From a bacterium (GTDB lineage Bacteria > Bacillota > Clostridia > Lachnospirales > Lachnospiraceae): DNA of 39,930 nt. A program made the position numbers and the translations under genes. Below, piece by piece: positions 1-39,930 of this stretch. Every line of letters starts with the position of its first letter. Within the stretch, counting starts at the first letter, position 1. The stretch is taken from assembly GCA_030524485.1 (NCBI GenBank), contig JAUNGR010000007.1, forward strand, positions 1 to 39,930, read 5' to 3'. The notes below the pieces were generated by a model that saw only the letters and a list, made by a program, of their open reading frames with translations, was not told where the DNA came from and made no database searches.

Positions 1-36
1 TACTACTTCTCTTCTTACTTCTTACGATTTCTCTTC

Positions 37-2280
37 TTATGAGAATTTCTTCATTATCTTTATCACGCTATTGCTTAATATCCACAGTGCAATGGCGTTG
101 GGGATGACCATCAATCCATTAAAGAAGTCCGACATCGACCACACGAGTTCTAGTTTTAGCACAGAGCCTATGACTACGCACAGCACAACGATTATGGAGT
201 AGATGCGGGCTGCCTTATCTCCAAATAGGTATTTGACATTCACCAAACCAAAGAAATGCCACCCAAGAATCGTTGACAGTGCGAAGAAGAAAAGGCACAC
301 AGCAACGAAAATCATTCCAAAGGAACCAAAGCTTGTGGTAAAGGCTGCCTGTGTCAAGGCTGTTCCTTCCTTGCCACTGCCCAAAACCCCTGTGGTCAAA
401 ATCGAAAATACCGTAAGATTTAAGATGATGAAAGTATCCACAAACACGCTTATCATAGCTGCCAATCCCTGCTTATGTGGATTTTCGACCTTTGCTCTTG
501 CGTGAGCATGAGGGGTGGAACCCATACCTGCCTCGTTGGAAAACAATCCTCGTGCCACACCAAAGCGAATGGCCTCACGCACACCGATTCCAGCTCCAGC
601 TCCCAGCACAGCCTCTGGGTGAAAGGCTCCAATAAAAATCATGCGGAGGGCAGCAGGAAGAGCTGTGATGTGCAAAACAATTAAAATAAGGCTTCCCACA
701 ATGTATACGCCTGCCATAAAAGGAACCAACTTCTCTACCACAGCAGCCAATCGTTCCACGCCTCCCAAGAAAATCACGGCACAGATAAGGGCAACCACCA
801 GTCCCACTGCAAGAGAAGGGATGGGAAGATTCCAAGCTTGAAATACTTCCATGAAAGCGGCACTGATGGAGTTGGACTGCACCATGTTTCCAGCAAAGCC
901 CAGTGCCAAAATCAAAAAGATGGCAAAGCAGGCAGCCAAAATCTGTCCAAATTTTCCTTTGCAGGCAACTCTGATGTAATAAACCGGTCCTCCTGTCACT
1001 TCTCCATTTTTTGTGGTGGTTCTATGCTCCTGAGCGAGAACCGCCTCAGCGTAGATAGTTGACATGCCAAAAAAGGCACTGAGCCACATCCAAAAGATAG
1101 CTCCAGGTCCACCACTGATTAGAGCTGTAGCAGCTCCGGCAAGATTTCCTGTTCCCACCTGTGCGGCTATGGCTGTGGCAACGGACTGAAAAGGAGTCAT
1201 CTCTCCTGCTGCCCGATTTGCCTTATCCTCTTTTGAAAACATAGTTCCAAAGACTTGATGCCACCCTTCCGAAAATTTCCTGATTTGGATGCAGTGGGTC
1301 CTTATTGTGTAATACATTCCAGTTCCGCAAAGCAAAAAAATCAGAATCACATTCCATAAAACATTGCTGGCGTTATCGACAAGCTGTGTCAGCATTTCCA
1401 TACCCGCTGTACTATCCAGATAGCGAGGTTCTTTGGGGGCACGAAAGTCCACCGGTGCAAGGTCATCTGTCTGGCAGGTCTCTGCAATAAAATAGTGAGC
1501 CACCTTCTTTGCTGTCTCCAGATATTCTGGCTTTTTTGTGTGGCGGTAGGCCAGTGCGTAACCGTAGATGGCCCAAGATTGTCCCCTCGACCAAGCAGAA
1601 CCGCTGGCATAGCCCTGTCCCGCTGGTGTCTCTAGTAGTTCTCCCGTGTAAGGGTCTAGCACAATAATGTGGTTGCAGGAGCCATCTCCTCTCACGGTAT
1701 ATTTCATCAGAGTGTCCGCATGGTCCATAGCAATGAAGCCAAATCTGGGGTCTTCTAGGACTTCCTGTGCCCAGAAAAGAAGTTGAATGTTCATCATGCT
1801 GTCAACAATGACCCATCCAGAGCGGTCTCGATTCCAAGAACGGAGAAATTTTCCTCTTGGATTATAGCGTCCAGCCAACAAATGTGCTGCGTGTAAGCCT
1901 CTTGCCTTTGCTCTTTCGTTTCCAGTCAAACGGTAGTCGGCCACCGCAGAGTGCAGCCACATAAAACCGACATCGTGGTGTAAACCCGTGTACTGCGTAA
2001 AGGCTTCATCCAAACGCTCCTCCACCGCTTCGGCTGTCTTTTTATACTTTTCTTCCCCAGTGGCGTTATACATCAGCCATAACATTCCTGGCCAAAAACC
2101 GTTTGTCCACCAAACAATGTCGCTTTCTCCCTTGTCTTCTTGATATACGCCATCTATGGCTATGTAAGGAATCCGACTGCCAATTCGGTCGCACTCAGCG
2201 GACATCTTGGAGCTTATCTTACCAAAGACCTCCTCTGCCCAACGAGCATCCTCCTCGTTTTGTAGGTATTTTCTGCTCAA
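37..2280 (-). CDS. GH88 unsaturated glucuronyl/galacturonyl hydrolase (3'-truncated) fused in frame to a sodium:alanine (AGCS) symporter
   Basis: Residues 1-293 look like GH88 hydrolases, which remove the unsaturated uronic acid left by polysaccharide lyases. Both expected catalytic aspartates are visible, D103 in HHDVGFMW and D160 in IVDSMMN, as is the WSRGQSW motif. The match stops at LDSTAG, before the last helices of the usual alpha/alpha barrel (about 80 residues short of the roughly 370 expected). From M294 (base 1401) the protein is a complete 454-residue AGCS symporter with many membrane segments and motifs such as AAQVGTGNLAG and SNEAGMGSTPHAHA. The join falls exactly on the methionine expected to start a symporter, and no ribosome binding site precedes it. 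The start is TTG at 2280, seven bases after AGAGGAGG, overlapping the EIIA stop by four bases. A soluble hydrolase joined to an integral membrane transporter is not a family architecture I know. A deletion or an assembly join is likelier than an evolved bifunctional protein. Confidence 0.85.
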   Translation of the reverse strand: MSRKYLQNEEDARWAEEVFGKISSKMSAECDRIGSRIPYIAIDGVYQEDKGESDIVWWTNGFWPGMLWLMYNATGEEKYKKTAEAVEERLDEAFTQYTGLHHDVGFMWLHSAVADYRLTGNERAKARGLHAAHLLAGRYNPRGKFLRSWNRDRSGWVIVDSMMNIQLLFWAQEVLEDPRFGFIAMDHADTLMKYTVRGDGSCNHIIVLDPYTGELLETPAGQGYASGSAWSRGQSWAIYGYALAYRHTKKPEYLETAKKVAHYFIAETCQTDDLAPVDFRAPKEPRYLDSTAGMEMLTQLVDNASNVLWNVILIFLLCGTGMYYTIRTHCIQIRKFSEGWHQVFGTMFSKEDKANRAAGEMTPFQSVATAIAAQVGTGNLAGAATALISGGPGAIFWMWLSAFFGMSTIYAEAVLAQEHRTTTKNGEVTGGPVYYIRVACKGKFGQILAACFAIFLILALGFAGNMVQSNSISAAFMEVFQAWNLPIPSLAVGLVVALICAVIFLGGVERLAAVVEKLVPFMAGVYIVGSLILIVLHITALPAALRMIFIGAFHPEAVLGAGAGIGVREAIRFGVARGLFSNEAGMGSTPHAHARAKVENPHKQGLAAMISVFVDTFIILNLTVFSILTTGVLGSGKEGTALTQAAFTTSFGSFGMIFVAVCLFFFALSTILGWHFFGLVNVKYLFGDKAARIYSIIVVLCVVIGSVLKLELVWSMSDFFNGLMVIPNAIALWILSNSVIKIMKKFS

Positions 2281-2702
2281 AAAAATGCCTCCTCTCCCTC
2301 GTTTGCATCCTTTTCTAAGACCACTCGTTTGTTCATATCCTTTGCCATTTGAATCACACGGTCAATCTCCTCATCGCTTAAAACCTGTGGGTTGAGCAGC
2401 AATTCGATTACCAGTCCCATGTTCATGCCAGCGATGAGTTTGACATTGGGATACGTTGTGAGGATGCTCATTCCATTGCAGACACTGCCTCCTAAAAGAT
2501 CTGCCACTATCAAATGTTGCGTTTCCGGGTGCTCCTTTACGGATTGTTCTATGGCATCCACCATGCTCTGATAATGCTCTCCTGGCATCATGCCCATGCA
2601 GCTTAGTTCCTTGTGCTCGCCTACTATCATCTGGATGGAATGAAGCATTCCTTCGGCCAATTTTCCATGAGAAACCAAGATGATTTTTTTGTCATGTTCC
2701 AT
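2277..2702 (-). CDS. PTS mannose/fructose/sorbose-family EIIA component
   Basis: This 141-residue protein matches the EIIA domain of the mannose-family phosphotransferase system (LevD/AgaF type). It would pass phosphate from HPr to EIIB during sugar uptake. The phosphorylated histidine is in ILVSHGKLAEG near the N-terminus, and DLLGGSVCN is the usual loop. The ATG at 2702 follows GAGGAGAAAGGAT. The stop overlaps the next start, so the two are translationally coupled. In other Firmicutes such an EIIA often sits with a GH88 hydrolase and the EIIB, EIIC and EIID genes for uptake of glycosaminoglycan or pectin disaccharides. None of those partners is present here. The protein is therefore an orphan in this window, consistent with a deletion downstream of it. 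Confidence 0.9.
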   Translation of the reverse strand: MEHDKKIILVSHGKLAEGMLHSIQMIVGEHKELSCMGMMPGEHYQSMVDAIEQSVKEHPETQHLIVADLLGGSVCNGMSILTTYPNVKLIAGMNMGLVIELLLNPQVLSDEEIDRVIQMAKDMNKRVVLEKDANEGEEAFF

Positions 2703-2736
2703 ATCCTTTCTCCTCTTTCCTTTGAAATCTGCCCTC

Positions 2737-2765
2737 AGTGTAGCGAAAAAAAGCCTCTAAAACAA
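2737..2765 (-). promoter_or_regulatory. Predicted sigma-A promoter for the EIIA / GH88-symporter unit
   Basis: On the minus strand, TTGTTT (2760-2765) and TACACT (2737-2742) are separated by 17 bases. The -35 box lies in the T-rich tail of the preceding terminator, so the unit begins directly after the upstream operon ends. The EIIA start codon is about 35 bases downstream of the -10 box. Confidence 0.55.
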
Positions 2766-2768
2766 GAA

Positions 2769-2799
2769 AACAGAGGAGATGCCTAAAATCTCCTCTGTT
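2769..2799 (-). terminator. Rho-independent terminator after the GH28 gene
   Basis: A perfect 12-bp stem (AACAGAGGAGAT, 2769-2780, with its complement at 2788-2799) closes a 7-base loop. On the minus strand it is followed by the T-rich run TTCTTGTTTT. It ends the GH43-to-GH28 operon and separates it from the EIIA unit. Confidence 0.85.
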
Positions 2800-2840
2800 A
2801 ATTCTTAAATTTTCTCCAACTGTCTCAAAAAATAGAGTTG

Positions 2841-4010
2841 CTAGGGATGCACCGTAAGCAGTATGGGGGTTTCGACCTCTACTTTCTCCCATTCCAAACA
2901 GATGCAAGCGTCCGTTTCCAAGAAGGGGATGTTTATCGCGGACGTGCTTTGCCGAATCCGAACATTTTGAAAGATAAGCCTCCCTCTTTCTCCGTTTCCG
3001 CAAAAAATGGAGCTTTCCTTCATGTCTTCGATTTGGCAATCTTCAAAGCGAAGGCTCCTAAGCGGATAGAGATCCTGATGCAGCCCTTCTTTCCTGTAAT
3101 GGTAGGAAAGAAGCCGCCTAGCATGGCGAATTTCGCAGTGGGACAGTACTATGTCATCCCCCTCTTCCTGCTTCTCATCCGAGCGGATGGAATAATACTT
3201 AAAGATGGCATGGGTGTCAAAGCTTCCCTCGGATAGGTGGGGATACTTTCCAGGTCCCTCAAAAAGGCAGCGTTCTAGCAAGATATGCTGTCCTCCAATA
3301 CGCAGGCTGTTGCAGGCCGTATTCAGATAACAATCGCTTACCTTTAAATGTTTGATGTCATATCCAGCAATGCAGTCATCTCCCGTCTCCAGATGACAGT
3401 GTTTAATATTGATGTTGCGGCAATGGTGCAGGTTAAAGCCATCGTGTCCTGCTAATATGGTCACCCCTTCTATCGCAACTTCCTTGCAGCTATCCAGCTG
3501 ATGGGACCAATTGGCACTGTTTTGAAACGTGTAGCCTTGCAGACGGAGATGGTGGCAGCGGCAAAAGATAATTCCCATGGGGCCTCGAAAGCCCTCCTCC
3601 CCCTTTGTATCTTGGCAGTCCTGCCCATCAAGCACAGCTCCCTCCTCTCCCACAATGCAAATGTCTTCTTCATCGAAGGCACAGATAAGACCATAGATGT
3701 AATAGGGGGGAAGATTCCACTCTTTCACGTAAAATGGATCCTTTAGGTATCCCAGTGTACTTGGCACATGAAAGTCTTCATAGTCTTTATAGTCGTTGCT
3801 TCCTAAGAGCTTGGCTTTCGAAAGAAGATGTAGGGTGATATGGGAATAGAGGCGAAGACTTCCTGTCAGGTAAGTTCCTTCGGGTATGAGAACCTCTCCT
3901 CCTCCAGCTTTGTGGCAGGCATCGATGGCTGCCTGCAAAGCCTTGGTTTGCAGATGGGTGGCATCGCTTTTGGCACCATAGTCCAAAACAGAAAAAATGT
4001 TTGTTTTCAT
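2841..4010 (-). CDS. GH28-like polygalacturonase / parallel beta-helix glycosidase
   Basis: This 389-residue protein has the pectinase beta-helix pattern. The N-terminus reads FSVLDYGAKSDATHLQTKALQAAIDAC, typical of GH28 and pectate-lyase-3 proteins, here quoted only as the opening motif DYGAKSDAT and the AIDAC that follows. Mid-protein motifs are SHQLDSC, AGHDGFNLH, LETGDDCIAGYD and NSLRIGG; the double aspartate of TGDDCI is the usual GH28 catalytic pair. There is no signal peptide, so it probably acts inside the cell on imported oligogalacturonides. The ATG at 4010 follows AAGGAG, whose bases overlap the end of the histidine kinase gene 12 bases upstream. It is the last gene of the operon. 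Exact substrate (galacturonan or rhamnogalacturonan) cannot be read from the sequence. Confidence 0.82.
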   Translation of the reverse strand: MKTNIFSVLDYGAKSDATHLQTKALQAAIDACHKAGGGEVLIPEGTYLTGSLRLYSHITLHLLSKAKLLGSNDYKDYEDFHVPSTLGYLKDPFYVKEWNLPPYYIYGLICAFDEEDICIVGEEGAVLDGQDCQDTKGEEGFRGPMGIIFCRCHHLRLQGYTFQNSANWSHQLDSCKEVAIEGVTILAGHDGFNLHHCRNINIKHCHLETGDDCIAGYDIKHLKVSDCYLNTACNSLRIGGQHILLERCLFEGPGKYPHLSEGSFDTHAIFKYYSIRSDEKQEEGDDIVLSHCEIRHARRLLSYHYRKEGLHQDLYPLRSLRFEDCQIEDMKESSIFCGNGERGRLIFQNVRIRQSTSAINIPFLETDACICLEWEKVEVETPILLTVHP

Positions 4011-4022
4011 CTTGTTTTCTCC

Positions 4023-5387
4023 TTAAAAAATAGAATCTTCTGCGTCTATAATTGGGAAAGAAAGGTTTACAATGGTTCCTATGCCCTCTGTGCTGATAAT
4101 CTCAATGCCATAGTCCTTCCCAAAGTTTTTTTGAATCCTATCATAGGCATTTTTTAGGCCGACATGATGCCAGCCATCCTTCTCATCGTTTTCTAAGGCC
4201 ATCATGCGGATGACATCCAGTGTGTTGTATAGATAATGGGGTTTTATCTGCGATTTTAGGGCATCCAATTCCGCCTCACGTTGGCGAATTTCTGCAACGT
4301 ACACCTTATGGATGTGCGTGTTTAGCTCCTCCGCCATATGATTGAGTCCCTCTGCCAGATGTCCCAATTCGTCCTTGCGATTCACAGGAATCCTCACTTG
4401 TAAATTTCCGGTTCGTATTTCCTTCATACCCTGTTCCAATTCTTCTACGGGTCGTTTGATTTTCTGAAGAAAGAAACGGTACAGAAAAATGAGAATCAAA
4501 AAGGCTGTGCTCACAAAAATAAGAATGCTTTGCCTTGTCTGACTCAGGTTTCCCAACATAGTTGCTTTTGGCACAGAAAGTGCTGCCACCCAATTGCAGT
4601 TTGGGATTTGCTCGTATACAAGATATTCTCCTTTTTTTGAAAGGCTTTCTCGTGCCAGCTGACTTCCGGTTTCGTGTGGATTGGTGCTATAAATGCAGGC
4701 TCCTGTCTCTGTTAGGAGACGAAACACCCCACTTTGGGTGACATCCACTTCCTGAAGAACGGAGGAGAGCTTGGTAAGACTGACATCCAAATAGACCTTT
4801 CCTAAGGTCTGATTTATGTTTTGCAAGCTGGAAACATCTTGGTAAGGTCTTGCAAATGTGAGGACTGTGTTGGTGGACTGCGGAAAGTAGTCGTCTAGAT
4901 GGGTGGGGTAAAGGGAGAGTTTTCGCACCACAGTGTGTTCGCTCTCCCGATACATTTTTTGCTTGTCTGTTTGCAGCACTTTCTGGGGGTTGGCCGTTGC
5001 GTAATAGACCTCGCCGCTTTCTTCCACAAAGAAGACGCTGGCAATGCGGCTGTCCCTTGCTAAGATTTCCTTTAGCAGACTCTGAATAAGCAGCTTTTTT
5101 CTTGCCTCTGTCGTTTTTGGGTCTTTTAGAAGCTGCCACAAAAAACGACCGTCTTCCAGGGGAATGTCGTAGATAAGCTTGGTGGCGGTGTTGCACTCTT
5201 CTACCATTTCTTCTACGTTGTGGGCGGCGTAAGAAACTACATGTGACATGTCATCCAACATCACCTCTTTCATGTTGCGGGAGAATTGCAGATAGAACAA
5301 AAGGCCAGCGATGCATAGAGGCAAAAGGCCTAGCCCTAGATAGGCATAGGTTAATGTATAAAAAATGCTATTTTTCCATTTGTGCAT
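4023..5387 (-). CDS. YesM/LytS-type sensor histidine kinase with most of the ATP-binding domain missing
   Basis: The 454-residue protein has a first membrane segment at about 11-33, an extracellular sensor region to about 285, a second membrane segment at 287-306, a HAMP domain at 308-360 and the phospho-acceptor box with H384 in IKPHYLYNTLD. In this family about 110 residues should then follow, carrying the N box and ATP lid. Here MALENDEKD (to residue 404) passes straight into GWHHVGLKN, normally found near the end of the catalytic domain, followed by an ordinary C-terminal tail. Frame and ends are intact, which points to an internal in-frame deletion near 4170-4185. Autophosphorylation is unlikely without the lost segment. 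The ATG at 5387 follows GGGAGG by six bases and overlaps the binding-protein gene by 20 bases. Its expected partner is the response regulator at 6632-8221. Confidence 0.9.
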   Translation of the reverse strand: MHKWKNSIFYTLTYAYLGLGLLPLCIAGLLFYLQFSRNMKEVMLDDMSHVVSYAAHNVEEMVEECNTATKLIYDIPLEDGRFLWQLLKDPKTTEARKKLLIQSLLKEILARDSRIASVFFVEESGEVYYATANPQKVLQTDKQKMYRESEHTVVRKLSLYPTHLDDYFPQSTNTVLTFARPYQDVSSLQNINQTLGKVYLDVSLTKLSSVLQEVDVTQSGVFRLLTETGACIYSTNPHETGSQLARESLSKKGEYLVYEQIPNCNWVAALSVPKATMLGNLSQTRQSILIFVSTAFLILIFLYRFFLQKIKRPVEELEQGMKEIRTGNLQVRIPVNRKDELGHLAEGLNHMAEELNTHIHKVYVAEIRQREAELDALKSQIKPHYLYNTLDVIRMMALENDEKDGWHHVGLKNAYDRIQKNFGKDYGIEIISTEGIGTIVNLSFPIIDAEDSIF

Positions 5388-6702
5388 AGCCTTCCTCCCA
5401 ATATTCTTTTACTTCTTTGGCGATTTCTTCCAAGGAGCGATTCTCCCAGAGTACCTCCTGAAGTTTTTGGTTGAAGAAATTTCGAAATCCCTCTGGCGTT
5501 GCCTCATCTCCCAAGAAGGCATCGCAGGGAAGGATATTTTCTTGGTTGGCAGCAGATAGAAGGCGGCGGGTTTCGGTTTCCTCTATCTGTACCTTGCGTC
5601 TTACGACAGAGTCCGCACTCATGTTGGATAAGACCTGCTCGTAGTGACCTTCGGAATAAAAGAATTTTAAAAAGCGGACAGCAGCCGCAAAGCGGGCCGG
5701 ATCGTTCTTGCTCTCGGCGGCAATGCCCCATTCCACAGAGTCATCAAGTTCCATATAGGTCTTTCCGTTTTTTCCAGAAAGATAAAAAAAGCCGAGTTCT
5801 ATCTTAGGATTAAGGTCTTGAATCTGTCCTATCATCCATGGACCACTGTATAGCATGGCAGAGGATTCCGAGGCCAGTTCCTCCGCAGTCTGGCTGTCAG
5901 AAAGCGTTTGGCAGCGGGAAGCGATGTAATGGTTTTGGCTGAGTTTTCGAAAATCGCTCAAGGCCTCGATCAGCTGGCTGTGTTCTAATTCCCTTGGATT
6001 TTCACCCAACAGATAATTTTGATAGAGATAATCGCCCCAAAAGCTCATATGCCACAAATCCGCTCCACCTACCGCGATGGGGTTGTATCCAGCTTGGAGC
6101 AAGCGATCGCACAGTACAAGGAACTCCTGCCAGCTTTTGGGTTCTGAGAGTCCTAGACTCTGAAATAGACTGCGGTTGTAAATTACCCCTCTTGTGGTGG
6201 TATAGCGGGGGATGGAATAGCAGGGAGAGTGCAGCATTCGTTCTTCCTGTATCAGGGAGCTTAGTTCCTCTGGCAATTCCGCTAGGTATCCTGCTTCGGC
6301 AAAGGCAAAGGCCTCCCTAAGTTCTACCACATCGTAGAATTCTTCCTGTGCAATCATGGCCTTGAGACGGTCAGCAAAGCCTTGGTTTTCAACTTCCTTG
6401 GGGGAGAAAATTTGTACCTCAATGTCTGGATTTTCTTGCATGAATTGTTCTACCGTCTGTTCTATGCTGTTAATCCAACGAACGTCTCCCTCGGAGTAGA
6501 CCACCCGCAGTTGGGTTTTGGGAGGCGAGAAAGTCAACTCTGTTTGTCGTAAGGCGGGAAGGAGACAAAACAAAAGCAGAAGGAGCAGGAGAAGGACCCC
6601 GCTTCCCAGCAAAAGCTGCTTTTTTAGAATTTTATGCTTTCTCTGTTTTTTCTTTTCGGTATTCACTGGGGCTTTTTCCGTATTTTTTGTTAAAATTTTC
6701 AT
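5368..6702 (-). CDS. Membrane-anchored family 1 extracellular sugar-binding protein
   Basis: The 444-residue product resembles ABC-type sugar-binding proteins (family 1): after the anchor come QFMQENPDIEVQIF, the RGVIYNRSLFQSLGL motif and NPIAVGG. The N-terminus is strongly basic, followed by one hydrophobic helix at about 29-50. Its only cysteine there, in LLLFC, does not fit a lipobox, so I expect a transmembrane anchor rather than a lipid. No ABC permease genes lie nearby. It is sandwiched between a response regulator and a histidine kinase, which suggests a sugar co-sensor role rather than transport. The ATG start at 6702 overlaps the regulator gene by 71 bases with only a weak ribosome binding site. 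A GTG at 6666 is an alternative. Confidence 0.8.
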   Translation of the reverse strand: MKILTKNTEKAPVNTEKKKQRKHKILKKQLLLGSGVLLLLLLLLFCLLPALRQTELTFSPPKTQLRVVYSEGDVRWINSIEQTVEQFMQENPDIEVQIFSPKEVENQGFADRLKAMIAQEEFYDVVELREAFAFAEAGYLAELPEELSSLIQEERMLHSPCYSIPRYTTTRGVIYNRSLFQSLGLSEPKSWQEFLVLCDRLLQAGYNPIAVGGADLWHMSFWGDYLYQNYLLGENPRELEHSQLIEALSDFRKLSQNHYIASRCQTLSDSQTAEELASESSAMLYSGPWMIGQIQDLNPKIELGFFYLSGKNGKTYMELDDSVEWGIAAESKNDPARFAAAVRFLKFFYSEGHYEQVLSNMSADSVVRRKVQIEETETRRLLSAANQENILPCDAFLGDEATPEGFRNFFNQKLQEVLWENRSLEEIAKEVKEYWEEGYAQMEK

Positions 6703-8221
6703 TGAATTGTCTCACATTCTTGTAGCCGATTTTTTCGGCAATCTCATAGGCTTTATAATCGGTGTGCAGCAATAACTTTTCTGCCTCCTCCATGCGAAGG
6801 TCGGTCAGGTAGTTTTTAAAGTTTTTTCCCATATTTTTCTTGAAATAGCTGCTAAAGTAAAAGGAGTTCATTCCAAAGGTCTGTGCCATCCATTCTAAGG
6901 TGAGATTTTCACCAAAATGCTGCTGTATGTACTGGCGAATGCGTACTATCTCTTTGTGCTCGCTGCTGCCGCCCAGATGAATCTGTTCGCACATGTTGTA
7001 GAAGAAACGGCGTATGGCCTCGCAGGTCTGTCTATAAGTTGGCAGCAGGCGGATCTGCTCCATGCAGGCCTCGCCTTCCTGAACCCAAGAAATATCCAAT
7101 AAATATTGTTCACAGAGGGTTTGAATCAAATCGGCCATCATGAGATTGCAACGATTGAGGGCTGCAAAGCGGTTTCCAAAATGCAGGTTTCGTATCACTG
7201 AAAAAATTTTCTTTAACTCGTTCTCAACCGAGGATGGATGGTGGAGGCAGGCATCTAAAAGGTTTTGGAAGCACTCCTGATAATCCTCAAAGGACTCTCT
7301 AAAATCCTTCTTCACGTCCTGATACCAGATAAGTTCTTCCTCCGTAAAGTAATAAAGTTCCATCGCAAAGCGAGAGGTTTTGTAGGCAAGAGGAAGATTG
7401 GAGATATCCTCTGTCTCCACCCCTATTCCCACCTTAATGCTCAGATTTTGGTGGTCCGAGGCAACGGCAACCAATCTTCGAATACGAGTCTCTATTTCCG
7501 CTTGGCTTTCCTCCTCCCCCAAGAGCAAAATGGCATAACAGGTGGAGGTGTCTTTTTTGACTACAAAGCCGCTTTGGCTTTCCTCTAACTTTTTTTGAAT
7601 CTTGTTAGCCGCTGAAAATTTTAAAAGTTCCTGCATCTTTGCATTCTTTTCGCTGCGTCCCAACAAGTAAAAGCGAAAGGCAACACCTAACATGCGTTTT
7701 CCCTCTATGGAGATGTTTAGGCTGGAAAATTGTTGGTATAAATCTTCTCTGGCATATTCCTTGCTTCCGTTTATTTTCTGGAAGATATAAGAGAGGCGGT
7801 CTTCGGTCTCTGTGGTTTCTAGGATACTGAGGCGGCTCTGTGAATCGATGAGATTTACGGCCTTTTGAATGGCACGAATCAATTCTTCCGGCTCCACAGG
7901 CTTAAGTAAATAATCCACAGCTCCATACCGTACCGCATCCTTTGCATAAGAAAATTCCTGATATCCACTGATAAAAATTACCTTGGCAGAAAGCTCTCGC
8001 CTTCCAATTTCCTGAAGCAGGCCAAGACCGTTTAATCCGGGCATTGCAATGTCCGATAGGACAAGTTCTGGTTGTGTCTTCTCAATCAGTTGCAAAGCCT
8101 GATTTCCGTCCTTGGCCTCTCCCACAATCTCAATGCCTAGCTTTTTCCAGTCAATCAATTTTTTTAAGCCCTTTAAGATGACGGCTTCGTCATCCGCAAG
8201 AACGGCTCGTATGCTTGCCAT
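6632..8221 (-). CDS. YesN-type response regulator with AraC-family DNA-binding domain
   Basis: The 529-residue protein has a receiver domain at 1-120 with acidic pocket D10-D11, phospho-acceptor D57 in LVLSDIAMPG and K107 in LLKPVEPEE. A long linker follows, then an AraC/XylS double helix-turn-helix at about 430-525 (FYFSSYFKKNMGKNF and AYEIAEKIGYKN). Such regulators usually activate adjacent carbohydrate genes when phosphorylated by a YesM-type kinase. The open frame extends upstream to 8434, but ATG at 8221 is chosen because it opens the receiver motif ASIRAVLADDE and follows GGGGAGAG by six bases. The start lies inside the 3' end of the GH43 gene (32-base overlap). Its expected kinase, at 4023-5387, appears defective. 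Confidence 0.93.
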   Translation of the reverse strand: MASIRAVLADDEAVILKGLKKLIDWKKLGIEIVGEAKDGNQALQLIEKTQPELVLSDIAMPGLNGLGLLQEIGRRELSAKVIFISGYQEFSYAKDAVRYGAVDYLLKPVEPEELIRAIQKAVNLIDSQSRLSILETTETEDRLSYIFQKINGSKEYAREDLYQQFSSLNISIEGKRMLGVAFRFYLLGRSEKNAKMQELLKFSAANKIQKKLEESQSGFVVKKDTSTCYAILLLGEEESQAEIETRIRRLVAVASDHQNLSIKVGIGVETEDISNLPLAYKTSRFAMELYYFTEEELIWYQDVKKDFRESFEDYQECFQNLLDACLHHPSSVENELKKIFSVIRNLHFGNRFAALNRCNLMMADLIQTLCEQYLLDISWVQEGEACMEQIRLLPTYRQTCEAIRRFFYNMCEQIHLGGSSEHKEIVRIRQYIQQHFGENLTLEWMAQTFGMNSFYFSSYFKKNMGKNFKNYLTDLRMEEAEKLLLHTDYKAYEIAEKIGYKNVRQFNENFNKKYGKSPSEYRKEKTEKA

Positions 8222-9935
8222 CGTTTTCTCTCCCCTCGTAGTTCGCTTTTTCGTATTCTTGATAATAGAAAGAATCAAAATCCGCATAGCAGCTGTGGTC
8301 GTACAAATCTTGCACACACATTCCCACCATGGGGCCTGTAAAGACCAGAGCACTGTCTCGAATGAAATCTTCAGACAAGGATTCGGCCGAAAGTGTGTCT
8401 GCAAGTGGCAAAAATGCCTCTGCATCAAAGGCATAAAAGAAGTTTAACTTTTCTCTGTCCACTCTCACTTCCAGACGAATTCGAGTGCTATCCTCTGGTA
8501 TTTGTATTCTTCTTTCCCCTAATTTTACCATGGTTTTGCCCTTTGTACATACCAAAACATCTAAAATTCGACAGCCAAGCTCCTCATCATAGGAGACATA
8601 AGCATACATGTAGTTTTCGGTGTTGTAAAAGCAGGTTAGTCCGGCCATCTGCTGGTGGCTTTTGGGGGTAAATTCCATGATGGTTCCTGCTTGGAAGCGT
8701 ACACTCTGCCACCGTCTTGCTACTAGGGTTTGTCTATGCAGGGAAGCGATGGACTCTTGTCCGTATAATCGCAGAAAACTCGGACGTTCCTTTAGAGAGA
8801 GTTTATCTTCCAGAGGAATGCGTAGGCTGTGAAAATAAGGGGGAAGTTCTGCCTCGTCAAAGTCCGTCTGTGTGCTGGCATCGGTATTTTGTACGAGAAG
8901 CTCGGCTCCAAGCGGAGCTTCCAGCGTGAGAGGCGGTACCGTTTGGCAGTTCCAACCAGCAGAGGTGGGCGGTTTCGGAAGAATGACCGTTCGGTCAGGC
9001 AGATGGATTTCGCCTCCCTCCCGTTTGCTATAAGGAGCTGTTTGTGCTTGTGCTAGTCTGGGCCAGCCTTGCTCCCAAATAATTTTTGCCAAACCGGTTT
9101 CTCGCCCTAGAATGCAATTTCCTCTTTGCAAGGTGAGAGGTCTGGCACAGATGAAGGTGATGTACCACTCTCCAGCTGAGGTTCTTAAGAAACTGGCATG
9201 ACCGCATTTTTGTAGAGGGGAGTCTGGAGCAAAGCGTGTAGAGATGAGAGGGGTGTAGGGAGATAGTTCATAAGGTCCCCAGAGGGAAGTGGCACGTGCA
9301 ACCACACTGGCATGGCTAAATCCCGTTCCACCTTTCGCACAAAGCAGATAATAAAAGCCATCTTTTTTTAGAATTTGTGGTCCCTCTGTCGTTCCCCATC
9401 CACTGCCGTGAAAGATGGTTTTCGGCTTGCCCACAAGTTTTAAAGCTTCCAAATCGTATTCTTGAATGGCAACGCCATTAAAGTTGGGTTTGTAAGGTCG
9501 GTAATCCCAAAGCATACTCATCACATAACTTTTTCCATCGCTATCGTGAAACAGTGCTGGGTCAAAGCCGGAGGCATGGACGAAGACGGGATTGCTCCAT
9601 TCTCCATCTATGGTCTCGCAACTCATAATATAATTTAGTGTATCTTTGAAACATTGGTCGGTCTTGACATCCGTAATCAGCAGCCAAAATTTCCCCCTAG
9701 CCCAAGAAAGATGAGGTGCCCAGATGCCGCCGCTGTTTCGGTCGCCTCTGAGAGAGAGTTGTTCTTTTCGGCAAAGAGGTCTTGCTACCAGTTCCCAGCG
9801 AATCAGGTCTTTGGAGTGATAAATCATAATACCCGGCCACCACTCAAAGGTGGAGGTGGCTATGTAGTAATCCTCCCCCACCACACATACACTGGCATCT
9901 GGCTGAAAACCTCTTAAAATTGGATTTGTAATCAT
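8190..9935 (-). CDS. GH43 glycosidase (beta-xylosidase / arabinofuranosidase type)
   Basis: A five-bladed GH43 catalytic domain spans about 1-320. The three expected acidic residues are visible: D13 in GFQPDASV, D125 in GFDPALFHD and E184 in GTTEGPQ. A beta-sandwich domain follows to the C-terminus, the layout of GH43 beta-xylosidases (about 530-580 residues). There is no signal peptide, so it probably cleaves imported xylo- or arabino-oligosaccharides in the cytoplasm. The ATG at 9935 follows AAAGGAGC by six bases. It is the first gene of the operon and runs 32 bases into the response regulator gene, so glycosidase and regulator are co-expressed. Sequence alone does not settle whether xylose or arabinose is the main product. 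Confidence 0.9.
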   Translation of the reverse strand: MITNPILRGFQPDASVCVVGEDYYIATSTFEWWPGIMIYHSKDLIRWELVARPLCRKEQLSLRGDRNSGGIWAPHLSWARGKFWLLITDVKTDQCFKDTLNYIMSCETIDGEWSNPVFVHASGFDPALFHDSDGKSYVMSMLWDYRPYKPNFNGVAIQEYDLEALKLVGKPKTIFHGSGWGTTEGPQILKKDGFYYLLCAKGGTGFSHASVVARATSLWGPYELSPYTPLISTRFAPDSPLQKCGHASFLRTSAGEWYITFICARPLTLQRGNCILGRETGLAKIIWEQGWPRLAQAQTAPYSKREGGEIHLPDRTVILPKPPTSAGWNCQTVPPLTLEAPLGAELLVQNTDASTQTDFDEAELPPYFHSLRIPLEDKLSLKERPSFLRLYGQESIASLHRQTLVARRWQSVRFQAGTIMEFTPKSHQQMAGLTCFYNTENYMYAYVSYDEELGCRILDVLVCTKGKTMVKLGERRIQIPEDSTRIRLEVRVDREKLNFFYAFDAEAFLPLADTLSAESLSEDFIRDSALVFTGPMVGMCVQDLYDHSCYADFDSFYYQEYEKANYEGRENDGKHTSRSCG

Positions 9936-9981
9936 GGTTTGCTCCTTTCACTCGTTCCTTAAATTCTCTGATGCTATGCTT

Positions 9982-9987
9982 AGTGTA
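9982..9987 (-). promoter_or_regulatory. Possible -10 box for the GH43 operon
   Basis: TACACT occurs about 50 bases upstream of the GH43 start, matching the -10 sequences of the EIIA and beta-glucoside PTS promoters in this window. No good -35 box is found 16-18 bases upstream, as expected for a promoter needing an activator such as the operon's own AraC-type regulator. The A/T-rich stretch at 10010-10060 could be its site. The rest of 9936-10100 holds nothing I recognise. Confidence 0.3.
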
Positions 9988-10100
9988 CAACAATAGTGGC
10001 ATTTTCCCTTAGATTTTTTCTTTTTTCTTAAAAAAACTCCACTTTCTCTAAAAAACAACTCCCCTCTTTGTTGTGAGCACTTGAATCCCCACCGAAACAA

Positions 10101-10157
10101 GGAAGCCCCCACCCAACGCTTATGTCTTATGACATAGAAGCGTGGGTGGGGGCTTCC
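10101..10157 (-). terminator. Long hairpin terminator after the 6-phospho-beta-glucosidase gene
   Basis: Two arms of about 26 bases (GGAAGCCCCCACCC... and its complement) pair with one single-base and one two-base bulge around a TTAT loop. It begins four bases past the stop codon on the minus strand and is followed by TTGTTT. The stem is far longer and more GC-rich than the other terminators here, and the U-tract is short. Confidence 0.7.
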
Positions 10158-10161
10158 GTTA

Positions 10162-13587
<3,426 letters not shown>

Positions 13588-13632
13588 CTATTTTTCACTT
13601 CCGTAACGGCACGTCCGTGTTTTGATGTTGCC

Positions 13633-13661
13633 AGTGTATCACAGAGTCAATATGACGACAA
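13633..13661 (-). promoter_or_regulatory. Predicted sigma-A promoter for the bglP-bglA operon
   Basis: On the minus strand TTGTCG (13656-13661) and TACACT (13633-13638) are 17 bases apart, about 55 bases ahead of the EIIBCA start. An ACGG/CCGT dyad lies between the promoter and the gene (about 13604-13618) and could be an operator. No antiterminator target hairpin of the LicT/BglG type is evident, so initiation control by the RpiR-type protein is the simpler reading. Confidence 0.6.
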
Positions 13662-13700
13662 GACAAGCCGCTTCGATAGATTCAGTGTTCCAAAATTCAC

Positions 13701-13734
13701 AAAAAAAGAACCGCCATATTTGAAACAGCGGTTC
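13701..13734 (-). terminator. Rho-independent terminator after the rpiR-type gene
   Basis: A 7-bp GC-rich stem (GAACCGC at 13728-13734 read on the minus strand, complement at 13708-13714) is followed by seven T residues. It separates the regulator transcript from the bglP promoter. Confidence 0.88.
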
Positions 13735-13771
13735 AAAATTACTAAAAAAGAAACAAATTCCAATCCAAATT

Positions 13772-14638
13772 TCACTCTTCTTTATCTGAAAATTGATTTA
13801 ACAGAATCGGCATATGGCGCAGCATCTCAATGGAAGATTTTATGTGTTCCTCCTGACAGCGGGATAAAAGTAAGGAAAAGAAAATGTCAAACACATAGTT
13901 GGCTGCTGCAAAGGAAGCAATCACATCCAAACTTAGTACAGAGTCTCGGTTTGGAATCTCCACCACCTGATGGAAGTGCTGACTGGTAATGGCATTGTGT
14001 GGGCCTAAAATTCCCACCACATGACTGTTGCTGGCCTCCCGAAGATATCTTGCCATACGGCTTACGGTACGATTTGCTCCGGTAAAGCTGATAAGGAAGG
14101 AGACCGTTTTTTTGTGCTTTCTTGCTGCCAAATAATGAGCATTGATGCTCTCGTAAGCATGACTTTCCAGTCCCAAAGTAGCAAACTTAAAAGCGGCGGA
14201 TTGTGCTAAAATATAGCTGATGCCGGTGCCATAAATATCAATGCATTCTGCCGTCTGCAGAGCCTGATTGATTTTTCTCATCTCATTTTTGTTCAAAGTC
14301 AATCGAGTATTGGTGATTGCCTTGTCGTAGAGTCCGGGTAGAATTTGAATGATATCTCCATAAGAAGTATCTTTTGTAATGGGTTCCTCTGCCAAAATCC
14401 GATTGATTCGGGTATTCTGACTCATCTCTTCCACCAATTTTAATTTAAATTCTTGATAACCAGAAAGTCCTAACTTTTGGCTAAGACGTACCACAGTGGC
14501 TTTGCTGGTAAACGATGCCCTCGCCAGTTCTTGAGCAGACATATCCGGAATCTGGTTGAGATTTTCTAAAATATAATGAGCCACTTCTTTTTCATGGTTG
14601 GTGAAGCCTTCTGCTTCCTGTAACTGCAACAATAGCAT
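13772..14638 (-). CDS. MurR/RpiR-family transcriptional regulator
   Basis: The 288-residue protein has an N-terminal RpiR helix-turn-helix (MSAQELARASFTSKATVVRL, about 33-52) and a C-terminal SIS sugar-phosphate-binding domain from about 110 (IDIYGTGISYILAQ). Such proteins sense a phosphosugar and usually control an adjacent uptake operon. The neighbouring EIIBCA permease and phospho-beta-glucosidase are the obvious targets, by inference from position. The ATG at 14638 follows GGGAGG by five bases. The gene has its own extended -10 promoter and its own terminator, so it is a monocistronic unit upstream of the PTS operon. Confidence 0.92.
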   Translation of the reverse strand: MLLLQLQEAEGFTNHEKEVAHYILENLNQIPDMSAQELARASFTSKATVVRLSQKLGLSGYQEFKLKLVEEMSQNTRINRILAEEPITKDTSYGDIIQILPGLYDKAITNTRLTLNKNEMRKINQALQTAECIDIYGTGISYILAQSAAFKFATLGLESHAYESINAHYLAARKHKKTVSFLISFTGANRTVSRMARYLREASNSHVVGILGPHNAITSQHFHQVVEIPNRDSVLSLDVIASFAAANYVFDIFFSLLLSRCQEEHIKSSIEMLRHMPILLNQFSDKEE

Positions 14639-14663
14639 AGCAACCTCCCGTTTTTTATGTAAT

Positions 14664-14672
14664 ATTATAGCA
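14664..14672 (-). promoter_or_regulatory. Extended -10 promoter for the rpiR-type gene
   Basis: TGCTATAAT on the minus strand is a perfect extended -10 element 26 bases ahead of the start codon. No convincing -35 box is seen at 17 bases, which an extended -10 can compensate for. Confidence 0.6.
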
Positions 14673-14733
14673 TTTTGAGGAAAGCGATGCTAGACTTTGT
14701 TTTTTGGAATGACTTTGATGTGTGTTTTGTTTT

Positions 14734-14760
14734 GGGAGGAGAAGGGTGGGATTTTGTGGG
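14734..14760 (+). other. Canonical G-quadruplex motif
   Basis: Four GGG runs at 14734-14736, 14744-14746, 14748-14750 and 14758-14760 are spaced by loops of 7, 1 and 7 bases, satisfying the G3-N(1-7) rule. Further G-rich runs continue to about 14786. It lies on the plus strand, the template strand for the flanking minus-strand genes, upstream of the rpiR promoter. Apart from this G/T-rich tract, the promoter and the flanking terminator, 14641-14869 holds nothing else I recognise. Confidence 0.5.
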
Positions 14761-14820
14761 AGAGTGGAGGGGAGGTGTGGTTTGGGAAAAGAGATTAACA
14801 TAGGGCGAAATATAATTTTG

Positions 14821-14859
14821 AAAAAAGAGGGCAAAAGCTCTTTTTTCGCCTTTGCCCTC
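14821..14859 (-). terminator. Rho-independent terminator after the cytidylate-kinase-like gene
   Basis: A 12-bp stem (GAGGGCAAAGGC with GCTTTTGCCCTC, one mismatch) is followed on the minus strand by TTTTTT. It starts about ten bases after the stop codon. Confidence 0.88.
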
Positions 14860-14869
14860 CCATAATCTT

Positions 14870-15508
14870 CTACTTTCTACCCTCGTAATCCTGCTTTTGC
14901 TTGATAAAAGCCTTAATCATCTCCACTGCCCCATAATAACCAACGGTGCTGCTGTTGATGCACAGGTCATAGCCCTTTGCGTCTCCCCACTTCTTACTGG
15001 AATAGTAATTGTAGTAGCTGGAACGCTTCTTATCCGTCTTAATCATCATATCCTTTGCCTTAGCGGCATCCAGATTGTAGACTTTCTTCAGTCGCTCAAT
15101 CCTATCGCTCTCTTCTCCGGTGATAAACACACGGATGGTATTCGGATGCTCTGCCAAAGCATAGTCGGCACAGCGTCCAACTATCACGCAGGACTCCTGC
15201 TCTGCAAGCTTCTTGATGGTGTCAAATTGTGCCAAAAAGACCTTTTGATTGATGGGCATATCCAGATAAGCAGAAGTCGTATATCCCATAGAATAGGTAT
15301 CCATCACCAAAGAATACAAGAAACTGCTGGTCGGCTTCTCGTCATGGGTCTCAAACAGCTCCTCACACAGTCCACTCTGCTTTGCTGCCAGAGCAAGAAG
15401 CTCCTTATCATAACACTTGATTCCCAAATCCTTTGCCAGAGTCTGTCCTATCACCTTACCTGCACTTCCGCACTGACGACCAATTGTGATTATCAAATTA
15501 TCGCTCAT
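14870..15508 (-). CDS. Cytidylate-kinase-like family protein
   Basis: This 212-residue protein belongs to the cytidylate-kinase-like P-loop family (Pfam Cytidylate_kin2). The nucleotide-binding loop is GRQCGSAGKVIG at residues 10-21, followed by KCYDKELL and CVIVGRCADYAL. C-terminal KKRSSYYNYYSSKKWGDAKG and YDLCINSS are typical of the family, whose substrate is not established. It is not the canonical Cmk: the usual CMP-binding insert is absent. It forms a single-gene unit with its own promoter and terminator. The ATG at 15508 follows GAGAGGAG by about eight bases. The predicted transcript has a leader of about 170 bases that can fold into a long hairpin. Confidence 0.85.
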   Translation of the reverse strand: MSDNLIITIGRQCGSAGKVIGQTLAKDLGIKCYDKELLALAAKQSGLCEELFETHDEKPTSSFLYSLVMDTYSMGYTTSAYLDMPINQKVFLAQFDTIKKLAEQESCVIVGRCADYALAEHPNTIRVFITGEESDRIERLKKVYNLDAAKAKDMMIKTDKKRSSYYNYYSSKKWGDAKGYDLCINSSTVGYYGAVEMIKAFIKQKQDYEGRK

Positions 15509-15573
15509 TCCACTCGCTCCTCTCTCTATCCAAACGCTTTTCTGTATGGCCTTACTGCCTTACGATTCTTTTT

Positions 15574-15682
15574 ATGATACTAGGGTCAAAAGGTCATAAA
15601 ATCCGATGCCAGTTGACTTGCAAGAGGATTTTTGAACTTGAGGACTAGCAAAGAGCATAAAATCTTTTGACTCTAATATCAT
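15574..15682. repeat. Imperfect inverted repeat, possible miniature element or leader hairpin
   Basis: The 19-base arm at 15574-15592 (ATGATACTAGGGTCAAAAG) is repeated inverted at 15664-15682 with two differences, and similarity extends loosely inward (TCATAAAATC against GCATAAAATC). About 70 bases lie between the arms. It fills most of the space between the predicted promoter and the cytidylate-kinase-like gene, so it would be transcribed as the 5' leader. It resembles a non-autonomous intergenic repeat, but only one copy is in this window and no target duplication is clear. The remaining stretch 15716-15873 shows no gene. Confidence 0.7.
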
Positions 15683-15686
15683 TTTT

Positions 15687-15715
15687 ATTATACTACAAAA
15701 AAACGGAAATGTACA
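15687..15715 (-). promoter_or_regulatory. Predicted promoter for the cytidylate-kinase-like gene
   Basis: TGTACA (15710-15715) and TATAAT (15687-15692) are 17 bases apart on the minus strand. The start point would fall at the outer edge of the inverted repeat, about 170 bases before the start codon. Confidence 0.65.
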
Positions 15716-15873
15716 CAATTTACAAAAATTTTATAAAATTCAGCCTACTGTTTGGTAAATCATTCTGATACGATACAATTTTCAGCCAGAGCCTCCTTCT
15801 TGAACTTGATTCGTCCGTCCGATTATCATAGGGCGAAAATACTGTTTGTTTAAAAAACAACTGCCGCCCCACC

Positions 15874-16779
15874 CTACGAGAGGCGGCGCAGCAGTTCGCA
15901 AAAATACTCCGGCAAAGGAGCATGAAATTCCATATACTTTCCTGTTCTTGGATGCGCAAAGCCCAACACCTCCGCATGGAGGGTTTGACCACAGAGAGCA
16001 AAGGGCGGCTTAGAAGGACCGTACACCGTATCTCCCAAAAGAGGATGACCGATGCTGCTCATATGCACCCGAATTTGATGCGTGCGTCCAGTCTCCAACT
16101 CACACTCAATGTGCGTAAACTGTGAAAATCTCTGCAGCACTCGATAATGTGTGATGGCGGGCTTTCCATTTTTCTCATTGATGCTCATCTTTTTTCTATC
16201 GATGGGATGCCGGCCAATGGGGGCATTCACGCTGCCCTCCTCTTCTGCTATCCTTCCATGTACAATCGCTTGATACCTTCGAGTCACAGAATGTGCCTTC
16301 AGCTGCTCGGCAATGGAATTGTGTGCCCTGTCATTTTTACACGCAATCAGCACACCTGTGGTGTCCATATCGATGCGATGCACAATCCCCGGACGCAGCA
16401 CACCATTGATTCCAGACAGATCCTTCTGGCAGTGGTAGAGCAGAGCGTTCACAAGGGTGTGCTCGTAGTGTCCCGCTGCCGGATGCACCACCATTCCCTT
16501 GGGCTTATTCACCAGAATGACATCCTCATCCTCATATAAAATGTCCAAATCCATTGGCTCCGGCAGAATCGCAAGAGGCTCTGGTTCTGGAATCTCCACC
16601 AGAATCTCCTCCCCCTTGGAGAGTTTATAATTGCTCTTTACCACCTTATGATTGACCTGTATCTTCCCCTCTTTGGCCAACTTTTGAATGTAAGAACGGG
16701 AAAGCCCCTCCAACTTCTCCGCCAAATACACATCCATTCTAAGATTTCCTTCCTCCTCCACACAATAACGCTCTTCCAC
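15874..16779 (-). CDS. rluD: RluD-type 23S rRNA pseudouridine synthase
   Basis: This protein of about 301 residues would convert specific uridines of 23S rRNA to pseudouridine. An S4 RNA-binding domain lies at the N-terminus (RMDVYLAEKLEGLSRSYIQK), followed by the synthase domain with the catalytic aspartate in VHRIDMDTTGV, and LETGRTHQIRVHM near the C-terminus. The open frame reaches an ATG at 16830 inside lspA. I prefer GTG at 16779 because GGGGAGG stands six bases before it and the family N-terminus begins there. It follows lspA closely and should be in one transcript with aroB and lspA. Confidence 0.92.
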   Translation of the reverse strand: MEERYCVEEEGNLRMDVYLAEKLEGLSRSYIQKLAKEGKIQVNHKVVKSNYKLSKGEEILVEIPEPEPLAILPEPMDLDILYEDEDVILVNKPKGMVVHPAAGHYEHTLVNALLYHCQKDLSGINGVLRPGIVHRIDMDTTGVLIACKNDRAHNSIAEQLKAHSVTRRYQAIVHGRIAEEEGSVNAPIGRHPIDRKKMSINEKNGKPAITHYRVLQRFSQFTHIECELETGRTHQIRVHMSSIGHPLLGDTVYGPSKPPFALCGQTLHAEVLGFAHPRTGKYMEFHAPLPEYFCELLRRLS

Positions 16780-16807
16780 CGCAAACCTCCCCACCTCTTT
16801 CCGCTCT

Positions 16808-17302
16808 CTAACGCAAAAAGGCGAATTCATCTTCTTTATAATAAAACAACAACAGACCCATCAGAGCCACCGTTGCGACCGTGACATAGATATCGGCCAC
16901 ATTGAACACTGGAAAATCGATCAGAGAAAAATAGAAGAAATCGACCACATATCCCTGCCGTATCCGATCTATCATATTTCCCACCGCTCCGCTACAGATA
17001 AAGGAAAGGCTGAGGGTAAGAGGCAGATAGCGTCTTCCGTCTGGCATTCGATACAGCACATAGCAAACACCTGCCAAGACCACCGCAGCAATCACAAAAA
17101 ATAGCCACTGCTTCCCCTGCATCATCCCAAAGGCAGCTCCCCGATTTTCCAAATAGGTCAGAGAAAAGACTCCCTCCCAGAGCTTTCGTGCCTCAGCCCC
17201 CTTTAAGTATCTAACAGCCAAAGCCTTCGTCCACTGATCCAAAGCAACTGCACACAGATTGATGGCGAAAAATAGGGCAAAACGAAGTTTTCTTTCTCTC
17301 AT
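16808..17302 (-). CDS. lspA: Lipoprotein signal peptidase (signal peptidase II)
   Basis: This 164-residue membrane protease removes signal peptides from diacylglyceryl-modified prolipoproteins. It has four hydrophobic segments, the family motif NRGAAFGM, and the two catalytic aspartates in GNMIDRI and FNVADI. Length is normal. The ATG at 17302 follows GAGAGGGAGAGC and lies ten bases after the aroB stop, so the genes are co-transcribed. A plausible substrate nearby is the carboxypeptidase lipoprotein at 22110-23084. Confidence 0.95.
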   Translation of the reverse strand: MRERKLRFALFFAINLCAVALDQWTKALAVRYLKGAEARKLWEGVFSLTYLENRGAAFGMMQGKQWLFFVIAAVVLAGVCYVLYRMPDGRRYLPLTLSLSFICSGAVGNMIDRIRQGYVVDFFYFSLIDFPVFNVADIYVTVATVALMGLLLFYYKEDEFAFLR

Positions 17303-17312
17303 GCTCTCCCTC

Positions 17313-18407
17313 TCAGTCTCTGACTCCGATTTTTTCCAAAGCTCGCCGCAGCTCCTCCTCGGTCACCGTTTTGTCTACACAGGCCTGCCCCAGCTCCCGC
17401 AGCAAGACAAAGCGTATCACACCGGCATCCATTTTTTTGTCGTGGCGGCTGGCCTCTATCACCTCGGTGGCCCGCAATCCCTCCACCTCTGTCGGAATTT
17501 GGAAGGCTCTCATGGTCTCTTTTATATCCTCAGCTTCCTCCAAAGAAATCCAGCCTCTCTCCGCCGAGAGAAAGGCAGCTGCAATGCACCCTAGACCCAC
17601 ACACTGTCCATGCAGCAGAGAAAAATTTTTTAACTTCTCAATGGCATGCCCCAAAGTATGTCCCAGATTTAAATACGCCCGAATCCCCTGCTCCGTCGGG
17701 TCTTCCTCCACCACGTTTCTTTTGATCTCATTGCTCACCCGAACCATCTCCTGACAAAGAGGCAGATCCAACTTAACAATCTCTTCCCGATGCAGCTTCA
17801 ACCACTCATAGTAAGCCCTATCGGCGAGCAGACCATGTTTAATCACCTCGCCCATGCCAGAGACAAACTGTTCCTCTGGAAGAGTACGCAGCGTAAAGAT
17901 GTTCTCATATACCAGTTTCGGCATATAGAAGGCTCCCACCATATTTTTGTAAGAGTCAAAATCCACGCCTGTCTTTCCCCCTATGCTGCTGTCCACCTGA
18001 GAGAGCAACGTGGTCGGAATCTGCACAAAGGCCACGCCTCTTAGGTAGGTTGCAGCTGCAAAGCCACACAAATCTCCCACCACGCCGCCGCCCAAGGCAA
18101 TCAGCAAATCCTTGCGGTCAAAGCGTTCCAAAATCAATTTTTCATACAAATCCCGAACGACATTCAGATTCTTATTCTCCTCCCCTGCCGGAAAGACAAA
18201 GGAAGTCACCTTCGCACACACCTTAGCCGCCTCTTGTTTCACCGCCTCCAGATACAGCTCGGCCACATGGGAGTCCGTCACCACACAAATCTTTCTCCCC
18301 TCCACCGAGAGCTTAGAAAGCTCCTTTGCTAACGCATCAAAGGAGGTCTCCATCACAATGTCATATACCGGCTTTCCATACAAATGTACCGTCATACGTT
18401 TCGCCAT
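17313..18407 (-). CDS. aroB: 3-dehydroquinate synthase
   Basis: The 364-residue enzyme catalyses the second step of the shikimate pathway, turning DAHP into 3-dehydroquinate with NAD and a divalent metal. The NAD site is in LIALGGGVVGDLCGF. Substrate-binding PTTLLSQVDSSIGGKTGVD is present. Metal ligands are the glutamate of MGEVIKHG, the first histidine of LGHTLGHAIE and the histidine of LLHGQCVG. Length is normal. The ATG at 18407 follows GCGAGGGAAAAGT. No other shikimate gene is in the window, and it sits upstream of lspA and rluD. Confidence 0.95.
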   Translation of the reverse strand: MAKRMTVHLYGKPVYDIVMETSFDALAKELSKLSVEGRKICVVTDSHVAELYLEAVKQEAAKVCAKVTSFVFPAGEENKNLNVVRDLYEKLILERFDRKDLLIALGGGVVGDLCGFAAATYLRGVAFVQIPTTLLSQVDSSIGGKTGVDFDSYKNMVGAFYMPKLVYENIFTLRTLPEEQFVSGMGEVIKHGLLADRAYYEWLKLHREEIVKLDLPLCQEMVRVSNEIKRNVVEEDPTEQGIRAYLNLGHTLGHAIEKLKNFSLLHGQCVGLGCIAAAFLSAERGWISLEEAEDIKETMRAFQIPTEVEGLRATEVIEASRHDKKMDAGVIRFVLLRELGQACVDKTVTEEELRRALEKIGVRD

Positions 18408-18637
18408 ACTTTTCCCTCGCTTCTATTTTTCTCTTTTCCAGCACCGCCTCACTTTGGCCCTGCTCAAAAAGCATCTCATACAGAAGAAAGCAAACAATTC
18501 TTCCTCTTCCCTTCAAGGATGTCTGCCCTATTCACAGAGATAGACTTCTATCCTCAAACAGAAAAGCAAAAAACTGTCTGCTCCCTCCACAACAACATTT
18601 CCCAAAACCAAACCGTGTCGTCTCTTGGTTTCTTCCT
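18408..18637. other. Intergenic stretch without a recognisable gene
   Basis: This 230-base gap between sepF and aroB has only short open frames. In related Clostridia sepF is often followed by ylmG/ylmH-type genes, which are not here. A small hairpin (GATAG AAGT CTATC, near 18540-18553) is visible, but there is no clear terminator or promoter. Confidence 0.5.
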
Positions 18638-19198
18638 CTACATACGAATATTGAGTCCTGAGACATCCAATCCGCTATTTCCGGAAATCATACCTTGGAA
18701 ATCACCGGAAAGCTCTACCGACTTCGGAGTGGCAATGAAGATATAGTTGGTTATCTTTTGCAAATTGCCCTGCATGGAATAGGCCGCACCGGATGAGAAA
18801 TCCACAATCCTCTGTGCCACTTCCGTATGTATCCCTTCCATGTTAATCAGTACAGCTCGTCCCTCCAGCAAATAATCGCTGATAGACTCTGCATCGTCAA
18901 TCGAAGTCGGTTTCACCATAGACACCTGCATTTGAGGGGGTTTCTTCATGGCAACTACTTTGGGATTCGACTTGTTGCTCAAAAAACGACTACTCTTCAC
19001 AGGCTCATCCGGCTCATCGTAATCGTAATCGTCATCGTAAGGCTCCTCATCGTATGCCTGTTCCTTCTTACGGAAAAAGCTCCGTCTTTGAGGTTTTTCC
19101 TCCGGCTCCTCATAATCCTCATCGTCATCGTCCAAGTAGTAATTATCGTCATCATTGGTCAAACGCATGGATTGCAAGATTTTGCTAAAAATACTCAT
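18638..19198 (-). CDS. sepF: Cell division protein SepF
   Basis: The 186-residue protein matches SepF, which anchors FtsZ to the membrane and shapes septum growth. It has the short N-terminal membrane-binding helix (FSKILQSMRLT), a long Asp/Glu/Tyr-rich linker at about 15-65, and the compact SepF core (PTSIDDAESISDYLLEG, then VDFSSGAAYSMQG and IFIATPKSVELSG). The linker is more acidic than in Bacillus. The ATG at 19198 follows AGGAGAG. It is 15 bases downstream of the YggS-type gene, a classical ylm-cluster arrangement, so both are probably co-transcribed with the HlyD-like gene upstream. Confidence 0.95.
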   Translation of the reverse strand: MSIFSKILQSMRLTNDDDNYYLDDDDEDYEEPEEKPQRRSFFRKKEQAYDEEPYDDDYDYDEPDEPVKSSRFLSNKSNPKVVAMKKPPQMQVSMVKPTSIDDAESISDYLLEGRAVLINMEGIHTEVAQRIVDFSSGAAYSMQGNLQKITNYIFIATPKSVELSGDFQGMISGNSGLDVSGLNIRM

Positions 19199-19213
19199 GT
19201 CTCAACTCTCCTA

Positions 19214-19891
19214 TCATCGAGTACCAAAAATTCCAGTACCCACTCTAATCATTGTAGAGCCCTCCTCTATGGCGATCTCGAAATCCCCCGTCATACCCAT
19301 AGATAAGACACTCATAGTAACATTATCAATGTTTTTGCTCCGAATGTCAACAAAAACTTGATATAATTTGCGAAAAATCAGACGATTTTCCTCCGCTTCC
19401 TCCACATTGGGGGCGATGGTCATCAATCCCTGAATCTTTACATGTGGCAATTTGCTGATGGAAAGAACCGCTTCCAAAAGCTCGGAAAGGCGAAACCCAA
19501 ATTTGCTCTCCTCCTCCGCTACGTTGACCTCCAGAAGTACCGGCACCTCCCGCTGCAGCTTCGCTGCTTCCTGCTCAATCTGCTCCGCTAGGCGAAGGCT
19601 GTCCACGGAATGAATGAGTTCCACCTTATCGATCACCTGTCTGACCTTATTGCGCTGCAAATGCCCTATCATATGCCAACTCAAATCCGGCCGCTGTGGC
19701 TCCTTCTCCAAGATTTCTTGCACCTTATTCTCTCCAAAATCTCTCTGCCCTGCCTCTGCCGCCTCCTCAATCAAGGCCAAAGGCTTGGTTTTACTGACCG
19801 CAATGAGTGTGACTTCTGTCCTTTTTCTTCCCGCCCGCACGCAGGCTTCTTCGATTCTCTTTTGTATGCTGTGCAGGTTTTCCTGTACCAT
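19214..19891 (-). CDS. YggS-family pyridoxal-phosphate homeostasis protein
   Basis: The protein of about 225 residues is a PLP-binding single-domain barrel that carries PLP and affects B6 and amino-acid balance; it has no proven enzymatic activity. The PLP lysine is in LIAVSKTKP. Other signatures are RDFGENKVQE, WHMIGHLQRNK, LLEVNVAEEESKFGF and LSMGMTGDFEIAIEEGST. ATG at 19891 gives the usual N-terminus (MVQENLHSIQKRI). A TTG at 19915 after GAGGGG would add eight residues and cannot be excluded. Association with sepF is widespread in Gram-positive bacteria. Confidence 0.93.
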   Translation of the reverse strand: MVQENLHSIQKRIEEACVRAGRKRTEVTLIAVSKTKPLALIEEAAEAGQRDFGENKVQEILEKEPQRPDLSWHMIGHLQRNKVRQVIDKVELIHSVDSLRLAEQIEQEAAKLQREVPVLLEVNVAEEESKFGFRLSELLEAVLSISKLPHVKIQGLMTIAPNVEEAEENRLIFRKLYQVFVDIRSKNIDNVTMSVLSMGMTGDFEIAIEEGSTMIRVGTGIFGTR

Positions 19892-19984
19892 CGAACCACT
19901 TCCCTTCTTTTTCAACTGCCGCCCCTCACGGAGCCTGCTCTTTTCTGTCTTTTGTCTTCCTCTTTGCTTCTCTTTCCATTAGCA

Positions 19985-20022
19985 TCCGTGGACAGGGAAA
20001 CATACAGTCCTCTGTTCACGGA
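19985..20022 (-). other. Hairpin directly after the HlyD-like gene
   Basis: Arms TCCGTGAACAG and CTGTCCACGGA pair over 11 positions with one A-C mismatch on the minus strand, starting right after the stop codon. No T-run follows, so it is not a standard terminator. It may be a processing or stability element between the HlyD-like and YggS-type genes. Confidence 0.4.
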
Positions 20023-21426
20023 CTAGGATTGCTGATAGATGGTAACATCCGCTTCCACGGTGGAGGCATCCAACACAATGTGGTCATACACAGCCAGACC
20101 GTAACTGCTCCCCTTCTCTATGATATAATAACTGTCGTTGGAAGTCAAAATCTCAACTCGCTTGAACACCGTGTATCCTTTATTGACATTGTAAACCCCC
20201 TGAAGCGTCGCCACCGGTCCCACCTGATACCTCTCATCGGAATTTTCCTTAATCAAAACATCCCCCGCCGAAAATTCCTCCTTATCCACGTAATAGACTT
20301 CCTCCGTTGCATTGTAGATGGTTGCCGACACAAACTCTGCACTGCTGCCCTCTGCCGTGTAAATCTCCCGCAAAAATCCTCGGTTGGAACTTGTCCCCAT
20401 CTGCACCAAATAATCCACAGGTACCACATAAAACTCCTTCGTGATGACGGAACGAATCGGAATCTTAAGTCCTGTCACATGGTCGGACTGAATCTCAAAA
20501 TTCACATAACGCTCCGACAAAAATTCGGTCATATAGCGGTCAAAGGTCACATTCCCGTAGCTTTCGCCATCGCTGCCTGTAAAAATCTCAAAGCTTCCGC
20601 TCAGTTCCATCTTATAATCTGGAAAAGAAATGGTGAGACTGCTTTCTTCCCCATATTCCTCCTTCTCCTCCTCATTGAGCAGAAAGACCAGATTCCAAGT
20701 CTCGGAGGTCACAACCTTGTAGACGGCTGTGTCTGCCGCTACCTGTGTCCCCGCCTTCGTTACCTTTCTCTGATAATTGTCCCTCTTAAAATCCTCCTTG
20801 CTCACTTCCTGCACCGTCTTTCCCTCAAAGGAATCCAGCCCATAGGAGACCACACCAGCTTGGTCGGCATACACCTGTTGAAAGGAAATTCCATTTTCCT
20901 GCATCAAGGTGCTCAAATTGGCGATGGCTCCCAGATTGGCATATTCCAACACCGCCGCCTCCAGATTGTACTTGACATCATAGACACTGTCAAATTGATT
21001 GTCCCGATAGGAGAGACTGAAGGAGGAGAGCTGTCTTTTTAACTCTTCCAAATTTTCGCTGCTGAAAGAACTCCCCTCGGACTGATGCTCATCCAAAAAT
21101 TTCTTCATCTCTCCCGTTTCATCGATGGAGTACACACAGGTGCCCACTGCGGTTTTTTTTCCCTCCCGCACATAGTAATTCACATACCCCGCTGCATCCG
21201 TATACTTGACACTCTCCTGCCGAAGAATCAATCCCGTGTAGCTCCTATCGTCCACGATGCTGCCCTCTGCCACCTCATACACCCGAACCTTTTCCTGTGT
21301 CATATAGGAGTACACACTGACCAGCAAATATATAAAAATTCCCAGAAATATAAAGCTGCCCACATTGATATTTCGTGGATTTCTGCCTATACTTGTGACT
21401 TTCTTTCTTTTTTTCTTTTTTGCCAT
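20023..21426 (-). CDS. HlyD-like membrane protein of unknown role, next to sepF
   Basis: The 467-residue protein begins with a lysine-rich cytoplasmic stretch (AKKKKRKKV), has one membrane helix at about 24-41, and a large outside domain. YEVAEGSIVDDRSYTGLILR and a later KIPIRSVITKEFYVVPVDYL resemble the barrel-sandwich and beta-barrel parts of HlyD-type adaptors, with a helical hairpin region between. No ABC transporter or outer-membrane partner is near, and a Gram-positive host would not need a trans-envelope channel. Its position directly before the YggS-type gene and sepF suggests an envelope or division role, by inference only. The ATG at 21426 follows AGGAGG by 11 bases. Confidence 0.8.
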   Translation of the reverse strand: MAKKKKRKKVTSIGRNPRNINVGSFIFLGIFIYLLVSVYSYMTQEKVRVYEVAEGSIVDDRSYTGLILRQESVKYTDAAGYVNYYVREGKKTAVGTCVYSIDETGEMKKFLDEHQSEGSSFSSENLEELKRQLSSFSLSYRDNQFDSVYDVKYNLEAAVLEYANLGAIANLSTLMQENGISFQQVYADQAGVVSYGLDSFEGKTVQEVSKEDFKRDNYQRKVTKAGTQVAADTAVYKVVTSETWNLVFLLNEEEKEEYGEESSLTISFPDYKMELSGSFEIFTGSDGESYGNVTFDRYMTEFLSERYVNFEIQSDHVTGLKIPIRSVITKEFYVVPVDYLVQMGTSSNRGFLREIYTAEGSSAEFVSATIYNATEEVYYVDKEEFSAGDVLIKENSDERYQVGPVATLQGVYNVNKGYTVFKRVEILTSNDSYYIIEKGSSYGLAVYDHIVLDASTVEADVTIYQQS

Positions 21427-21455
21427 CTTAATTTCTGCCTCCTGTTTCTCATACG

Positions 21456-21484
21456 ATTATAAGGGGAAACATAGGAAAAGTAAA
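21456..21484 (-). promoter_or_regulatory. Predicted promoter for the HlyD-like / yggS / sepF unit
   Basis: TTTACT (21479-21484) and TATAAT (21456-21461) are separated by 17 bases on the minus strand, directly after the preceding terminator hairpin and about 30 bases ahead of the start codon. Confidence 0.65.
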
Positions 21485-21489
21485 GCAAG

Positions 21490-21533
21490 AATCTCCCACG
21501 AAGCCCTTCCTTTTTCTGACTTCACGGGAGATT
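21490..21533 (-). terminator. Probable terminator after the small P-loop gene
   Basis: A 14-bp stem (AATCTCCCGTGAAG with CTTCGTGGGAGATT) is fully paired as minus-strand RNA through two G-U wobbles. Read as plus-strand RNA those positions become A-C mismatches, so it was evidently kept for the minus-strand transcript. The following T-tract (CTTGCTTTACTTTT) is interrupted. Confidence 0.65.
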
Positions 21534-21589
21534 TCTTTTTGTAAATTCACACCGAATCCGCTCGGCCGTCCTCTGTCTTGCTCACTCTC

Positions 21590-22009
21590 TTACAGAGAAA
21601 TGCTAACATCTTCCTTTGCATTCTCTGGCAGCTCGGAAGCATCCATCGATACACTCAGCACAAAATTCATATGGTACTTCTCACTAATTTTCTCCAAGGT
21701 GGCAATCACTTCTGAGATATCCTCTCCTTCCAGACAGGAAAGCTTCAGAAAACTATCTAAAAACATGGTCTCCAAGTCATGATCCTGAGAGATGATACCG
21801 CACAGAAAGCCAATAAAGCCCTCTGGGGTACTTACCGGATACTCATTTACGTTGATCAGGCGAATCTTATTGCTCAGCTCGTACATATGCTTGGAACTCT
21901 TATCCAGATATACGATGGAGCCTTTGGACTCCTTGACTGCAGCATTCGCTTTGTCCAACAAATGCTTTGTTTTGCCTTTTCCCTTTTTTCCTGCGATGAT
22001 CTGAACCAT
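21590..22009 (-). CDS. Small P-loop protein, possible PilT-like ATPase fragment, unknown function
   Basis: The 139-residue protein starts with a Walker A-like loop, AGKKGKGKTKHLLDKAN (residues 6-22). It has a candidate Walker B strand (DLETMFLDSFLKL), but no secretion-ATPase signatures, and it is far shorter than PilT (about 350 residues). It is a complete gene: AAGGAGGAG stands just before the ATG at 22009, a consensus promoter precedes it and a hairpin follows. The helix-rich C-terminus and the phrase KYHMNFVLSVS suggest a RecA-like fold lacking later motifs. I do not recognise a function; annotation pipelines may call such proteins twitching-motility PilT by the P-loop alone. Confidence 0.8.
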   Translation of the reverse strand: MVQIIAGKKGKGKTKHLLDKANAAVKESKGSIVYLDKSSKHMYELSNKIRLINVNEYPVSTPEGFIGFLCGIISQDHDLETMFLDSFLKLSCLEGEDISEVIATLEKISEKYHMNFVLSVSMDASELPENAKEDVSISL

Positions 22010-22077
22010 AGTGAACTCCTCCTTGGGTTTATTTAATATGTGTTATGTTGTGTAAAAAATCCACTTATATTATCATA

Positions 22078-22106
22078 ATTATAGTATAAATTGCTAAATA
22101 GTGCAA
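22078..22106 (-). promoter_or_regulatory. Strong predicted promoter for the small P-loop gene
   Basis: TTGCAC (22101-22106) and TATAAT (22078-22083) with a 17-base spacer on the minus strand, in an A/T-rich tract about 70 bases before the start codon. It is among the best sigma-A matches in the window. Confidence 0.75.
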
Positions 22107-22109
22107 CAA

Positions 22110-23084
22110 CTAATTGACTATTTTCTCCACAAGATGATACATATTTTCATACAAGGAGGCTCTGCTTTGGGCTTTCAGCACAACCGAGATGTAATCTTGA
22201 TTTTCTTCGTCCTTGGAAGCCAGAATCAAACAGTAACCCGCCGCTTTTGTGGTACCGGTCTTTCCTCCCACTACAGCCACTCCGCTCGGTGCCTCCTTCT
22301 GTCCTGTCAAAAACCAGTTGCTGTTCTTCCAAGTGGCCGTCATCACATCTCCCTGTGCATCCTGATACAGAGCTGTGTGAGAAGAGGTGTGAATCATCTC
22401 CTGAAATTCCGAATGGCGGTAGGCTTCCCGAAAAATCAGATACAAGTCGTAAGCCGTTGTATAATGATTTTCTGTATGCAAACCATGTGGATTCTCAAAA
22501 TGCGTCCCAGTAGCCCCCAGTTCCCTCGCCCTGCGATTCATTCTCTCGGCAAAGGCCTCCACACTGCCATCCATATGCACCGCAATCGCTGCGGCTGCAT
22601 CGTTTCCGGAGGGAAGCAAAAGGCCATAGAGCAGCTCTCTCATGGAAATCACATCCCCCGCTTTGATGCCGCACATGGTCGCCCCCGCCTCCGTGATCGC
22701 ATTCACCTCCTCCGGCACCGTCACCATATCGTCCAGATTGGCATTTTCAAAGACGAGCAAGGCAGTCATCACTTTTGTGATACTCGCCGGATACAATCTC
22801 TCAAATGCATTTTTGGCATACAAAACCTCTCCCTTCGAGTCCGCAAACAGAGCGGCCGCCTCACTGTCAATGGAGGCATCCGCAAAGGAGGCATCTGCTG
22901 CCAAAACACATAAATCTTTTGCAAAACCAGAAGCAAAGGCATCTTCAGCCTCTGCCGCAAAAGATGCCCTCTCCTGAAACTGATATTCCTGTTCTAAGCT
23001 GGTCGGAAAAACCGAACAACCGCCAAAAAACACGGCTGCCGCTCCCAAAGCAAACAGAAGTTGTCTCGTATTTCTCATGTTCAA
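22110..23084 (-). CDS. D-alanyl-D-alanine carboxypeptidase, S11 family, predicted lipoprotein
   Basis: The 324-residue protein trims the terminal D-alanine from peptidoglycan stem peptides outside the cell. The penicillin-binding motifs are SxxK in YPASITKVM (S101, K104), SGN in LLPSGNDAAA and KTG in GGKTGTTK. The N-terminus is a signal sequence ending in FFGGC, so C23 is probably lipidated. An unusual Ala/Asp/Glu-rich spacer (about 38-80) precedes the catalytic domain. The C-terminal PBP5-type domain is absent. The listed start is TTG at 23084, six bases after AGGAG; an ATG two codons on (23078) is the alternative. It follows mgsA by 49 bases and ends the shape operon. Confidence 0.9.
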   Translation of the reverse strand: MNMRNTRQLLFALGAAAVFFGGCSVFPTSLEQEYQFQERASFAAEAEDAFASGFAKDLCVLAADASFADASIDSEAAALFADSKGEVLYAKNAFERLYPASITKVMTALLVFENANLDDMVTVPEEVNAITEAGATMCGIKAGDVISMRELLYGLLLPSGNDAAAAIAVHMDGSVEAFAERMNRRARELGATGTHFENPHGLHTENHYTTAYDLYLIFREAYRHSEFQEMIHTSSHTALYQDAQGDVMTATWKNSNWFLTGQKEAPSGVAVVGGKTGTTKAAGYCLILASKDEENQDYISVVLKAQSRASLYENMYHLVEKIVN

Positions 23085-23133
23085 ATCTGACTCCTAACCT
23101 TGAAAACCGTTCTTTCCTTGGACTTTTAAGGGC

Positions 23134-23529
23134 TTATTTGTACATCTCCCGCCACTCCATATCCCCGCGGTCCAAAGACTTGATCAAAAGTTCCGCTGTC
23201 GCCAAGTTGGTTGCAAGCGGAATGTTATGCATGTCGCACAGTCTCACCACCTGATTGCCATCCGGCTCATGGCTCATGGGATTTAAGGGATTGCGAAGAA
23301 AAATCACCAAGTCCATGTCGTTGTGCTCAATCTGTGCTCCCAGCTGCTGCTCCCCTCCCAGATGACCTGCCAAATACTTATGCACGGATAAGTTTGTCAC
23401 CTCTTCAATCAGTCTTCCTGTCGTTCCCGTCGCATACAGTGTATTCTTACTCAAAATCCCCCTGTACGCAATGCAAAAGTTTTGCATCAACTTTTTCTTT
23501 GAGTCATGCGCAATTAACCCAATATTCAT
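23134..23529 (-). CDS. mgsA: Methylglyoxal synthase with substituted active-site aspartates
   Basis: The 131-residue protein aligns without gaps to methylglyoxal synthase, which converts dihydroxyacetone phosphate to methylglyoxal and phosphate. H8-D9 (LIAHDSKK), H87 and D90 (SHEPD) are present, as is the phosphate-binding TGTTGRL. By recall of the E. coli enzyme, D71 (GGDQQ) corresponds here to E60 (GGEQQ), and D91 (WDP) to N80 (RNP). The fold is clearly conserved, but activity may be altered, or this may be a clostridial subfamily variant. The ATG at 23529 follows AGGAGGGCG. The gene lies between rodA and a carboxypeptidase in the cell-shape operon, an unexpected place for a glycolytic bypass enzyme. 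Confidence 0.92.
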   Translation of the reverse strand: MNIGLIAHDSKKKLMQNFCIAYRGILSKNTLYATGTTGRLIEEVTNLSVHKYLAGHLGGEQQLGAQIEHNDMDLVIFLRNPLNPMSHEPDGNQVVRLCDMHNIPLATNLATAELLIKSLDRGDMEWREMYK

Positions 23530-23545
23530 ATCAAACGCCCTCCTG

Positions 23546-24670
23546 TCAGTTAGTTATCTTTCTCTGAAGTCCTACATTTAAAACCAGACCAATGCCAGCA
23601 TACAGGCTGAACAGAGAGCTCACGCCATAGCTGATGAACGGCAAAGGCAATCCTGTGTTGGGGAACAACCCCGTTGCCACTGCAATATTTGTAAATGCCT
23701 GAAAACATAGAAGAGAGGCAATGCCCACGCAAATCAAGCGGCCTGCCAAATCTCTTGAACGCTGCGCCAAAAGAATACACTCAAACACAATCAGTGCATA
23801 CAAGGCAATTACCAGCACGCAGCCTCGAAATCCAAGCTCCTCACCGAGCACTGCAAAAATAAAGTCCGTGTGCTCCTCCGAGAGAAAATTTCCGTCTTTC
23901 ACGGAAGCCCATGTATTGTTATTTAAGCCCTTACCTTCAAGCAGGCCGGACCCAATCGCCATCATAGAATTTTCCTGCTGCCGATTTGCATCCGCAAACT
24001 GTGCACTGTCGTTGCTTAACCATGCGAGAATGCGATTTGCCTGATACCCGTGCAGGAAAGGTACCATATTGTACTGCAGCAAATAAATAAAACCAGCCGC
24101 AAGCGGAATCAAGGCCGCTATCGTCCCCAGAATCCAGCGATAGCTGATGCCCGCCGTGTACACAAGACAGACAAACATAAAGACACAAATCAAACTGGTT
24201 GACAGATCCGGTTCTGCAAGAATCAAGCCCAAAAGCAGGGCGAAAAAGAGAATGCCAGAACCTAAGACCAAAGGGCGGTTGATTTTTTCCTGATACTTAT
24301 CCCAATACCACGCAAAAAACATGACCATCCCGATTTTTGCAAATTCGGAGGGCTGAAACCTTCCGATGCCGGGAAGCTCCACCCAGCGGCGGGCACCGCC
24401 GCCGGAATCTCCGACGAGCAGCACCGCAGCCAACAGGATAAAGGAACCCAAATATATGAGTCCATGAAGTTTTAACAGTTGATGGTAATCCGCTAATCCC
24501 AAAACTATCGCTACAAATATCCCAAAAATCGCCCCTATAATCTGCCTGTTCATGTAGCTTACATCGCCATTGCTTGCACTGTTGATGACCAAAATCCCTA
24601 TCACATTCAGTGCCACGACATACAGCAGCAGGCGAATATTAAAGTTTCTCACTTTGTAGTCAAAAAACAT
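23546..24670 (-). CDS. rodA: Rod-shape SEDS glycosyltransferase RodA
   Basis: This 374-residue protein with about ten membrane helices polymerises lipid II into glycan strands during elongation, together with the class B penicillin-binding protein encoded at 26507-29395. Conserved SEDS motifs are GARRWVELPGIGRFQPSEFA, LSEEHTDFIFAVLGEELGF (the essential aspartate loop) and LPFISYGVSSLFSLYAGIGL. Length is normal. The ATG at 24670 follows AAGGGGA and lies three bases beyond the minE stop, so the genes are tightly coupled. Confidence 0.95.
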   Translation of the reverse strand: MFFDYKVRNFNIRLLLYVVALNVIGILVINSASNGDVSYMNRQIIGAIFGIFVAIVLGLADYHQLLKLHGLIYLGSFILLAAVLLVGDSGGGARRWVELPGIGRFQPSEFAKIGMVMFFAWYWDKYQEKINRPLVLGSGILFFALLLGLILAEPDLSTSLICVFMFVCLVYTAGISYRWILGTIAALIPLAAGFIYLLQYNMVPFLHGYQANRILAWLSNDSAQFADANRQQENSMMAIGSGLLEGKGLNNNTWASVKDGNFLSEEHTDFIFAVLGEELGFRGCVLVIALYALIVFECILLAQRSRDLAGRLICVGIASLLCFQAFTNIAVATGLFPNTGLPLPFISYGVSSLFSLYAGIGLVLNVGLQRKITN

Positions 24671-24673
24671 CCG

Positions 24674-24949
24674 TCAGTTCCCCTTGTTTTTCATATCTAG
24701 TATCGGTATATTAGCATAAAGGGCGGGTATTTTTCCATTGTTATTCTCAGAATCTGTCTCTGTCATCTGAATCTCCACTCCCTGTGCGTCAATCTCCATA
24801 TATTTGGAAATCGCATGGATGATATCATTCTTAATCATCTCCATCAGCTCCGGAGAGCAATTGGCTCTGTCCGAAACCAGCAAAAGCTTCAGACGATCCT
24901 TTGCGATGGTGCCTGATGTTTTCTTCCGAAACATTTCAAACAGTCCCAT
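24674..24949 (-). CDS. minE: Cell division topological specificity factor MinE
   Basis: The 91-residue protein matches MinE, which stimulates the MinD ATPase and drives the Min system away from mid-cell. It has the N-terminal membrane/MinD-contact region (MFRKKTSGTIAKDRLKLLL) and the C-terminal dimer domain (MEMIKNDIIHAISKYMEID). ATG at 24949 is chosen over the GTG two codons earlier because AGGAGG stands five bases before it. A 28-residue tail rich in Asn, Glu and Pro is slightly longer than usual. It follows minD by nine bases. Confidence 0.95.
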   Translation of the reverse strand: MGLFEMFRKKTSGTIAKDRLKLLLVSDRANCSPELMEMIKNDIIHAISKYMEIDAQGVEIQMTETDSENNNGKIPALYANIPILDMKNKGN

Positions 24950-24958
24950 CCACACCTC

Positions 24959-25750
24959 CTACGCTCTCTTTAGGAGATTCGCAAGTCTTGTCCAGATGCC
25001 ATAACCGGTATCCAGATTCAGCAGTGGAACCTGTTCTCCCACAATTCTCTTGCATATATTATAGTATGCCTGTCCCGCCAGAGATTCTGCCCCCACCAGA
25101 GGTTCCCCCTGATTGGTAGAAATCACAATGTTTTCGTCATCTGGAACCGCACCTAGGATGTGAACCGCCAAAATATCCATGACATCGTCCAGAGACATCA
25201 TGTCGCCTCTTTTTACCATGTCCATGCGAATGCGATTTAAAATCAAATCGATCCGAACGATTCCGTGGGACTCCAAAAGTCCTATGATACGGTCCGCGTC
25301 CCTTATTGCCGATACTTCCGGCGTTGTCACAACCAATGCCCTGTCCGCTCCGGCAATCGCATTCTGGAAGCCTCTCTCGATGCCCGCCGGACAGTCCAAC
25401 AGTATGTAGTCATAATCTTCTCTCAGGTACTCCACCAGTTTGGTCATCTGCTCCGGATTCACGGCCGTCTTGTCTCTCGTCTGTGCCGACGGAAGCAGAT
25501 ATAGGTTTGAATATCTTTTGTCTTTTATCAGAGCCTGCTTTAAACGGCAATTGCCCTCAACCACATCCACAAGATTGTAGACAATACGGTTTTCCAAGCC
25601 CATCACAACGTCAAGATTTCTCAGACCGATATCGGTATCGATGAGAATTACCTTTTTTCCCAACATTGCAAGGCCGGTTCCTACATTGGCCGAGGTCGTC
25701 GTCTTACCGACTCCACCTTTTCCGGAGGTAACAACGATTACTTCGCTCAT
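24959..25750 (-). CDS. minD: Septum-site determining ATPase MinD
   Basis: The 263-residue ParA-like ATPase recruits MinC to the membrane to block FtsZ assembly at the poles. The deviant Walker A is TSGKGGVGKTTTSAN at the N-terminus; DTDIGLRNLDVVMGLENR and LLDCPAGIERGFQNAI are the switch and Walker B motifs. The C-terminus ends in an amphipathic helix (IWTRLANLLKRA), the expected membrane-targeting sequence. The ATG at 25750 follows AGGAGG. A possible promoter lies in the 72-base gap behind minC. Confidence 0.97.
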   Translation of the reverse strand: MSEVIVVTSGKGGVGKTTTSANVGTGLAMLGKKVILIDTDIGLRNLDVVMGLENRIVYNLVDVVEGNCRLKQALIKDKRYSNLYLLPSAQTRDKTAVNPEQMTKLVEYLREDYDYILLDCPAGIERGFQNAIAGADRALVVTTPEVSAIRDADRIIGLLESHGIVRIDLILNRIRMDMVKRGDMMSLDDVMDILAVHILGAVPDDENIVISTNQGEPLVGAESLAGQAYYNICKRIVGEQVPLLNLDTGYGIWTRLANLLKRA

Positions 25751-25786
25751 ATAACATCCTCCTGATAAGATACTGAACCATTAAAT

Positions 25787-25815
25787 ATTGTACCCTATTT
25801 TACAAAAAATTTCCA
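25787..25815 (-). promoter_or_regulatory. Possible internal promoter ahead of minD
   Basis: TGGAAA (25810-25815) and TACAAT (25787-25792) are 17 bases apart in an A/T-rich gap between minC and minD. It could allow minD-minE-rodA-mgsA to be expressed apart from mreC-mreD-PBP2-minC. Confidence 0.45.
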
Positions 25816-25822
25816 CTAAAAT

Positions 25823-26482
25823 CTAAAAAAAGTTTAAAAATGGTTTTTTAAAGGCCTGAAGTTTGATTTCTCCGTCCTCCAGACGGGCAACCATAGGCCC
25901 GTGCCCCAACTTACGAGAACGGTCTCTGCCATGACGAATCGTGGCATCGCAGATGCGCAGCTGCATCGGCTGCATCTCCATCGCTGCGATCACCGTCTGC
26001 GGATTGCCGGAGGCTCCGGCATAGGCAGTTCCGGAGAGTTTGCCAAGCACAATCACATTGCCCTTGGCAATCACCTTCGCTCCCACATTGATATCTCCTA
26101 TGACCACCACACTGGCCTCCGATTCTAAGGTTTCCCCTCCTTTTAGAGTGCCCCGATAAAACTGTCCGGTCTGTGCCGTAAGTTCCATCAGCTTCTCATT
26201 CAGAGCCTTCTCGCAGCGTTCAATGCGATTGGCATTGGTGTCAATCAGACAAAGCACATCAATGTGTGAATTTTCGGTGATGACATTTACCAGCTCGTAC
26301 TCCTCTCTGGCTGAAATCTCCCGTCCCTCAAAAGTCAGAGTCATCTGCACCGAACCCCAAAATTTTGCACTCTCTCTGAATTTTCTTCCTACCGCCTCCA
26401 ACAATTCCGTAAACGGAATATCCGGATTCAAAAATACAGTCATGCCGGAGCGGTTTCCCTTAATCACAACGGAATGTTTCAT
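25823..26482 (-). CDS. minC: Septum-site determining protein MinC
   Basis: The protein of about 219 residues has the variable N-terminal FtsZ-inhibiting domain and the well-conserved C-terminal beta-helix that binds MinD (VVVIGDINVGAKVIAKGNVI, LGKLSGTAYAGASGN). The frame extends to 26503, but ATG at 26482 is preceded by GGGAGGGAGAG and starts the typical MKHSVVIKGNRSG. It follows the PBP2 gene by 24 bases and is the first of the min genes. Confidence 0.94.
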   Translation of the reverse strand: MKHSVVIKGNRSGMTVFLNPDIPFTELLEAVGRKFRESAKFWGSVQMTLTFEGREISAREEYELVNVITENSHIDVLCLIDTNANRIERCEKALNEKLMELTAQTGQFYRGTLKGGETLESEASVVVIGDINVGAKVIAKGNVIVLGKLSGTAYAGASGNPQTVIAAMEMQPMQLRICDATIRHGRDRSRKLGHGPMVARLEDGEIKLQAFKKPFLNFF

Positions 26483-26506
26483 GCTCTCTCCCTCCCTGTA
26501 CAAATC

Positions 26507-29395
26507 CTAATCTCCAATCACAACATTGGCAACGCTCGTTGCTCCCTGTCCCTGAATGGTTGCTAAATCTTTAAAACCAAAATAATACTCATACACACTT
26601 CTTCCCACCATAACAGCATTGGAGGAACCATAGCCATTCGGAATGTTAACTGTGACCGCAATCTCCGGATTGGAGACCGGTGCAAAGGACACAAAGAGTG
26701 CATGGTCTGGCTTGGTCTTGGACTCCTGTGCGGTACCGGTTTTTCCCGCTACCTCCACCGGAAGACCATTGAAAATGCGTCTTGCAGAGCCATTGGAAAT
26801 CACTTGACGCATTCCTTGATGCACCGCTGACCAAGTGGAATCCGCAAAATCCAACTGCTGATATACTTCAGGGCTATACTCCTGCTCCACATTGCCCTTG
26901 GAATCGGTCACCCTATCAATCAGACTCAGCTCGTACACCGTTCCCTTGTTTGCAATGGCCGACACATAGCGAGCCAACTGTACATTGGCAAAGGAATGGC
27001 TGCCCTGTCCAATAGCGGAACGCTCTGGGTCTGTCGTGGAGATCTCCGGTTTGCTCTCGCTGATCTCAATGCCTGAAGTATGGTCCAGACCAAAGAGACT
27101 TGCATACTCTCGAATCTTTGCCAGACCTCTTTCCGTGGAGTAGCTGCCATTCTCCCCCAGAGAGAGGCGATGCCCTATCTCTCCAAAGACGTAGTTACAG
27201 GAATTTTCAATGCCTCCTATAATATTGAGGGCACCGTGCCGCCCCGGATAAATCCAACAGTTCATCGGTGGTGTGGCATCCGGATATTTTCCCGTACAAA
27301 CGATGGTCTCTGCAAGGCTAATGACCCCCTCCTCCAGACCAGCGATGGCCATGATGGGCTTAAAGGTGGAGCCAGGAGCCTTCACCGTCTGCGTCGCATT
27401 GTTGTAGAGCGGTCTTGACAAGTCATTCAATAGGCGGCTGTAATATTCGGCATTGACTCCTCCGGAGAACTTGTTGTTGTCATAACTTGGATACGTCACC
27501 AGAGCCTTCACCTGTCCCGTGTTGACATCCGTCACCACACAACCCGCCGTGCAAGGATCTAGGGCCAACTGTGCCGGGGTCAGCTCAATGTTCCTTACTT
27601 TTTCCACCAGAAAGCTGTAGGCATAGGCAGCACCGTTGCTCTGCAAGAGAGCCACCTGATTGGCATCGTAGGGCAGCACCTCCTGTGCATAGAGAGCCAG
27701 ACAAAGCTCTCTTCCTGTTACAATCTCATCGTTGACCAGATAGCGAAAAATCCGCTTGGTGAATGCCGTATCCTCCGAAAGAGAAGTCAGCACATACTCC
27801 GCTAAGGTCTCAAAAATGGAATCCGCATCCGAGTACTTGTCTGTGATATTCAGCTTGGTGCTATCCACCCAGTCTCCGGCGATACCCGCATAGAGATAGT
27901 CCCGAAGGCTGATGGACTCTGCCGTCCAAGCCCGATAGGTCTCACTGCTCTGGTCAATGTTCGCCCCTATCCAGATATCCTTTCCCGCCAAAAAAGTGAT
28001 GATATATTGCATATAAGAAGCGGTCTCCTCCGAGAGAGAAGAAAGAGGAGCTGCCTGCTGTGCATAGAGCTGCGTGCGCAATTCGGCTAAAATCTGCTCC
28101 CTTCTGTTTAGGAACTTCTGATAAATCTGCCTCTCTATGTCCGAAGCGTCCTCGGCCGCCATCGCTGAGAGAGAAAGCACATTGTTGTTAATCAGCTGGT
28201 AATAGGCATCCTTGATGGGGATGGGCTTATCCGAAGGGTCTGCATAACTCTCTGGGTCAATGTCCATGTTGACCAGACGGCTCGCCACAATGCCTGCCAA
28301 CTCCTGCTCCAAGATGTGATAGATTGCAATCTGGAGATTGGTATCCAAAGACAAGTACACATCTGAACCTGCCTGCGGCTCCACCCTCTCGGTAATCTCA
28401 CGGATGCCTCCCATATTATCCACAAACATGGTCTGGCTCCCCTTGGTGCCGTGCAATTGCTGCTCCATCGCCGCCTCAATCCCCGCCTGCCCCACAATGT
28501 CATTCAGCTCATAATTGTAGTCGGGGTCGTTCTCCCGAAGCGTCTCTAGCTGCTCCTGATTCACCTTACCGGTGTAGCCTATGATGGGGGCAAAATAGAC
28601 ACTGTTGTTGTAGACACGAATGGTATCCTCCTCGATGCCCACTCCCTTCAAATCTGCCTTGTGCTCCAAGATGTCCGCTACCGCCTCGTCGCTGATCTGC
28701 GTGGCCAAAGTGGTTGTCTCGTATTTCTTGTATGCGGTCAAACCCATCGTGTAGCGGATGTTGGCTATCTTGAGGGCGGTCGCATCGTCCACTTCTAAGT
28801 TTCCGCCCTTTTCCGTCCTCAGATCGTCCACATCATAACGTTCCATGCACTTTTCAAACAACTCCCTTGCGGATAGATTGGTCGGATAGGAGATGCTGCC
28901 ATCGCTGTTGACCTTATTCAAATCGTCAACGGAACGCTGCCCATAATAATCTCTAAGAAAACGCTTTCTTGCCGCCTCCGACGAACTGGTATAATACAAG
29001 GCTCCGCTCTCGTCTATGCCAATTTCTAGGGAACCCTGAATGGAAATCCCATGCTTATCTAAGATTTGCACCAGACGGTAAATCATCTGGTTTCTCTCTA
29101 TGCTGTTGTACTCTCCCGTATCCTGAATGGTGACCGAATAGGCCAGCTCATTGTAAGCCAACAATTCTCCCTTTGCATCATAAATATTGCCTCTGGTGCT
29201 TTTTAGAAGAATGTCCTTCTCCGTTGTGGAGATATATTGGTCTACATACTCTTCCCCGTGCAAGATCTGCATGTCAAACAATCGGACTGCCAGAATCGAA
29301 AACATGCCGCCAAACAAAAGTACCAACACAAACAAACGGGAGGTGACAATTCTCTTGACATGTTCTTTTACGATTTCAAATACATCACTAAACAA
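26507..29395 (-). CDS. mrdA: Class B penicillin-binding protein 2 with a large insertion
   Basis: The 962-residue transpeptidase cross-links peptidoglycan during elongation, pairing with RodA. A membrane helix lies at about 21-41, followed by the dimerisation domain with STRGNIYDAKG. Transpeptidase motifs are SxxK in APGSTFKP (S676, K679), SxN in NSCNYVF (S732, N734) and KTG in AGKTGTAQ (K885). Between about 367 and 610, where most PBP2 proteins pass directly into the catalytic domain, about 245 residues of mainly helical sequence are inserted. The start is TTG at 29395 after GGAGAG, overlapping mreD by eight bases. The frame is intact and the C-terminus complete. Confidence 0.93.
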   Translation of the reverse strand: MFSDVFEIVKEHVKRIVTSRLFVLVLLFGGMFSILAVRLFDMQILHGEEYVDQYISTTEKDILLKSTRGNIYDAKGELLAYNELAYSVTIQDTGEYNSIERNQMIYRLVQILDKHGISIQGSLEIGIDESGALYYTSSSEAARKRFLRDYYGQRSVDDLNKVNSDGSISYPTNLSARELFEKCMERYDVDDLRTEKGGNLEVDDATALKIANIRYTMGLTAYKKYETTTLATQISDEAVADILEHKADLKGVGIEEDTIRVYNNSVYFAPIIGYTGKVNQEQLETLRENDPDYNYELNDIVGQAGIEAAMEQQLHGTKGSQTMFVDNMGGIREITERVEPQAGSDVYLSLDTNLQIAIYHILEQELAGIVASRLVNMDIDPESYADPSDKPIPIKDAYYQLINNNVLSLSAMAAEDASDIERQIYQKFLNRREQILAELRTQLYAQQAAPLSSLSEETASYMQYIITFLAGKDIWIGANIDQSSETYRAWTAESISLRDYLYAGIAGDWVDSTKLNITDKYSDADSIFETLAEYVLTSLSEDTAFTKRIFRYLVNDEIVTGRELCLALYAQEVLPYDANQVALLQSNGAAYAYSFLVEKVRNIELTPAQLALDPCTAGCVVTDVNTGQVKALVTYPSYDNNKFSGGVNAEYYSRLLNDLSRPLYNNATQTVKAPGSTFKPIMAIAGLEEGVISLAETIVCTGKYPDATPPMNCWIYPGRHGALNIIGGIENSCNYVFGEIGHRLSLGENGSYSTERGLAKIREYASLFGLDHTSGIEISESKPEISTTDPERSAIGQGSHSFANVQLARYVSAIANKGTVYELSLIDRVTDSKGNVEQEYSPEVYQQLDFADSTWSAVHQGMRQVISNGSARRIFNGLPVEVAGKTGTAQESKTKPDHALFVSFAPVSNPEIAVTVNIPNGYGSSNAVMVGRSVYEYYFGFKDLATIQGQGATSVANVVIGD

Positions 29396-29912
29396 TGGTG
29401 GTATCTCTCCTTTTTTCCATCTCCTGCAGCCGTCTGCTGTACCATAAAAGCAGGCGATACAGCAACAGGGTGGCCACTAGCGTAAAAATAATCTCCGGAA
29501 TCATAATTTTCATAAAATAATAGACAAAATCAATCTTTCCCCGAAAGAGGAACTGAAAAACATAGACATAGAGTCCATAGGCCAACTCGTTCAGCACACA
29601 AAGTACTAAGGGCAGGGTGATATACTCCTCATAATAATACTGGGTACAAATTCCGTTGCAATATCCCATCAAGATAAAAAGCAGCGTGTAAAAACCAATC
29701 GGTCCGCTGTAAAACAAATCCATAAACAGACCTGCCACCAGACCGTAAAACATGCCAAACTCCCTGCCTTCGATAAATCCAAACGAGAAGGTCAGAATCA
29801 ACAAGAGATTGGGAGAAGCCGAGAGCACAGGAATCAGCGGAAAGAGACTGCTTTGAATCACGAAGGCTGCCACAATAAAGATAAGATGAATGACGATTTT
29901 CTTTCCGTTCAT
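29388..29912 (-). CDS. mreD: Rod shape-determining protein MreD
   Basis: The 174-residue integral membrane protein has about five hydrophobic segments and the MreD motif GLVAGLFMDLFYSGPIGFYT. It works with MreC and PBP2/RodA in the elongation machinery. The ATG at 29912 overlaps the mreC stop in ATGA and follows AAGGAG inside mreC. The 3' end overlaps the PBP2 start, so the three genes are translationally coupled. Confidence 0.93.
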   Translation of the reverse strand: MNGKKIVIHLIFIVAAFVIQSSLFPLIPVLSASPNLLLILTFSFGFIEGREFGMFYGLVAGLFMDLFYSGPIGFYTLLFILMGYCNGICTQYYYEEYITLPLVLCVLNELAYGLYVYVFQFLFRGKIDFVYYFMKIMIPEIIFTLVATLLLYRLLLWYSRRLQEMEKRRDTTIV

Positions 29913-30856
29913 GTGCTCTCTCCTTCTGCCTCTTCCCCTTCTTCACGACTCTCCTCTATACCCTCTTCTCCCATCGTCTCTTCTGTGTCTGCTTCCTCCC
30001 CTGCTCCTATCGAGCCAGTTTCTTCCTGTCCCTTCACCTGCGTGATCACCAATACCTCCTGTAAATCGTCAAAATCCGCAGCTGGAATCAAATAACCGGA
30101 CTTTGTTAGGTTGTTGGCATCAATTGTCAGCTCGGTGATGTAGCCAATCAGTATCCCCGGAAGAAAAACATCGCTGATGTTGGAGGTGACCAAGCGGTCT
30201 CCCGCTTGAATCGCATCGTCCTTTTGCACATGGTTTACCCTAAGCTTTCCTTCCTCAAACAGACGCAAATCTCCGGACACAATGCAATTTTCTCCCGTCT
30301 GCATGGACATGGCACTGACGTTACTGGAATCGTCGATGATGGAGCGTACCGTGGCATAATTGGCTCCGACATCCGTGACAATGCCCACCAGTCCAGCTCC
30401 AGAAAGCACATTCATGTTGACTTGAATGCCATCATTGGAACCCTTATTGATACGGAATACCTGAAACCAGTTTCCCGAATCCTTCGCAATGACTCTCGCT
30501 GCCACCTTATGGTACTGCAGATATTCTTGATCCAGCTCATACAGCTCCTGCAGCCGTCTTAACTCATACTGTTCCTGTCCCAGACGGTTATTTTCCTCCG
30601 TCAACAGAGCAATCTGCTCCTTTAGCTGTGCATTTTCGTCCAGTGCCTGCTTCATACGGCTCCAGTCCTGAAGCTGATGATAAACCACGGAGCCTGCTGC
30701 ATTCACTCCGGACTGCAGTGGTACCAAAAGATAACCTATGGTGCTTCTGAGAGGTTCCACGGCACTGCCGTTGAGGGAGGTCAAACCTAGCATCAGACCA
30801 CACAGAACGCTCAGTGCGATTAAAACATATTTGCTGTAGTTCCTATGATTCTTCAT
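29909..30856 (-). CDS. mreC: Rod shape-determining protein MreC with acidic tail
   Basis: The 315-residue protein has an N-terminal membrane anchor (about 10-28), a coiled coil (about 65-110, ALDENAQLKEQIALLTEENN) and the two-barrel MreC domain (VIAKDSGNWFQVFRINKGSN, LVGIVTDVGANYATVRSIID). The last 40 or so residues are a Glu-rich tail not needed for the MreC fold. It would organise PBP2 and RodA outside the membrane. The ATG at 30856 lies only two bases past the radC stop. mreB, which normally sits between radC and mreC, is absent. Confidence 0.94.
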   Translation of the reverse strand: MKNHRNYSKYVLIALSVLCGLMLGLTSLNGSAVEPLRSTIGYLLVPLQSGVNAAGSVVYHQLQDWSRMKQALDENAQLKEQIALLTEENNRLGQEQYELRRLQELYELDQEYLQYHKVAARVIAKDSGNWFQVFRINKGSNDGIQVNMNVLSGAGLVGIVTDVGANYATVRSIIDDSSNVSAMSMQTGENCIVSGDLRLFEEGKLRVNHVQKDDAIQAGDRLVTSNISDVFLPGILIGYITELTIDANNLTKSGYLIPAADFDDLQEVLVITQVKGQEETGSIGAGEEADTEETMGEEGIEESREEGEEAEGEST

Positions 30857-30858
30857 TC

Positions 30859-31554
30859 TTAAATAATTCCCCGTTCTTTTAAACTGACATATGCATTATC
30901 ACCGATTACAACATGATCCAAAAGCGGAATCTGTAACAGTTCCCCTGCCTGCCAAATCTGCTTTGTGACCATACAGTCTTCTTTACTGGGAGTCGGGTCT
31001 CCGCTCGGATGATTGTGAACCAAAATCAGCTTGCAGGCACGGTAGCGCAGGGCTTCCAAAAAGATTTCCCTGACCGCAATCGGCGCACTGTTTACGGTTC
31101 CCTTAAACAAAAGACTTTCTTTGAGCAGTATGTGTTTGGTGTTTAAAAACATGACATGCAGCTCCTCCTGCTCCAAGTGCCGCATCTCTTCCATATAATA
31201 GTCTGCCACCGCTCTGGCATCGTGTATTTTGGAACGGCTCTCGCCCGTAGCCGCACGCTTCCAAATCCGCTTGGAGAGTTCCCCAATGCATTGAATCTGG
31301 ATGGCCTTCACCCTTCCAATGCCCTTCTGCTCCAAAAGCTCCGGCAAAGTAAGGTGCAAAAGCCCCAGAACTCCCAAATCCTCCTTCATCATAAGGATGG
31401 TTTGAGAAAGCTCTAAGGCATTTTTTTCCTTCGTACCGTTTCGCAAAATCACGGCCAGAAGCTCTGCATCGCTAAGAGCTGCCGCTCCCTTCTCCAGACA
31501 CTTCTCATATGGACGTTCCTGCACAGTTAGTTCCTTCATGGTCATTTTTTTCAT
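30859..31554 (-). CDS. radC: RadC-family JAB-domain protein
   Basis: The 231-residue protein has an N-terminal helix-hairpin-helix region (LLEQKGIGRVKAIQIQCIGE) and a C-terminal JAB/MPN-type metalloprotease-like domain with HNHPSGDPTPSKED, the full H-x-H-x7-S-x2-D metal motif. A DNA-repair role is traditional but unproven. The gene commonly heads mre operons in Firmicutes. The ATG at 31554 follows TTAGGAG. An extended -10 promoter lies about 40 bases upstream, so this is probably the first gene of a transcript reaching through rodA to the carboxypeptidase gene. Confidence 0.94.
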   Translation of the reverse strand: MKKMTMKELTVQERPYEKCLEKGAAALSDAELLAVILRNGTKEKNALELSQTILMMKEDLGVLGLLHLTLPELLEQKGIGRVKAIQIQCIGELSKRIWKRAATGESRSKIHDARAVADYYMEEMRHLEQEELHVMFLNTKHILLKESLLFKGTVNSAPIAVREIFLEALRYRACKLILVHNHPSGDPTPSKEDCMVTKQIWQAGELLQIPLLDHVVIGDNAYVSLKERGII

Positions 31555-31593
31555 AGGCTCTCCTAACCGTGGGACTTCTTAAAGTACCCCATT

Positions 31594-31602
31594 ATTTTAG
31601 CA
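31594..31602 (-). promoter_or_regulatory. Extended -10 promoter for the radC-mre-min operon
   Basis: TGCTAAAAT on the minus strand, about 40 bases ahead of radC. No clear -35 box is present. No convincing terminator separates this from the preceding methionine gamma-lyase-family gene; an A/T hairpin after its stop lacks a T-run. Confidence 0.5.
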
Positions 31603-31679
31603 TAAGTCCATCTGTCTGTATACAGGTACGAAAAATTTCTTTCTTAAATCTTTGTGAAGTTTTTCCAAAAAATGTCTTT

Positions 31680-32972
31680 TTAGGAAAACTGAGGCAAGGT
31701 CACCAATCCTTTTTCCACCAATCTCTGCAAGGATTTTAAGATGCCAAACTTTGCATGATACCAAGTCAGTCCTCCCTGAAAATACACGGCATAGGGCGGC
31801 TTTATGGGGGCATCTGCCGAAAGCTCAATGGAAGCTCCCTGCACAAAGGCTCCCGCTGCCATAATCACTTGTGCATCGTAGCCAGGCATATCCCAAGGTT
31901 CCGGAGTGACAAAGCTATCCACCGGTGCGGCAGCTTGAATGCCTTCGCAAAAGGCAATCACCCCCTCCGGAGTGCCAAACGTAACCGCCTGAATGATATC
32001 ATGACGAGATTCGCTCCCATTTGGCACCACAGCAAAGCCCAAGCTCTCATAGATATTAGCGGCAAAAATCGCTCCCTTCAGGGCAGAAGCCACCACCGTT
32101 GGAGCAAGGAAAAGTCCCTGATAGAAGGACTGAGAGAGACCTAGGCTAGCCCCCACCTCTTTTCCAAGACCAGGAGCACTGAGACGGCAGGCCGCCCTCT
32201 CAATACAATCCCTTCTTCCCACGATGTAGCCGCCAATCGGAGCCAAACCACCTCCGGGATTTTTGATGAGGGAACCCACCATCATGTCCGCCCCGACATC
32301 CATAGGCTCTCTCTCCTCCACAAACTCGCCATAGCAGTTATCCACCATACAAATGACATCTGGCTTCACAGACTTCACAAAGCGAATCAGCTCTCCTATG
32401 CTTTCCACCGAGAAGGTAGGACGAGTCTGATATCCCTTAGAACGCTGGATAGTGACCAACTTTGTTTTTTCGTTGATGGCCTTTTTGATGTTCTCGTAAT
32501 CAAAACTGCCATCCTTCAACAAATCCACCTGCCGATAGCTCACCCCATACTCCTTCAGAGAACCCACGGATTCCCGAATGCCGATGACCTCCTCCAGTGT
32601 ATCATAGGGCTTTCCCACTGGGGAGAGCAGCTCATCCCCGGGGCGAAGATTGCCAGAAAGCGCCACATGCAGAGCATGTGTGCCGCTGATGAGCTGTGGA
32701 CGCACCAGAGCATCCTCGGCATGAAAGACCGAAGCATAGACTGCCTCCAACGTATCCCTGCCCAAATCGTTATAGCCATAACCACTGGTTCCCGCAAAGT
32801 GAATGTCACTGACCCTATTGTCCTGCATTGCCTTCAACACCTTGAGCTGGTTGTACTCGGCAACGGCATCCACCGCCTCAAATCTCTCCTTTAACTTCTC
32901 TAAAATCGTCTCTCCAAACCGCTGCACCTCCTCACAGATGCCAAGCTCTTGGTACATGTTCTCCTGCTTCAT
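31680..32972 (-). CDS. Methionine gamma-lyase family protein (aluminium-resistance / YnbB type), PLP-dependent
   Basis: The 430-residue protein matches the family once called aluminium-resistance proteins, distant PLP-dependent Cys/Met metabolism enzymes. FAGTSGYGYNDLGRDTLE opens the conserved core, VDNCYGEFVE holds the PLP-contact aspartate, and the likely PLP lysine is in GSLIKNPGGG. The reaction has not been firmly shown for this family; carbon-sulfur lyase activity is the family guess. In Bacillus the homologue ynbB also lies close to miaA, so the neighbourhood is conserved. The ATG at 32972 has only a weak purine-rich binding site (GAGAGTAGAGAACA). A structured repeat separates it from miaA. 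Confidence 0.92.
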   Translation of the reverse strand: MKQENMYQELGICEEVQRFGETILEKLKERFEAVDAVAEYNQLKVLKAMQDNRVSDIHFAGTSGYGYNDLGRDTLEAVYASVFHAEDALVRPQLISGTHALHVALSGNLRPGDELLSPVGKPYDTLEEVIGIRESVGSLKEYGVSYRQVDLLKDGSFDYENIKKAINEKTKLVTIQRSKGYQTRPTFSVESIGELIRFVKSVKPDVICMVDNCYGEFVEEREPMDVGADMMVGSLIKNPGGGLAPIGGYIVGRRDCIERAACRLSAPGLGKEVGASLGLSQSFYQGLFLAPTVVASALKGAIFAANIYESLGFAVVPNGSESRHDIIQAVTFGTPEGVIAFCEGIQAAAPVDSFVTPEPWDMPGYDAQVIMAAGAFVQGASIELSADAPIKPPYAVYFQGGLTWYHAKFGILKSLQRLVEKGLVTLPQFS

Positions 32973-33000
32973 TGTTCTCTACTCTCTTTCTCTACTCTAT

Positions 33001-33110
33001 TTTACTTTGAAAGTCCCGCTGCCGACAGGCAGCCTAAATTCAGGGATGCCGAGTGCACCCGACAGACTTTCATGGTGAGGTGGTGCATCAAAGTTTACTC
33101 TGAAAGTCCC
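33001..33110. repeat. Structured intergenic repeat overlapping the miaA stop codon
   Basis: Direct repeats of 17 bases (TTTACTTTGAAAGTCCC at 33001-33017 and TTTACTCTGAAAGTCCC at 33094-33110, one difference) are 93 bases apart. Between them three stems can form: ACTTTGA/TCAAAGT (33004-33010 with 33088-33094), GCTGCC/GGCAGC (33018-33023 with 33028-33033) and TGCACC/GGTGCA (33054-33059 with 33082-33087). A further TGAAAGTC/GACTTTCA pairing competes with the outer stem. The right repeat copy supplies the last codons and stop of miaA. Confidence 0.75.
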
Positions 33111-34075
33111 AACTCTTTCTCACAGTCTCCAAGGATATACTCCAGCACCCTCTCTTGGTCGTAGCCAAACTCCCAAAGATTGAGCCAACGCACCTCTCTC
33201 TCCCTCTTAAACCAAGTGAGCTGCCTTTTGGCAAAGTGTCTGGTATCCCTCTTTAAGATTCGCACCGCTTCCTCCAGACTGCACTCTCCGCTGAGGTAAT
33301 CCAAAATTTCCTTATAGCCTAAGCCCTGCATGGATACCATGTCTCGATGCAGCCCCTGCTCATATAGATGTCTCACTTCTTCCAGAAGCCCCTCTTTTAG
33401 CATCTGCTCCACCCGAGCATCAATTCTCTCATACAGAGCCGCTCTCTCATCGTTTAATACATAGTATAAGAAAGCATAAGGCGATTCCTTCTTTCTCTCC
33501 TCCTCGTTGTGAAGGGAGATTTTCTTTCCGGTCAGGCGGTAAAATTCCAATGCCCGAATCACTCGCTTGCAGTTGTTGGCATGAATCGCAGCGGCGGACT
33601 CAGCATCCACCTTGGCAAGCTCGGCATGAAGGTAGGCCGCTCCTCTCTCCTTTGCCAGAGCCTCCAGCTCCCTGCGTATCTCTCCATTCCCTCCCTCACT
33701 CTCGCAAAAATCAATGTCATAGAGCAGGGCTTGAATGTAAAAGCCGGTACCTCCTACCACAATGGGCACTTTTCCTCTCTCCCTAATGTCTCTTAGGCTC
33801 TCCTTGGCAAGCTGCTGAAAACGAGCCACATCAAAACTCTCCGTCGGCTCCAAAATGTCAATCAGGTGATGTCTCACCCCCTGCATCTCTTCCGTCGTGA
33901 CCTTTGCAGAGCCAATGTCCATATGGCGGTAGACCTGCATGGAATCCGCACTAATAATCTCCGCATCCAAGGCCTTTGCCAGCCGAATCGAGAGTTTGGT
34001 CTTTCCCACAGCGGTTGGACCTGTCAAAATAATCAGGGGATTCTTTTTTGCTTTTTGCTCTATCCTCTCTGTCAT
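33095..34075 (-). CDS. miaA: tRNA dimethylallyltransferase
   Basis: The 326-residue enzyme adds a dimethylallyl group to A37 of tRNAs reading UNN codons. The P-loop is LTGPTAVGKTKLS. Substrate motifs are SADSMQVYRHMDIGSAK, VVGGTGFYIQALLYD and MQGLGYKEI, and the C-terminal RHFAKRQLTWFKRE is typical. The ATG at 34075 follows AAGAGG by about ten bases and lies 48 bases after mutL, the usual mutS-mutL-miaA order. hfq, often next, is absent. The last five codons fall inside the direct repeat noted at 33094-33110. Confidence 0.95.
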   Translation of the reverse strand: MTERIEQKAKKNPLIILTGPTAVGKTKLSIRLAKALDAEIISADSMQVYRHMDIGSAKVTTEEMQGVRHHLIDILEPTESFDVARFQQLAKESLRDIRERGKVPIVVGGTGFYIQALLYDIDFCESEGGNGEIRRELEALAKERGAAYLHAELAKVDAESAAAIHANNCKRVIRALEFYRLTGKKISLHNEEERKKESPYAFLYYVLNDERAALYERIDARVEQMLKEGLLEEVRHLYEQGLHRDMVSMQGLGYKEILDYLSGECSLEEAVRILKRDTRHFAKRQLTWFKREREVRWLNLWEFGYDQERVLEYILGDCEKELGLSE

Positions 34076-34123
34076 CGTATTCCATCCTCTTTCTGTCTGC
34101 TTTCTCTCTGTCGCTGCCGCTAC

Positions 34124-36094
34124 CTATATGATACGTTTGAACTTCTTTTCCAACTCGTACTTACTCATGGAAAGGATGGTCGGTCTCCCGTGAGGGCAGG
34201 CATAGGGATTTTCCAATTCCATCAACTCATCGATCAGAGCTTCTGCCTCCTGCTCACTCAGCCTGTGATTGCCCTTCACTGCCGCCTTGCAGGAGAGAGA
34301 AGCCACCCGCTCTAAGACCAGATTCTGCCCCAAACCACCTATCATCTCCAAGAGCAGCTCCTTCTTTGCGATGGAAAAAAGATTGTCCGGAACCGCCGAC
34401 ACCGCATATTCGTTATCGCCAAAGGGAGCAATCTCAAAGCCTATGCTCTCCAGCTCCTTCTGGTTGTTCTCCAACATCACCTGTTCCTGCGGACTCAGTG
34501 TCAAAATGATGGGCGGCGAAATTTGCTGGCTGGTATAGTCCCGACTCTTTAAGGAGTGCATCGTTCTCTCGTACAACACCTTCTCATGTGCCGCATGTTG
34601 GTCAATGATATAGAGATTGTCATGGTACTCCAGCAGCCAGTAGGTACCAAACAGCTGTCCTATGATTCGATGCTCCCCCCTTGCTGGCTTGGAAAGCAAT
34701 TTATCCTCAAACAACGTTTGTTGCACCGCCGACACAGGAGAAGGCGGTGTCTCTGCTTCCGTCCCAGAGGTCGTCTTAGGCAGTGGCGAATAGGAGGCAC
34801 TCTCCTCCTTTGCCAAAAAAGGTTCTACCTGTTTCTGCTTTTTTTGGCTGTCCGCAATCCTCTGCTCCAGCTCCTCCAGTTTTTCCATCTCTCTCTCAGA
34901 AATTGCCTTCTTGTAATCCCACTTTTCCCAGACATCCTTCTCTCTCTCCGGAGGCAGGCGTTTGGGAAGCTCCGATTGCTGCTGCCTCTGTGTCTCAAAG
35001 GGTTCCGGTGGCCGCACCTGCTCCGTCTTTGGGGACATCTCTTTGACTTCCTTTGCTTTTTCCGTCTTTTCCGTCACAAGCTGCACTTTGGGAATCAGTT
35101 CCTTCTCGGCAATCGCAGCTGTCACCGCCTTGCACACACTCTGGTAAATCAACTCTCCGTTTCCAAAACGCACATCCATCTTGGTGGGATGGACATTGAC
35201 ATCCAAAAAAGTAGGGTCAGCCGTAATCTGCAACACCACAAAGGGATACATATGCTGCATCATATAGGGCTTATAGGCCTCCTCTATGGCCTTACATAGA
35301 ATGCTGCTCTTGATATAACGCCCATTGATGAAAGAATGCTCCATATTGCGGTTTCCTCTGGCTAAGGTCGGTTTTCCAGCAAAGCCCTCCACCCGAATCA
35401 TTCCATCAGGAGACTCATAGAAGACCGGCAGGATATTGGCGGCCGTCTCCCTCCCATACAGCGTATAAATCAAATCTTTCAGATTATGATTTCCGGAGGT
35501 GTAAATCTTATTCTGGTTATTTTGAATCAGGCGAATGGAGACTTCCGGATGAGACAGGGCAATCTTTTGCACCAAATCTGCCACATAAGCTGCCTCTGTC
35601 TGATTGGACTTTAGGAATTTCTTTCGTACCGGTGTATTAAAAAAGAGATTTCTCACCACAAAGGTTGTCCCCTCTGGTGCTCCTACCTCCTCCAAGCCCT
35701 TTTCCTGTCCTCCCTCTATCCGATAGCGAACTCCCAAAAGGCTGCCCGCGGTCTTGCTGATGCACTCCACCTGTGCAATGGAAGCAATGCTGGATAAGGC
35801 CTCCCCACGAAAGCCCAAGGAGAGCACGCTGCTTAAATCCTCTGCGGTCTGGATCTTGCTGGTCGCATGACGGCAAAAGGCAAGACGGATCTCATCCTTC
35901 TCCACACCACTGCCATTGTCCGTCACACGAATCAGCGTCGTTCCTCCATCCCGAATCTCCACAGTCACCACACTGGCCTTCGCATCAATCGCATTCTCCA
36001 ACAATTCCTTCACCACGGAAGCCGGACGCTCCACCACTTCCCCAGCGGCAATCTGGTCTATGGTATTCTGGTCTAACACTGCAATTTTTGCCAT
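34124..36094 (-). CDS. mutL: DNA mismatch repair protein MutL with endonuclease motif
   Basis: The 656-residue protein has the GHKL ATPase domain (IAAGEVVERPASVVKELLEN, VTDNGSGV, GFRGEALSSI), a long proline- and charge-rich linker (about 330-465) and the C-terminal dimer domain. The endonuclease signature is DQHAAHEKVLYE, with SCKAAVKGN and CPHGRP as further metal-site elements, so it should nick DNA like the Bacillus protein rather than rely on MutH. The ATG at 36094 follows AAGGAGGAG. It is 36 bases after mutS. Confidence 0.96.
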   Translation of the reverse strand: MAKIAVLDQNTIDQIAAGEVVERPASVVKELLENAIDAKASVVTVEIRDGGTTLIRVTDNGSGVEKDEIRLAFCRHATSKIQTAEDLSSVLSLGFRGEALSSIASIAQVECISKTAGSLLGVRYRIEGGQEKGLEEVGAPEGTTFVVRNLFFNTPVRKKFLKSNQTEAAYVADLVQKIALSHPEVSIRLIQNNQNKIYTSGNHNLKDLIYTLYGRETAANILPVFYESPDGMIRVEGFAGKPTLARGNRNMEHSFINGRYIKSSILCKAIEEAYKPYMMQHMYPFVVLQITADPTFLDVNVHPTKMDVRFGNGELIYQSVCKAVTAAIAEKELIPKVQLVTEKTEKAKEVKEMSPKTEQVRPPEPFETQRQQQSELPKRLPPEREKDVWEKWDYKKAISEREMEKLEELEQRIADSQKKQKQVEPFLAKEESASYSPLPKTTSGTEAETPPSPVSAVQQTLFEDKLLSKPARGEHRIIGQLFGTYWLLEYHDNLYIIDQHAAHEKVLYERTMHSLKSRDYTSQQISPPIILTLSPQEQVMLENNQKELESIGFEIAPFGDNEYAVSAVPDNLFSIAKKELLLEMIGGLGQNLVLERVASLSCKAAVKGNHRLSEQEAEALIDELMELENPYACPHGRPTILSMSKYELEKKFKRII

Positions 36095-36130
36095 CTTCTC
36101 TCCTCCTTTGTGCCTCTGCCCCTCTCTTCG

Positions 36131-38794
36131 TTAGTTCTCGCAGTCCTTCCAGCGGTTTTTCAGGGTAGTCTGTAAGCGATACAGGGTGTTTAGGGCATCG
36201 ATAGCGGTCATGGAATCCAACTTCATCTCGCTGATTTCCTTTATGATATCGTCCTCCTTCACCGTCTCAAACAGCGTCATCTGCTGCAAATCCACCTCAT
36301 CCGGCTTGGGCACGGACTGGTGCTTTGTCGGGGTCACCGCCCTCGCAATCTCCTTGGCACGCAGCGTGATGTCCGCATCGCTCAATTCCTGCACCAATTC
36401 CTTGGCACGGTGTATCACGCTGTCTGGCACCCCTGCAAGTCTCGCCACCTGAATGCCATAGCTCTTATCCGCACCGCCCTTTATGATTTTTCGCAAGAAC
36501 ACAATGTCCTCGCCCTGCTCCTTCACGGCGATGCAGTAATTGTTGACTCCACCAATGCAGCCCTCCAGCTCCGTCAGCTCATGGTAGTGGGTGGCAAAGA
36601 GAGTCTTCGCCCCCAACGTTCTCGTGTTGCTGATGTGCTCTAACACCGCCCAAGCAATCGCCATACCGTCAAAGGTACTGGTGCCTCTTCCTATCTCATC
36701 CAAAATCAACAGGCTATTTTTGGTGGCATTTCGCAGAATATTAGCCACCTCTGTCATCTCCACCATAAAGGTACTCTGACCAGAAGCCAAATCGTCCGAC
36801 GCTCCCACACGGGTAAAAATACGGTCACAAATGCCAATGTTTGCCGCATCCGCCGGAACGAAGCTTCCAATCTGTGCCATCAGCACAATCAAAGCAGTCT
36901 GGCGCATATAGGTGGATTTTCCTGCCATATTGGGACCAGTAATAATGGAAATGCGATTTTTATGGTTGTCCAACAGCGTATCGTTGGAGACAAAGAGACT
37001 GTCCTTGCTCATCAGCTCCACCACCGGATGACGGCCTCCCTTGATGGAAATCACACCTCTCTCATTGATTTCCGGTCTCACATACTGGTTGCGAAGAGCC
37101 ACTGCTGACAGGGAAGCGAACACATCCAACTGTGCGATTGCCTTTGCTGTCTTCTGGATTCTAAGCACCTCAGCTGCCACCTTATCCCGAATCTCACAAA
37201 ACAGTTCATATTCCAAAGCATATAACTTATCCTCGGCTCCCAGAATCATCTCTTCCAGATTTTTTAACTCCTCCGTCATGTAACGTTCGGAATTGGTAAG
37301 AGTCTGTTTGCGGATAAAATAGTCCGGAACCATATCTCGAAAGGAATTCGTCACATCAAAATAATAGCCAAATACCCGATTGTACTTGATTTTCAGGTTT
37401 TTGATGCCTGTCTTCTCCCTCTCCTTCGCCTCCAACTCCGCCAACCAAGTTTTTCCCTCCGTCTTCGCATGACGCAGCTGGTCTGCTTCCTTAGAGAAGC
37501 CTTCTCGAATGATGCCACCATCCCGCACGGAAACCGGAGGTTCCTCCTCAATTGCCTGCTCCAAAAGGCTGTAGATATCCTCCAGCACATCCAAATTTTC
37601 CATGATTTCTCGCAGCAGACTGCCAGAAAACTCCGTCAAAAGCTGCTTGATGTAGGGAAGCATCTTCAACGAACTACGAAAGGCCGTCAAGTCTCTGGGA
37701 TTCGCTGTCTTATAGCTGATGCGGCCAATCAATCTCTCTAGGTCATAGATGGGATTTAAATATTCACAGATTTCCTCTCTGGAAATGTAATGGGCATTCA
37801 ACTCCTCCACCGCTTCCTGTCTGCGGATAATTTCTGCCTTTTTTAGGAGGGGCTGCTCCAGATAACTGCGCAGCAATCTCGCCCCCATTGCTGTCTTGGT
37901 TCTATCCAAAACCCACAAAAGAGACCCTCTTTTTTGTTTCTCTCTGAGCGTCTCTAACAATTCCAAATTGCGTCTTGTGGAGGAATCCAACACCATGAAT
38001 TCTCCCACCGAATAAAGTTGCAGCCTTGTGATATGTTCCAGACGGCTCTTCTGGGTCTCGTACATATAGAGGAGTACGGCTCCCGCTGCTACCATACCCG
38101 TGCTGTAGTCGGTGATGCCCAGTCCGGAGAGCTGTTCCACGCGAAAATGCTTTTTTAGGATATTTTCGCAGGTATCATCAGAAAAGAACCGATTATCCTG
38201 AGAAGAAATCACAAATCCCAGACGGTTCTTTAAGTCTTCGAGGTCCACCCCCGACATATAAAAGGCTTCGTTGCATAAAATTTCGGAGGGGCTGAATTTA
38301 TTGATTTCATCGAACAATTCCCTCTCTGTTTTGACCTCCGTCATCAAAAATTCACCTGTGCTGACATCGGCGGCGGCAATCCCAAAGGTCCCGCTCAGAT
38401 ACACGATGCCCATCAAATAATTGTTCTTTTCATCGTCCAACATCTGCTCACTGGTGACGGTTCCGGGGGTTACCACCCGAATCACCTCTCTTTTCACAAG
38501 CCCCTTTGCCTTTTTGGGATCCTCCATCTGCTCCGCAATGGCAACTTTGTATCCTTTTTGTATCAGACGGGCAAGATAACTCTCCACAGAATGGTAGGGA
38601 ACGCCACACATCGGTGCTCTCTCCTCCAGTCCGCACTCTTTTCCAGTGAGCGTAATCTCCAGCTCTCTGGACACCGTCTTCGCATCCTCAAAAAACATCT
38701 CATAAAAATCTCCCAGACGGTAAAACAAAATACAGTCTGGATACTGTTTTTTGGTTTCCATATATTGTGTCATCATTGGTGATAATTGTGCCAC
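36131..38794 (-). CDS. mutS: DNA mismatch repair protein MutS
   Basis: The 887-residue ATPase recognises mispaired and looped bases. The mismatch-binding phenylalanine region is at the N-terminus (RLGDFYEMFFEDA), followed by connector, lever and clamp domains. The ATPase has Walker A GPNMAGKSTYMRQ and Walker B LLILDEIGRGTSTFDG, and FATHYHEL follows. The start is GTG at 38794, about eight bases after AGTGAGG, giving the normal N-terminus (MAQLSPMMTQYMETKK). mutL, miaA and the PLP enzyme lie downstream in one direction. I see no strong promoter in the 145 bases upstream. Confidence 0.97.
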   Translation of the reverse strand: MAQLSPMMTQYMETKKQYPDCILFYRLGDFYEMFFEDAKTVSRELEITLTGKECGLEERAPMCGVPYHSVESYLARLIQKGYKVAIAEQMEDPKKAKGLVKREVIRVVTPGTVTSEQMLDDEKNNYLMGIVYLSGTFGIAAADVSTGEFLMTEVKTERELFDEINKFSPSEILCNEAFYMSGVDLEDLKNRLGFVISSQDNRFFSDDTCENILKKHFRVEQLSGLGITDYSTGMVAAGAVLLYMYETQKSRLEHITRLQLYSVGEFMVLDSSTRRNLELLETLREKQKRGSLLWVLDRTKTAMGARLLRSYLEQPLLKKAEIIRRQEAVEELNAHYISREEICEYLNPIYDLERLIGRISYKTANPRDLTAFRSSLKMLPYIKQLLTEFSGSLLREIMENLDVLEDIYSLLEQAIEEEPPVSVRDGGIIREGFSKEADQLRHAKTEGKTWLAELEAKEREKTGIKNLKIKYNRVFGYYFDVTNSFRDMVPDYFIRKQTLTNSERYMTEELKNLEEMILGAEDKLYALEYELFCEIRDKVAAEVLRIQKTAKAIAQLDVFASLSAVALRNQYVRPEINERGVISIKGGRHPVVELMSKDSLFVSNDTLLDNHKNRISIITGPNMAGKSTYMRQTALIVLMAQIGSFVPADAANIGICDRIFTRVGASDDLASGQSTFMVEMTEVANILRNATKNSLLILDEIGRGTSTFDGMAIAWAVLEHISNTRTLGAKTLFATHYHELTELEGCIGGVNNYCIAVKEQGEDIVFLRKIIKGGADKSYGIQVARLAGVPDSVIHRAKELVQELSDADITLRAKEIARAVTPTKHQSVPKPDEVDLQQMTLFETVKEDDIIKEISEMKLDSMTAIDALNTLYRLQTTLKNRWKDCEN

Positions 38795-38849
38795 GTTTCT
38801 GCCTCACTTTACCCTATGTTTTTGTATACTTGTTTTGCTCTCTCCAATC

Positions 38850-38909
38850 ACCTGCCTCTTTTTGGCAGGTAATGGGCTGCACAAAAAGAATGCTCTCTCT
38901 GCACAGCCC
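38850..38909 (-). other. Two adjacent hairpins between the L,D-transpeptidase gene and mutS
   Basis: Read on the minus strand, the first hairpin (38874-38909) pairs GGGCTG with CAGCCC around a 24-base loop region. The second (38850-38870) is a perfect 7-bp ACCTGCC/GGCAGGT stem with a 7-base loop. Neither is followed by a T-run, so they are weak terminators or leader structures rather than a standard intrinsic terminator. Confidence 0.5.
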
Positions 38910-38939
38910 CTCATTGAAACATTTTTCGACGTTTAGCCC

Positions 38940-39930
38940 TTACTGAAACGCTGGGTCGGTCGGATCGTAAGTGGTTGCTTCGTTGACGGAAACCACCACC
39001 GGAATGTGGAAAGGTCCTGGATTCTCAGCATCCTCATACACCACAACTTCGGTTCCCAATTTACATCTGTCATAAATCCACTTTGCTTCCTCCGTCACCA
39101 CACGCACACAGCCCAGAGAACGGGTCTGTCCCATCAGGTTATAGGCGCCAATGATGATGTCCTTGTTATTGGCGGTGTTATAAGTAGGAGAATGAATCAA
39201 AAATCCATCCACAATTCGAGTCGCATACTGGGTGTAAGTTCCATTTACCATCAGTCTCCAGCGATATTTCTCCGGAGTCTTGAAGCTTCCAAGAGGGGTA
39301 TCGTCTCCCACAGAAGTGCGGCAGGACTTGACCGGAATGGTAAAGTTGCCATTTTCATCCTTCGCATAGATGGTCATACAATTTAAGGTCTTATTCACCC
39401 GAATCTGGTAGGCACTCTGTTTTCCTAAGATATCATCCACATTTTCCACCAACTGTCCATCCGCCGCAAAGTAGTAACGCAGTCCATCAATGGCTCTCCA
39501 GCCTGTCACAGCTGTTCCATCCACAAAATACCACTTTTTGTAGTCTTGGTCAACCCAGCCGCTGTAAGGACTTCCATCCTCATTGACACAGGTTGTGCCT
39601 CCCTCCGCAATCTGCAGACGACCACTGTAAGAATTAAGCAAACGATACTGGCTGCTACCAGGGGCTTCACTTCCCTTTGGAAGCACTCGCACATCTAAGG
39701 AGATAATATGTTCCCGAATGTCCATCGCTCCGGCTAACTCTCCATTCTTTGCCCAGCCCAAAGGACCGTAGCCCGACACAGTAGCCTGATACCATACGTC
39801 ATAATTGTTTGCCATGTCTCCGGTCAGCTGAATCTCCACTGCCTCCACATAGGTACTGTCCTCCGTTCCTCCGGAAGGAAGCCCATTTAAAGTGTAGGGC
39901 AAATATAGGCCCTTATTTTCATAGGTTACA
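38940..39930 (-). CDS. L,D-transpeptidase with ChW-type and cell-wall-binding repeats, 5' end outside the window
   Basis: The frame is open to the window edge, so the N-terminus is missing; the TTG at 39902 is not its true start. The visible part begins with the end of one and then a full Clostridial hydrophobic-W-type repeat (GYGPLGWAKNGELAGAMD, then ISLDVRVLPKG). Two Trp/Tyr-rich cell-wall-binding repeats follow (YSGWVDQDYKKWYFVDGTAV, TGWRAIDGLRYYFAADG). A YkuD catalytic domain ends the protein, with the histidine in FLIHSPTYN and the cysteine in RSLGCVRV, where the common SHGC reads SLGC. It would form 3-3 cross-links or attach proteins to peptidoglycan outside the cell. A short acidic tail follows the domain. 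Confidence 0.9.
   Translation of the reverse strand, partial: VTYENKGLYLPYTLNGLPSGGTEDSTYVEAVEIQLTGDMANNYDVWYQATVSGYGPLGWAKNGELAGAMDIREHIISLDVRVLPKGSEAPGSSQYRLLNSYSGRLQIAEGGTTCVNEDGSPYSGWVDQDYKKWYFVDGTAVTGWRAIDGLRYYFAADGQLVENVDDILGKQSAYQIRVNKTLNCMTIYAKDENGNFTIPVKSCRTSVGDDTPLGSFKTPEKYRWRLMVNGTYTQYATRIVDGFLIHSPTYNTANNKDIIIGAYNLMGQTRSLGCVRVVTEEAKWIYDRCKLGTEVVVYEDAENPGPFHIPVVVSVNEATTYDPTDPAFQ

Follow-up and report, generated by a model that had tools for sequence, protein, structure and literature searches.

Does an open reading frame that joins a hydrolase of family GH88 to an AGCS sodium:alanine/glycine symporter encode a new kind of protein, or is it the trace of a loss from the genome or of an error in its assembly? 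We addressed this question in the window, a whole contig of 39,930 nucleotides (C142) from a Lachnospiraceae draft genome of 195 contigs and 86% completeness. The open reading frame listing, Pfam and NCBIfam confirmed the in-frame join and the 747-residue frame proposed in the first-pass annotation. The frame opens 7 bases 3′ of its ribosome-binding site, contains no internal stop, and comprises a GH88 part followed by a full-length symporter at residues 294-747 (Table 1). Both parents are unmistakable, and the joined frame is therefore not due to chance. A scar formed once, or an error in assembly, accounts better for the evidence than a new kind of protein does, and we lean towards a scar left by the recent decay, through real loss or rearrangement, of a uronate-sugar cluster.

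Table 1 Features of the window around the junction (positions counted from the first letter of the window).
Feature	Positions	Strand	Remarks
Contig end	1..36	.	36 bases past symporter stop
Fused ORF	37..2280	-	747 residues, TTG start
AGCS sodium:alanine/glycine symporter, complete	37..1401	-	454 aa plus stop, without usual leader
Junction ATG	1399..1401	-	symporter start codon, possibly also native GH88 Met codon
GH88 part, unsaturated glucuronyl hydrolase family	1402..2280	-	residues 1-293, ~86 C-terminal residues missing vs L044
Mannose-family PTS EIIA, intact	2277..2702	-	without adjoining EIIB/EIIC/EIID
Ribosome-binding site AGGAGG	2288..2293	-	before TTG of fused frame
GH28	2841..4010	-	no segment missing vs 4 relatives
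Sensor histidine kinase	4023..5387	-	~130 codons lost in frame at residue ~402 (window about 4182)
Solute-binding protein, response regulator, GH43	5368..9935	-	no segments missing vs 9, 10 and 18 relatives

The hydrolase part matches Glyco_hydro_88 (PF07470) at residues 55-242 (E 8.9e-10) and retains both aspartates at the catalytic positions, its HHD and IVD motifs aligning to HHD and IID of PDB 1vd5; we take the numbering of these residues, D88 and D149, to be that of Bacillus UGL. It stops at residue 293-294, whereas the GH88 of the closest related cluster (locus L044) has 378 residues, and a complete (alpha/alpha)6 barrel of about that length was not found. What remains is well conserved, with a private change at 1 of 110 otherwise invariant sites (0 to 10 in the 20 other rows, filtered for >64% identity and near-full coverage). 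With no sequence decay of this kind, the loss event would be recent. A separate GH88 tail was searched for on the other contigs of the 86%-complete assembly and none was found, and two other GH88 genes of the assembly match to, or almost to, their end. Among the relatives, the GH88 of a Thomasclavelia MAG (L061, about 10730-10870) can be followed in a single frame as far as query residue 249 and is apparently frameshifted upstream of the DSTAG region.

The symporter had been called complete, and this was borne out: Na_Ala_symp matches residues 353-746 (E 2e-125), and residues 309-746 cover positions 1-424 of the 424 in the NCBIfam agcS profile (TIGR00835; 417 bits against a cut-off of 272.65), which marks it as full length. 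Among AGCS loci, L034 and L063 are closest, and the identity to them (80 and 82%) is compatible with that of MutS (77 and 75%). Private changes occupy 9 of its 208 invariant sites, compared with 0-2 of about 200 in L034, L063, L035, L036 and L037, 12 of 211 in G004 and 65 of 264 in G029, and may be a mild hint at relaxed constraint or a longer branch.

At the junction, the window sequence is G-M-E-M-L-T-Q and ends in the start of the symporter (L034 begins MEMLTQ). GH88 relatives of at least 64% identity have G, then V, M or L, then C-(A/G)-(A/V)-C-G in 20 of 21 rows, the one out-of-register row being L061. Residue 294 had been read as the methionine that naturally begins the symporter; it is indeed encoded by an ATG (1401-1399), but this is not the symporter's alone, as the two closest GH88 relatives, L045 and L044 (78%), also carry Met at this position. 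The junction methionine is not assignable to one parent gene, and its ATG may, from these alignments, belong to both. As estimated from relatives at 78-82% identity, the bases common to the parents are the ATG only rightward of the join (all six Met-bearing GH88 relatives tried) and 0-1 bases leftward (five leaders tried). About 3-4 shared bases is far under the word lengths used by assemblers.

Relatives of the symporter gene carry a leader. A glycine riboswitch lies 5′ of the symporter in 5/5 AGCS loci of the named genome collection, and all seven checked genomes with a close AGCS have at least one. None was detected in the window, nor in its assembly (150 of 212 first-look candidates scored), the same-genus genome G001 (150 of 253) or G066 (150 of 251). 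The ribosome-binding match before the symporter start extends over 5-6 bases in 7/7 relatives and over 3 bases in the window. The occurrence of riboswitch and ribosome-binding site in the relatives and not in the window supports a loss of the leader. One genome shows a tandem pair of glycine aptamer matches 5′ of its AGCS gene (G029:C12:115736-115915). The surroundings of the symporter vary: it is the sole gene common to L034 and L063, some downstream genes are common to L035, L036 and L037, single distant genes are common to L034 and either L037 (49%) or L035 (33%), and a gene of 20-41% identity recurs at varying places in L090, L093, L035 and L037.

The first-pass annotation had held the GH88-AGCS layout to be no known family architecture, a view supported in all searches made. 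A match across both parts was confined to the window's own genome among 61 genomes searched, as it was for a junction-spanning query against 397 genomes of the same family (E<=1e-22) and for 398 genomes of the phylum (E<=1e-105, at most two candidates per genome being scored among the rows listed). These genome sets overlap, each includes the window's own genome, and their strict E limits would miss very diverged fusions. None of 31 named loci of the genome collection has both parts fused, and of 461 plasmid records with a match, none covers 80% of the fused query. Two matches overran the junction and were rejected as fusions, one by 34 residues (G379, a plain full-length GH88) and one by 32 (L052, a locus without AGCS). 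A literature search returned no description of a GH88-symporter fusion among the matches listed, which is not proof of absence. The same architecture in independent genomes, as expected of a GH88-AGCS family, was not found. The two genes are not neighbours in relatives either: a symporter was near GH88 in 0/26 GH88 loci, with flanks of up to 10 kb a side and some much less, and GH88 was near the symporter in 0/5 AGCS loci.

The gene order upstream of the junction indicates what may be missing. The window has GH43-RR-SBP-HK-GH28-EIIA-GH88 and then the symporter; L044 has GH43-RR-SBP-HK, another gene, EIIA and GH88, followed by EIIB, EIIC and EIID (all Pfam-confirmed) and then three more genes. 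The window thus has the gene order of L044 as far as GH88, except that GH28 occupies the position of the other gene, and this correspondence supports a loss of EIIB, EIIC and EIID. In L044, the three genes that the first-pass annotation had proposed to look for after GH88 are present, and no symporter accompanies them within the flank covered. EIIB directly follows GH88 in four of the 26 GH88 loci (L044, L045, L053 and L059); in the remaining 22 it precedes GH88, lies further away or was not found. No EIIC was detected in the window's assembly with the L044 query, in a search that held no positive control, and no EIID (PF03613), the latter search being positive in 3/5 genomes searched (G001, G066 and G062; negative in G000 and G061) and in 3/14 controls. 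The first-pass annotation had attributed the join to a deletion from inside the GH88 gene to the symporter start, removing the rest of a PTS cluster. Synteny upholds the loss of EIIB, EIIC and EIID, mainly by the closest clusters (4/26), but not a single deletion or its extension to the symporter start, given the 0/26 GH88 loci with a symporter downstream of the cluster and the 0/5 AGCS loci with a GH88.

Two further observations concern this cluster. In another MAG, a closely related cluster (L045:11349-12649) has an EIIB shortened to 112 aa, which corresponds to profile positions 1-105 of 148. This short gene overlaps an open frame whose match to the cupin domain of mannose-6-phosphate isomerase is weak and below the cut-off. 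Neither EIIC nor EIID is present in the available stretch of this locus, which would represent a further loss, or a misjoin, in the corresponding part of the cluster. In the window, seven sugar-cluster genes at 2841-14638, among them a GH1 6-phospho-beta-glucosidase, a beta-glucoside PTS and an RpiR regulator, have codon-use scores of -0.043 to 0.072, below most genes from 15874 on, and look by composition as if they were acquired.

A second large in-frame loss lies in the sensor kinase of the same operon, 2.8 kb from the GH88 junction and in the contig interior. Aligned to the L044 kinase, the window kinase matches over residues 1-402 and then 402-450, skipping about 401-532 of L044. It is short by 128-133 codons in frame against all five relatives that cover at least 80% (L042, L044, L045, L046 and L057); kinases of L040, L041, L043, L047 and L048 matched the first part only and are uninformative on the loss. 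HATPase_c occupies residues 469-577 of the L044 kinase and was not matched in the window kinase; judged from these alignments, the kinase has lost most of its ATPase domain. The same comparison revealed no missing segment in seven other window genes. As a baseline, 1.3 Mb of G001 was searched for partners of 209 own ORFs, and 54 had one with at least 60% identity and 80% coverage. At least 25 codons were missing in one of the 54 (32 codons), and more than 32 in none. Large in-frame losses are hence not habitual in this assembly but are located in this operon, and two of them in one operon against 0/54 favour real decay of the cluster. The kinase loss took our estimate for the preferred reading from an even chance to a little above it, lowered that for a chimeric contig from somewhat short of even to distinctly below it, and made a functional fusion, very doubtful beforehand, slightly more so. 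Absent from the first-pass annotation were this loss (about 4182), the missing riboswitch and ribosome-binding site, the methionine also seen in GH88 relatives and the proximity of the contig end.

The main competitor of a real scar, to which we give a lesser though still substantial probability, is a chimeric contig, in which the last 1.4 kb with the symporter came from elsewhere in the genome or from another genome in the sample and was attached to the GH88 gene by the assembler or through a chimeric fragment; no fused gene would exist in nature, and the kinase loss would be a separate matter. The first-pass annotation had allowed for such a misassembly. A contig end that lies within 1.4 kb of the junction and just beyond the symporter stop speaks for it, as do the fragmented and incomplete draft, the uniqueness of the join among the genomes searched, the lack of a close AGCS in G001 (98% complete; best 42%) and the absence of any other gene common to L034 and L063, which leaves the symporter without a link to this contig. 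Against it stand the ~3-4 bases common to the parents, which no assembler word should bridge, and the kinase loss, an example from the contig interior of a large in-frame loss in this operon. The symporter's codon use and GC also fit the host, the two parts lying within the genome's range at the 13th and 27th percentile of 182 ORFs, although codon use and GC were not decisive as a test of a foreign symporter. No overlap with window positions 1-200 was found among the other contigs of the assembly. The missing GH88 tail, riboswitch (150 of 212 candidates scored) and EIIC/EIID were likewise found on no other contig; an 86%-complete assembly may lack them, and their absence does not settle the question of a misjoin.

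An evolved functional fusion, with GH88 tethered to a transporter and both made and used as one protein, could draw on the open frame, the two retained aspartates and the symporter intact across its whole profile, yet we regard it as very improbable. No second genome, locus or plasmid has a match over both parts, ~86 of 378 GH88 residues are missing, and GH88 substrates are sugars whereas AGCS cargo is amino acids. Topology is a further obstacle. The N-terminus of AgcS probably faces outward, although a literature search, including the available text of PMC12795558, returned no confirmation of this orientation. In a hydropathy and charge scan, crude enough to miss several helices, the symporter N-tail is free of K and R in the window and in all but one of the four relatives scanned (L037, with one K), and the loop after the first hydrophobic segment is rich in K/R; from these charges the N-terminus looks outward-facing, while GH88 works in the cytoplasm. 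An outward N-terminus preceded, as in the window, by a 293-residue cytoplasmic domain should block insertion of the symporter. Equally far-fetched in our judgement is a recent selected capture, in which a switch-free symporter would be made from the sugar operon as a transporting GH88 fusion; amino-acid uptake would then be wired to sugar signals, and sugar functions would be in the process of being shed by in-frame losses that spare the operon's downstream translation.

The preferred reading, decay of the cluster, is thus supported by the tiny shared sequence, the kinase loss, ordinary codon use, the agreement of AGCS and MutS identities and the undecayed GH88, and weakened by the near contig end, the lack of a close AGCS in G001, the separation of the two genes in relatives, the 22 of 26 GH88 loci without EIIB directly downstream of GH88 and its reliance on one assembly. 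Sequence from about GH88 codon 294 on would have been lost, comprising the last ~86 codons, EIIB, EIIC, EIID and whatever lay beyond, along with the riboswitch leader and ribosome-binding site of the symporter gene. The broken ends would have met at about 3-4 common bases with the frame kept, and the second in-frame loss would have removed most of the kinase ATPase domain. We infer an event in cells and in one step; that it was a single simple deletion is an assumption, because the symporter was not seen near the GH88 cluster in any relative. GH88 would be dead since its barrel could not close, the PTS would be dead since EIIA alone remains, the kinase would be unable to bind ATP, and the symporter would be translated only as a GH88 tail, free of glycine control; the fusion product is probably dead in both halves. 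If real, the locus shows sugar-use genes being eroded through in-frame losses (kinase, GH88/PTS), and a transporter of a riboswitch-controlled kind now subject to the signals of another operon. Caution is advisable in either case, as automated gene calling and profile searches will present a GH88-symporter fusion as a protein of this genome.

The closest known systems of the hydrolase part are the unsaturated glucuronyl hydrolases 1vd5 and 2zzr, the latter from Streptococcus agalactiae. Residues 29-303 of the window align to 16-292 of 1vd5 (E 1.5e-47), and unlike both enzymes the window GH88 lacks the C-terminal ~85 residues, leaving the barrel incomplete. PDB 2ahf, which we take to be the D88N mutant, has HHN where the window GH88 and 1vd5 have HHD. 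The glycosaminoglycan (GAG) cluster of S. agalactiae (PMC6837340) combines GH88 with a mannose-family PTS, and the window retains GH88 and EIIA of this combination but is missing EIIB, EIIC and EIID; the substrate may differ. In that study, replacement of EIIB-EIIC-EIID abolished growth of S. agalactiae on hyaluronan, and by analogy sugar import through the mannose-family PTS route should be impossible for the window cluster. A symporter gene of Streptococcus pyogenes has an RF00504 leader, a glycine riboswitch that lowers its expression at high glycine (PMC5829553); the same kind of leader is present in the close relatives examined and absent in the window. The symporter itself resembles AgcS, the sodium/alanine symporter of PDB 6cse, to which window residues 299-746 align at 5-442 (E 2.9e-87), and differs from it in having a GH88 in frame before it.
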